From a virus: 41,138 nucleotides of DNA. Shown one piece after another: positions 1-41,138 of this stretch. The translations under genes were made by a program, and so were the position numbers. The notes under the pieces are model-generated. The model was given only the letters and a program-made list of their open reading frames with translations. It had not been told where the DNA came from and ran no database searches. Where the stretch lies: positions 1 through 41,138 of the IMG/VR virus record IMGVR_UViG_3300033149_001833; one strand, 5' to 3'. Every line of letters begins with the position of its first letter. Position 1 is the first letter of the stretch.

Positions 1-99
1 GACGTAGATACCCTGTTGGCTGGCAGGAGCTTGAGCTGAGGTAGGATTAGATAGTAGAATGGGGAGTGCTATCAAGCGTTTAGGCGGGTGTAGGCTCAG
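1..99. repeat. Terminal direct repeat, left copy
   Basis: Bases 1-99 are identical to 41040-41138. This is the usual sign of a circular molecule written out with overlapping ends, or of a terminally redundant assembly. The repeat lies inside the structured non-coding region that spans the junction, so it is not a natural gene boundary. Confidence 0.97.
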
Positions 100-164
100 G
101 CAAGGGACTGGGGTATGAAGTAAACGATTGGCTATCAGGCAGGAGTTGAACCTGCCCCAGTCCC
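1..164 (+). ncRNA. Candidate structured RNA, 3' part (continues from 40943)
   Basis: After joining the ends, about 260 nt upstream of the gene at 202 contain no credible gene but several long complementary segments. TGGCTGGCA (17-25) pairs with TGCCAGCCA (41014-41022); GCTTGA (29-34) pairs with TCAAGC (72-77); GGGACTGGGG (104-113) pairs perfectly with CCCCAGTCCC (155-164), enclosing a smaller GGCAGG/CCTGCC hairpin. The strand is assumed from the flanking genes, all of which run rightward. It could be a stand-alone phage RNA, an elaborate 5' leader of the downstream operon, or a DNA-level structure such as an origin. I do not recognise it as tRNA, tmRNA, RNase P or a known intron. Confidence 0.45.
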
Positions 165-201
165 AAAGAAAACCTGGCTGGTGAGGCTAAGGAAGTAATT
201 G

Positions 202-447
202 ATGGGAAACGAGGAAAATCAAAAAGGACTATACCAGAAATATATAATCAGCAAAGCAAATGGTAAGCCCCTTGACCCAGACTTCTATGCCATAGTTTTG
301 CGGATAGATGGTGGCAAATATGTTGATGCCTGCCGTACTGGAGCTTTAGCCTTTGCAGCAGAGGTGAGATACCAAAACGAGACTCTGGCACACGATATAT
401 ACCAAAAGGTTTATGAACTCATCAGAGAGGAAGTTAGGAAAGGCTAA
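202..447 (+). CDS. Small conserved phage protein of unknown function
   Basis: 81 residues, starting at the ATG at 202 (a TTG lies three bases upstream) behind AAGGAAG. The protein is soluble and mixed alpha/beta: a short N-terminal segment with NGKPLDPDFYAIVLRID, then an alanine-rich stretch (ACRTGALAFAAEV) and a charged C-terminal helix. This pattern (residue type followed by 'VLRxDGG...ACRxALxxYA') is one I associate with small hypothetical proteins common in phage early regions; no function is known to me. It is the first gene after the structured junction region and is followed 11 bases later by another small gene, so it probably opens the replication operon's distal half. Confidence 0.8.
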   Translation: MGNEENQKGLYQKYIISKANGKPLDPDFYAIVLRIDGGKYVDACRTGALAFAAEVRYQNETLAHDIYQKVYELIREEVRKG

Positions 448-458
448 GGAGGTAACTG

Positions 459-764
459 ATGGACAAGAACAAGACAGAGCAATTAGGAGACCTGATTTAT
501 ACTACATTAAAAGAGGATGAGGTTACAGCTAGTATAGGTGAACGAGCCTACATTACTGATATTCTTAGCGAGGCAATAATTAAGGCGGGCTATGTCAAGC
601 TGGCGGATGACCAAAGTTTACCTCGTATATTAACAATAGCTGGCGATGAATTTAGCAGGAACCAGATAATTAGGGCAATGGACGCAATGAAAAAGGCACA
701 CTGGGTAAAGATAATCCCGTCTAAGAACACAGATAAATTCCTAGATGCAGAAGGAGAGAGCTAA
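459..764 (+). CDS. Hypothetical early protein
   Basis: 101 residues; ATG preceded by AAGGAGG at good spacing. Soluble, acidic at the N terminus, mainly helical by composition, with a basic patch near the C terminus (MKKAHWVKIIPSKN). The segment after residue 55 (GDEFSRNQIIRAMDAMKKAHWVK) could be a helix-turn-helix-like or winged fold, but there is no decisive motif. It is joined directly to the nuclease gene that follows (stop and next ATG are adjacent), so it is likely co-translated with it. Function unknown. Confidence 0.75.
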   Translation: MDKNKTEQLGDLIYTTLKEDEVTASIGERAYITDILSEAIIKAGYVKLADDQSLPRILTIAGDEFSRNQIIRAMDAMKKAHWVKIIPSKNTDKFLDAEGES

Positions 765-1658
765 ATGCTTGAATGGTTCAAATGCCCAGATGGCAAAATA
801 ATTCCAGTTAAGGATTGCCTAAGGCAATGCCGCATGAAGGAACGCTGCCTTACTACACCCTATTTAAGGCGCATATCACAGGAGCGTGAATGGAACGGAG
901 TAGCCTCCACCACACAGCTCCTCAATGGTACTATGTATGAATTCCTCAAGCTAACCCAGCCCTATGTAGCTGACCCTGATAAGCGTGCCTTTATGGTACA
1001 AGGTAGCTTGCATCATGAGTCCATGGAGGCTATGGCCAGAGAGCTAGGGCTACCAGCGGAGGTAGCTCTTTCCTTAGACAGAGACATATTTGACCTGCTG
1101 GAGCCTAGTGATGATGGTGATGGTTGGGTATTAAGTGATTACAAGCTATGGGGCAGCTTCAAGGTTGCCAAGGCTTTGGGTATTGTTGAGGTAGGTAAGC
1201 AACCAGACCCATCTGGAGCAGTTTATAAATCCTCTGGTAAATGGGGTAAAGCAGGTGAGGCAAAGCTAGTACCAGTATTTCAGCGGATGCCACAGGAAGC
1301 TGATAACTGGGAGGCAGAATTACAGCTTAATCGTTACCGTATAATGCTGGAGGAAAGAGGCATCAAAGTAAATAGGATGCAGTTGCAGGTAACGGTTAGG
1401 GATGGTGGATTAGCTATAGCTGGTAGCCGAGGTATTACCAGAAATACTTATATGATACCTATACCAAGGCTGGATGATGAGTATGTCCTTAGCTACTTTG
1501 ATGATAAGGCTACCAAGCTAGCCAAGGCTCTGGAGCAAGGTAGCTGGGATGAACCCTGTAATGAGAAGGAGAGTTGGGACGGAGCTAGGTGCAGAGGTTA
1601 CTGTGAAGTAGCCAGGAATTGTCCCAAGGGGATACTATACCAGCAGGAGGATAGCTAA
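765..1658 (+). CDS. Cas4/RecB-like PD-(D/E)XK nuclease with probable Fe-S cluster
   Basis: 297 residues. Eight cysteines fall in two groups: C7, C18, C22, C28 at the N terminus and C265, C276, C280, C286 at the C terminus. Between them are features of the RecB/Cas4 nuclease fold: GSLHHESME (residues 80-87), a D-x-K pair in LSDYKLWG (D125, K127) and a Q-x3-Y signature in ELQLNRYR (Q187, Y191). In AddB/Cas4-type exonucleases the C-terminal three cysteines plus one distant cysteine hold a 4Fe-4S cluster; the second cysteine set may bind zinc. Its neighbours are a Sak4-like ATPase and an ERCC4 nuclease, which suggests a phage recombination or end-processing module in which it trims DNA ends. No cas1/cas2 is present, so a CRISPR role is unlikely. 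Confidence 0.8.
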   Translation: MLEWFKCPDGKIIPVKDCLRQCRMKERCLTTPYLRRISQEREWNGVASTTQLLNGTMYEFLKLTQPYVADPDKRAFMVQGSLHHESMEAMARELGLPAEVALSLDRDIFDLLEPSDDGDGWVLSDYKLWGSFKVAKALGIVEVGKQPDPSGAVYKSSGKWGKAGEAKLVPVFQRMPQEADNWEAELQLNRYRIMLEERGIKVNRMQLQVTVRDGGLAIAGSRGITRNTYMIPIPRLDDEYVLSYFDDKATKLAKALEQGSWDEPCNEKESWDGARCRGYCEVARNCPKGILYQQEDS

Positions 1659-1867
1659 TGGGTTACCTTAGTAATGGTGAGTTTATCCAATCACGGGATT
1701 GGAAGGGCAGGTTAATGAGGGAGATAGAGGAGGAAACCAAGAGGGTTTACCGGTACCGTTATGGCAACCGTGACCCAGCTACATTATCCACCAAGGAGCT
1801 AGAGGCTGTTAGCCATGAAGCCCAAATCAGAGTCCAAGATAGAAGGAGAGGAAGGCTGGTAATATAA
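1658..1867 (+). CDS. Small basic hypothetical protein
   Basis: 69 residues, rich in Arg and Glu (REIEEETKRVYRYRYGNRD). The ATG overlaps the stop of the nuclease gene (TAATG), so the two are translationally coupled. The protein is highly charged and probably helical, with no membrane segment or metal-binding motif. It may assist the upstream nuclease or downstream ATPase, but this is only inferred from gene order. Confidence 0.7.
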   Translation: MGYLSNGEFIQSRDWKGRLMREIEEETKRVYRYRYGNRDPATLSTKELEAVSHEAQIRVQDRRRGRLVI

Positions 1868-1901
1868 GCTCTCGTAGAATGAGGTCATTAAACCAAAGGA
1901 G

Positions 1902-2711
1902 GTGATTAAAATTATATTTAGTTGCTATGGAGAGGATAAGACAGCAAAAAGTACCCTAGCTCTCAGTTTTCCTAAACCATTGGTCTATATGGAGCTGGAC
2001 ATTGGTGGCTTTGCCAGAGCTAATAGGAACCTACCTCACTTGCCAATAGCTGACTGGACAGGGCAGGGTTTGGTAAAACTGGAGCAATATATTATACCCT
2101 TCCAGATAGGCCAGCTGGATGCCATTAACAATACCATCAGACCCAGTAAAATCATTGTAGGTATGAAGGAGCTATTTTACCAATTTGCTGGCAAGTTTAT
2201 TAAACATTTGGATGAGGATATAGCCACTATAGTGGTAGATACAGGCACCCTGCTATATGAGCTTACATGCCAGGGCTACCTGCAGGAAAAGCAGGAGGCA
2301 CAATTGGATGTTAATGGTAACTTGAAACCAGGTGAAAAATCCCTCAGGTCATCGTTAACTCCACTGGAGTATAGGGAGCCATACACCCGCATGAGAGGCT
2401 TTATTTATAATGCTAAGGCAAAGGACAAGCATTTGGTTCTGACCCACCATGCCACTGATGAGTATGCTCCTCAGCTCCAGCGTGATGGAACCATAGCTGA
2501 GGCCAGGACTGGTAAAAGGGTGAGACATGGTTGGGCCCAACTCGGTGATAGTGCCGATGTGATGGTATATACCTACTGGGATAGTACCAAAGCCAAGCCA
2601 TTCTGTAAGGTGGAATTGGCTGAGGTCAAGCAATTGGAGGGTATGGTATTCGAGGAGCCTACCTATGAGAAGATTGATAAGGCTATTAAGATGATTAAAG
2701 GAGTAGGATAA
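1902..2711 (+). CDS. Sak4-like RecA-family ATPase (single-strand annealing/recombination)
   Basis: 269 residues from the GTG at 1902. The N terminus reads IKIIFSCYGEDKTAKSTLALSFPKPLVYMELD, as in phage Sak4/AAA_24 single-strand annealing ATPases, with the P-loop at residues 10-18. The P-loop has Ala where GxxxxGK[ST] has its second Gly. A hydrophobic strand ending in Asp (DIATIVVDTG) fits Walker B, and LVLTHHATDEY fits the sensor strand. Start is uncertain: AAAGGAGG (1895-1902) overlaps the GTG, and its ideal spacing points to ATT at 1911, giving 266 residues. Together with the flanking Fe-S nuclease and ERCC4 nuclease it probably forms the phage recombination system. Confidence 0.82.
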   Translation: MIKIIFSCYGEDKTAKSTLALSFPKPLVYMELDIGGFARANRNLPHLPIADWTGQGLVKLEQYIIPFQIGQLDAINNTIRPSKIIVGMKELFYQFAGKFIKHLDEDIATIVVDTGTLLYELTCQGYLQEKQEAQLDVNGNLKPGEKSLRSSLTPLEYREPYTRMRGFIYNAKAKDKHLVLTHHATDEYAPQLQRDGTIAEARTGKRVRHGWAQLGDSADVMVYTYWDSTKAKPFCKVELAEVKQLEGMVFEEPTYEKIDKAIKMIKGVG

Positions 2712-2875
2712 TGAGCAGATATTTAGATGCCATAGTACAAAACATTATCAAGAACCTAGAGGAGGAGCTTGAGAGTTTCAGGGAACAGGCTATAGAGGAC
2801 TACATAGACTCCGAAGAGTTTGGGAAGGATGCCTCGGAGTATTGTAGAGAGCAAGGTTGGAGGGAACCTGAATAA
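2711..2875 (+). CDS. Small acidic hypothetical protein
   Basis: 54 residues, beginning MSRYLDAIVQNIIKNLEEEL and ending CREQGWREPE. The ATG overlaps the stop of the ATPase gene (TAATG) and the frame ends in another TAATG overlap with the next small gene, so the chain of coupling supports it as real. The product is acidic and almost wholly helical by composition, possibly a coiled coil. No function is recognised. Confidence 0.65.
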   Translation: MSRYLDAIVQNIIKNLEEELESFREQAIEDYIDSEEFGKDASEYCREQGWREPE

Positions 2876-3036
2876 TGCTTTGTAAATCGGCTTCGCCAAA
2901 TCAAAATCTAAGCGTCTTAAAATCTTCACTAATGATAATCTTCACACAAGCTGAAAAAAGCGTCAGATTTGTTGCTGGTGAGCTGTCAGCAGATTTGAAG
3001 CTAGAAAATTTGAAGCTAAAAAGGAGTGAGGTTTGA
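2875..3036 (+). CDS. Possible small hypothetical protein (coupled frame)
   Basis: 53 codons starting in a TAATG overlap and ending in a TTGA overlap with the start of the ERCC4 nuclease gene. The base composition is unlike its neighbours and the peptide (MLCKSASPNQNLSVLKSSL at the start) has no recognisable fold. Without this frame the 157-nt stretch would be empty, apart from the AAAGGAG site used by the next gene. Coupling at both ends argues for translation; the odd composition argues against a conserved protein. Confidence 0.4.
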   Translation: MLCKSASPNQNLSVLKSSLMIIFTQAEKSVRFVAGELSADLKLENLKLKRSEV

Positions 3037-3776
3037 CCGTATTAATCGACCATTTTGAACCTGAGCAAATTGAACACCTGGTAGCCCAATCCGTCCCAGT
3101 TAGCAGGTTGGGATTAAACTCCAAAGGATTTGCTGATTACCTATGGTATGGCTTTGATGGGCACAGGATACAGGTAGAAAGGAAACAAACTGATGAGGTG
3201 TTGGGTGGTATGGATAAGGTAGAGGAGCAGTTAAGGCGGGAGTTATCCAATGGTGTGGAGGAAAGTATCCTGTTGGTAGAGGGTATATGTGAACCAGTAT
3301 TTGGCTTAAAGATAGCCACACAGACTTGGAGGAGGGCTAAGGATAAAAACATATTGGTGCCTGGTAGGGTTTACAACTGTAGCTATACTGGTTATAAGGC
3401 TTGGCAAAACCAGCTAGATAAGGCTGGGATAACCGTAGTGGAGACCTTTGATTATACTGCTACTGCCATGACGCTGGTGGCTCTCTACCAGAACTCACAG
3501 AAGGAGGAGCATAAAACCCTCAAGAGGTATATCAAGGAACATATTTATGTGGAGGATTATAACCCTCACATCCTTACATTGATGGGTGTGAAAGGAGGTG
3601 GTATAGGAGAGGAAAAAGCTAAGGCGTTGATTGAGAGGTATGGCACTTTCTGGTATGTGATTAACCAGGAGCCTGAGGAATTGGCTAAGACCCTGGTTGG
3701 TGAGGAGGGTAAGGAGAAGCGGCTGGGTATGAAGGCAGTTCAAAGGTTATTTAATGCTATAGGAAGGAATATATAA
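3033..3776 (+). CDS. ERCC4-domain (XPF/MUS81-type) structure-specific nuclease
   Basis: 247 residues from a TTG start behind AAAGGAG. The N-terminal half has the ERCC4 nuclease core: IQVERKQTDEVLGG (residues 46-59) is the (V/I)ERK...D motif, with two rather than three residues between K and D, and hydrophobic strands ESILLVEGI and a downstream lysine-rich helix. The C-terminal 70 residues (HILTLMGVKGGGIGEEKAKALIERYG) form a helix-hairpin-helix DNA-binding domain. Family members cut branched or flap DNA, so a role in resolving replication or recombination intermediates is expected. Its place beside the Sak4-like ATPase supports this. Confidence 0.85.
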   Translation: MTVLIDHFEPEQIEHLVAQSVPVSRLGLNSKGFADYLWYGFDGHRIQVERKQTDEVLGGMDKVEEQLRRELSNGVEESILLVEGICEPVFGLKIATQTWRRAKDKNILVPGRVYNCSYTGYKAWQNQLDKAGITVVETFDYTATAMTLVALYQNSQKEEHKTLKRYIKEHIYVEDYNPHILTLMGVKGGGIGEEKAKALIERYGTFWYVINQEPEELAKTLVGEEGKEKRLGMKAVQRLFNAIGRNI

Positions 3777-3794
3777 TAGATAAGGAGGATACTA

Positions 3795-4016
3795 ATGGAT
3801 AAGGATTTAACCCGTTCCACCATCAAGGACGGCAAGTTCTACCTAGGCCAATATGAGTTGGCTGGTATGGTGAGACCTGCTATTAGGAGCTACAGGTTCC
3901 ATAATAAAAACCAAAACCCAGAGGCTATAGTGATACCTTACATAGCTGAGGTAGATGGAGTTAAAATTGAGTTTGAGCAACCAATTAAGCCAAGAGCAGA
4001 TAAAGCTGGTAGCTGA
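3795..4016 (+). CDS. Hypothetical protein
   Basis: 73 residues; ATG follows AAGGAGG with 6-base spacing. Predicted small beta-rich soluble protein (KFYLGQYELAGMVRPAIRSYRF, then AIVIPYIAEVDGVKIEFEQP). The last 21 codons overlap the start of the next frame. I do not recognise a family. It sits between the ERCC4 nuclease and the DNA methyltransferase in the same transcription unit. Confidence 0.7.
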   Translation: MDKDLTRSTIKDGKFYLGQYELAGMVRPAIRSYRFHNKNQNPEAIVIPYIAEVDGVKIEFEQPIKPRADKAGS

Positions 4017-4179
4017 TACCGTTAAAACCATAGCTAAGCATAGAGGATACTTAAACTATCCCAAGGAAACTGAGGTTAAACTGGTATTGGAGGCAACTAC
4101 ATTGATTGTCAGGGCAAGTAAATTGTTGGAGGAGCAACATGGAGTTAAGCAATGTGGGACAGGTGATAAGCCTAAATGA
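3955..4179 (+). CDS. Hypothetical helical protein (overlapping start)
   Basis: 74 codons from the ATG at 3955, which overlaps the preceding gene by 62 bases; GAGG lies only three bases upstream, so a later TTG (for example at 3964 or 3970) is also possible. The peptide is amphipathic (SQEQIKLVADTVKTIAKHRG, then VKLVLEATTLIVRASKLLEEQ), consistent with two or three helices. It is the only good frame for the 120 bases after 4016. Function unknown. Confidence 0.55.
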   Translation: MELKLSLSNQLSQEQIKLVADTVKTIAKHRGYLNYPKETEVKLVLEATTLIVRASKLLEEQHGVKQCGTGDKPK

Positions 4180-4363
4180 CCTAAGGGACAAACCAATCGT
4201 TAAGGTAATAATGGTTATCAAGGCTCCTAGGGGTATATGCCAGATATTCGAGAACCCACCCAATCGGCATTATGCAGGCACCCAGTGTGAGGCTGTTAGG
4301 GCTTTCATGGAGCAACATAACCCCACAATAATTGGACAGGAGGATAATGGAGAAATTGACTAA
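4139..4363 (+). CDS. Hypothetical protein
   Basis: 74 residues. The ATG at 4139 lies six bases after GGAGG and is preferred to the upstream in-frame TTG. The sequence PIVKVIMVIKAPRGICQIFENPPNRHY contains a strand-rich core, followed by a cysteine-containing helix (AGTQCEAVRAFMEQ). It overlaps both its upstream neighbour and, by 17 bases, the methyltransferase. No family recognised. Confidence 0.6.
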   Translation: MELSNVGQVISLNDLRDKPIVKVIMVIKAPRGICQIFENPPNRHYAGTQCEAVRAFMEQHNPTIIGQEDNGEID

Positions 4364-5156
4364 ACAGTTCGCACCAGAGTTTGGACGGAATGAGCAGGGA
4401 TGGATTTTATTTCCCAAAGATGCTCAGTTTAGGAAGCACTTATTTTTCCCTGATGAGGTAAATGCCCACCCAGCTAAAATGAACCTGCACCTCCAGCAAG
4501 CCTGTATTGAATATGTGGCTCAGGAGGGAGAAATAGTACTTGACCCATTTGGAGGTACGGGCTCCTTAATGATAGCCGCCTTACAGGGTATTAGAGTAAT
4601 TCTGATAGAGCTTGAAGATGGCTACCACCAACTACAGCAACAGGCTAAGGATGAGTTGGAGAGCCAGGTGCCTGGAGCCGGCAATTTGGTTACCTTAATC
4701 CATGCTGATTGCAGGATGGTAATGCCAATACCCTGTAATCACATTATTACCTCACCACCCTATGCCAAGGCTTTACATCAAAGGACAATACGCAAGGGTG
4801 CTGAGGATGATGACTTTGTTAAGATGGATAAACTAATTAACCAATATAGCAAAAGTCCTAGGAATATTGGTGCTATGGATAACTTCCTCTACAACCAGAC
4901 AATGGAGAAGGTTTACAAGCTCTGCTATGACTCCATTTTGCCTGGCGGCACCCTAACAATTATTCTCAAGGACAGGATGGAAAAGCAGAAGCGAGTTTCC
5001 TTAACAGGTTGGGCTGATAAGGTATGCCAGAAGGTGGGTTTCAGGCCAATATTACATGAGAGGTGGAAAACACCAGGCATACAATTCACAGCCATTAACA
5101 AGCTCCACGGCCTTGAGGTTGTGGAAGATGAAAGTATAATGGTGTATATGAAATGA
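4347..5156 (+). CDS. DNA methyltransferase (N4-cytosine or N6-adenine type)
   Basis: 269 residues from the ATG at 4347, six bases behind CAGGAGG. An SAM-binding motif I (VLDPFGGTGSLMIAAL), an acidic motif II (VILIELED) and a catalytic motif IV (HIITSPPYAKAL) appear in that order, preceded by HPAKMNLHLQQAC, which resembles motif X. The TSPPY form is commonest among N4-cytosine and some N6-adenine enzymes. No restriction enzyme is linked, so it is probably an orphan enzyme protecting phage DNA from host restriction or marking it for packaging or transcription control. A second methyltransferase of the MT-A70 type lies at 30750. Confidence 0.88.
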   Translation: MEKLTKQFAPEFGRNEQGWILFPKDAQFRKHLFFPDEVNAHPAKMNLHLQQACIEYVAQEGEIVLDPFGGTGSLMIAALQGIRVILIELEDGYHQLQQQAKDELESQVPGAGNLVTLIHADCRMVMPIPCNHIITSPPYAKALHQRTIRKGAEDDDFVKMDKLINQYSKSPRNIGAMDNFLYNQTMEKVYKLCYDSILPGGTLTIILKDRMEKQKRVSLTGWADKVCQKVGFRPILHERWKTPGIQFTAINKLHGLEVVEDESIMVYMK

Positions 5157-5326
5157 TTGACTACCTGGTAGGTTTAGCTGGTGTTTGGCTACTCTGTGAT
5201 GGGCTCATTAGCATTAGGTTGTACCCTGAACAAAGCTGGATTAAAGACCACAGCATTAGATTGCTCAGGTGTGCTATTGGTATATTCATGATAGTAGTAG
5301 GTGGGTTAAATGCACTTTGCCTATGA
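5153..5326 (+). CDS. Small two-TM membrane protein
   Basis: 57 residues; ATG overlaps the methyltransferase stop (ATGA). Two hydrophobic segments, YLVGLAGVWLLCDGLISI near the N terminus and IGIFMIVVGGLNALCL at the C terminus, are joined by a polar loop with SWIKDHSIRLLR. This looks like a small inner-membrane hairpin protein. It ends 17 bases inside the polymerase gene. Its role is unknown; such proteins in early phage regions can act in superinfection exclusion or anchor replication to the membrane, but nothing here shows that. Confidence 0.65.
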   Translation: MIDYLVGLAGVWLLCDGLISIRLYPEQSWIKDHSIRLLRCAIGIFMIVVGGLNALCL

Positions 5327-6977
5327 CCCCAGCACTCTATCCTACTACTATGGCGATATGGAGCCAACGCCTGGCTTTGCCAGAAAGTTGTTGTTTGAGA
5401 CCAGCCACCAGCTAATTTCCTGTGATGTGGAAACCATCAGCCTCAAGGAGCGAATAGCAATTGGTATTGGTATCAGCATTAAACCTAACCTTAGCTTTTA
5501 TTTCCAACTATTCCCCAATGCATCACCAACAGTACCTTGGCACTTGCTAAGGGATCCTAAGGTAACCAAAGTGTTTCACAATACCTTCTTTGACCTTTCA
5601 GCACTTAGGGAGTATGATGTGGATACCACCAACATAATCGACACTAATGTAATGTCCAGGTTGCTATGTTATAAGTTTAACTCCCTCTTAGAGCTTAGCC
5701 TTATTCACCAAATGGAAGTTCATGATATGAAGGATGTTTTGGCGGAGTATAATGTCAAAACTACGATAGAGTTACCTTCCGATGTTGTAGCCAGGAAATG
5801 TATGCAGGACAGTGGTGCTACCCTCCAGCTTTATTATGGCCTGTGGGAGGATACTAATAAGGAATACCTTGCCACTGAGATGCAGGTAGTGCCCATCCTA
5901 ATAGAAATGTCCAATAGAGGGCTACAGGTTGACCAAGAAATGAGACAGCAAGTAGAGGATGAGTTGGATGCCCAGGCAGGGTTTTACCTACAACTATGTG
6001 AGGAGGTTGGGTTTAATCCGGGTAGTCCTCAGCAGGTAGCATATATGCTGGCTAAGAGAGGAGCCTACAGTGTGTTTACCAGGTTGCCATTTACTAGAGG
6101 TAGGAGAGGCAATTTATCCACAGCCAGAGAGGTGCTGGAAAGGATGGATGACATATTGGCCTCCATGGTACTGCATTACAGGGATTATACCTACCTACTT
6201 AGCCACTACATCAGGCCATGGGCTAAGGAAGATAGGACTTATACACGCTTCCACATGGATGCTGCTACAGGTAGACCAAGCAGCACGGATAGGAATATGC
6301 AGAATGTGCCTGGCAAGAAATTACAGGCTGAACGTGGTGTACCCAATTGTAGGAACATCCTCGTCCCAGATAGTGGTATTTGGACGGACATGGATTGGAG
6401 CCAACTGGAATTAAGAATACTGGCCTACCTGTCCCAGGATAAGGAGATGCTCCATATCTTTAAGGCTGGTGGGGATATACACCAGACTACCGCTGACTTT
6501 TTGGGTATACCTAGGTCAATAGCCAAGAACTGCAACTTTGCCTTAATCTATGGGGCTACTGATGAAACCCTCATGGAGACTGCCCATATCAGGTCACTGG
6601 ATAAAGCCAAGCAATTAAGGCAGAATATGTTCCAGTTATTCAGGGAAGTTGGAGACTGGATTGATACTCAACACCATGAGGCATTAAGGACTTACAGGGC
6701 TAGAACACTCTTTGGCCGCAACTTGAGGTTGCCTACTGAGGAGGAGGAAAGGATAGATGGTATCCAACGCAAGGCTGTCAATTATCCTATACAAGGTAGT
6801 GCTGCGGAGATATTAAAGCGTGGATTGATTATCTGCAAAGACTTACCATTGAGTTTGCAGGTACACGATGAGCTACTGATAGACTCCTATGTACCAGAGT
6901 ACAGATTTAAGCCATTGGAGGAGATAGCTCCTTTTCATACACCAGTGGAAGTAAAGTACCTTGACCGCTGGGAGTAG
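5310..6977 (+). CDS. Family A DNA polymerase with 3'-5' exonuclease domain
   Basis: 555 residues. Exonuclease motifs: D39-V-E41-T (Exo I), FHNTFFD with N91 and D95 (Exo II), and D167 in CMQDSGATLQ (Exo III, though the usual preceding Tyr is absent). Polymerase motifs: A, DWSQLELRILAYLSQD with D362; B, R402-x3-K406-x3-F410-x3-YG; C, QVHDELLID with D520. Phe at the motif B position is that of E. coli Pol I (F762). At 555 residues it is a compact phage replicase, with no 5'-3' exonuclease domain. It will replicate the phage genome, together with the RepA-like ATPase at 38433. ATG at 5310 follows a weak GGTGGG site and overlaps the upstream small membrane protein, so translational coupling is likely. 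Confidence 0.95.
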   Translation: MHFAYDPSTLSYYYGDMEPTPGFARKLLFETSHQLISCDVETISLKERIAIGIGISIKPNLSFYFQLFPNASPTVPWHLLRDPKVTKVFHNTFFDLSALREYDVDTTNIIDTNVMSRLLCYKFNSLLELSLIHQMEVHDMKDVLAEYNVKTTIELPSDVVARKCMQDSGATLQLYYGLWEDTNKEYLATEMQVVPILIEMSNRGLQVDQEMRQQVEDELDAQAGFYLQLCEEVGFNPGSPQQVAYMLAKRGAYSVFTRLPFTRGRRGNLSTAREVLERMDDILASMVLHYRDYTYLLSHYIRPWAKEDRTYTRFHMDAATGRPSSTDRNMQNVPGKKLQAERGVPNCRNILVPDSGIWTDMDWSQLELRILAYLSQDKEMLHIFKAGGDIHQTTADFLGIPRSIAKNCNFALIYGATDETLMETAHIRSLDKAKQLRQNMFQLFREVGDWIDTQHHEALRTYRARTLFGRNLRLPTEEEERIDGIQRKAVNYPIQGSAAEILKRGLIICKDLPLSLQVHDELLIDSYVPEYRFKPLEEIAPFHTPVEVKYLDRWE

Positions 6978-6998
6978 TTATAAGCAGAGGTGGGAATA

Positions 6999-7172
6999 AT
7001 GACAAAGGTAGTTTTTGTCCAGACAAAAGAGGAGAACATGAAAGGCCTTGGCTCACTCCTTGGCTCCATCCAGCAAGATGAGTACCATTTCGTTGTACTG
7101 CCAATGGATACCAAGTTGCTTACCAAGGAGGAGGTTAGGGAACTCTTGGAACAGATAGTAAAGGCTCCCTAG
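6999..7172 (+). CDS. Small hypothetical protein at the end of the early arm
   Basis: 57 residues from the ATG at 6999 behind AGAGGTGGG. Predicted alpha/beta: a first strand (TKVVFVQ), a glycine-containing segment, a second strand (EYHFVVLPMD) and a C-terminal helix (TKEEVRELLEQIVKAP). Its stop codon lies inside the 5' arm of the hairpin at 7161-7196. It is the last rightward gene before the convergent late operon. Function unknown. Confidence 0.65.
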   Translation: MTKVVFVQTKEENMKGLGSLLGSIQQDEYHFVVLPMDTKLLTKEEVRELLEQIVKAP

Positions 7173-7196
7173 CTGTTGCCACCTCCAGGGAGCCTT
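7161..7196. terminator. Hairpin between converging operons (candidate bidirectional terminator)
   Basis: AAGGCTCCCT (7161-7170) and AGGGAGCCTT (7187-7196) form a perfect 10-bp stem with a 16-base loop. It lies where the two transcription arms meet. No U-tract follows on either strand, so it may slow or stabilise transcript ends rather than act as a full intrinsic terminator. Confidence 0.55.
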
Positions 7197-7254
7197 CACA
7201 GTTAGGGTTTGTAACCGCCAAACTATTCCATCTGCTCGGTATCCCTTAACTGCC

Positions 7255-8985
7255 TTACGCTGGTTGCCTAACTGGTACGGAGCTAATTCGTTTCCTATAT
7301 TCTGCCTTATTCCTCATGATGTTGTGAAACTCGTTGAGCCTGGCTAATCCTTCTGTCCTGAAACGGTCAGCTAATACCATATCTCCATTAACCGTCTCTG
7401 CCCATTGGCTTGCCTCAGCCAGGTGGCTATTTATCTCTGCTATCCTTTGAACTGCCTCGGCTATAAATCCAGTGGCTATATCTCCCCAGCCTGCTGCCTG
7501 TTGGATGTAGCTATTAAGGTTGGCTAATCTGGTATTGGCTTCCTGTATGTAAGCTAGGCAGGAATTTACCCTAATGCTGGCTATATCTGACCTGGCTCTG
7601 GCATAATCCGCATAGCCCTCGGCTACCCTGCTACCTATATTAACAGCATCAATCTTATCATCACCAGTATCAAGGTATGCCTCAGCACCAGTGGTAGCCT
7701 TATCCAGCGAGGTGGTAAATACTAATCCTAAATTGGCGGCTACAGCATCCACCGCAGTTTCCAAGGCTGTCCTAAGGTCGGCAGCATCAGTGGTAATTTT
7801 AGTCAGCCAGTATTTGCTATCCTCATTAGTATTATCCTCCAGGTAGGTAGCCACTTTATCCAGGGCTGCGTCTGCCAGCGTATGTATATCTGTGGTCAAA
7901 CCTAGCTCTGTCCTTAAACTGTCAAGGTCAGTGGCAGCCTGCTGCTCATGTTGCTGTGCCTCGGTCAATAGGGCATAGCCAGCAGCACCTATGGCTACTA
8001 CCTCATCCAGCACATCAGGATAGCTGCCAGGACTATGCTCGCTGGGTGGTGTATGCTTCCTCTCATAGTAGATGGCTATATGGCTGGCACTTGTGGATAG
8101 CTCCTCCTGAGACTGTCCTGCTTTCTTGCTGGCTATGTAGAGGAAATCTCCAAAGATGTTAAAGTTAGCAAACTGCTGTGGCACAAGGTTGGTTGGGTAT
8201 TCCACCCTTACTATCCTGGTTGCTATTGGTATAATGGAGCTAATATCCAATCCTAAGCGGCTCTTGGTATAATCTATCAGGTAGCTGGTTCCTGCTGACA
8301 TGTCACCACCATTGATGAACTTGATGGCTCCATTGGTGTAATCCATTCTGTAGTCAGTATCCTTGGTATACTCAGTGGTGCCAGCAGCATTGGTAACAGT
8401 CTCACTTCCTGGCCTGATGGGTTTATTATCCAGAAACACATAGCTGTCATAGGCATTACCTGTACCTACATCCAGTGTATCTGATGCGCCGTTACCGGCT
8501 ATGGCATCTATTTCTACCTCTATAACCCTCTTAAAGTAGAGGTTACCTTGCTTGGCTGCACCACTCACAAGGTTGCTGAGATACCAGCTTTCCTCTATGT
8601 AGTTGCCATCCTGGTCAATACCTTTAACAATAATGGTTAATTGGGTAATGGAGCTATTGGCATCGGTTAGGGTTACAGTCAACCTCCTAGGTACATCAGG
8701 AGTGTTGTCAGTTATGGTTAAGGTATCACCAGCACTTGTGGAACTGAGGTCGGCACCATCCACTATGGCATCAGGGTCAGCGGTAGCTGGTGTGGTAAAG
8801 GATTCATCCGTTACCGTGAAGTCAAGGGTTTCCTCATAGACCTTCTCCAGTGGCATATAGCGGCTGAGGTCATCTACAGTCCTCTGCACGGCACGGTTTA
8901 ACTCTGCCTGGGATATCTCGGTGCCCACTGTTACTTTCAAATCAGTGGCTATTAAAGACCTGAACTCTGGTAATGTTAATCCCAT
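7255..8985 (-). CDS. Large structural protein, possible neck/tail adaptor with coiled C terminus
   Basis: 576 residues from the ATG at 8985, which has GGAGG eight bases upstream and overlaps the previous stop (TAATG). The N-terminal 50 residues (LTLPEFRSLIATDLKV then ISQAELNRAVQRTVDDLSRY) resemble helical head-tail adaptor or neck proteins. Then comes a beta-rich middle (about residues 55-270) and an alanine-rich helical C-terminal half with repeated heptad-like segments. It is the last gene of the late operon. No enzymatic motif is visible. Could instead be a tail fibre or appendage; the adaptor idea rests only on the N terminus. Confidence 0.6.
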   Translation of the reverse strand: MGLTLPEFRSLIATDLKVTVGTEISQAELNRAVQRTVDDLSRYMPLEKVYEETLDFTVTDESFTTPATADPDAIVDGADLSSTSAGDTLTITDNTPDVPRRLTVTLTDANSSITQLTIIVKGIDQDGNYIEESWYLSNLVSGAAKQGNLYFKRVIEVEIDAIAGNGASDTLDVGTGNAYDSYVFLDNKPIRPGSETVTNAAGTTEYTKDTDYRMDYTNGAIKFINGGDMSAGTSYLIDYTKSRLGLDISSIIPIATRIVRVEYPTNLVPQQFANFNIFGDFLYIASKKAGQSQEELSTSASHIAIYYERKHTPPSEHSPGSYPDVLDEVVAIGAAGYALLTEAQQHEQQAATDLDSLRTELGLTTDIHTLADAALDKVATYLEDNTNEDSKYWLTKITTDAADLRTALETAVDAVAANLGLVFTTSLDKATTGAEAYLDTGDDKIDAVNIGSRVAEGYADYARARSDIASIRVNSCLAYIQEANTRLANLNSYIQQAAGWGDIATGFIAEAVQRIAEINSHLAEASQWAETVNGDMVLADRFRTEGLARLNEFHNIMRNKAEYRKRISSVPVRQPA

Positions 8986-9236
8986 TATATTGACCTCCTT
9001 ATATAGTAGATGGCATTTTGGTAAACCTCTATCCACCTTATATGCCAATCATAATTGCCCATAGTTCTGGCATAGCTAGGATGCTGGGTAACATAAACAG
9101 CCCAATGCTCATGTATCAGGATGTCAAATTCTAGCTCCTCCAGCACCTTATCTATGGATAGGTTAGGTAACTCATTGGGATAGAGTGGTTCTGGGTCAAC
9201 CTTCCTGAACAATGCTATTAGTTTATTCCAACACAT
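8985..9236 (-). CDS. Hypothetical late protein
   Basis: 83 residues from the ATG at 9236, with CGGAGA upstream and coupling to the previous stop. Compact and rich in Trp, Tyr and His (LIHEHWAVYVTQHPSYARTMG, DWHIRWIEVYQNAIYYI). It has no TM segment. It may be a small virion or chaperone protein; a function cannot be assigned. Confidence 0.65.
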   Translation of the reverse strand: MCWNKLIALFRKVDPEPLYPNELPNLSIDKVLEELEFDILIHEHWAVYVTQHPSYARTMGNYDWHIRWIEVYQNAIYYIRRSI

Positions 9237-9237
9237 A

Positions 9238-9840
9238 TTATATCTCCGGAGCAGGGTATTTGGTATGGTACTTAAACTCTGCATAGTTTATTATAATATC
9301 ATCCACTTCACTGGTACCAGTCTCAAGGTTCAGCCTGAAAACAAATATATCAGCCGCTTCCACCACATTGTCGGCATAATCCCAATCTATGATAAAATCA
9401 ACGCTGAATTGCTTGAACTGAGGAGATTTACCTACAGTAACAGGTACCTCTATAATCTGCTGTTTTACCGCTGTTTCCCCTTCTTGCTTATAATTTACCA
9501 GTAATTTCAAATCAACCGTGTCAGTATCAGCACCACCAGTGTTATCTACATTAACCTCAAAGTATAGCTCAAACCTAAGGTCGCTTTCACCATCCCAATC
9601 AGGCTCTACATGGGACTGATAAATCAGGTACTCCGACTGACTGTCCAACTGATAACCACCTAAGTTACCATCAGGGTCAATCCAGGCAGCACCAGAATTA
9701 CCAGGTGATAATTGGCTTGCTGCTATGAAGTATTCATGCCACCACACAGCCTCATTTGACCTGAGGGCTCTGGGTATGGTGAGTACCCCACTAGGTGAAA
9801 GGAAGAAATTCTTTATGCCTTTAATTATATCCAATGCCAC
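9238..9840 (-). CDS. Beta-rich structural protein, possible appendage
   Basis: 200 residues. After a short N-terminal helix (LDIIKGIKNFFLSPSGV) the sequence is almost entirely beta-type with many acidic turns (LRFELYFEVNVDNTGG, VDLKLLVNYKQ, DIFVFRLNLETG), suggesting a jelly-roll or carbohydrate-binding-like domain. The N-terminal helix could anchor it to the virion. Close spacing and shared direction place it in the tail or appendage module. Specific function is not shown. Confidence 0.6.
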   Translation of the reverse strand: MALDIIKGIKNFFLSPSGVLTIPRALRSNEAVWWHEYFIAASQLSPGNSGAAWIDPDGNLGGYQLDSQSEYLIYQSHVEPDWDGESDLRFELYFEVNVDNTGGADTDTVDLKLLVNYKQEGETAVKQQIIEVPVTVGKSPQFKQFSVDFIIDWDYADNVVEAADIFVFRLNLETGTSEVDDIIINYAEFKYHTKYPAPEI

Positions 9841-9852
9841 TTTATAATCTCC

Positions 9853-10236
9853 TTATGCTAGGAACCCAAATACATCTATGGTAGCGGTGCAGGCTGCTGT
9901 GGTGCCGGTTATCACCTTGATGCCAAACTCAGAGGTAGCAGCGCAGTCGGTATATTTGGTAACATCAGCACCAGCTATTACCATATAATCCGTGCCGGCT
10001 GTGGTCATGCTGGATAGGTCTACTGTTTGCCTCCAGGTATCAGCATTGGCTCCTGTACCAAAGTCATAATCGGTTCCACCAGCCATGGATGCTGAGGGCT
10101 CTCTAACCACTACAAACACTGGGTAGAAGGTCTTACCAGTAGGCACGGTATACAGCACAGTTTTCCCTGCTGTTTTCATATCCACACCAGTAACGGTAGC
10201 TACTTTGGTAATTGCATATTCATTTAATGCGGCCAT
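9853..10236 (-). CDS. Small structural protein (Gly/Thr/Ala-rich)
   Basis: 127 residues, ATG behind AGGAGG. Rich in Thr, Ala, Gly and Val with strand/turn alternation (GKTVLYTVPTGKTFYPVFVVVRE), as in phage decoration, tail-fibre or minor virion proteins. It is followed 10 bases downstream (leftward) by the 200-residue beta protein. A virion role is inferred from operon and composition only. Confidence 0.6.
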   Translation of the reverse strand: MAALNEYAITKVATVTGVDMKTAGKTVLYTVPTGKTFYPVFVVVREPSASMAGGTDYDFGTGANADTWRQTVDLSSMTTAGTDYMVIAGADVTKYTDCAATSEFGIKVITGTTAACTATIDVFGFLA

Positions 10237-10245
10237 GGTAACCTC

Positions 10246-10440
10246 CTAACTTTTTAACACTATGGAGTCGTTGTGGCAGACTATGTTATCCTCATAGCAA
10301 ATCACTATCTGAGCCAGCTTGGTAGCTGTCAGGTAGTTGGCAGTATTACCTACACCTTGACCTGTGCTGGTATCAACAGCAGGTATTACCTTGGGTCTGC
10401 CTTGCAACTCCTCTCTAAATTCTGGTATCCTTGTTGTCAT
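10246..10440 (-). CDS. Small hypothetical late protein
   Basis: 64 residues. The ATG at 10440 overlaps the stop of the preceding gene (ATGA), so it is preferred to the GTG 15 bases upstream. Polar N terminus (TTRIPEFREELQGRPK) and a C-terminal stretch with two cysteines (IVICYEDNIVCHNDSIV). Function unknown; probably a minor virion or assembly protein. Confidence 0.6.
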   Translation of the reverse strand: MTTRIPEFREELQGRPKVIPAVDTSTGQGVGNTANYLTATKLAQIVICYEDNIVCHNDSIVLKS

Positions 10441-11837
10441 TTCCAGAACTCCCACCAGCTCTTCCGTTGTTCCTCTATCTCCTTCAACCTTCTCTGTGCC
10501 TCAGGGCTGCTGGTAATTATTGCCTTGGTTCTCTCAGTTGCTATCCTGCCAGTAGCTAACCTGGCTGCTGCCTGACGTTCTTCCAGTTCTTGGGCCCTGC
10601 GCTCCTGCTCTGCCAGGACATCATAGGCATAGACTGTGGGTCTTGAGGGTACCTTCTTAACCTGCTGGGTAATGGCTGCTGCTCTGTAGGGTTGCTTTCT
10701 TATTACCTCCTTAGCGTACTCTGTTAGGGTAGCCGGCTCTGGAGTTGGCTTTGGAGCGGGTACTACAACAGGAGTGCCGGCTGTATATGATGGGATAGGA
10801 GGAGCAGGAGGAGGTGCAGGTGGTGTAGGCTTAGGTCTTGGTTTTGGAGGCGGTAGTATCCCTTCATCCTGAGCCTGCTCCACTACTGCCTTGGCTTCCT
10901 CTTTTGGCTGGTCTTGGACTGAGCTGGAAACAGGAGTTCTATCTACAGTAGGTATACCAAAATCGGTAGTAACCTCACCAAGTGCCATTATGAGGTTGTA
11001 CTCACCAGTAGCACGGTTGTACCTATGGGTAAGGTTGGTAACTCTAGTGATAGCATCAACAGGATAAGAGTGGCTATAGGCTGTAAAATATACCTCATTA
11101 CCGTAGCTAGTTCCAAGAGCATTGGTTACATAAGCCCTAACATAGTACTTTGTTCCAGCAATTAACCCTGTGATAGAGCTGGTAAAGGCTCCAGTTGAGG
11201 GTACACCTTCCTCTGTCTTATCATCATCAATTGTCGGAGTGCCACCCGTATTCCAACATACACCATGTTGGGTAGCAGCAGGAGCACCCACAGAAGTTAT
11301 ATTACCGTTACCTGTTGCAGTTGTGGTTGTTATATCAGTAACAGCTTGGGTTGTAACCGTAGGGGCTGTAGCTGCCGTATATGTATAACGATAGGCATGG
11401 TCATAAGCCTGGGAGGAGCCTTCATAGCCTCCCAAAGCACTATGGTAGATGGAATACTCATCTGCCTTAACATCATCCATCTTCCTGTAGGTAGTAATCA
11501 TATTTGAGGCATCTCCAAGGTTATACTCAACTAGTATTCTTACCTCTTCGTTGATAGTGGGTGGTGATGCAAAGGTATGCTCAATATAGGTTATTGTTTC
11601 GGTTAGGTTATCGGCTGAGTCAACCGCCTCACGGACTATTATGCTATCATCGCTGACCTTACGGATAGCAAAGTAATAGCTGCCAGGAGGAGTCCCATAT
11701 TTACGGAGCCAAAAGCCTAGTTTGGTAACTGTGCGGCTAGAAATGGTAAGGCGCTGCCCAGCTCGGTCGTAGTCACCTGAGCCAACAATTATGTAGCCAT
11801 CTGCAACATCGTATTGGGTTTGCTCCTCGGTTGCCAC
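10437..11837 (-). CDS. Multidomain virion protein with FN3/Ig-like domain and proline-rich linker
   Basis: 466 residues. Residues about 1-150 form a beta-rich module of the type seen in surface proteins. Residues about 155-255 form a fibronectin type III/Ig-like repeat (PTVTTQAVTDITTTTATGNG ... YYVRAYVTNALGTSYGNEVYF). Residues about 310-355 are a proline-rich hinge with PPPKPRPKPTPPAPPP. The C-terminal 90 residues are a highly charged helix ending in KSWWEFWK. This design, binding domains plus flexible linker plus helical tail, suits a virion-attached adhesin or fibre. Host contact is likely but not proven. Confidence 0.65.
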   Translation of the reverse strand: MATEEQTQYDVADGYIIVGSGDYDRAGQRLTISSRTVTKLGFWLRKYGTPPGSYYFAIRKVSDDSIIVREAVDSADNLTETITYIEHTFASPPTINEEVRILVEYNLGDASNMITTYRKMDDVKADEYSIYHSALGGYEGSSQAYDHAYRYTYTAATAPTVTTQAVTDITTTTATGNGNITSVGAPAATQHGVCWNTGGTPTIDDDKTEEGVPSTGAFTSSITGLIAGTKYYVRAYVTNALGTSYGNEVYFTAYSHSYPVDAITRVTNLTHRYNRATGEYNLIMALGEVTTDFGIPTVDRTPVSSSVQDQPKEEAKAVVEQAQDEGILPPPKPRPKPTPPAPPPAPPIPSYTAGTPVVVPAPKPTPEPATLTEYAKEVIRKQPYRAAAITQQVKKVPSRPTVYAYDVLAEQERRAQELEERQAAARLATGRIATERTKAIITSSPEAQRRLKEIEEQRKSWWEFWK

Positions 11838-12853
11838 TATTGACCTCTCCTATCCAGGACATTAACTTTATCGTATAGCTCCACTCCACAATCATGCGGT
11901 ATTATCAATCTACCAGCTAAGGACTCGGACTTAACCCTGGTTAACAAGGCTGCCGCTCTGGCATTGGCATCAGACTGGTTGTCAATACTGGCTACTACAT
12001 AGGGCTGAATAACCTCATTATAATTGCCGCTATAGGCTCCGGTATCACCGACCAGGATGCTGGGCCAGGTTGTCTCATCATCAGGGTTAAAGTTGGTGTA
12101 AACCACTATCCTATTGGGAGTTACCTCATTGTATTTCTCCATGTACTCGTAAAAGTAATGCGGTTGGTCTGAATAGTAGACCTCATCCACACTATCTGAC
12201 TCTTGAGGGTAAACTATCTTCCAGGTAAGTCCAGCCGTCAACCTGTAATAACATTTGGTCATGGTTATTAGCCTATACAATATGGAGGCTGCACTTTCAT
12301 AGGGCACTTTGTTAATGTTAAATACTGGTTTGAAGCTGGTTAGTATGCCATCATCAGGACTAGGAGCAGGCAGTAATGTCCAACCTAGTGCACCTTCTAT
12401 AATATCCTCAATAATATCATACACGGTATCAGTAGTGCCATCATAGGCTCCTATATAATAGGGAGCAGAGCCATAAGCCCTAACCTTTTGTTCTCTGGCA
12501 TACATCCACATACCTTCACAGTAAAGTTGGCAAACTACACTGCCTTCTCTGGATATTACCTGTTGGCTCTTGACCCATAAATCAGGGGCTCCGGAATATT
12601 CGTTACCTTCGCTGGTAACATATCCATAACCAGGACAAAATCTATGACCTCTAAGGTCAACGGTTCCTGGGTCCAAGGCACGGTCATCGTTCCTTAGGAC
12701 TATAATGGCTCTGTCCCTATAGGCTTCCTCAATGTGCTCCACTGACAGGACACGGTCGGAATAATCCACACCATTTATAACTATCCTGATGTAGGGAGTT
12801 TTGCTGGTTCCCTGCTGTGCGGCAGTTAGAGTATCTGATAAAGTCCTTGCCAT
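11837..12853 (-). CDS. Tail hub/baseplate-like protein
   Basis: 338 residues. The N terminus (TPYIRIVINGVDYSDRVLSVEHIEEAYRDRAIIVLRND) resembles the first beta-barrel of phage hub proteins (gp27/late control D-like folds). A glycine/tyrosine-rich beta middle follows, then VFNINKVPYESAASILYRLITMTKCYYRL, a helix-strand segment often seen before the second barrel. The C-terminal part ends KVNVLDRRGQ. If right, it forms the central hub of the tail tip. I base this on the layout of strands and gene order, not on a diagnostic motif. Confidence 0.5.
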   Translation of the reverse strand: MARTLSDTLTAAQQGTSKTPYIRIVINGVDYSDRVLSVEHIEEAYRDRAIIVLRNDDRALDPGTVDLRGHRFCPGYGYVTSEGNEYSGAPDLWVKSQQVISREGSVVCQLYCEGMWMYAREQKVRAYGSAPYYIGAYDGTTDTVYDIIEDIIEGALGWTLLPAPSPDDGILTSFKPVFNINKVPYESAASILYRLITMTKCYYRLTAGLTWKIVYPQESDSVDEVYYSDQPHYFYEYMEKYNEVTPNRIVVYTNFNPDDETTWPSILVGDTGAYSGNYNEVIQPYVVASIDNQSDANARAAALLTRVKSESLAGRLIIPHDCGVELYDKVNVLDRRGQ

Positions 12854-12863
12854 TTAATCACCC

Positions 12864-13127
12864 TCAAATCTCCTGCTCTGGTTCACAGGGTTTGCCTTCA
12901 TCATGCCTACAAATATGGTAGTTAGCAGTTACTGTCATTTCCTCATTATCCTTACCCTCATTTATCCTGACAGCATACTTCTTGACTCTCCTTATCTCTC
13001 GGACATAATCAGCCAGATGGTCAGCTACCTCCTGTGGCAACTTCTTCCTTATCTGAGCTATGGTAGGGTTTTCTGGGATACTACCAAGAGGAATTGCCAG
13101 CAGGATATTAAACCTTAAATAAGCCAT
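12864..13127 (-). CDS. Hypothetical late protein
   Basis: 87 residues from the ATG at 13127 (TAATG overlap with the preceding stop; GGAGG upstream). Hydrophobic N terminus (YLRFNILLAIPLGSIP), a basic middle (YVREIRRVKKYAVRI) and a C-terminal C/H set (YHICRHDEGKPCEPE). Not recognised. The N-terminal segment is too short for a confident TM helix. Confidence 0.6.
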   Translation of the reverse strand: MAYLRFNILLAIPLGSIPENPTIAQIRKKLPQEVADHLADYVREIRRVKKYAVRINEGKDNEEMTVTANYHICRHDEGKPCEPEQEI

Positions 13128-13795
13128 TATTGATACCTCCATTTAGTGGCTTCGTATAACCTTAGCTGTTCTGCATTGGATAAAGCTCTATTGAAGGCGA
13201 ATGCCTCTCCTGCTGTGCCTGTCCAGTATGTCCTGGCTTCTGGGTAATCTATGGCACCAATTACTAATTTTGTGCTATTATCATGCATTGTTCCAGAAAG
13301 GTTATCAGTATCTTTCTGGTTTCCGTCCATATAGGCGGTAACAGTTGTTCCATCCCAAGTAGTGAATAGAAAGTGCCACACATTATTACCAACATTGGTG
13401 GCAGTATCAAATACTACATCAACATAAGTGGCAGTTGTCCTCCATCTCGCTTCATAGTTACCTGTAACATTTCTTAGGAAGATTTGAACTGAGTCAACAG
13501 AGCCATTATTCTTGCTAATGACTTGTTGGTTTTTACTAGTCTGGTCTGTCCTCATCCAGATACCCAATGAACCAGCAGTATAAGCATTAAACAAAGTTGG
13601 ACACTCAATGAAATCATCACCATCAAGGCTCCTACCCTGTGGAGTCCAGATAGCACCAGTAACAGTACAGGAATGCCCATATGCGTCTCTGGACATAATG
13701 GCAGTACCATCCAGCATATAGAGTGGCAAATACAACACTAGGCTTGGGTCAAGGATATATTCCTCAGCCATCAACTCTTCAGACTGGGTCTGCAT
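13127..13795 (-). CDS. LamG/concanavalin A-like lectin-fold structural protein
   Basis: 222 residues, ATG with GGAGG six bases upstream and overlapping the previous stop. The sequence follows the LamG-type lectin pattern: LVLYLPLYMLDG at the N terminus, RSLDGDDFIECP, GSLGIWMRTDQ, a strand VWHFLFTTWDGTTVTAYMDG, and the typical ending YWTGTAGEAFAFNRALSNAEQLRLYEATK. Such domains occur in phage capsid fibres, tail fibres and decoration proteins and often bind glycans. It is probably exposed on the virion surface. Confidence 0.78.
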   Translation of the reverse strand: MQTQSEELMAEEYILDPSLVLYLPLYMLDGTAIMSRDAYGHSCTVTGAIWTPQGRSLDGDDFIECPTLFNAYTAGSLGIWMRTDQTSKNQQVISKNNGSVDSVQIFLRNVTGNYEARWRTTATYVDVVFDTATNVGNNVWHFLFTTWDGTTVTAYMDGNQKDTDNLSGTMHDNSTKLVIGAIDYPEARTYWTGTAGEAFAFNRALSNAEQLRLYEATKWRYQ

Positions 13796-14445
13796 TATGA
13801 CCTCCGATACTTGGCAATTATGTAGCTAGAGTTCTTGGTCTCACCAGTAACCGTATCAGTAGCCCCAGAACATTTAGCCACCATTCTAACCTGAAAACTG
13901 CTACCAGTTCCAAGGAAGTTTCCAGTTGGGGCAAACCTTCCTGAGCAACTCACATCCGTTGCGGCAGAGGGTGTTGTTAGGGTTTGCTCTCCAATTAAGT
14001 CCTCCCAGTCTGAACCATCATCACTTGCCTGCCACTTCCATAGAGCATTGTCAGTGGGAGTCCCACTAACGTCCAACCTACCAGTAAGACCAAACTCAAT
14101 CTCCTCTAGTGTCATGCCTGCGGGTTGTTCAAAGGTGATAGTTTCTATTGCATCATAGGCATCATTATCTATACCTGAAACAGCAGTAGAATATTGGACT
14201 CCATTGGTAGTAAGACTACCTTTGGCAAATGGATGGCGGATTATGGTCAGAACTACACCAACAGCATCTTTAAGTTTCCAGTTAGTCCCATCATAGGTAA
14301 TGTACATATTACCTGTATCGTATTCAAGGAAGGTGGAACCAACTTCTGGCTCTGATTGTCCTGCATGGGATGCTTTGGTAGGTTTAGTATCCGTGGATGC
14401 ACCAATAAATTTTGGTACTCTGGCTGGAATTGATAAGACTGTCAT
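13795..14445 (-). CDS. Beta-rich virion protein
   Basis: 216 residues; ATG behind AAAGGAGG. Contains TFLEYDTGNMYITYDGTNWKL, a short motif frequent in phage structural proteins that carry a small beta hairpin 'label' domain, followed by strand-rich sequence (LEEIEFGLTGRLDVSGT, SSFQVRMVAKCSG). Likely virion-attached; located next to the LamG-like protein, with which it shares a stop/start overlap and may form one appendage. Confidence 0.6.
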   Translation of the reverse strand: MTVLSIPARVPKFIGASTDTKPTKASHAGQSEPEVGSTFLEYDTGNMYITYDGTNWKLKDAVGVVLTIIRHPFAKGSLTTNGVQYSTAVSGIDNDAYDAIETITFEQPAGMTLEEIEFGLTGRLDVSGTPTDNALWKWQASDDGSDWEDLIGEQTLTTPSAATDVSCSGRFAPTGNFLGTGSSFQVRMVAKCSGATDTVTGETKNSSYIIAKYRRS

Positions 14446-14476
14446 TTTAACCTCCTTTTTACACGGCTATTAGTTG

Positions 14477-14656
14477 TTATCTGGTTTTTGGTATTGGTCT
14501 ACCCCATTGTTCCTCTGCCATTGAATAGGCTTGGCCAGCAGCAGCTCTGGGGTCTTTACCTTCCTGGTCAATTAGTTGCTGGATGGTTCTGGCTATTAAA
14601 GCTCTCACCCTTTCTATTGGGGTATCTGGTGTTATCTGTTCAACAGGAAGAGGCAT
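14477..14656 (-). CDS. Small hypothetical late protein (MPLPVE start, second of two)
   Basis: 59 residues. The ATG has AAAGGAGG nine bases upstream. The peptide opens MPLPVEQITPDTPIERVRAL and continues as a polar helix (RTIQQLIDQEGKDPRAAAGQ). It fills the otherwise empty stretch between the YkgJ-like gene and the 216-residue protein. Its first six residues match those of the overlapping 32-residue frame just upstream. Confidence 0.65.
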   Translation of the reverse strand: MPLPVEQITPDTPIERVRALIARTIQQLIDQEGKDPRAAAGQAYSMAEEQWGRPIPKTR

Positions 14657-14738
14657 AAGAAAATCCTCCTTTCATGGCATTGTAGCTATTTATAAACCCT
14701 GCCAGATAGGCTGCATCCGTCTCAACTGGTAATGGCAC
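14640..14738 (-). CDS. Very small coupled frame (MPLPVE start, first of two)
   Basis: 32 codons from a GTG with an excellent AAGGAGG site seven bases upstream, inside the end of the YkgJ-like gene, and ending 17 bases inside the next gene. The peptide is MPLPVETDAAYLAGFINSYN and 12 more residues. The strong Shine-Dalgarno site is the main evidence. It might be a leader peptide that controls translation of the 59-residue gene. Confidence 0.45.
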   Translation of the reverse strand: MPLPVETDAAYLAGFINSYNAMKGGFSYASSC

Positions 14739-15129
14739 GGAATACCTCCTTAGCTCCTGGGCAATCCAGGTTAATAGTCGGGAATACCTGACCTTCCTCT
14801 ATGGTATCTTCTACCCAAGGGAATGAGCGGCAGGCTTTTGGTCTAAACGGGTAAATGCTGCACCTATTGGCTACCAGGAAGGGACAGGGAATGGGTAGGT
14901 AAAAACCATCACTCCCTGCCCTTATTTCCAACATTTCCTGGTCGCTGAGGACTTTACCTAACATCTTCACATCCTCAGCATCAATCTTGGTCTGGGTAGT
15001 GCCTATTTGACCATTGCAACAGCCAGCACATAACCTACAGCGGAACCTTTGATGGTACTTATTCACCATCTCACGGAACCTCTCAGTTCCAGGTTTGATG
15101 TAAATTACAGCCTCAGTTGCAGTAGCCAT
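14722..15129 (-). CDS. YkgJ-family cysteine-cluster (Zn/Fe-chelating) protein
   Basis: 135 residues. C31-x2-C34-x2-CC (C37, C38) is the CxxCxxCC hallmark of the YkgJ family; further cysteines C82, C90, C100 and C123 lie in the conserved PCPFLVANRCSIYPFRPKACRSFPW block. Cellular family members are thought to bind zinc or iron; their reactions are mostly unknown. It stands between a decoration-like gene and tail/appendage genes, four bases from the former's stop, so it belongs to the late operon. This is an unusual place for the family. It could modify or load metal on a virion protein, or be a virion component. Confidence 0.85.
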   Translation of the reverse strand: MATATEAVIYIKPGTERFREMVNKYHQRFRCRLCAGCCNGQIGTTQTKIDAEDVKMLGKVLSDQEMLEIRAGSDGFYLPIPCPFLVANRCSIYPFRPKACRSFPWVEDTIEEGQVFPTINLDCPGAKEVFRAITS

Positions 15130-15132
15130 AGC

Positions 15133-15948
15133 TCACCAACTTGGGTCAAGGTCTAACTTCACCAAGCTATACTCGGTATCAGCAGCAGCCTTCAAGACTG
15201 TACCAACCACAATCTCCTGTCCTGATGCATCCACGCTGTTTAAGGGTTGGACATCCACTGAGCCTGCATCGGTTAAGCCTACCACAACATGCTTGCCTAG
15301 TAATACAGTACCTTGGCACAGGACGGGAGCTATACCTTTGGTCTTTATCCAACCATAGTAGCTGGCGGTGAAGCTGGAGACCCAGATAACTCCTACAGGA
15401 ATTCCGGTAGGTGTCGTAGGGCTGACTATGATGGAGTCGTAGATGTTTTTCTGTAGAGCAGCCTGCGAACTGGTAGTAAGTGCTACCTCCAATGGGTCAA
15501 CCAATGTCAGGACACAACTGGCACTCTTTGCCGCAGCAGGATGGCTTTTAATCTTGTAACAGGCACCTTCTCCATTTGCATCATTGATTGATAGCCAGCC
15601 ATCCTTGAAGTAGTTAGCAGTAATAGCTTGGTTGGAAGATGCGGTAATGGTTACTGAGGTATCACCTACAGAAGCAGCAGCAGCCACCGCTACATCATTA
15701 TCATAATCGGCATGAAGGGTAGCAGGACTGGCAGCTAGCTTACCGATGGTGATGGCAGAACCACCATTTTTGGCGTACCTAAACACACCATCATCGGTGA
15801 TTAGAGCTGTACCTATGGGGAAAATCTGGACTGAGGTCTCGGCCCTAACATCCGGCTCGGTTAGCTTAACCAGGTCGTTGGTATCAACTCTAGGCAATAC
15901 CATCACACCACTTTTGGTATTTATTAACTTGTGGATAAATGCACTCAT
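15133..15948 (-). CDS. Head decoration/capsid-associated protein candidate
   Basis: 271 residues. Small-residue-rich, strand-forming sequence with no catalytic motif: FPIGTALITDDGVFRYAKNGG near residue 45 resembles phage decoration proteins, followed by alanine/serine/threonine-rich strands (ASVGDTSVTITASSNQAIT). It lies 62 bases downstream of the capsid gene, which is the classic position of a decoration or cement protein. Functional call comes from position plus composition. Confidence 0.6.
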   Translation of the reverse strand: MSAFIHKLINTKSGVMVLPRVDTNDLVKLTEPDVRAETSVQIFPIGTALITDDGVFRYAKNGGSAITIGKLAASPATLHADYDNDVAVAAAASVGDTSVTITASSNQAITANYFKDGWLSINDANGEGACYKIKSHPAAAKSASCVLTLVDPLEVALTTSSQAALQKNIYDSIIVSPTTPTGIPVGVIWVSSFTASYYGWIKTKGIAPVLCQGTVLLGKHVVVGLTDAGSVDVQPLNSVDASGQEIVVGTVLKAAADTEYSLVKLDLDPSW

Positions 15949-15974
15949 TTTATTTTACTCCTCTTTTATTTTTA

Positions 15975-15991
15975 GATGATGGGTCGTCATC
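15975..15991 (-). other. Small hairpin between capsid and decoration genes
   Basis: GATGA (15975-15979) and TCATC (15987-15991) form a short stem with a 7-base loop in the 62-base gap. No U-tract follows, so it is not a clear terminator; it could tune the ratio of capsid to downstream transcripts or protect an mRNA end. Confidence 0.3.
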
Positions 15992-16010
15992 CTCTTACTT
16001 ACCCAACAGC

Positions 16011-17087
16011 TTAGGCTACTAATGCCGCATCGGTTATGTCAAATATACGGCCTAGGCACAGCGTGGAACCAAGTAGCACGGTACCATAGCTGTCCATCCT
16101 CATACCACTAGCATTGTAGTCTTCCAGGCGCTCCCAAGTCCATAGCTCGTAAAGGTCACCCTCACCTTCTGTGCCACCATAGGCGTAGGTGATGCCAGGC
16201 TCTCTGGCTAGGACATTACCATACTTAACACAGAATAGGGAGAAGGCTTCGGTAGAGCTATACTTGGCTCTCTTATTGCTGGTGCTGCCGGTGCCGGTTC
16301 CATCCTCCTCACGCCTCAGGTAATCGGTTCTAACCAGCGGTATACCCATGAAGAATAGGATTGGTCTACCCAACTCATTAACGCTTTGGGTAAGCATCAT
16401 GAAATGGTTAGTTTCATTACTGGAAACGGAGTAGGTAAAACCACGCTCCTGGTAGGCAGCATCAAACCGGATGCCTAGTTGGGGTGGAATGAGTATTTCG
16501 GATACACCGTACCTCATATTGTCTATCTGGGTTCTAAGGTACAGCAAGCTGAGGGCACCACTGGCCATATCCATGTTCTGCATATTGTTGGTGTTATTGG
16601 TGCTAGTCCATGGAGCACCTCTCTCAGCGGCTAAGGCATGGAGCCCATCAAACTGGGTGGGAGTGCCTCCATAGGTAGTATCAGCGTAGATTATCCGGTC
16701 GCCAATCTTCCTCTTGAGACCTTTCTCCATCTCCAGCAGTACCTGAGCCCTATAGTCGTTATAGGTACCGTAGATGTTCTGGACATAGCGGTCAAGTTTC
16801 CTTTGGATATGGATATACCTTAGTGTTGACTCTACCTCGGTATAATCTACATCCTCTCCCCAAACCAACTGGTCTCCAACATCAGCCTCGGTAACTGCAT
16901 CCTCAGTGGTTGTACTTTCCCTTAACCACTCTATTTTGAGGCCGGTGCCTGCGGCTTGGGCTACGGGAAACCTTTCTAAAAGGTTATTCCGCTTTATATC
17001 CTCCTCAAATACACCAGGAATTTTAGTGCTTTGGGTTAGCTTTTGTGCCTCAGCTAAAGTCTTCCAGTGTCCACCTGACGAAGCCAT
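16011..17087 (-). CDS. Major capsid protein (HK97-fold candidate)
   Basis: 358 residues; ATG behind AGGAAAT. The protein begins with a helical N arm (WKTLAEAQKLTQSTKIPGVFEEDIKRNNLLERFP), then the strand/helix pattern of HK97-type coats: GLKIEWLRESTTTEDAV, a spine-helix region (YRAQVLLEMEKGLKRKIGDRIIYAD), and a late domain with IPLVRTDYLRREED and a variable insertion. It follows a scaffold-like gene and precedes a decoration-like gene, the standard order for a capsid gene. Length is normal for the fold. Call rests on context more than on a signature motif. Confidence 0.8.
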   Translation of the reverse strand: MASSGGHWKTLAEAQKLTQSTKIPGVFEEDIKRNNLLERFPVAQAAGTGLKIEWLRESTTTEDAVTEADVGDQLVWGEDVDYTEVESTLRYIHIQRKLDRYVQNIYGTYNDYRAQVLLEMEKGLKRKIGDRIIYADTTYGGTPTQFDGLHALAAERGAPWTSTNNTNNMQNMDMASGALSLLYLRTQIDNMRYGVSEILIPPQLGIRFDAAYQERGFTYSVSSNETNHFMMLTQSVNELGRPILFFMGIPLVRTDYLRREEDGTGTGSTSNKRAKYSSTEAFSLFCVKYGNVLAREPGITYAYGGTEGEGDLYELWTWERLEDYNASGMRMDSYGTVLLGSTLCLGRIFDITDAALVA

Positions 17088-17100
17088 TTAAATTTCCTCC

Positions 17101-17778
17101 TTATCTTGCTCCAATCTTGTGACCCTTGGCTTCATGCTCCTCCAGAATTCTCTTAGCTCTATCCAATGGGGACTCTGGAGTGCTGCCAGCACCTGGGCCT
17201 GCACCGCCATCGTAATTGGCTGGTTTGTTACCTTTGTTGCCATTACCTCCAAATATCTTGGCGGCTTCTTCTAAACTCCTGAGCTGGTCTAATGTCTTGT
17301 CCTTGAGGGCATCCTCTGTGGCACCATTGCCAATAAGGTTCTGCCTAATCCTATCAGCAAGCTCACTTTCATACTTACTGACACTCTCCTTGTGGGAGCC
17401 TAATTCTGCTTCCAGCTCACCCACCCTGGTCTTATGGGTGTCATAATCCTTATACTGCTCCTTTAACTGCTCCATTGCTGCCTGAGTCTGTAGCAAGGCT
17501 TGGTGAGCCTCCTCCCGGAGTCGGTTAGCTTCTGCCAGGCTGGTATTGAATTTGGCTTTCTCGGTTTCCCACTCAGTAGCCTTTGCCTCAGCTCCTCCCT
17601 TCACTGCCAGCAAATCTGACTCCAAGGCGTATCTAACAGGTTTGCCACCTATATTCAGGTCAATGGTCTTATCCTCATTCTGTTTTGGGAGTGGGATGTA
17701 AGTGACCTCCTGACCGTTAATAGGCAACTTTACGGAGCCATCTTCACCAACATTGAAGGTCCCAGTTATCTCTGCCAT
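17101..17778 (-). CDS. Capsid scaffolding protein candidate
   Basis: 225 residues, ATG with AAAGGAGG upstream. A short beta-rich N terminus (NGQEVTYIPLPKQ) is followed by a long coiled coil (about residues 60-165, rich in Glu, Lys, Ala and Leu), a Gly/Asn/Pro-rich flexible linker and a charged C-terminal helix (LDRAKRILEEHEAKGHK). This is the typical build of phage scaffolds, which guide capsid assembly and leave before maturation; the C-terminal helix would bind the coat. Directly upstream of the capsid gene and downstream of its own promoter at 17805-17833. Confidence 0.78.
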   Translation of the reverse strand: MAEITGTFNVGEDGSVKLPINGQEVTYIPLPKQNEDKTIDLNIGGKPVRYALESDLLAVKGGAEAKATEWETEKAKFNTSLAEANRLREEAHQALLQTQAAMEQLKEQYKDYDTHKTRVGELEAELGSHKESVSKYESELADRIRQNLIGNGATEDALKDKTLDQLRSLEEAAKIFGGNGNKGNKPANYDGGAGPGAGSTPESPLDRAKRILEEHEAKGHKIGAR

Positions 17779-17804
17779 TTTAGACCTCCTTTAATTCTAC
17801 CTAT

Positions 17805-17833
17805 ATTATAACACATAGCTGACATAATGTCAA
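17805..17833 (-). promoter_or_regulatory. Sigma70-type promoter for scaffold-capsid genes
   Basis: On the minus strand TTGACA (complement of 17828-17833) and TATAAT (complement of 17805-17810) are both perfect, with a 17-base spacer. The leader to the ATG at 17778 is about 20 bases. A second TGTCAA at 17840-17845 and the palindrome GACATAATGTC (17821-17831) overlap or flank the -35 box, suggesting an operator. Confidence 0.85.
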
Positions 17834-17860
17834 GTTTTATGTCAACTAATATACAATTAT

Positions 17861-17898
17861 TATAATATAGTATTAAACGGCAATAAGTATATATCACC
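17861..17898 (+). repeat. 38-bp control element, copy 1
   Basis: Matches 33 of 38 bases with the complement of 29266-29303, and shares its core with 36654-36691. The shared core is ATATAGTATTA followed by GCAATAAGTATAT. This copy lies just upstream of the scaffold promoter and runs into the stop codon of the 2139-residue gene. It is AT-rich and may be a protein-binding site. Confidence 0.8.
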
Positions 17899-20800
17899 TT
17901 GGTATTCCCCATTTATCCCTATATTGGTTATATAACTCTGTTGCCTGGTCGGTTTGGGTAGTATCAGTAATTTCAAAGAACTGGAGCCAGGCATCCAACT
18001 CAGGGCTGAGCTTGCGGAGGTTAATACCCATATCCCTGACAAGGCTGCGGTAGTGGGCTATAAGTTTCTCACCACTGGGCATTAAAACCTCTTGGAGCTT
18101 ATCCCTTTCTGTTGGGGTGCCAAACATCCACTGTTTGATTAGGGCTTGTTCCTCATCATTAAATTGGGTGGATATAATAGCCTCCTGACGGCGGGTATAT
18201 CCTCGGAAGTACTTACGGCTGACCTCCCAACGGAGCTTCTCCAGGTCAGTCATATTCTTGGTAATCATCCTGATAAAGTCCTCACGCTGGACGCCTTGTA
18301 GGGTATTAACAATGGCATCTATCTTGAGGAAATAACCATCCCAATCATCAATTATTTTACCACTGTCTGGGTCTAATTTCTTCTCCAATTTAATGCTATA
18401 GTAGTAGTTAAGTAGTTCCTCTGATGGATGCTGAATTGGAGGTAACTGGTTACGCTTTTCAGCCCTACTAATCAGCCCTTCCCTGATGGTGCCGTCTGGC
18501 CTTACCACATCTTCCAACTCCAGAGCTACATTCTTGTACCTCTCAGTCTCAGAAAGGAAATCAAAAGAGTTAGAATACTCACTCCTAAGGTCGGAACGAC
18601 CTCTAGCCCATTGTTTCATATTGATTTCACCAGCCCTAACCTGCCTATCTAATTCCTCCTGTTCAGACCTGACGGTATCAGCATAATCCCTGATTTGGCG
18701 GAAGAACTCCCTACGCCTTCTATCCTCTTCCTGCCAGGCTGTGGGCATTAAGGAGCTAAATACACCGCTGTGGTATTTGACTGCATCCATCTCGGCTAGG
18801 ACATCCTGGTCAAGGGCATCTAGCTGGGCATAATCACCTATACGGAAGCCATGGCGGCGTATCCATAGTTGCTCCTCAGGGCCATAACCTGTTTTCTCCT
18901 CTATTAGGTTGGATGAGGCTTCCCAGGCTGCTAATTGCTCCTCTGTTCTAATCCTTAAGGTACCAGCCTGCTCCATAACGGCTCCCATCCAACCATATTG
19001 CTGGGTGGCACGGGTCCAGACATCCTGCTCCTCTGGAGTTAGCTCCTCATTCTCTTGGAGTTTATCCCATATCTCCATGCCGTTAAAGGTTTTCCGTTCC
19101 CTTTGGCAGATACCGTTGGCTACTAATATGGTCATGTAGTTGCGGTAGGGTTCTGGCAGTATGGTATTGAGCATAACTTTGGCTGGTGCTGAGTCAGGGA
19201 AGGTAGCTATGTAGGCATTGAGTGGAGTTTTAATCCAGGCTGGAAGTAGCTCTCCCCACTGAGCTTTACCATTGGCTGATGTACCTCCAAACTGCTTGAG
19301 GAAGTTAAGGTAGAAGGCTGGGTAGAAACCAAAGCGGCTGTACCAATCAAAGAACTCGGATATTTGTGGGAACATATCATAGTATTCTGGGTAGTCCTTC
19401 CTAATGAGCCTTAACATACCGCCCATGAATATGGTGCCTCGGAGAGGGTTGAACTCCAGGCTGGTTCCTGGTATATGGACATAACCGTCCTCAGTGTAAT
19501 CTAGGTAGGTGCCCCAGCCCTTGAATACTCCAGGTGTACGGATGGTAGCTCTGGGTAACCAAAATAGACGATGTAATTCGTAGGTGAAGAAGGGATATAT
19601 GGTACGCATAGCTGCTGTGGTGGCGTTTTCATTGGTGTAATCAGCCCAGTCCTTGTAGTATTCTTTGGAGGCTTTATCGGCAGCTCTTTGTTTGGCTGCG
19701 GAGAACTCATCGGATAGGCCAATTTGAACCTTACCTCTTACAGTTTTCCTGCTGACATAACCTGGTATCTTCTCCAACTCATCTGCCAGGTTATCCACCC
19801 ACCTGGTGAAGTCATCAGCCATACCTTCTGGCAGAGCCTTAGTCCTGTAAATGCTCCATAGCTCATCCTGGAGGTTCTTTAACTCCATCAAATGTGGCTC
19901 CATAACACTGGCTGCCTCTGGACTCATCCTCATATCACGCAGGATGTAGTCATATACCTCGCCAATGGCCTCATCAGTCCAGCCTAGCTCAGCACCAGTT
20001 TTACCTACCTGCTGTGCCATACGGTCAGCTTGGGCTTTAATACCTATAATAAACTCATCCTTGGGCTTGAGGGTCATGGTTTCTATCCTTAGCACGGAGC
20101 TAGGTGTTTGGGCAGGATTGCTGTTGAATATATTGGCAAGGTCAAACTTGGTTAGCTTCCTATTGGAGGCGTCTATTAGCGGAGGTTCAGGGCCGGAAAT
20201 GCCTAGGGCTTTGGAGGTAAGGCTCTCTTGGGTAATTGCATTATACCTGAACACAGCTTGGTCTAACCTTCTCTGGTTATGGGCTGTGGTCTGCATGGCT
20301 CGGAAATCCTGCCAGAACTGGGCTACTGCTTCTCTGCCTTTTGGTTTGGTGGCTATCATATCCAACTCAGCCTGGCGCTGCTTTGCCCACCACTTGGTAA
20401 GGAAGCGTTGCTCATCTGCCCAGGCGGTAAATAGTTTGGAGATTGAGGCTTGCTCATTGGCAGTTAATGGCAGAGTTTGCTGAGACTTAGGAAAATACTC
20501 CTCAAAAAACTTTCTAACCTTATAATGTAGCCTAGGTTTCTGTAATGTGTAGTTGGTAAATTGCTCAGCAAATTCCTCACCCAAAGCTAATCGATACCCA
20601 GCATCAAAAGCACTTATCTCACCTTTAACCAATCGGTCAGCCTCATCACCGTATTTACCCACCACATCGGAGAATTTCTTTAAGATTTGTGGTTGGTCAT
20701 GTACAATAGCCTCCTCGATGGCATGAGCCATTTCGTGAATAATGGTATCTGGGTCGGTTGCAAATTTAGGGTTTAGACGCATTTCACCCCGTAATAACTC

Positions 20801-23800
20801 ATATTCTCCCCTGACGCCTAACCTTTCCAATGAGGCATCTAATTTGACTCTACTAATGCCAGTCTTGATATTCAACGGCATATTATCAATTACCCTTTGG
20901 ACAGTCTCTATTTGGAATTTGGATAAACCCTCAAATTTGACCTGACTCCAATCCACCTTACTCAGGCTTTGTGGCTCCTCCATAGTCCTTTTCAGCTTCT
21001 TAACCACCTTATCAAATTGCCTGAGGGCATCATTACCATAATCAGCCAAACTATCATAAACCTCTTTGATGTATTTGCCTCTCCATTCATTCCAATCCTG
21101 CCACTTCATCCTTTGCTGTGCCAAGGTTTCTAGCTCATTCATAGCCCTAATAACATCATCAGTGGACTCAACATAGAACCCTTGCAACTCTTGTAGCTCT
21201 TTCACCATAGCGGTAAATTCCTCTTTGGTGCGGGCTTCCATACCCAATATTTCATTAACTCTTTCCTGTATTCTGGTTTTGTAGAACTCTGGGCTATGGG
21301 TCATAGCATCATATTTGGTAGCCTTTATGGACTCAACGGCTTCATCTATGCCTCTACCGGCACTTTTCCATAGGGAGCCATCACTGGCAGCCTGTATCAG
21401 GGTATCACCAAAGGGTTCATCTACCAGTGGATATTTACCTAATGCTTCTGCTACCCTACCACCTGCTATTCGGTCAGCCATAGCTACATCCTTGCTGACA
21501 CCTTTCTCCATAGCTAATCTATCGGCTACTATATCATCCAGCAGGCTCCTGGTGGTAGCTGGGCCAGTTATGGCTCGTTCCAGCAGTTCTTCCTTCAATT
21601 CATACTTGGATAGGTTTAATGCCCTGAGCCAATCATCGGATACGCCTCTAACGGCATCATCAATGGATTTGGTCAGCCCTTGCATTACTGCAGTGGCTTC
21701 CTCATCACCTAGGAAGGAGATAAACATTTTACGGAAATATTCTGAACGCTGGTGGAGACCTATTCTACCTGGCCAGTCAATAAAGAAACGGCCAATGGGT
21801 CCACCGCTGAGGATGGAACGCCACCGTTTTAGGTTCCTGGACATCCTCTCTACACCTAGGTAACCTGGTGTTTCACCAGCCATTTCAATTCTGGGGACTC
21901 CGGTCATTATTTCTGGAGGAATGGATAAACCAGCAGTTAGCCGTTGGACACGGGCGGTAGGATTTATCACTGAGGTGGGCTTACCCCTTCTCAACAGGTT
22001 TAATGGGTTCCAGGGCAACTGCCTGGCTAATAAGGGTTTTAGCATACCCTCTAGTATATTGCCGGGCCCATAGGCACTAAATGCAAGGTACATTCTGGCT
22101 TGGGGAGTAACCATCCAACGGTCTATGGTATTCCTCCAAACATTCATTGTGGTCCATTCTATTCTAGGCCAGGTGGAGGCTATCCTGCCTGACATTTCAA
22201 GGTTATGGGTGGCTACAGACTCTAGGGTTTCCATATAAACATCCTGGCTGTGTTTGAATACCTGAGCCAGTAGGTCAGCAGTGTTTTCGGCACTAGCCAA
22301 TATGTCGTCTGAGGTGGATATGCCAACTCTATACAGGCGGTCAAGCTCTTTACTAGCTAACCTCAATGATGCCTTGGTTTCAGGTACACCCAATATCCTG
22401 AGTAGGAATGGAGCAGCAGCTTTCTTGGTTAGTATCTGACCACCAACTCCTGAAATTTGGCCATTAACCACAGAACTGACATTGAGCACCATTTCCTTGG
22501 TGGCCTCCAGCTCTGTACCTAACTTTTTGCCCAGGTTCTTAACCATAGTCTCATCTATGGTGTTGGTACGCAGCAGGGCTCTACCTGCATCACCCATTGG
22601 GCCTTTAAGGGCTGGATACTTTACCACAGCAGCCCTGGCTTTGAGTAGTAGGTTCTTGGCCTGGTCTAATGGTATGTTTCTATACAACCTGCCATTGGTA
22701 GCTGCATGGAGGAACCTATTCACAGCCATCATATCAGCACCGGCAAAGTTCTTGGCAGCCTGGAATGGGGTTTTATCTATCAGTTTGCCTGCGTTTTTAA
22801 TCCTATCAAATATGAGGACATCCCAGGACTTGAGCCAGCCTCTTTCAAATAATCCTATTGTAGGGCTGAGGAATTTGCCTAACATAGGTATCCTGGCGGC
22901 TACTTTGGGGATAAGCCCAGTTCCTAGCCAGGTAAGTGGGTCTGCCACCCACTCGTATATAAACCTGTCGGCAAATCCTAGCTCGGTATTGGCTAGGGCT
23001 TCTCCACCAGCATGCCACCAATCATCGGTGGCTCTGGCTTCCCTGTAGTTGGACAGGAATTCCCTCTCCTGCCTGGTCAGATATTGTGGCTTCCATTTCT
23101 CCCAAGCCTCAGCACGCAGGCGGTATAGAAATCCTCCCCAAGGAGCTATCCATTGGTGGTATAGTTGACCAAATACATCCAAAGCTGTGAGTGCTGGCTG
23201 AGCCATAGTCTGTAATAGGATAGCACCAATGCCCATCTCTGGCAGTTTGGCTTCCTCTAATCCTTGCACTACTGCTGTCTGGTTGGCTGATATGGCTTCC
23301 CAGTAGTCCTCTAGCTCCTTGGTATAGGCTTCTACATCCTCTAGCTCGGCTGCCATCTCCTCTGGGACACCAGCCTCCTGCAGTATGTTAAGGGCTTCCT
23401 CCGCTGTGGATACACCGCTTGGCAGTTGAGGTGGAGGAGCAATAGCAGTTAAGTCCTTGAGGATACCCTCAACCGTGAGGCGGGATAGACCTGCTGGTGG
23501 TAATGGCTCAGGTTGCCTGGCTAGTTCTGCTATTATTCCTGCATAGTCCTTACCTTTAATATCGGTATCTGGGGGTAACCCCAACACAGCCGAGGAGACA
23601 TCATTAAATACCTGCTGTAGGTCAGGGTCATCCTTGCCTATCTCCTGAAATCTGGTTATTGGCTCACCTTCATCGTTGGTGAGGGTAAATAAATCTTCAT
23701 AGGAGGTTACCTTACCACTCCGTATGTAGCTGGCTAAGCCTTCATATAGGGATTGGTAGGTAAGAACCCTTGCCTTTTCTTTGGTTATCTCCTGGAGCCG

Positions 23801-24313
23801 TTCTACATAGGAGTTATACTGCTCCAATGCTTTTTCATATAACCCTGAGGCTCTGTAGTCCTGACCAAAACCAGGAATATCTGGCCTACCTGCTTTTTTA
23901 TAGAAGAACTCCGCTGCCTTTGTTAGGATGGTAGGGGCACCTATACTATGCATAAACTCCTGCCTGGCACGGATAGCAGCTTCTAGTTGCATTTCCTCAC
24001 GGATTAGGACTGACTCCTGCTCCTTCCAACTCAGGTAGTCCCTGGCTTGGCCTAACTGGGCTTCTGGTATCTCACCAGCCTCTATGGACTGCCTTAACTC
24101 CTCTGTGCTGGCTAAACGCTGGAATTTACCTACCAATTCCTGCTTAGCCCTTAGCTTCATTAGGTTAAGGCTGGTGGCAGGAGTTTTCTCCTTCTCACCT
24201 AATGGTATAGCTTGGTATTGCTGCTCTATCCGCTTGTTGGCAGCCTCTAATTGGCGGTTAAACTCATCCTGCAGTTCCTGTGTAGGTGATACAAATTCTT
24301 TACCATCTGGCAT
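17894..24313 (-). CDS. Giant late protein with zincin-like metallopeptidase motif (polyvalent/ejected virion protein candidate)
   Basis: 2139 residues, 15% of the genome. Its ATG overlaps the portal stop (TAATG). The sequence is largely helical and charged with several hydrophobic stretches (around VADPLTWLGTGLIPKVAARI and in GTIFMGGMLRLI near the C-terminal third). IIHEMAHAIEEA holds HExxH at H1193-H1197; about 50 residues on, GEEFAEQF (E1246/E1247) could supply the third zinc ligand, a gluzincin-like layout. Gene position, between portal and scaffold, is that of MuF-like minor head or internal proteins. A likely role is an internal virion protein ejected into the host, with a protease or effector activity. 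It is not a clear tape measure: no long heptad repeats or central TM cluster. Confidence 0.72.
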   Translation of the reverse strand: MPDGKEFVSPTQELQDEFNRQLEAANKRIEQQYQAIPLGEKEKTPATSLNLMKLRAKQELVGKFQRLASTEELRQSIEAGEIPEAQLGQARDYLSWKEQESVLIREEMQLEAAIRARQEFMHSIGAPTILTKAAEFFYKKAGRPDIPGFGQDYRASGLYEKALEQYNSYVERLQEITKEKARVLTYQSLYEGLASYIRSGKVTSYEDLFTLTNDEGEPITRFQEIGKDDPDLQQVFNDVSSAVLGLPPDTDIKGKDYAGIIAELARQPEPLPPAGLSRLTVEGILKDLTAIAPPPQLPSGVSTAEEALNILQEAGVPEEMAAELEDVEAYTKELEDYWEAISANQTAVVQGLEEAKLPEMGIGAILLQTMAQPALTALDVFGQLYHQWIAPWGGFLYRLRAEAWEKWKPQYLTRQEREFLSNYREARATDDWWHAGGEALANTELGFADRFIYEWVADPLTWLGTGLIPKVAARIPMLGKFLSPTIGLFERGWLKSWDVLIFDRIKNAGKLIDKTPFQAAKNFAGADMMAVNRFLHAATNGRLYRNIPLDQAKNLLLKARAAVVKYPALKGPMGDAGRALLRTNTIDETMVKNLGKKLGTELEATKEMVLNVSSVVNGQISGVGGQILTKKAAAPFLLRILGVPETKASLRLASKELDRLYRVGISTSDDILASAENTADLLAQVFKHSQDVYMETLESVATHNLEMSGRIASTWPRIEWTTMNVWRNTIDRWMVTPQARMYLAFSAYGPGNILEGMLKPLLARQLPWNPLNLLRRGKPTSVINPTARVQRLTAGLSIPPEIMTGVPRIEMAGETPGYLGVERMSRNLKRWRSILSGGPIGRFFIDWPGRIGLHQRSEYFRKMFISFLGDEEATAVMQGLTKSIDDAVRGVSDDWLRALNLSKYELKEELLERAITGPATTRSLLDDIVADRLAMEKGVSKDVAMADRIAGGRVAEALGKYPLVDEPFGDTLIQAASDGSLWKSAGRGIDEAVESIKATKYDAMTHSPEFYKTRIQERVNEILGMEARTKEEFTAMVKELQELQGFYVESTDDVIRAMNELETLAQQRMKWQDWNEWRGKYIKEVYDSLADYGNDALRQFDKVVKKLKRTMEEPQSLSKVDWSQVKFEGLSKFQIETVQRVIDNMPLNIKTGISRVKLDASLERLGVRGEYELLRGEMRLNPKFATDPDTIIHEMAHAIEEAIVHDQPQILKKFSDVVGKYGDEADRLVKGEISAFDAGYRLALGEEFAEQFTNYTLQKPRLHYKVRKFFEEYFPKSQQTLPLTANEQASISKLFTAWADEQRFLTKWWAKQRQAELDMIATKPKGREAVAQFWQDFRAMQTTAHNQRRLDQAVFRYNAITQESLTSKALGISGPEPPLIDASNRKLTKFDLANIFNSNPAQTPSSVLRIETMTLKPKDEFIIGIKAQADRMAQQVGKTGAELGWTDEAIGEVYDYILRDMRMSPEAASVMEPHLMELKNLQDELWSIYRTKALPEGMADDFTRWVDNLADELEKIPGYVSRKTVRGKVQIGLSDEFSAAKQRAADKASKEYYKDWADYTNENATTAAMRTIYPFFTYELHRLFWLPRATIRTPGVFKGWGTYLDYTEDGYVHIPGTSLEFNPLRGTIFMGGMLRLIRKDYPEYYDMFPQISEFFDWYSRFGFYPAFYLNFLKQFGGTSANGKAQWGELLPAWIKTPLNAYIATFPDSAPAKVMLNTILPEPYRNYMTILVANGICQRERKTFNGMEIWDKLQENEELTPEEQDVWTRATQQYGWMGAVMEQAGTLRIRTEEQLAAWEASSNLIEEKTGYGPEEQLWIRRHGFRIGDYAQLDALDQDVLAEMDAVKYHSGVFSSLMPTAWQEEDRRRREFFRQIRDYADTVRSEQEELDRQVRAGEINMKQWARGRSDLRSEYSNSFDFLSETERYKNVALELEDVVRPDGTIREGLISRAEKRNQLPPIQHPSEELLNYYYSIKLEKKLDPDSGKIIDDWDGYFLKIDAIVNTLQGVQREDFIRMITKNMTDLEKLRWEVSRKYFRGYTRRQEAIISTQFNDEEQALIKQWMFGTPTERDKLQEVLMPSGEKLIAHYRSLVRDMGINLRKLSPELDAWLQFFEITDTTQTDQATELYNQYRDKWGIPR

Positions 24314-26010
24314 TAAAGTTCTCCTAACCCTCCAGTAGGTTCTGTAGCCTCTCCTGGTAATACTTCTCTGGGTATGGCAGTTGCAGCGGTAGGAGGCTGG
24401 GCCCTACCTTGTGTACCTTGTGTAGGAATTCCTAACTCAGCCTCCATAGATGCAGCCAACTTCTCATAAATCCTGGCTGCCTCTGTATTATTGTTATCCC
24501 TGAGTCTCCTGGCGTGCTCCTTGTAGGCTATTATGGAGTCAGCCATTACAGCCTTTGGATGCATAAAGGCATCTTCTTCCCTGACCTGGGCTTGGGCCCT
24601 AATGGAGTCCCTAATTTCAGGGAACATTCTATCCATTATCCAACGCTCTGGTAGCCGGAAATTGGGATTTAGCATTCTGGCAATAGTGGCTCTTTGTACC
24701 ATATAGCCTGGTATCTGGATTTCAGCCTCTACACTGAATTCAAACTCCTCTGGCAGGTTCTTAGGCTTTTGATACTTATAAGGCTTGAACCCATTAGCAT
24801 CCATCATGTGGTACCAATAGTTGTCTATGTCGGTTAGCAACCCTTCAAAGCCATCTTTGTAGGGAGTCAGTACCTGAAGGGCTGAGGATGCCACATTAGC
24901 CATAGCCAGGTAGCTCAGTTGCTGTTGGAGGTTACCATGTAATACCCATGGGAATAATCCTCTCTGTATCATGTTGGAGTATTCAAACATAGCAGTCCGC
25001 AATTCTACTGGTATAGCTGGTGGTTGCATAAACTCCACATCATCGTTGGGGCCAAGGCGGAATATGGCTCCCCATTTATCAGCGTTTTCCTCAGTTACTA
25101 TTTGTGTATCACCACTGGAACGCTCCTTTATCCGAGCTTGGGCTGCGTTGCGGGATGCTTGTTGGATGAAGGTAAGCATCCTATTGTAGTTGTCGGTCAT
25201 TTGCTCATTGGTAGCTACTATGGCTTCTCCAAAGTTTTTCTGCCAATTCTTGTTCTTCATGATGGAGCCTTCATCAGGGAGACCACCTACTGGAGACATG
25301 AATACAGGCAACACGGGCTCTCCTAGCTTTTGGATAAGGCGGTTAATGGCTACATCCTTTTCTGGCTCCTTAACATACTCGGTATTTAGCACAATGGCAT
25401 TGACTGCATCACCATCATCATCGTAGCCCCAATAGTTGTAGAGGTTAACATTATGGGTAAATGGGCGCTTGACTTCCCAGCCCATTAGTTTAACTTTGCG
25501 GTTGGCTTGGCTGGGACTAAGTGTGTAAATCCTGGCTACCTCTATCATGCCTTCGCTGCCAAACTCAGGATAGGCTTCCATAGGGTTCCATATCTCTGAC
25601 CAAATGCCGTTATCGGTTACCATGCTGAATATGGCATACCAGCCTGTGGCTAACATATAACCAATTAGTTTGGAAGTAAAGCCTTGCTTACCTATCCTTC
25701 TATGGCGCTTCTCCTCGGCAGTCCAACGCTTAATAACATAGCCTTCCAAATAGCTGGTGGCTGCTACCTGCTCAGGAGCTAGTTCATCGCTGGGTATCTT
25801 GTGGGACACTATGCTGCTGGTTAGCAGATGCTTGCCCAGGTTATACCCAGTCCTTGGGTCATTGGAGACTACTGACTCCATGCCTTCCTGCTTTAATTTA
25901 TCCTTCTGGTAAATAAGGTCGTACCAGTCCCTAATTTTCTGGTCACGGACTGACCAATTGGATTTGAGCTTACCACATTTACTGATTAAATCTCTAGCTG
26001 ATAACGCCAT
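24313..26010 (-). CDS. Portal protein
   Basis: 565 residues. Portal-like features are a helix/strand N-terminal domain (RDWYDLIYQKD, then LTSSIVSHKIPSDELAP), the wing region with Trp/Tyr-rich strands (ATGWYAIFSMVTDNGIWSEIWNPMEAYPEF), a long helical stem-like segment (QMTDNYNRMLTFIQQASRNAAQ) and a C-terminal crown rich in helices and proline. It lies between terminase and a minor head protein as expected. It forms the dodecameric ring through which DNA enters the head. ATG follows AGGAGG. Confidence 0.85.
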   Translation of the reverse strand: MALSARDLISKCGKLKSNWSVRDQKIRDWYDLIYQKDKLKQEGMESVVSNDPRTGYNLGKHLLTSSIVSHKIPSDELAPEQVAATSYLEGYVIKRWTAEEKRHRRIGKQGFTSKLIGYMLATGWYAIFSMVTDNGIWSEIWNPMEAYPEFGSEGMIEVARIYTLSPSQANRKVKLMGWEVKRPFTHNVNLYNYWGYDDDGDAVNAIVLNTEYVKEPEKDVAINRLIQKLGEPVLPVFMSPVGGLPDEGSIMKNKNWQKNFGEAIVATNEQMTDNYNRMLTFIQQASRNAAQARIKERSSGDTQIVTEENADKWGAIFRLGPNDDVEFMQPPAIPVELRTAMFEYSNMIQRGLFPWVLHGNLQQQLSYLAMANVASSALQVLTPYKDGFEGLLTDIDNYWYHMMDANGFKPYKYQKPKNLPEEFEFSVEAEIQIPGYMVQRATIARMLNPNFRLPERWIMDRMFPEIRDSIRAQAQVREEDAFMHPKAVMADSIIAYKEHARRLRDNNNTEAARIYEKLAASMEAELGIPTQGTQGRAQPPTAATAIPREVLPGEATEPTGGLGEL

Positions 26011-26025
26011 ATTTAACCTCCTTGG

Positions 26026-27606
26026 TTACCAACGCCAGCCTGTACGGCCAATAAAACCTCTTTTGATGGGTTTGGGCTCCATGCAACAAAGTGCTATGGC
26101 AAAGGACATAAATATATCATTGGGTCCTACTACCTCTACCTTATCTCCTATCAATCTATGGTTCCTGCATTGCTTAACAAACTCAATGTCATGGCACTCC
26201 AGGTCATACAGGTACTTATTGACTGTTTGGAGCATATACTCCTTGGTTCTGGGAGTGGTTTGCCAACCAGGTTCTATGCTCTCCCTGCCACTGATAATAT
26301 CCTTTCTCATATAGATGGGGCGGCGGGTTTTTAGCAGTTCGGTTATGGCCAGTCCATGGGCATTGGCTTCCCAACCTATTTCAGCATGGTTGTAATAATC
26401 ACTGGCTACCACAGCCTTACGCACAGTAACCTCAGGGCTGTAGAGGCCGGCATCCCTGGCACAATATCTAGGTTTATAGTTACCTTCCTTATCCTGGGTG
26501 AATGTCAGCACGGTAATGGCTGATTGGGTTACCTTTGCTTGGCCCGGGTCAATGGATACAAAATATTTCCTGCCTGGTTCTGGCTGGTGCCAGATATGAA
26601 GGTTATCCCTGCTATAGGGTGCTGGGTAACACTCATTGGCTAATCTGTCCATGGTAGCTATGTCAAAGTACATGTCACCAGTGGCAAGGAAGCAACTGGA
26701 GTCATCCTCAGGAAATTCCTGCTTGAATAGGGTGCGGGTTTCTCCTTTCCTCCTAAGGCTCTCCATTACTTTGTTCATCCAGCGTCTCCAGCGTATCTGG
26801 TCAAGGGTTAAACCCTGATTAAACACTAGGGACTCTTCCTCTGTGTCTAGTGGGAATTCAGGTTTATCAGTTTCAGGTATTTCTCTAATCCGCCTATCAC
26901 CTAGCTGGATGATATATTCAGGGTGCATAAACCAGGGGTAGAAATGGGCAGTGAATATGGATTTACCCTGCTTGGCATCTACGTACCAATCGTGGAAGTC
27001 ATTTTCCTCACCGTTGGGAGTGGAGAAGCTATCTACCGTGCCTCCTGGAGGAACCCTAGCCATGGCTGGGGCTATAATCCTCTCAGTGGTTTCTGGAACA
27101 TAGAAGGCATGTTCATCCAATAGCAGGTGGTGTATTACCTCAGCCCTGCCTGCTGTCTTACTCCTGGCGCTGGCTATATAGATGGAGCTAGTGCCAATCA
27201 GCTTATCACCCAGATAAAACCTGAAGGTTTTCTGGAATTCACTGTCGTGATGGATAACTGGGAAACCTGGGATGTTAAGGTTGCTAAGATGGTTATAAAA
27301 GAATGTTACCTTACTCAACAGGCGCTGGGTGATGAAGTCCTCATAAGCCACCAGCACGGTATTGGTTCCTGGTGCTGTTAGGGTGTCAACCAGCCTGGTG
27401 GCTATTCTTTCGGTGCTGAACCCTACTGAGCTAGGTTTGACCCATATATCCATGCCAGTCTCAGTGGCAGCTACATCAGCCTGGATAGGGTTGTAGATAA
27501 AAGGCACTATCTGGCGTTGCTTGTTTTCAACTACCATTAGGGTTTCATTGAACCGCCTCTTATCCGCAATTAGCTCACGGAAGGTTTGCTCCACATCTAC
27601 TGCCAA
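26026..27606 (-). CDS. Terminase large subunit
   Basis: 526 residues from a TTG start with CAGGAG nine bases upstream. ATPase: VKPSSVGFST (K57-S64) is a non-canonical Walker A of the GpA/T4 type; IHHLLLDEHAF gives Walker B D164 and catalytic E165. Nuclease: SIDPGQAKVTQSAITVL (D353), IGWEANAHG (E413) and GPNDIFMSFAIALC (D497) match the RNase H-like metal-binding triad. It pumps DNA into the procapsid and cuts the concatemer. The usual Gln/Arg before Val-Gly of Walker A is replaced by Ser-Ser. Confidence 0.92.
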   Translation of the reverse strand: MAVDVEQTFRELIADKRRFNETLMVVENKQRQIVPFIYNPIQADVAATETGMDIWVKPSSVGFSTERIATRLVDTLTAPGTNTVLVAYEDFITQRLLSKVTFFYNHLSNLNIPGFPVIHHDSEFQKTFRFYLGDKLIGTSSIYIASARSKTAGRAEVIHHLLLDEHAFYVPETTERIIAPAMARVPPGGTVDSFSTPNGEENDFHDWYVDAKQGKSIFTAHFYPWFMHPEYIIQLGDRRIREIPETDKPEFPLDTEEESLVFNQGLTLDQIRWRRWMNKVMESLRRKGETRTLFKQEFPEDDSSCFLATGDMYFDIATMDRLANECYPAPYSRDNLHIWHQPEPGRKYFVSIDPGQAKVTQSAITVLTFTQDKEGNYKPRYCARDAGLYSPEVTVRKAVVASDYYNHAEIGWEANAHGLAITELLKTRRPIYMRKDIISGRESIEPGWQTTPRTKEYMLQTVNKYLYDLECHDIEFVKQCRNHRLIGDKVEVVGPNDIFMSFAIALCCMEPKPIKRGFIGRTGWRW

Positions 27607-27607
27607 G

Positions 27608-27718
27608 TTACTTTCTCCTGAATGGTATACCTATTGGGCCTCTGCCTTTACCTCTACCTAATCCTCTACCAGCACCTTTGCTCCTGATTTTACTGCCTGG
27701 ACATGGTTTGGCTTTCAT
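27608..27718 (-). CDS. Tiny basic protein
   Basis: 36 residues, starting with the ATG at 27718 and having CAAGGAGA upstream. Composition is Lys/Arg/Gly-rich (KIRSKGAGRGLGRGKGRGPIG) with a single cysteine. The stop is two bases from the terminase start codon, so it may be coupled to it. Possible nucleic-acid-binding peptide. Confidence 0.55.
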   Translation of the reverse strand: MKAKPCPGSKIRSKGAGRGLGRGKGRGPIGIPFRRK

Positions 27719-27906
27719 TAGCGTCTCCTTGATAGCTTTTTTAGGGTTAGGGCTAGCCTAGCTTGCCTGCCTCTTCTGCCTGGAGCCTTAGCCTGCCTGC
27801 GTAACCAGGAATGGCTAATGCCATCTCTTAGTGCTCCGGCTCTGGCTGCTGCTCTCCTTAGGGCTCCTGGCCTCTTTATGGCTTTCTGTATCCATTTCCT
27901 TGCCAT
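27718..27906 (-). CDS. Arg/Lys-rich small protein of the 'KWIQKAIKRPGAL' type
   Basis: 62 residues with AGGAGG before the ATG. About a third of residues are Arg or Lys. The opening WIQKAIKRPGALRRAAARAG and the ending ARLALTLKKLSRRR resemble a small family of phage proteins of the form 'WIQxAIKxPGA...AKRAG...RQAxLAKTLxKL'. The role of that family is unknown to me. Its place beside the terminase suggests a head-associated or DNA-binding protein. Confidence 0.65.
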   Translation of the reverse strand: MARKWIQKAIKRPGALRRAAARAGALRDGISHSWLRRQAKAPGRRGRQARLALTLKKLSRRR

Positions 27907-28039
27907 TTCCTACCTCCTTGTAAGGCTCTATGTTATTATAGAATGGAAACACAATATGGTTAAATGAGTTACCGCCACAGTTAGGGCAGACCTCCTCATC
28001 ATCGTCACTAACAAAGCCACAGTGGATACAGTATTTCAC
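27815..28039 (-). CDS. Zinc-ribbon protein with overlapping tail
   Basis: 74 codons from a GTG behind AGAGGG. Two CxxC knuckles, C4IHC7 and C18PNC21, form a rubredoxin-like zinc ribbon. The last 30 codons overlap the next gene in another frame and encode a Ser/Lys/Glu-rich tail that looks like a by-product of the overlap. The zinc ribbon itself is convincing; whether the tail is functional is unclear. Confidence 0.6.
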   Translation of the reverse strand: MKYCIHCGFVSDDDEEVCPNCGGNSFNHIVFPFYNNIEPYKEVGNGKEMDTESHKEARSPKESSSQSRSTKRWH

Positions 28040-28049
28040 TACTTACCCT

Positions 28050-28220
28050 CTAATATGTTATCTTCCTCAACCAATTAAACCTAGCCCTTGGAAATATACT
28101 CTTTGGTGGTCTACCTCTACCAATGATGGTAACCCTATGACCATGCGTTACCTTATAATTATAACCACCCTTCCTTAATGACCTAAAGGCTCTTCTGGTT
28201 AGTCTTATACCATTAGACAC
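28050..28220 (-). CDS. Small basic protein
   Basis: 56 residues from a GTG seven bases behind AGGAGG. Basic and strand-rich: SNGIRLTRRAFRSLRKGGYN, then VTIIGRGRPPKSIFPRARFN. Start overlaps the end of the upstream 40-residue gene by eight bases. No family assigned. One of four basic small proteins in this block. Confidence 0.6.
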   Translation of the reverse strand: MSNGIRLTRRAFRSLRKGGYNYKVTHGHRVTIIGRGRPPKSIFPRARFNWLRKITY

Positions 28221-28335
28221 TTAACTTCCTCCTATACCTCTGGCCACGCAGACCTATCCTGCTGACCTGGGCTTTAAGGGCATTTTTTCTGCCCGCTGCT
28301 GCCTGTCTGGGTGTAGCTTTAACTCCTTTTGCCAT
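28213..28335 (-). CDS. Small basic protein
   Basis: 40 residues; ATG immediately after the stop of the holin-like gene. Sequence MAKGVKATPRQAAAGRKNAL followed by a basic C terminus (GLRGQRYRRKLSV). The SD is weak (GGAGCGTTAA), so translational coupling to the upstream gene is likely. Might bind nucleic acid. Confidence 0.55.
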   Translation of the reverse strand: MAKGVKATPRQAAAGRKNALKAQVSRIGLRGQRYRRKLSV

Positions 28336-28587
28336 TTAACGCTCCAATATTTTGGTAACTTTACCATTTAACTTTTTCATCAGGATAGCTAACTCCGTGG
28401 TAGCTGCCGTATTGTTGTCTCTGGACTCCGTTTCCCTATCCCTGGATGCAATCAAGTCCTCAGTCATATCCCTCCACCGCTTCTCTGTGTCCCTCCTGTC
28501 CCTCCGATACATCAGGAATATAACTATGCCAAGGACTCCACCCACGCCCAAACTAGACAGGTTTTTTAGTATTTCCAGTTCTGACAT
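28336..28587 (-). CDS. One-TM holin-like small protein
   Basis: 83 residues from the second ATG (28587), seven bases after GGAG; an ATG lies at 28590 too. A single hydrophobic segment (SLGVGGVLGIVIFLMY, about residues 11-26) is followed at once by a highly charged Arg/Glu/Asp helix (RRDRRDTEKRWRDMTEDL). This build is shared by BhlA/UviB-like small phage membrane proteins, some of which act as holins. It is the best lysis candidate in the late arm, but no linked endolysin is visible. Confidence 0.55.
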   Translation of the reverse strand: MSELEILKNLSSLGVGGVLGIVIFLMYRRDRRDTEKRWRDMTEDLIASRDRETESRDNNTAATTELAILMKKLNGKVTKILER

Positions 28588-28717
28588 CATCCTTCTCCCA
28601 GTTTTGTATTAGCCTCATGTGGCCGCATTTGGGGCACTTATATAGCCTTATGTTACCATCCTCATGGCTGACTTTCATGGGTGTTTGGCAATTCGGGCAG
28701 TTGATTTCCTCTGGCAC
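28553..28717 (-). CDS. Small zinc-ribbon protein
   Basis: 54 residues from a GTG eight bases after AAAGGAG, preferred to an upstream in-frame TTG. Cysteine pairs CPNC and CPKC, with an HEDGNIRLYKCPKCGH loop, form a classic zinc ribbon. It overlaps the HTH gene upstream by 56 bases and the holin-like gene downstream by 35. Might help in late transcription or packaging; not shown. Confidence 0.62.
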   Translation of the reverse strand: MPEEINCPNCQTPMKVSHEDGNIRLYKCPKCGHMRLIQNWEKDDVRTGNTKKPV

Positions 28718-29210
28718 TACCTTGCTCCTTTTCAAGTCTTATGGTCAACACTGTGCGGGTAAAGTCAAAAGCCTCTGATTTGGCTTCTCCGTTGCCACCT
28801 ATTATCTGCCTTATCATGGCAAACTGCTGAGGGGTATAGAACTTCCTGATAAGTTTGAGGTAGTCCTCTTCCTTATCGGTTAGCTGTTCTCCTGAGGCAT
28901 CCTTAAATAGGATTTCAAAGTCCTTGGCTAGCACTAGGCGGAAGTTGCGGGTAAACTCTATGTCAATGAGGTTGTCGGCTAACTCCCTACGCAGGCTGGT
29001 GGAGGCTTTGGCCTCTAGCTCTACAAATACAGGGTCGCCTTCACGCCAGCGGTGTACGGATTTGAGGTGTATCTTGGAAAGTTTAATGGCTTCCATTGTG
29101 GAGAAGCCAGCTATAATGTAGCTAAGGTAGCGGGCTTTCTTACTACCATCGCTGTAGTAAGGTATTAACGAATAGGCTATGGACTCGGTTGCTGTTAATT
29201 CCTCTGGCAT
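28662..29210 (-). CDS. Terminase small subunit candidate (HTH protein)
   Basis: 182 residues, first gene of the late operon, with AAGAGG six bases before the ATG. Residues about 27-57 (RYLSYIIAGFSTMEAIKLSKIHLKSVHRWRE) form a helix-turn-helix as in terminase small subunits. Central helices and a charged Glu/Lys-rich stretch follow (DKEEDYLKLIRKFYTPQQFAMI). Small subunits recognise the packaging site and recruit the large subunit. It is separated from the large subunit by seven small genes, which is unusual but not rare. Confidence 0.7.
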   Translation of the reverse strand: MPEELTATESIAYSLIPYYSDGSKKARYLSYIIAGFSTMEAIKLSKIHLKSVHRWREGDPVFVELEAKASTSLRRELADNLIDIEFTRNFRLVLAKDFEILFKDASGEQLTDKEEDYLKLIRKFYTPQQFAMIRQIIGGNGEAKSEAFDFTRTVLTIRLEKEQGSARGNQLPELPNTHESQP

Positions 29211-29229
29211 AACTGTCCTCTTATTATCT

Positions 29230-29259
29230 ATTATAACACAGTCAATCTCTTTATGTCAA
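29230..29259 (-). promoter_or_regulatory. Leftward promoter of the late operon
   Basis: On the minus strand TTGACA (complement of 29254-29259) and TATAAT (complement of 29230-29235) are perfect, spacer 18. The predicted start lies about 12 bases before the ATG at 29210. The -35 box is embedded in TTATGTCAAG (29251-29260), a member of the genome-wide site family, so it is likely regulated. Confidence 0.82.
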
Positions 29260-29265
29260 GTTGAA

Positions 29266-29303
29266 GCTAACATATACTTATTGCGATTTAATACTATATT
29301 ATA
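29266..29303 (-). repeat. 38-bp control element, copy 2
   Basis: Lies between the two divergent promoters, orientation opposite to copies at 17861 and 36654. Its complement reads TATAATATAGTATTAAATCG and continues into GCAATAAGTATATG. Central position suggests it can affect both promoters at once. Confidence 0.8.
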
Positions 29304-29313
29304 ATTAAGTATA

Positions 29314-29342
29314 TTGACAAATGGGCTACCCTATGCTATAAT
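29314..29342 (+). promoter_or_regulatory. Rightward promoter of the early arm
   Basis: TTGACA (29314-29319) and TATAAT (29337-29342), both perfect, spacer 17. The gene at 29362 starts about 12 bases after the predicted transcription start. As strong as any promoter seen here. Confidence 0.85.
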
Positions 29343-29361
29343 ATAGGTAGGAGAGTGAGAG

Positions 29362-29589
29362 ATGGCTAATGGTTGGGGATATTTCATGCAAGGTCATGAC
29401 CAGGATATAGATGAGCTAGGTAGTAATTTGTCTGTGGCTATTCATTGTCCTGTGCATTATCCAGCATTTGGTAAGAGGCTATTTGAATGTCGGTGTGGGG
29501 TGATATTCCCAGCCTATTTGGTTAAGGGAGGTAATTGGGAGCTGATTAGAAGGAAGCATGAGGAGGAAAGGAAGTATTCACTGGTATGA
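29362..29589 (+). CDS. Hypothetical first early protein
   Basis: 75 residues, ATG behind GGAGAG. Contains HCPVHYPAFGKRLFECRCGV, where C/H residues (HC..H, CRC) may bind zinc. A Lys/Arg/Glu-rich C terminus ends KHEEERKYSLV. As the first product of the rightward arm it could be a host-takeover protein, but there is no motif to prove it. Confidence 0.65.
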   Translation: MANGWGYFMQGHDQDIDELGSNLSVAIHCPVHYPAFGKRLFECRCGVIFPAYLVKGGNWELIRRKHEEERKYSLV

Positions 29590-29720
29590 TTGCTATGTGT
29601 AAGTATTATACGACTACTGGTTACCCATTATTCAAACCTAAATGTCTGAAAGGATGGAAAGCCTCATTAAAGTGCCATTCAGCCAATAAGTGTCCGTTTT
29701 ATGAGGCTACTAAGAAATAA
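29586..29720 (+). CDS. Small four-cysteine protein
   Basis: 44 residues; ATG overlaps the previous stop (ATGA). Cysteines at 5, 20, 30 and 36 could bind one zinc. Basic overall (KGWKASLKCHSANKCPFYE). Translational coupling is the main support. Confidence 0.55.
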   Translation: MIAMCKYYTTTGYPLFKPKCLKGWKASLKCHSANKCPFYEATKK

Positions 29721-29773
29721 TTATACCTAATGTTAGGGCATTGTTTAAGTTCGCTCCCAACCCTTACGGTGGT

Positions 29774-29842
29774 ATGGAGATAGATACCACAAATAATTCA
29801 CGAACATGGAATGAGTTAAATCCATACTGTAGGAGAACGTGA
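29774..29842 (+). CDS. Possible 22-codon leader frame before DUF5662 gene
   Basis: Short frame MEIDTTNNSRTWNELNPYCR plus two residues, ending in a GTGA overlap with the next start. There is no good Shine-Dalgarno site. It may only be chance; the surrounding 118 bases hold no other feature. Confidence 0.2.
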   Translation: MEIDTTNNSRTWNELNPYCRRT

Positions 29843-30300
29843 GATACTTTTGGCTAACTATTAAACATAAATGGTTCGTACTACTAGCAGGCATTAAATT
29901 AAATGTTCCGTTATACCTGCTATTATTGCATGATTGGAGTAAGTTCCTACCATGTGAGTTACCACATTACCAAAGACAATTTTATGGTGGTGCATCAGAC
30001 CCACTGGGCTTTAGTTATGCATGGCTCCATCACCAAAGGTGTAATAAGCATCATTGGGAATACTGGGTACCAATAACAGGACACAATCGTGGCGGCTATC
30101 CTGATATGAAACCATTACCAATGCCGGACAAATATATCAGGGAAATGGTAGCCGATTGGATGGGAGCTAGTAGGGCCTATGAAGGCAAATGGCCAAATCA
30201 AGGGTGGCCTTGGTGGTTAAAAAATAGAAATAAAATACTTTCACACTGCCACCCAGAAACCATTAAACTATTATGCAGGTATTTGGAGTCATCACTTTGA
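29839..30300 (+). CDS. DUF5662 family protein
   Basis: 153 residues from a GTG after AGGAGAAC. Pattern is that of DUF5662: an N-terminal hydrophobic helix region, LLHDWSKFLPCELPHYQRQF, WLHHQRCNKHHWEYW and a late PMPDKYIREMVADWMGAS. The clustered His and Asp residues suggest a metal-binding helical domain similar to HD-type proteins, but the activity is unknown. The family is common in phages and is usually found among small early genes, as here. Confidence 0.8.
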   Translation: MRYFWLTIKHKWFVLLAGIKLNVPLYLLLLHDWSKFLPCELPHYQRQFYGGASDPLGFSYAWLHHQRCNKHHWEYWVPITGHNRGGYPDMKPLPMPDKYIREMVADWMGASRAYEGKWPNQGWPWWLKNRNKILSHCHPETIKLLCRYLESSL

Positions 30301-30740
30301 CAATCCCTAATGTAACCATGCGTTGGTGCCAGAATAGGGCTGAATGTAAATGGTGCCAACAGGTGATTGAGCCGGGACAGCCCTTAGTGGCTGTTTTATT
30401 CTGGAATAAGGGTAGTGATGGAAGGCGTTGGAACACCCAACAATGTTACCACCCAAACTGCTGGGTAGAGCAAGGGCTGGATTACCTTAAACGCAATCCT
30501 TATGTGCCGTACAGGCAGGGTAGGATAGGCTACACGGAGCTGTCGGTGGAGGATAAGAGGAAACGCTTTTTGCTGGTTAGGAGGTTTCATGCTTTGGAGC
30601 AAAGGCGTAAGGGTATAAAGGCTGAATTTCCGGACAAATTGCTGGTGGAGAGCAGGCTTACCAAACAAATGGCTGAGATAATGCTGGATGTAGCTAGGTT
30701 AGGAGGAGTGCCTAAATCATGGGCAGAAAGGCTTGGCTAG
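30297..30740 (+). CDS. Treble-clef zinc-finger protein
   Basis: 147 residues from a TTG that overlaps the previous stop and has TTGGAG eight bases upstream; an ATG at 30318 is possible. RWCQNRAECKWCQQVIEPGQ, then QQCYHPNCWVEQG: paired cysteines and a CYHPNCW element fit a LIM/PARP-type treble clef binding one or two zinc ions. The C-terminal half is basic and helical (RRFHALEQRRKGIKAEF), perhaps nucleic acid binding. Confidence 0.65.
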   Translation: MTIPNVTMRWCQNRAECKWCQQVIEPGQPLVAVLFWNKGSDGRRWNTQQCYHPNCWVEQGLDYLKRNPYVPYRQGRIGYTELSVEDKRKRFLLVRRFHALEQRRKGIKAEFPDKLLVESRLTKQMAEIMLDVARLGGVPKSWAERLG

Positions 30741-30749
30741 GAGGCTATA

Positions 30750-31271
30750 ATGGATATATGGAGCAATAGATACAATGTGATAGTAGTTGACCCACCATGG
30801 GACATTGGTAAAATAGTAAGAAATGTTAGACCCAACCAAGGCCCAACTCTGGATTACCCTACGATGTCAATTGAGGAGATTTGCAACTTGGATATAAGAG
30901 GGATTGCGGACGATAGTTGTGTGCTATTCCTATGGACAATAAATCAATACCTGGATGTAGCATTGGATATATTAAGTTATTGGGGATCTAAATTCCATTT
31001 ACTTATTACCTGGGATAAACAAAATGGTATGTGCTTATTTGGCTTTCACCGTAGGACAGAATTTGTTCTGGTAGGGTTCAAAGGAAGGATTGAAATGTAC
31101 CCACACAGGAAGGCTATGCCAACCCTAATCTCAGAGTCATCCTGGGGTAAGCACTCGGTCAAGCCTGATATATTCTACCAATGGGCAGAGATGTTTGGAG
31201 AGAAGCGTGTTGATATATTTGCGAGGAGGCAAAGGTTGGGCTGGGATGTTTGGGGAAATGAGGTAGCATAA
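30750..31271 (+). CDS. MT-A70 family N6-adenine methyltransferase
   Basis: 173 residues, ATG behind TAGGAGG. The catalytic DPPW (residues 14-17) follows the strand VIVVDPPW; LDYPTMSIEEIC, CVLFLWTINQYL and a late GFHRRTEFVLVGFKG then KPDIFYQWAEMFG are all characteristic of MT-A70 adenine methylases. The target is probably phage DNA adenine. It is the second methyltransferase of this genome, so the phage may carry two modifications. Confidence 0.92.
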   Translation: MDIWSNRYNVIVVDPPWDIGKIVRNVRPNQGPTLDYPTMSIEEICNLDIRGIADDSCVLFLWTINQYLDVALDILSYWGSKFHLLITWDKQNGMCLFGFHRRTEFVLVGFKGRIEMYPHRKAMPTLISESSWGKHSVKPDIFYQWAEMFGEKRVDIFARRQRLGWDVWGNEVA

Positions 31272-31519
31272 TGGGGAGGAAAGCTCGGCTAACCGGTGAT
31301 AAGTATGTGGAGTCAGGTAGCTGGAAATGTCCTGCCGCTCCGATAAATCCTAATATACCACTGCATGTTAAGCATAACTGTGGAGCGCATTATTGGAGGG
31401 AGTTAAACCAAACCAAAGGGTTGCGAGGTTATTTCTACTGCATCTATTGCTTTGATGTTAGGTGGTTCCCAACCGACTGGAGCTATTTCCGTCCACACCA
31501 GGACTTTGATGGGGTTTGA
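31271..31519 (+). CDS. Hypothetical protein
   Basis: 82 residues; ATG overlaps the methyltransferase stop (TAATG). Contains HNCGAHYWRELNQTKGLRGYF followed by YCIYCFDVRWFPTDW: Cys and aromatic residues suggest a compact zinc-binding fold. Last gene before a long non-coding stretch. Confidence 0.65.
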   Translation: MGRKARLTGDKYVESGSWKCPAAPINPNIPLHVKHNCGAHYWRELNQTKGLRGYFYCIYCFDVRWFPTDWSYFRPHQDFDGV

Positions 31520-31860
31520 TTGTGATGGAGATGCGAGGTGAAGGAATGGAAAGAACACTGAGCCAACATTCTATCCTGCAAGGAAGGTATGTCATGACCA
31601 GGACTGAGGAGAATTGGTAAGCAGTTGATGGAACTATCCACTACAAAAGTGTGGGAAATTGGAAATTTCAGAGAGAGGATAAATAACAGTTTACCTATCT
31701 GAAAAGGTGCTGACCCGTACCTCAAGGCTGGCAACATTATGTAAAGCTAGGTGCTGGCAGGTATTATGTTAAGTAGCTCCAGCAATTATGTGATATTAAG
31801 TAGCTCCAGCAATCACCCAGCTAGTATCAAAATAAAGTGGTGTTATGTTAAGCCAGGTAC
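31520..31860. other. Non-coding region with repeated operator-like sites
   Basis: No credible gene; a 31-codon frame at 31525-31620 has no Shine-Dalgarno site of note. The right half holds TTATGT-type sites at 31737-31746, 31764-31773, 31786-31791 and 31843-31852, plus the 18-base direct repeat TTAAGTAGCTCCAGCAAT at 31769-31786 and 31796-31813. It leads directly into the promoter at 31861 and is probably its control region. Confidence 0.65.
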
Positions 31861-31889
31861 TTGACAAATAGTGTGCCTTGTGCTAGACT
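31861..31889 (+). promoter_or_regulatory. Rightward promoter upstream of hairpin-rich leader
   Basis: TTGACA (31861-31866) and TAGACT (31884-31889) with a 17-base spacer. TTATGTTAAG lies eight bases upstream of the -35 box. Transcription would begin near 31896, at the first leader hairpin. Confidence 0.65.
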
Positions 31890-31895
31890 GATAAT

Positions 31896-32050
31896 GTAGC
31901 AATGTAAGCTACAAGCTGCTGAAGTGGTAACGGCAGTAGCACATTAACAAAGCTGAATAGTCCTTCATAAAGACGGGTTCAGCTACGAATAGCAATTTAC
32001 TCTAGCTGCTAGGGCATAGGGGTAATACAGTAAAAAGGAGTGTTACTACT
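31896..32050 (+). ncRNA. Hairpin-rich 5' leader or small RNA
   Basis: Four stems follow each other: GTAGC/GCTAC (31896-31900/31908-31912), GCTGCTG/CAGTAGC (31915-31921/31934-31940, one GU), AGCTGAA/TTCAGCT (31951-31957/31978-31984) and TAGCA/TGCTA (31990-31994/32007-32011). The 155-nt leader precedes the gene at 32051. It could be an antitermination or riboswitch-like leader, or an independent RNA. No known class was recognised. Confidence 0.5.
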
Positions 32051-32254
32051 ATGCGGAAGAATAACTTTCCAATATCACCAGATATAGTAATTAAGCCTGA
32101 ATATACACTTGTAGGTGATTACAGATGTTTCCCAAAAACAATAACGGTTGTTATGGGTGATAAAGAGGAGAATATATCTGGCGGCAAGATTGAGTCGGGT
32201 TCAAGGTTTCAAATAAAATCACTTATTGAGCATTATTGCCTATCAGCTAAGTAA
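32051..32254 (+). CDS. Hypothetical protein after structured leader
   Basis: 67 residues; ATG ten bases behind AAAGGAG. Short basic N terminus (MRKNNFPISPD), strand-rich middle (PEYTLVGDYRCFPKTITVVM) and a C-terminal helix (QIKSLIEHYCLSAK). Not recognised. If the leader is regulatory, this small protein is its immediate target. Confidence 0.6.
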   Translation: MRKNNFPISPDIVIKPEYTLVGDYRCFPKTITVVMGDKEENISGGKIESGSRFQIKSLIEHYCLSAK

Positions 32255-32319
32255 CATCAGTGAGCTTGCTCCTATGTCCTATCAGCTAGAGTAAAATCCA
32301 AGTTGCTATTCAAATAACA

Positions 32320-32335
32320 GTCTATCACTCCTAGG
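32320..32335 (+). repeat. 16-bp inverted repeat, left arm
   Basis: GTCTATCACTCCTAGG here recurs as its exact complement at 32738-32753, bracketing two small genes. This arm also contains the 14-bp palindrome CACTCCTAGGAGTG (32326-32339), which on its own can form a hairpin or bind a dimeric protein. Confidence 0.8.
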
Positions 32336-32370
32336 AGTGCTTAAGCTCCGAATAAAGCAAGGAGTTGATA

Positions 32371-32544
32371 ATGACACAACAAGAGTTGTACAAGGAGTGG
32401 TGCAAACGCATCAATGTGACTGCTAATGATGTAGTGGAGTTGCACAAAAAGTGTCTAATATCAGATGATTACCAAAGTGCATATTTGCAGGCGGTCAAGG
32501 ATAGCATGAATATGCTGGAGTCAATCATAACGGAGCAAAACTAG
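32371..32544 (+). CDS. Small hypothetical protein inside inverted repeat
   Basis: 57 residues with AAGGAGT six bases upstream of the ATG. Helical, mildly acidic: MTQQELYKEWCKRINVTAND then DVVELHKKCLISDDYQ. Two cysteines. Function unknown. It is paired with the next small gene in a cassette between inverted repeats. Confidence 0.65.
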   Translation: MTQQELYKEWCKRINVTANDVVELHKKCLISDDYQSAYLQAVKDSMNMLESIITEQN

Positions 32545-32552
32545 GAGCTGAA

Positions 32553-32717
32553 ATGATTAGCGGTACAATATTAAAACAGTGTGAGTCCTGCAAATACCTG
32601 ACATATATACAATGTGAGAACCTGTTTGTATGTCCATATTCTGATATAGAGGACTTACTACCAACAAATGCAGAATACTGCCCATACTGGCAAAACAAGG
32701 AAGTTGAGAACAAGTAA
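32553..32717 (+). CDS. Small cysteine-rich protein inside inverted repeat
   Basis: 54 residues with AGGAGC upstream. Cysteines at 10, 13, 21, 27 and 43 (KQCESCKYL, QCENLFVCPY, EYCPYW) suggest a small zinc-binding domain. Eight bases downstream of the preceding gene. Confidence 0.65.
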   Translation: MISGTILKQCESCKYLTYIQCENLFVCPYSDIEDLLPTNAEYCPYWQNKEVENK

Positions 32718-32737
32718 TTCTAGGGGCTTGAGTGCCC

Positions 32738-32753
32738 CCTAGGAGTGATAGAC
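32738..32753 (-). repeat. 16-bp inverted repeat, right arm
   Basis: CCTAGGAGTGATAGAC, the exact complement of 32320-32335. It lies just upstream of the Shine-Dalgarno site of the coiled-coil gene at 32769. GGGGC(ttgagtg)CCCC beside it can form a local hairpin. Confidence 0.8.
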
Positions 32754-32768
32754 AAAAAAGGAGCTGTA

Positions 32769-33365
32769 ATGACTGATATTAAGGAGCTATCAACAAAGCT
32801 GGCGGAAGCTATTGCCAACAATGATGTAGCCGCTATTGAAGCCTTGAGTGCAGAGGTGGTGAAGTCCAAGACTGAGCGCCACAAGGCTGAGATAGAGAAG
32901 GAGCGCAAGGAGCAGGAAGCATTAGCCGGCAAGCGTGAGGCATTAGCCAAGACTATTAAGGAAGCGGTTAAGGGGCTCAACCTTGATAAAGCTATTGCTG
33001 ATGTGAGGGCTAAGGGTTTCACCTATACCACCGACCATAACGAGGATGAGAAGGGTCGTGTTGACCCCAATGGCGCCGTCAAGGTTGTTGGTGGTGTGGG
33101 ATTGCTGATACCAGCTATTAAAACCCGTAAAGCCAACGGTGGTGGCGGTGGTGGCAAGACCAGAGATGAGTTTGGTATGAGCTTGTCCGAGGTATTTGAC
33201 AAATTTGCCACTAGTGAGGATAGGGCTAAGTTGGAGGAAGCGGAAGCCAAAGACAAGTCAGCCAGTGAAAAGCTGGGTAAAACCACCAATTCCAATGCCT
33301 GGCGGGTAAAGAATGAGGTTAAAAAGGCCGCCTTAGCTGCTGGATTGTTGGCACCGGCTAAATAA
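32769..33365 (+). CDS. Alanine/lysine-rich helical protein, possible nucleoid-type protein
   Basis: 198 residues from the ATG at 32769 behind AAAGGAGC (an in-frame GTG upstream lacks a site). The N-terminal 75 residues form a long Glu/Lys/Ala helix (ERHKAEIEKERKEQEALAGK), then a short strand region, a six-glycine linker (NGGGGGGKTRDE), and a second helical domain ending WRVKNEVKKAALAAGLLAPAK. Coiled coil, linker and basic C-terminal domain recall H-NS-like or scaffold proteins, but no signature is present. Followed by a strong terminator. Confidence 0.65.
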   Translation: MTDIKELSTKLAEAIANNDVAAIEALSAEVVKSKTERHKAEIEKERKEQEALAGKREALAKTIKEAVKGLNLDKAIADVRAKGFTYTTDHNEDEKGRVDPNGAVKVVGGVGLLIPAIKTRKANGGGGGGKTRDEFGMSLSEVFDKFATSEDRAKLEEAEAKDKSASEKLGKTTNSNAWRVKNEVKKAALAAGLLAPAK

Positions 33366-33375
33366 ACCACAAGGT

Positions 33376-33413
33376 AAGAGGTAGGATTAGTTGCCGTCCT
33401 ACCTCTTATTTTT
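33376..33413 (+). terminator. Intrinsic terminator
   Basis: AAGAGGTAGGA (33376-33386) and TCCTACCTCTT (33397-33407) give a perfect 11-bp stem with a 10-base loop, followed by ATTTTT. It ends the transcription unit of the coiled-coil gene. Confidence 0.92.
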
Positions 33414-33499
33414 ATGCCTAAAACCAGGTATGCTTTTGTGGTGGATAGGTGGACATTACCTGAACAAAGGTAGGGCAGGTTATGGACATGAGGTTGCTA

Positions 33500-33577
33500 C
33501 TTTACATAATGTTAGCTTTACATAAGCTGATTGACATAATGCAACTATTGACAGTTGCAACACCTTTATGATATACT
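33500..33577 (+). promoter_or_regulatory. Promoter with operator-like repeats
   Basis: TTGACA (33548-33553) and TATACT (33572-33577), spacer 18. The -35 box lies inside the inverted repeat GCAACT-N6-AGTTGC (33541-33558). Two CTTTACATAA sites (33500-33509, 33516-33525) and TTGACATAA (33531-33539) lie upstream, complements of the TTATGTAAAG/TTATGTCAA sites found at other promoters. It serves the gene at 33610 onward. Confidence 0.75.
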
Positions 33578-33609
33578 ATAGGTAGCATAGTGAAAGTGAG
33601 GGTAGGTCA

Positions 33610-33816
33610 ATGACAAGCCGTTTATTTGGAACCAAATCAAACATGCTTGAGGAGATATGCCGTGGTGAGGACTCATTTATTATCAGAGTAACCAAAGCCG
33701 GTGATGCTTCACTCAAGGTTGGGCAAGAACTCCATATAAGCTCTTATCTAGGCTTTGTACACACCATACTGAAATATGGTGGTGAGGCCCCAATGGCGGT
33801 TAGAATTGAGGATTAA
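33610..33816 (+). CDS. Hypothetical protein
   Basis: 68 residues; ATG behind GAGGGTAGG. Strand-rich (DSFIIRVTKAGDASLKVGQE, then LHISSYLGFVHTILKYGG) and small, resembling a single beta-barrel-like domain. First gene after the 33548 promoter and two bases from the GIY-YIG gene. Function unknown. Confidence 0.65.
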   Translation: MTSRLFGTKSNMLEEICRGEDSFIIRVTKAGDASLKVGQELHISSYLGFVHTILKYGGEAPMAVRIED

Positions 33817-33818
33817 TT

Positions 33819-34160
33819 GTGAACAACTCTACAGTCTATATCCTGCATTTTGACCGTCCATATTGGTACGGTAAGAATGGTGCAGGTTGCCAGCATTATG
33901 TGGGTTACACAAAGGACTTAGAGTCAAGGTTGGACAAGCATAGGGCTGGCAATGGCAGTAAGCTGTGTAGGTATGCTACCAATAAAGGCATACAATTCAG
34001 TTTGGTAAGAGTGGAGCATTATGCTAGCCAATCCGAAGCAAGGCGTAGAGAGGTGCAAATCAAAAAGCGTGGTGGAGGTGGCAAGCTATGCCCATTATGT
34101 GCCTATCCAGGATTGGACTTCAAGGATATTATAGCTATAGAGGCAGAGTATGAATGTTAG
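33819..34160 (+). CDS. GIY-YIG nuclease
   Basis: 113 residues from a GTG with GAGG upstream. VYILHF (residues 6-11) and HYVGYT (26-31) are the GIY and YIG strands; R37 in LESRLDKHRAG is the conserved catalytic arginine; SEARRREVQIKKR carries the catalytic glutamate (E78) and lysine-rich end. A CPLC pair near residue 91 may bind zinc. The domain fills the whole protein, with no DNA-binding extension, so it may be a repair-type or free-standing homing nuclease. Confidence 0.85.
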   Translation: MNNSTVYILHFDRPYWYGKNGAGCQHYVGYTKDLESRLDKHRAGNGSKLCRYATNKGIQFSLVRVEHYASQSEARRREVQIKKRGGGGKLCPLCAYPGLDFKDIIAIEAEYEC

Positions 34161-34317
34161 GGATACCATCCTATATGTCCAACAGTCAAGGTCTGGTATA
34201 AGGATTGTACCAGCCCATAATAGTACCAAACGCCCCTGGAGACTGACTGATGGTATAAAGCATCCAGTTAAGATTATTAAACTTGGAGGTAATAATGCAG
34301 CTACCAAACGAGGTTGA
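34150..34317 (+). CDS. Small basic hypothetical protein
   Basis: 55 residues; ATG overlaps the GIY-YIG gene's last codons. Strand-rich and basic (ILYVQQSRSGIRIVPAHN, HPVKIIKLGGNN). No recognised family. It overlaps the next gene by 23 bases. Confidence 0.5.
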   Translation: MNVRDTILYVQQSRSGIRIVPAHNSTKRPWRLTDGIKHPVKIIKLGGNNAATKRG

Positions 34318-34444
34318 ACCTAGCCTAGCAGACTTGGTACTCACTGCCCTTTGTATGCTTATAGGCAAGGAAGGAGTAGATTTCTGTTACTACGAGCAGG
34401 ACAAGGACTGGTGGGCATTAAGGTTATTAACCAGAATGAATTAG
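34295..34444 (+). CDS. Small hypothetical protein
   Basis: 49 residues with GGAGG five bases upstream of the ATG. Polar start (MQLPNEVEPSLADLVLTALC) with a mid-protein hydrophobic helix and a Trp/Tyr-rich acidic end. It has two cysteines. The strong ribosome site supports it; function unknown. Confidence 0.6.
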   Translation: MQLPNEVEPSLADLVLTALCMLIGKEGVDFCYYEQDKDWWALRLLTRMN

Positions 34445-34459
34445 GGAAGGAGGTAAATC

Positions 34460-34720
34460 ATGGGCAAAGCCACAATACTCAAAGTTGACGGCTCCGAACA
34501 GGAGTTAGACCACAGACCAACACTTAAGGAAGCTCAGGAGATAGTTGGTGGATATATTGAACTATTACCAATCCGAGGTCAGGATATTACCCTAGTCCTG
34601 GATGATACAGGTAGACTCAAAGGTAAGCCGATGAATATCAAGGCTTCCAACCTATTCAAACCCTGGAAACTGGTCGGTGACATCATTGTACTTGAAGGTT
34701 GGAGGACTGTGGGTAACTAA
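34460..34720 (+). CDS. DUF3846-like protein
   Basis: 86 residues, ATG behind GGAGG. The middle (EAQEIVGGYIELLPI ... TLVLDDTGRLKGKPMNIKAS) and the end (LVGDIIVLEG) follow the DUF3846 pattern, a small domain common in phages and plasmids with no known activity. In other genomes it accompanies replication or anti-host genes. Confidence 0.75.
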   Translation: MGKATILKVDGSEQELDHRPTLKEAQEIVGGYIELLPIRGQDITLVLDDTGRLKGKPMNIKASNLFKPWKLVGDIIVLEGWRTVGN

Positions 34721-34740
34721 ACCATGAAAGGAGGTGAACC

Positions 34741-34914
34741 ATGTCAGGACAAAATATCCTAGCCAAAGCCGCAGCTACTATTGAGATGACTCCTACCTCA
34801 TTCAAGACCGGCTCCATTGGCTTTCGTGGCCAGGGTAAGGTCATTGAGTATGGAGCCAAGTACCAAGTCCAGGTCATAGCTGTCAAGGTTGGCAACAAAC
34901 CAAATTCTAAGTAA
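34741..34914 (+). CDS. Small hypothetical protein
   Basis: 57 residues; AAAGGAGG six bases before the ATG. Mixed composition: an N-terminal alanine-rich helix (QNILAKAAATIEM) then a basic, strand-rich half (FRGQGKVIEYGAKYQVQVIA). Function unknown. Confidence 0.65.
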   Translation: MSGQNILAKAAATIEMTPTSFKTGSIGFRGQGKVIEYGAKYQVQVIAVKVGNKPNSK

Positions 34915-34924
34915 GGAGAATGGA

Positions 34925-35515
34925 ATGAGAATTCTAAACGCCAGGGTCAGGTGGATGGAAGGCTATAACAACGACCCAGAGCTGGAGGTTCTGGCTGACC
35001 ACTTGCCAGACTATAAAGACCTTAGATATGAGGAAAACAATGGTTGCTATTTCGCTGAAAGGGACGGCTATGTGTCATTCTTCTACCACAGTGGTAACCC
35101 AGAGCAACAGGAAGGCTACTTCGGTAGGCACTTCCACATCACCATGAAAGATGGTACAGAGAAAACTCTCAAGGGTCCGTGGTCAAGCCGCTCCGGAGTT
35201 ATGAACAAGATGGGCTTTGAGCCTTCCAGAGAGGTAGCAATCTTTACCGACCAAGCATCCTATGACCGTGGTTATATTGCCTATGCCGGACATATCACCG
35301 AAAGGTTGTTCAAACTGGCAGTAAAAACATTCTGTCCTGGGGTGGTGGTGGAGCCAAGAGAGAAATATGGAGAGACTACGCTATTTCTTCACCGAGTGGA
35401 TAATCCATGTGAAGTCTGTAAGGGTGCCGGGCACTACATACGGCTAGGCAGGGACGAACAATGTCGCCGATGTGATGGTACTGGTCATGAACCAGTAAAA
35501 CAGGAGGTAGCCTAA
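34925..35515 (+). CDS. Protein with DnaJ-like CxxCxGxG zinc motif at C terminus
   Basis: 196 residues from the ATG at 34925 behind AAGGAGA. The first 155 residues form an unrecognised domain rich in aromatic and His residues (NGCYFAERDGYVSFFYHSGN, YFGRHFHITMKDG). The C terminus has CEVCKGAGHY and CRRCDGTGHEP, two CxxCxGxG-like knuckles of the DnaJ zinc-finger kind, which may bind one zinc. It is the largest protein in this small-gene block. Function unknown. Confidence 0.7.
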   Translation: MRILNARVRWMEGYNNDPELEVLADHLPDYKDLRYEENNGCYFAERDGYVSFFYHSGNPEQQEGYFGRHFHITMKDGTEKTLKGPWSSRSGVMNKMGFEPSREVAIFTDQASYDRGYIAYAGHITERLFKLAVKTFCPGVVVEPREKYGETTLFLHRVDNPCEVCKGAGHYIRLGRDEQCRRCDGTGHEPVKQEVA

Positions 35516-35745
35516 TGGATATTTATTGTCCACGCTGTGGTGAACCTTGGGATGTCTATTCCCTAGTGGATGATATGACTCCTGAGGAAGCCAGAGACCT
35601 CAAAGCTGGTAGAGGTTGTCCTTGCTGTAAAGGTAAGGAGGTAACCAGCAGGCCAGAACGGGCTGAGGTATCCGCCGTTATGTTAGACCTGCTAGGTGAT
35701 GACATAGACGGAGCCGCAGCCATGCTGGAAGATTTTGGATACTAA
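35515..35745 (+). CDS. Small phage zinc-ribbon protein ('MDIYCPRCGEPWD' type)
   Basis: 76 residues; ATG overlaps the previous stop (TAATG). CPRC (residues 5-8) and CPCC (34-37) form a zinc ribbon around an Asp/Glu-rich loop. The opening MDIYCPRCGEPWDVYSL is one I associate with a widespread phage small protein of unknown role. Ends in an acidic helix. Confidence 0.75.
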   Translation: MDIYCPRCGEPWDVYSLVDDMTPEEARDLKAGRGCPCCKGKEVTSRPERAEVSAVMLDLLGDDIDGAAAMLEDFGY

Positions 35746-35759
35746 AGGAGGTAGTATTA

Positions 35760-35954
35760 TTGGTTGAGAAAATCCCACCAACCAGCTCCTGGCAATTACC
35801 ACCCACACCTAAACAGGTAAGGGCTATAACCAAGCTCTGTGCCCAGCTAGGTTACCAGCAACCCCACGAGGAGAAGGTCAGAACCAGATGGGAGGCTAGG
35901 AACCTGTTAGCTGGGCTAAGGGAAGAAAGGAAAAGGAGGCAACCCAATGTGTGA
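35760..35954 (+). CDS. Small hypothetical phage protein
   Basis: 64 residues from a TTG eight bases behind AAAGGAGG. TSSWQLPPTPKQVRAITKLC and EARNLLAGLREERKRR suggest a short proline segment followed by two basic helices. The pattern resembles small proteins in other phages; function unknown. Confidence 0.65.
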   Translation: MVEKIPPTSSWQLPPTPKQVRAITKLCAQLGYQQPHEEKVRTRWEARNLLAGLREERKRRQPNV

Positions 35955-36177
35955 GGTAGGTGGCAAACTAACCATCACCTACGAGGACAGAAGGGGTTAC
36001 CTCAAGGGTAGAATTGGTTCCAAAGGCTTTTATGTACCTGCCAAAGGTGGCTCCAGGATGAGACTCATAGCCAAGCAACATAAAGGTCAGGTTGTAACCG
36101 GCTCCACTGTTAGAGGCATGCTAGTCCGTATAGATGGAGCAGTACAAACCAGGAGGGATGGTTGCTGGTGGAAATAA
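35947..36177 (+). CDS. Small basic hypothetical protein
   Basis: 76 residues, overlapping the previous gene by eight bases and having GGAGG near its start. Basic and strand-rich (LTITYEDRRGYLKGRIGSKG, KQHKGQVVTGSTVRG), likely an all-beta small domain, perhaps nucleic acid binding. Confidence 0.6.
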   Translation: MCEVGGKLTITYEDRRGYLKGRIGSKGFYVPAKGGSRMRLIAKQHKGQVVTGSTVRGMLVRIDGAVQTRRDGCWWK

Positions 36178-36196
36178 AGCTATTAGGAGGTATAAA

Positions 36197-36427
36197 ATGA
36201 TTGGTGGAACCAAAGCTATTGAAGGTCGCTATTGGAACTCCAACGGTCAGGGTATAGCCATAGTAGCGTCCATAACAGAGGGTATAGATTGGGCAGCATA
36301 TATAGGTGCTGATGATGGGTGGGATGAGTTAGAGTGTTTGGAATGGACAAGGGAGTATGGAGCCAAGCTATCGGAGGAAGATGCCAGGCATTTCTTTCCT
36401 AGCATTAACCTACCATATAGACATTAA
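36197..36427 (+). CDS. Small acidic hypothetical protein
   Basis: 76 residues from the ATG at 36197 (TAGGAGG six bases upstream), not from an upstream in-frame ATG that lacks a site. QGIAIVASITEGIDWAAYIG is a strand/turn region and WDELECLEWTREYGAKL an acidic helix. Found in phage small-gene blocks; function unknown. Confidence 0.68.
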   Translation: MIGGTKAIEGRYWNSNGQGIAIVASITEGIDWAAYIGADDGWDELECLEWTREYGAKLSEEDARHFFPSINLPYRH

Positions 36428-36438
36428 GGAGGTGTAAA

Positions 36439-36621
36439 ATGCCGGACTTTACCAGGAAACATTATAAAGCCATAGCCAAAGTGCTTAATGAGGCACCAGT
36501 TGAGTCAAGATTGTGGAATTCTGACTGGTCGCTGATAATAGGGTTATTAGCTGACTTATTTGATAATGATAATCCTAACTTTGACAGATATAAGTTCATG
36601 GAGGCTTGTGGTAGATGGTAA
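36439..36621 (+). CDS. Small hypothetical phage protein
   Basis: 60 residues with AAGGAGG before the ATG. Helical: FTRKHYKAIAKVLNEA, then WSLIIGLLADLFDNDN and YKFMEACGRW. The layout, a helical repeat with a terminal ACGR, is one seen in other phage hypothetical proteins. It ends the gene block before the third 38-bp element. Confidence 0.68.
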   Translation: MPDFTRKHYKAIAKVLNEAPVESRLWNSDWSLIIGLLADLFDNDNPNFDRYKFMEACGRW

Positions 36622-36653
36622 TTGAATTATCAGGATTAGTTTATATACTATAC

Positions 36654-36691
36654 TAATATATAGTATTATACTGCAATAAGTATATGTTACC
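36654..36691 (+). repeat. 38-bp control element, copy 3
   Basis: Shares ATATAGTATTA and GCAATAAGTATATGTTAC with the other two copies. Here it is embedded in an 8-bp inverted repeat, ATACTATA and TATAGTAT (36645-36652/36659-36666), and ends 15 bases before the ATG at 36707, overlapping the upstream side of its Shine-Dalgarno site. Confidence 0.8.
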
Positions 36692-36706
36692 AGAAGGAGC
36701 CAACAA

Positions 36707-36916
36707 ATGGGCACAGATTATTACGGAGATTTTGTATGCCTAGGCCCCACCCATTATGGATGTAATAACTGTGGAGCAGAGTTCTACTGTGTAGGTGAGC
36801 CACGCTGGTGCACTAGGTGCCAATACTTTATTTGGGATGATGAGATGGAGAGGTACCGCAAATTATGTGCGGAGTTGCATAGTTATAAGGAGGATATTTA
36901 TGGACTACAAGGATGA
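36707..36916 (+). CDS. Zinc-ribbon protein after control element
   Basis: 69 residues; AAGGAGC upstream of the ATG. CNNC (19-22) and CTRC (35-38), plus further cysteines at 11 and 28, make a small zinc ribbon. The 38-bp element in its leader suggests that this gene and those after it are separately controlled. Confidence 0.7.
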   Translation: MGTDYYGDFVCLGPTHYGCNNCGAEFYCVGEPRWCTRCQYFIWDDEMERYRKLCAELHSYKEDIYGLQG

Positions 36917-37262
36917 TGGCTGTGGTATTACCGTTGAAAGCCTGGAGTTCTGGGACCAACACAAGCCACTGATAGGTGAGGTAACCCGTATAGCCTGTAG
37001 CTTTAGGCCATTAAGGGTGGATGTCAAACTACATAATGGCTACATAATCCCATTGGAGTACAACCTCAAGATATTTGGCACCAGAGGAACTATCCTACTA
37101 TCAGGTTGTAGCTGCGGATATGGAGGTGAAGGTCCCAATGGAACCCGCAGAATACTGGAGGAGCTAGGTGTAGACCATGATAGGGCTATGGAGCTAATAC
37201 ACCAAAAGAGGTTCGCTACTAATATAGGAGGTTATGATGATAATCCATTGTGCTTGGTGTAA
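36900..37262 (+). CDS. Hypothetical protein
   Basis: 120 residues from the ATG at 36900 (AAGGAGG seven bases upstream), overlapping the previous gene by 17 bases. Strand-rich body (EVTRIACSFRPLRVDVKLHN, GTILLSGCSCGYGGEG) followed by a helix (TRRILEELGVDHDRAMELI). Cysteine/glycine motif CSCGYGG may bind metal. Function unknown. Confidence 0.68.
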   Translation: MDYKDDGCGITVESLEFWDQHKPLIGEVTRIACSFRPLRVDVKLHNGYIIPLEYNLKIFGTRGTILLSGCSCGYGGEGPNGTRRILEELGVDHDRAMELIHQKRFATNIGGYDDNPLCLV

Positions 37263-37416
37263 TAGGATAACTGATACCAAACCACCTTACGGAGGAAAGT
37301 GGGACAACGGGTTTACAGATGGTATATGTAACAAGTGCCTGGAGAAATACTTCCCCAATATTAACCACCTGATTAAGGAGAATAATGAGCAAAAGGAAGA
37401 ACAGGGAACGAGCTAA
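37234..37416 (+). CDS. Small zinc-ribbon protein
   Basis: 60 residues with TAGGAGG upstream, overlapping the previous gene by 29 bases. CAWC (6-9) and CNKC (32-35) form a zinc ribbon; the C terminus is Glu/Lys/Gln-rich. A second ATG follows the first directly. Confidence 0.65.
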   Translation: MMIIHCAWCNRITDTKPPYGGKWDNGFTDGICNKCLEKYFPNINHLIKENNEQKEEQGTS

Positions 37417-37600
37417 ACACTTTATCTTTCGGGATGGCAGGTACATACCCAGACATGAGTGGGATAAACACCAACAGGAATTGAGTGAGATGGAGGAGTC
37501 CAAGCGGTTAGCCAGGATTGGTTTGGTCAGAGCTAAGCCAAAGCTGACCACTCCAGAGGAATATGTGAAGGAAAGGTTGGCTAGGAAGGCAGGTGAGTAA
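37385..37600 (+). CDS. Small basic hypothetical protein
   Basis: 71 residues, ATG behind AAGGAGA, overlapping the previous gene by 32 bases. Basic and helical (KRKNRERAKHFIFRDG, EWDKHQQELSEMEESKRLARI). May bind nucleic acid; no family recognised. Confidence 0.65.
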   Translation: MSKRKNRERAKHFIFRDGRYIPRHEWDKHQQELSEMEESKRLARIGLVRAKPKLTTPEEYVKERLARKAGE

Positions 37601-37670
37601 GTGGGTTATACTATTAGCATTGTTCTGGTTAACACTCTATCTGCTATATAAGCTGAATGGAGGAGTATAA
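37593..37670 (+). CDS. 25-residue single-TM peptide
   Basis: GTG start overlaps the previous stop (GTGAGTAA), with AGGAAGG nearby; the stop overlaps the next ATG (TAATG). MSKWVILLALFWLTLYLLYK is a clean transmembrane segment with flanking basic residues. Coupling at both ends supports translation. Small phage TM peptides can act on the membrane, but this one is unassigned. Confidence 0.55.
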   Translation: MSKWVILLALFWLTLYLLYKLNGGV

Positions 37671-37843
37671 TGAAGTTCAAATGTACTGCCTGTGGTTGGC
37701 AAGGAGATGAAACAGAGCTAGTTACCAAATATTTTCCTAACCCTCAAGAACCAGGTGATGTAATACCAGAAGCAGTTTGTCCAGTATGTGGCAATCAATC
37801 CATAGAGGAGGATAATGACCAAGCATTTAACACCAAAGGATAA
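37670..37843 (+). CDS. Rubredoxin-like zinc-ribbon protein
   Basis: 57 residues, ATG behind GGAGG. CTAC (5-8) and CPVC (37-40) hold a zinc ribbon with the GWQGDE turn frequent in rubredoxin-like proteins. The last 10 codons overlap the next gene's start. Confidence 0.68.
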   Translation: MKFKCTACGWQGDETELVTKYFPNPQEPGDVIPEAVCPVCGNQSIEEDNDQAFNTKG

Positions 37844-38240
37844 GATACTCCAAGAAAGAGGTCTAATCCTGGTTAAGCCTAGCAGGAAGGGCAGGAAGCG
37901 ACTGGCTCCAGCAATAAGGGCTACCCATCCGGATAAGCCCAAAACTGCCTTGATGAAATACCTGGAGCAGAAATATGGAGTAGCTGTTGAGGAAGTGCTG
38001 GTCAGCGGCAGCCTATCAGTAGTAGCCAAACGCTTAGGTAATGAGGTGGATGAAACTACCATTAGCAAGTGGATAAAGCGTTTCAAGCTAAGGTATAGTG
38101 CTGATAACCTGCCTGACTGCCATGGTTGTAAGCATTATGGGCCCGCCTGCGAAGCTGGTATTTGCTATGTACTACTGGACTTAGGATTGTATGAATTAGT
38201 ACCATTAAAAAAGAAGGAGGTTCTAAATGAAGGAAATTAG
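37815..38240 (+). CDS. HTH protein with C-terminal cysteine cluster (regulator candidate)
   Basis: 141 residues; AGAGGAGG before the ATG. Residues 64-93 (SGSLSVVAKRLGNEVDETTISKWIKRFKL) form a helix-turn-helix of the transposase/homeodomain-like kind, with a basic N-terminal arm (KPSRKGRKRL). CHGCKHYGPACEAGIC (C102, C105, C112, C117) adds a metal-binding site. It may be the middle/late gene regulator acting on the phage control elements. No other HTH regulator was seen in the early arm. Confidence 0.7.
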   Translation: MTKHLTPKDKILQERGLILVKPSRKGRKRLAPAIRATHPDKPKTALMKYLEQKYGVAVEEVLVSGSLSVVAKRLGNEVDETTISKWIKRFKLRYSADNLPDCHGCKHYGPACEAGICYVLLDLGLYELVPLKKKEVLNEGN

Positions 38241-38436
38241 GATCCTAATGCAACAGCTAAGGAACTACCCCAGCAATCTGTTTGTCTTTCCATCTGAGGA
38301 GCCCACCAAGGAAACGGTAGATGCTCCATGGGATGACAGTAAATGGAAGTATGGATTGACTGTATGTGATAAGGATGGCAAGCAACAGGGTTTCATAGAG
38401 ACAGGAACCAATGATGGAAAGGTTATTATAGATTGA
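38227..38436 (+). CDS. Small hypothetical protein
   Basis: 69 residues, ATG behind AAGGAGG and overlapping the HTH gene by 14 bases. Acidic, strand-rich C-terminal half (LTVCDKDGKQQGFIETGTNDG). Function unknown; its stop overlaps the ATPase start. Confidence 0.62.
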   Translation: MKEIRILMQQLRNYPSNLFVFPSEEPTKETVDAPWDDSKWKYGLTVCDKDGKQQGFIETGTNDGKVIID

Positions 38437-39200
38437 AAGGGCTGACTCCACAGGAATTGATACAATGGACTCCACCTATCCAGCCCTACATCATTGACCA
38501 TGACATCTTGATAGCCCAAGGTACTATGATGGTCTATGGTAAGGAGGAGACATGGAAATCAATGCTGGTAGGGCTAGATATGTCCTTCAAAATAGCTACT
38601 GGCCAACCTTGGTTTGGCTATAAAACCATTGCCAGTCCTGTTTATATCTTCCAAACTGAGATACCACAGGGACCACTTAGGAAGCGGATGATTAAATACA
38701 TGACTGGCAATAAGGTAACTACCAACCAACTATGGTATTCCAGTGAGCTATATATGAAGGTAGACAAAGGTTGGGGCTATTCTGAGCTGGAGAAAGAGAT
38801 AACCAGAACCATGCCAAAAGTATTGGTCATTGACCCTGTATTTAGCTCCATGTCAGGCAAGCTAACCGACGATTATGATGTTGGACTATTCCTTGACCGT
38901 ATGGATTTACTCCGTTCCAAATATAAGCTGGCTGTCATATTGATACACCATACCAGGATAGCTGAGCATAATGAAGGTGAAACATTCCATTACGGCACCG
39001 ATGAGGCGTTTGGTTCCAGCAGGTTCCCACGCTGGTTAGATACCATAATATTTGTGGATAAGGTAGAGGACAATGAGGATACAGGTCTAGTTACACTTAA
39101 CCTTGTGTTTGAGAAAACCCGCCATACTGAGGAGAGGCTAAAACCACTCCATATAACTGTTAGGAGGAATGATTTGATATTTACTCAAGGAGGTATTTAG
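38433..39200 (+). CDS. RepA/RecA-like (AAA_25) ATPase, putative replicative helicase
   Basis: 255 residues from a TTG overlapping the previous stop. P-loop GKEETWKSML (about residues 36-45) keeps the first Gly and Lys-Ser but has Trp for the second Gly of GxxxxGK[ST]. Then VYIFQTEIPQGPLRKRM (KaiC/RepA strand with Glu), Walker B VLVIDPVFSSMSG, and LAVILIHHTRIAEHNEGETF with the conserved His-His of RepA-type helicases. A late SSRFPRWLDTIIFVDKV fits the family. It probably loads or acts as hexameric helicase beside the family A polymerase. Confidence 0.8.
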   Translation: MKGLTPQELIQWTPPIQPYIIDHDILIAQGTMMVYGKEETWKSMLVGLDMSFKIATGQPWFGYKTIASPVYIFQTEIPQGPLRKRMIKYMTGNKVTTNQLWYSSELYMKVDKGWGYSELEKEITRTMPKVLVIDPVFSSMSGKLTDDYDVGLFLDRMDLLRSKYKLAVILIHHTRIAEHNEGETFHYGTDEAFGSSRFPRWLDTIIFVDKVEDNEDTGLVTLNLVFEKTRHTEERLKPLHITVRRNDLIFTQGGI

Positions 39201-39371
39201 ATGGACGACTTAGAGGAAATACCCAAATGCCCAGATGCCAAAGTTGGTTGGTATAGCGGTATGTGGATATGCAAGCTAAATGGTAAACTATGTTTGCTGG
39301 AGGTAGGAGAGGAGTGTCCTTATTATGAGGAATTTTTGGAGGAATTAAGTAAGGAGGAGCAAAGTGGATAA
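39201..39371 (+). CDS. Small acidic cysteine-containing protein
   Basis: 56 residues; AAGGAGG upstream of the ATG. Cysteines at 10, 24, 31 and 39 (KCPDA, WICKL, LCLLE, ECPYY) could bind a metal ion. Strongly acidic C terminus. Overlaps the next gene's start by eight bases. Confidence 0.65.
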   Translation: MDDLEEIPKCPDAKVGWYSGMWICKLNGKLCLLEVGEECPYYEEFLEELSKEEQSG

Positions 39372-39717
39372 AAACTTCCATAGAGAATTCCCTACCTGCC
39401 CTAATTGTGGCTCCACCCAGCGTTTCTGCGAGCAGTTAGGTGAGGAATTAAAGCAGGCAGGAATGGCAAGGGAGGAGTGGTTCTTTGCTTACGACACAAG
39501 GCAGGGAGTAGTGGTAGATAAAGCCAAACAATCTAGGTTGCTGGTAGGTTCTACCTTGCCTGGCTTCATAATCCATACCGACATTTGCATGGACTGTGGT
39601 ACCATCTATGCCACATCCATAGCTCGGCTGGAGGGAAAGACCATGCCCGCAACTTTACCCAAACCTAGGCCTGATGGACTTGGTAATTTACCATTTAATA
39701 ATCCACAAGCGCCATAA
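39364..39717 (+). CDS. Zinc-ribbon phage protein
   Basis: 117 residues from a GTG behind AAGGAGG. CPNCGS (12-17) and CMDCGT (75-80) are two CxxC pairs of one zinc ribbon, separated by an Arg/Glu/Trp-rich insertion. The form 'CPNCGSTxRF...MDCGTIYAT' is frequent among phage hypothetical proteins. The last 25 residues are proline-rich and flexible. Confidence 0.7.
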   Translation: MDKNFHREFPTCPNCGSTQRFCEQLGEELKQAGMAREEWFFAYDTRQGVVVDKAKQSRLLVGSTLPGFIIHTDICMDCGTIYATSIARLEGKTMPATLPKPRPDGLGNLPFNNPQAP

Positions 39718-39776
39718 CTTTATGTAAAGTATGTTATGTAAAGTACTTGACAAAGCTGGTGCCTTTGTGATACAAT
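39718..39776 (+). promoter_or_regulatory. Promoter with two TTATGTAAAG sites, upstream of the RHH gene
   Basis: CTTTATGTAAAGTA (39718-39731) and TTATGTAAAGTA (39734-39745) are followed by TTGACA (39747-39752), 18 bases, and TACAAT (39771-39776). The two sites repeat at a 14-base interval just above the -35 box. The first gene of this unit is the ribbon-helix-helix regulator, so autoregulation is plausible. Confidence 0.75.
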
Positions 39777-39807
39777 TATAATGCTGAGTTGAACCAGAGG
39801 TGAAATA

Positions 39808-39984
39808 GTGAGCAAGAAGGCATTTACAGTAAGATTATCACCAGACCTTGTTAAGGCACTCAGAATACAGGCTATAAAGGAGGAACGCAAGGCTAATGAA
39901 GTAATTGAGGATGCTATCAATAGGTATTTAGCACAGGTCAATACAGTAACAAATACAGTAATAAAGGAGGAAAAAATTGGCTGA
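39808..39984 (+). CDS. Ribbon-helix-helix (CopG/Arc-type) transcription regulator
   Basis: 58 residues from a GTG seven bases after GAGG. The N terminus KKAFTVRLSPDLVKALRIQA gives the ribbon strand (TVRL) followed by S/P-capped helix 1, and NEVIEDAINRYLAQ the second helix, the standard RHH layout. RHH dimers bind short inverted or tandem sites, and two such sites lie in its own promoter. It is the best candidate for the protein that recognises the TTATGTAAAG family of sites in this genome. Function is inferred. Confidence 0.78.
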   Translation: MSKKAFTVRLSPDLVKALRIQAIKEERKANEVIEDAINRYLAQVNTVTNTVIKEEKIG

Positions 39985-40720
39985 TTTAACACCTGAGCAA
40001 GTGATAGAACAGTTAAGAACCAGAGGATTTGAGACCGGAGGATTTCGCAGTCCATTAAGGCACTTCAGAGGTAAACTGGACTCCATTACCGGCAGTATGG
40101 TTCAGAGAGGAGCTATGCCTCAGCCTCGGTTGGAGGTACTTTACAACTTCTCCGATGTAGAGGTTTTTGAGTCCACTGAGCCATATCCATTTCCAGTAGC
40201 CCAAATAAACATCATGCACTCCAACCGTGTCAAGAGTGCTATGGGTGTCCTTGGCGCCAGTATGGATAAAATCCTGAACGCTGGCCTGGATGAGAACGCA
40301 CCACAGGAGCAGGCTAAGAACCAAGATGCTCTTATTGGCAAGGTTCAAGAGTGGAAGGTAACACCTGGGCACATGATGTGGGATGGCAGTGTTGGTCAGG
40401 AAGTGCCAAGGGAGTGTTGGGAGGTTGTCTATGTAGAGGGTATAGGTGGAACTCCACATAGTGGAGTAGCTACCACACCTGCTACTGCCGGACAGCCGGA
40501 GCCGGCTGCACCAGCAGGGGTAACTCCGATCCAACAGGCTATTAACCTGCTGGATGGTAAAACCCAGCAACAGTGGAATAATACTGTTTTCCAGGATCCA
40601 TTGGTAAAGAGTGATGCGGAGCTAACCCAGTCCATAATTCAGGGTACATTCCTGCCACCTCTGGAGGCTGCTGGTACGGTTACCAAAGATGAGAATGGTG
40701 TGTACCATAAAGTAGGTTAA
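39977..40720 (+). CDS. Conserved-looking hypothetical protein, possible ssDNA-binding or replication accessory protein
   Basis: 247 residues from a TTG six bases after AAAGGAGG. N-terminal 160 residues are compact and strand-rich (QPRLEVLYNFSDVEVFESTE, FPVAQINIMHSNRVKSAMG). Then an Ala/Pro/Gly-rich linker and a small C-terminal helical domain (PIQQAINLLDGKTQQQWNNT). A folded N-terminal domain, linker and acidic tail recall ssDNA-binding proteins, but no OB-fold motif is certain. Overlaps the RHH gene by eight bases and precedes the replication genes across the junction. Confidence 0.65.
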   Translation: MADLTPEQVIEQLRTRGFETGGFRSPLRHFRGKLDSITGSMVQRGAMPQPRLEVLYNFSDVEVFESTEPYPFPVAQINIMHSNRVKSAMGVLGASMDKILNAGLDENAPQEQAKNQDALIGKVQEWKVTPGHMMWDGSVGQEVPRECWEVVYVEGIGGTPHSGVATTPATAGQPEPAAPAGVTPIQQAINLLDGKTQQQWNNTVFQDPLVKSDAELTQSIIQGTFLPPLEAAGTVTKDENGVYHKVG

Positions 40721-40723
40721 CAG

Positions 40724-40936
40724 ATGGACAGAACAATTAGAAGGTTGATTATAGCTATCCTGGCAATTGTACTTGTAGGAACTTTCACCATCATATTCCT
40801 CATTGGTACAGTTGCCCACGCCGCCCAATATTCCAGCGACTTTGCTGGAGTGTTAGGTATATTTGTGGATTGCTGGAAACAGACCATAGCTGGATTGATT
40901 GATTTGGCTAAACTGAGCTTGGGAGTAGTACCTTAA
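40724..40936 (+). CDS. Small two-TM membrane protein
   Basis: 70 residues. The N-terminal segment (LIIAILAIVLVGTFTIIFLIGTVAHA) is long and hydrophobic; a signal-like AHA-AQ end or a TM anchor are both possible. A second weakly hydrophobic amphipathic segment follows (FAGVLGIFVDCWKQTIAGLI). It could be a holin or anchor for the replication complex. The last gene before the structured junction region. Confidence 0.62.
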   Translation: MDRTIRRLIIAILAIVLVGTFTIIFLIGTVAHAAQYSSDFAGVLGIFVDCWKQTIAGLIDLAKLSLGVVP

Positions 40937-40942
40937 CATAGC

Positions 40943-41138
40943 TTGCTGGTGTCCTTAAAACTAGTTCGCCAGAAGGATTAAATGTCAAGGCGTGAAATGA
41001 CAGCCAGCAAGAATGCCAGCCACAGCCCGTGAAAGTCGGGACGTAGATACCCTGTTGGCTGGCAGGAGCTTGAGCTGAGGTAGGATTAGATAGTAGAATG
41101 GGGAGTGCTATCAAGCGTTTAGGCGGGTGTAGGCTCAG
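40943..41138 (+). ncRNA. Candidate structured RNA, 5' part (continues at 1)
   Basis: The segment folds into a multibranch unit: TTGCTGG (40943-40949) pairs with CCAGCAA (41004-41010) and encloses TCCTT/AAGGA (40952-40956/40973-40977) and TGTCA/TGACA (40983-40987/40998-41002). Next, TGCCAGCCA (41014-41022) pairs with TGGCTGGCA (41056-41064, equal to 17-25) around a CCCG/CGGG stem. No reading frame longer than a few codons with a ribosome site is present. Bases from 41040 on duplicate 1-99. Confidence 0.45.
41040..41138. repeat. Terminal direct repeat, right copy
   Basis: Exact copy of 1-99. Removing one copy gives a circle of 41,039 bp. Confidence 0.97.

Follow-up and report, generated by a model that had tools for sequence, protein, structure and literature searches.

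We lean towards reading the gene-free region that spans the ends of a circular viral record (IMG/VR record IMGVR_UViG_3300033149_001833; the window, meaning the whole 41,138-nt stretch analyzed here) as an array of tRNA-sized RNA domains, led by boxA, transcribed and untranslated, whose transcription NusB/S10 antitermination would sustain. According to this model, the region would template an untranslated RNA as part of a phage early operon. This RNA would consist of compact domains of tRNA size (M1 to M4), and boxA appears normally to precede them in this phage family. As happens at rRNA operons, the boxA of the emerging transcript would recruit host NusB and ribosomal protein S10 to RNA polymerase; the polymerase so equipped could then cross the untranslated array, escape termination by Rho and continue into the downstream genes. 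By sequence comparison with relatives, we established the modules and their order, the conservation of their helices with compensatory change, the exchange of modules, the match of the leader motif to the rRNA boxA of Dehalococcoidia genomes and its adjacency to the first module, and the presence of tRNA-type modules in the same slot; transcription of the array and NusB/S10 loading are what we infer.

The gap across the circle junction folds into four closed domains

A perfect 99-bp direct repeat at the record ends makes the record circular by assembly, with position 41138 continuing at position 100. Joined across this overlap, the stretch from the ORF stop at 40936 to the ATG at 202 comprises 202 + 102 = 304 nt without a gene, longer than the approximately 260 nt given in an earlier reading made from the sequence alone. 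MFE folding of the joined gap yielded four consecutive, independently closed domains over approximately 225 nt, each with a closing helix of 8–10 bp. The junction and its surroundings contain the following features:

39977..40720, plus strand: gene A, encoding 247 aa with no assigned function; it lies 5′ of the array in window-type phages
40724..40936, plus strand: small ORF (70 aa, N-terminal half hydrophobic) between gene A and the array
40932..40941, plus strand: boxA remnant CTTAACATAG before M1; the L003 equivalent is TTAACAATTGAATAG, and 6 nt are deleted in the window
40941..41012, plus strand: module M1, closing helix P1 40942-40949/41004-41011
40952-40956/40973-40977, plus strand: M1 stem P2, enclosing the loop AAAACUAG..CGCC (40957-40972)
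40983-40987/40998-41002, plus strand: M1 stem P3, preceded by the linker UUAAAUG
40967-40970 with 40989-40992, plus strand: proposed M1 loop-loop pairing of CGCC with GGCG (comparative proposal)
41014..41064, plus strand: module M2, closing helix TGCCAGCCA (41014-41022) / TGGCTGGCA (41056-41064), inner hairpin CCCG/CGGG
1..99, no strand: direct repeat of 41040-41138 at the record ends, marking the assembly overlap of a circular genome
29..101 (the same DNA as 41068-41138 plus 100-101), plus strand: module M3, closing helix 29-37/93-101
104..164, plus strand: module M4, closing helix GGGACTGGGG (104-113) / CCCCAGTCCC (155-164)
202..447, plus strand: first ORF behind the array, starting with the ATG at 202 and encoding about 81 aa
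765..1658, plus strand: gene E (297 aa, function unknown), the syntenic right-hand marker for finding relatives

The structured gap announced by the sequence-only reading is real: the 9-bp and 10-bp helices that it named close M2 and M4, respectively, and its nested three-stem unit corresponds to M1. The span that it gave, 40943-41138, lies in the right region and is incomplete, as the element runs on to about position 165. Three disjoint perfect Watson-Crick closing helices of at least 8 bp were present in the gap, compared with at most two in any of 5,000 shuffles, and the folding energy of −103.8 kcal/mol (z −2.3) was equaled in stability by none of 100 shuffles. In a z-score scan, 120-nt windows of the array taken singly were no outliers relative to the rest of the genome, and plain MFE folding did not pick the loop-loop arrangement of M1 P2 and P3. 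The energy by itself is moderately unusual; the persuasive support comes from comparison with relatives. By z-score, a strong intrinsic-terminator-like hairpin in an intergenic gap at 33373-33415 (AAGAGGTAGGATTAG..CCTACCTCTTATTTTT) ranks with the stablest parts of the window.

The suggestion of an unrecognised structured RNA also stood. Rfam searches at gathering cut-offs matched no family in the window or in 12 relatives, and permissive Rfam searches of both junction halves returned weak matches far under cut-off. ARAGORN found no match in the window; group I introns, RNase P, tmRNA, 6S RNA and riboswitches were matched by neither Rfam nor ARAGORN. The tRNA modules of L051 and L012 were the sole hits of these two programs in or around the arrays of relatives. 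BLASTN against 50,697 phage records and an exact 23-mer from the window gave no match, and a literature search with subscription journals mostly outside its coverage found no published description of the array. Readings as an integron attC site, transposon ends, an xrRNA, a preQ1-like element or a self-cleaving ribozyme were weighed, and we know of no tested support for any of them. The array belongs to no Rfam family, and its leader signal is of a known type.

Related viruses carry the same modules in a fixed order

Searching with the flanking proteins, those of gene A and gene E, we retrieved 25 IMG/VR loci, whose A–E gaps ranged from 88 to approximately 1,600 nt. Modules with the same closing helices occupied most of these gaps:

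M1 among relatives: closing helix GCUUGCUGG/CCAGCAAGC
M2 among relatives: closing helix UGCCAGCYA/..GCUGGCA
M3 among relatives: closing helix CUGAGCC/GGCUCAG
M4 among relatives: variable helix adjoining GGGGUG...AGCCCC

DNA patterns for the M1–M2 border, M1 and M2 added many further viral contigs, some without gene-A context; some of the M1 and M2 matches were chance matches in coding DNA. In a census of the collected loci, two or more of the four module types occurred together in 30 distinct arrays, a minimum given the strict patterns, which miss, for example, the window's own M3 and M4; the order was M1>M2>M3>M4 without exception. Dozens of related viruses carry the module chain. In two close relatives, the array site holds one hairpin of another kind and no recognisable modules (L005:6730-6817 and L013:6721-6834); the array is therefore dispensable and replaceable. 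The small ORF cargo just 3′ of the array also varies among relatives.

Several endonuclease-type sequences were also present. An HNH-type endonuclease ORF splits gene E at two different points, as homing-type insertions, in L007:3000-3660 and L027:700-1300, and gene E of L010 contains a shorter extra in-frame stretch. In the window, an ORF at 33819-34160 resembles a GIY-YIG endonuclease (VYILHF..YWYGKNG..HYVGYTKDLESRLDKH), judged by eye.

Helices covary and modules are exchanged between phages

The closing-helix sequences of M1 to M3 are nearly invariant, and the interiors that they enclose are hypervariable and swapped wholesale. Interiors differ even at high gene-A identity: gene A of the window is 91% identical to that of L003, and the two share M4 and not M1 to M3, while the window's M3 recurs nearly identically in the distant phage L028, where the gene-A homologue is only 30% identical, and its M2 is closest to the copy in L009. 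We therefore conclude that modules have been exchanged between phages. The L009 copy of M2 carries the inner hairpin CCUG/CAGG against CCCG/CGGG in the window, a compensatory change.

Compensatory changes among homologous contigs, a check proposed with the original reading, were clearest in the M4 closing helix. Across 26 arrays aligned by hand on the inner G-run, 141 of 156 cells in six variable columns were paired, compared with a mean of 74 and a maximum of 102 in 2,000 strand shuffles; the strands had been chosen as each array's closing helix, which makes the shuffle control somewhat flattering, and the margin is large. Five columns showed three or four Watson-Crick pair types, and G-U cells outnumbered A-C cells by 10 to 4. 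P2 of the window-type M1 likewise changed in a compensatory manner across three phages, reading UCCUU/AAGGA in the window, GCACU/AGUGC in L033 and CUGCU/AGCAG in L064, around a nearly constant loop, AAAACUAG-NN-CGCC, whose CGCC could kiss the GGCG of the P3 loop. A second type of M1 contains AAACUAUCGG and CCGAG in an H-type pseudoknot. Among 23 M1 sites selected for CCGA, 19 had the UCGG partner of the UCGG...CCGA pseudoknot, and the enclosing P2 of this type scored a sum of 179 (shuffled mean 118, sd 20, maximum 169). Scanning whole loci for a generic AAACUA pseudoknot gave too much noise to be usable.

On its minus strand, M4 (104-164) holds a perfect tRNA T-arm sequence, GCAGG-TTCAACT-CCTGC, as do L003 and L004. 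Its interpretation as part of a tRNA was dropped, the acceptor partner being absent.

A host-type boxA lies in front of most arrays

The leader consensus UUAACAAYURAAUAG lies directly 5′ of the first module in approximately 25 arrays. One of the array-bearing contigs, L051, carries tail genes and belongs to a Dehalococcoidia metagenome-assembled genome (MAG), and in 100 genomes of the class of this MAG the exact 15-mer occurred 15 times, compared with one occurrence of the reversed control. At least six of these 15 copies sit 40–145 nt before the 27F site or the 5′ part of a 16S gene, and one precedes a 23S gene. Since the same 15-mer precedes the rRNA genes of Dehalococcoidia genomes, we identify the leader motif as the host-type boxA antitermination signal. 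Among 13 genomes of the group, all encode Rho and 11 encode NusB. BoxA lets polymerase resist Rho over untranslated RNA at rRNA and CRISPR arrays, which sets precedents for a boxA before long noncoding RNA (PMC4807359, PMC7862264).

In 30 viral records, the motif was found 28 times with at most one mismatch, compared with twice for the reversed control. Half of 42 distinct phage boxA sites (at most one mismatch) had, within 10 nt, a closing helix whose strength exceeded the 95th percentile for random places, and the helices include differing ones, such as CUGGGCGGG/CCCGCCCAG and GAGCUUGUUGG/CCAACAGGUUC; only 3 of 14 host boxA copies were followed by a comparably strong closing helix. Some phage copies have no module behind them, and boxA also stood ahead of M2 (L081) or of a tRNA-like module. 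At the window's own array, no full boxA was found within three mismatches; the remnant there is 6 nt short, so boxA loading at this copy may be lost or weak.

The sequence-only reading had offered a phage regulatory RNA, a complex operon leader or an origin of replication. Because the arrays of relatives have boxA directly in front, the operon leader comes nearest of the three. The boxA of rRNA operons, which acts through NusB-S10 antitermination and is also found before CRISPR arrays, has the same motif and likewise stands directly before untranslated structured RNA; unlike it, the phage boxA leads a phage RNA of tRNA-sized modules, and the copy at the window's array is degenerate.

Two further settings of boxA were observed. 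In L102, a Dehalococcoidia-class genome, the same boxA directly precedes an apparent cobalamin riboswitch, judged by eye. In L109 and L110, boxA copies on the opposite strand point into the 16S 3′ end, with GGAAGGAAG behind each copy, a succession also seen in rRNA leaders.

Dehalococcoidia are the likely hosts, on the basis of the single MAG contig and the identity of boxA, which was searched within that class. One M1 pattern had no copy in 393 Dehalococcoidia-class genomes, giving no sign of integrated copies. Three GTDB pattern matches (Marinospirillum, Aeromonas and Pseudomonas) apparently lie in coding sequence and were taken as chance.

Early leaders and a possible action in cis

A second boxA-like site lies in the presumed early-operon leader of the window and, judged by sequence, is a better copy than the array remnant:

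31861..31889, plus strand: promoter-like site (TTGACA, 17 nt, TAGACT; consensus match only), presumed early-operon leader
31923..31931, plus strand: AGTGGTAAC, a candidate boxB-like element in the loop of a hairpin next to boxA; several relatives have it in their early leaders
31944..31960, plus strand: boxA-like TTAACAAAGCTGAATAG (boxA with 2 inserted nt) in the early leader

The leader hairpin loop AGUGGUAAC recurs beside boxA with small changes in L008, L063, L087, L131 and L134, and the conserved loop of the early-leader hairpins is AGUGGYAAC. The stretch 31861-31960 is possibly a nut-like early leader conserved in several relatives. A lambda nut site consists of boxA followed by a boxB hairpin that is bound by the phage N protein. 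The phage arrays resemble lambda nut sites in placing boxA in early operons with hairpins behind or flanking it; unlike them, they have no boxB consensus and no identified N protein, and their modules are large and pseudoknotted.

The array may thus be a nut- or put-like antitermination site acting in cis, a possibility to which we give rather less than an even chance. BoxA and the pseudoknotted M1, perhaps with further modules, would bind polymerase or a phage N-like protein and promote read-through of terminators downstream, and the hypervariable modules would reflect phage-specific partners. In keeping with this, boxA abuts M1 even where M1 stands alone (L115 and L116), and early leaders combine boxA with a hairpin bearing the conserved loop. 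In L115, the order is promoter, tRNA-like module, boxA, M1 and intrinsic terminator, with structural-type genes directly behind the terminator; this layout would suit a small RNA gene as well as a control point for antitermination in cis, for which put offers a comparison (PMC9378689). HK022 put, a single two-stem RNA of approximately 70 nt, acts alone without protein, so an RNA of this size can suffice by itself (PMC9378689). Put and the arrays are alike as structured phage early-operon RNAs with a potential cis effect on polymerase; unlike put, the arrays comprise up to five modules, mostly with boxA, and the window has four closed domains, the comparison being one of architecture. Several modules spanning up to approximately 600 nt far exceed what nut or put needs, boxA may precede M2 or a tRNA-like module instead of M1, and family searches identified no N-like protein, all of which weigh against action in cis.

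tRNA-like modules and a possible action in trans

The original reading noted no tRNA landmark, which is true of the window, where the modules have no anticodon arm, no T-loop consensus and no tRNA match in Rfam or ARAGORN; two relatives, in contrast, carry a tRNA-like module before M1. The module between boxA and M1 in L051 scored 39.5 bits against the Rfam tRNA model (RF00005; cut-off 29). Its acceptor, UUGCUGG/CCAGCAA, is the M1 closing helix, and its anticodon loop has 6 nt. The module in the same slot of L012 scored 28.1 bits, just below the cut-off, and has a 93-nt insertion and an encoded CCA. A tRNA-Leu-like D-arm, UGGCGGAA..AGACGC, is present in L018, L027, L041 and L115. ARAGORN accepts just one tRNA-like module, in which a normal anticodon is absent. 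Likeness to tRNA-like structures consists in these Rfam-scoring modules and in the closing helix that M1 shares with the acceptor of one of them. We infer from these sequences that M1 may be a tRNA-derived fold, with P1 as the acceptor, P2 as a D-arm-like stem and P3 as a T-arm-like stem, from which the anticodon arm has been lost.

We give the same, rather less than even, chance to a noncoding RNA acting in trans as the product of the array. Its modules would be tRNA-like decoys or scaffolds that counter, for example, tRNA-cleaving defence or another defence aimed at RNA, would diversify under selection and would be swapped between phages; boxA would merely secure transcription. Such a role is suggested by the tRNA modules within arrays, the tRNA-sized domains with their P1/D/T-like layout, the hypervariable interiors exchanged between distant phages and the promoter-to-terminator unit of L115, along with the precedent of boxA before noncoding RNAs (PMC7862264). 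Conversely, no target is known, most modules have no T-loop consensus, and anticodon arms are absent or odd, the single module accepted by ARAGORN included. The cis and trans readings are sub-models that overlap with the boxA-led array proposed at the outset, and their probabilities are not to be added to it.

GOLLD and ROOL, large ornate phage noncoding RNAs that are pseudoknotted and lie near or contain tRNAs (PMC12286853), are nearest in spirit to the arrays as ornate phage RNA near tRNAs. The arrays differ in being much smaller and in being built of modules, each domain closed on its own, and the Rfam models of both found no match in the window or 12 relatives at gathering cut-offs.

DNA-level and chance explanations

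A function at the level of DNA, either as a recombination hotspot or cassette site whose inverted repeats promote exchange of the enclosed DNA or as a replication origin, is improbable. The nearly invariant closing repeats of M1 to M3 around interiors replaced wholesale and the variable small ORF cargo just behind the array would suit it. As a point against the boxA-led array itself, the P1 sequences of M1 to M3 are conserved beyond the demands of a purely structural helix, and a recombination site or a protein-binding site would fit this equally. Against a DNA-level function, the repeats of M4 covary instead of keeping their sequence, G-U pairs outnumber A-C, the order is fixed, the orientation is sense, and boxA and tRNA modules are RNA signals. 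The origin proposed in the sequence-only reading found no support: the examined arrays lie on the sense strand of neighbouring genes and bear marks of RNA, namely boxA, tRNA domains and G-U pairs, with a promoter-to-terminator unit in one phage; no iterons were noticed in the 304 nt, and the array is absent or elsewhere in relatives, unlike an origin. Chance, or generic GC-rich hairpins of an intergenic gap, could be argued from a folding z-score of just −2.3 and the absence of outlier windows, and is already refuted by the comparative data, namely homologous modules in dozens of phages, conserved in sequence and order and with compensatory change.

Implications of a boxA-led module array

BoxA alone fails to explain up to five complex modules. 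With a chance close to that of either sub-model, the arrays may form a new class among phage noncoding RNAs. Its members would be hypervariable and recombining, with domains that derive from tRNA and have no anticodon; they would be made with the aid of host rRNA antitermination and act in trans, for example as decoys or scaffolds, during Dehalococcoidia-type infection. If the boxA-led reading is right, phages of barely cultured bacteria would borrow the host rRNA boxA for long, structured noncoding RNAs built from exchangeable tRNA-like modules. It would also add an RNA family absent from Rfam and show that phages can employ rRNA-type antitermination in a way distinct from that of lambda, and it would offer a direct test of noncoding-RNA diversification in phages. 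The boxA and module patterns could serve as markers linking unassigned viral contigs to Dehalococcoidia-type hosts.
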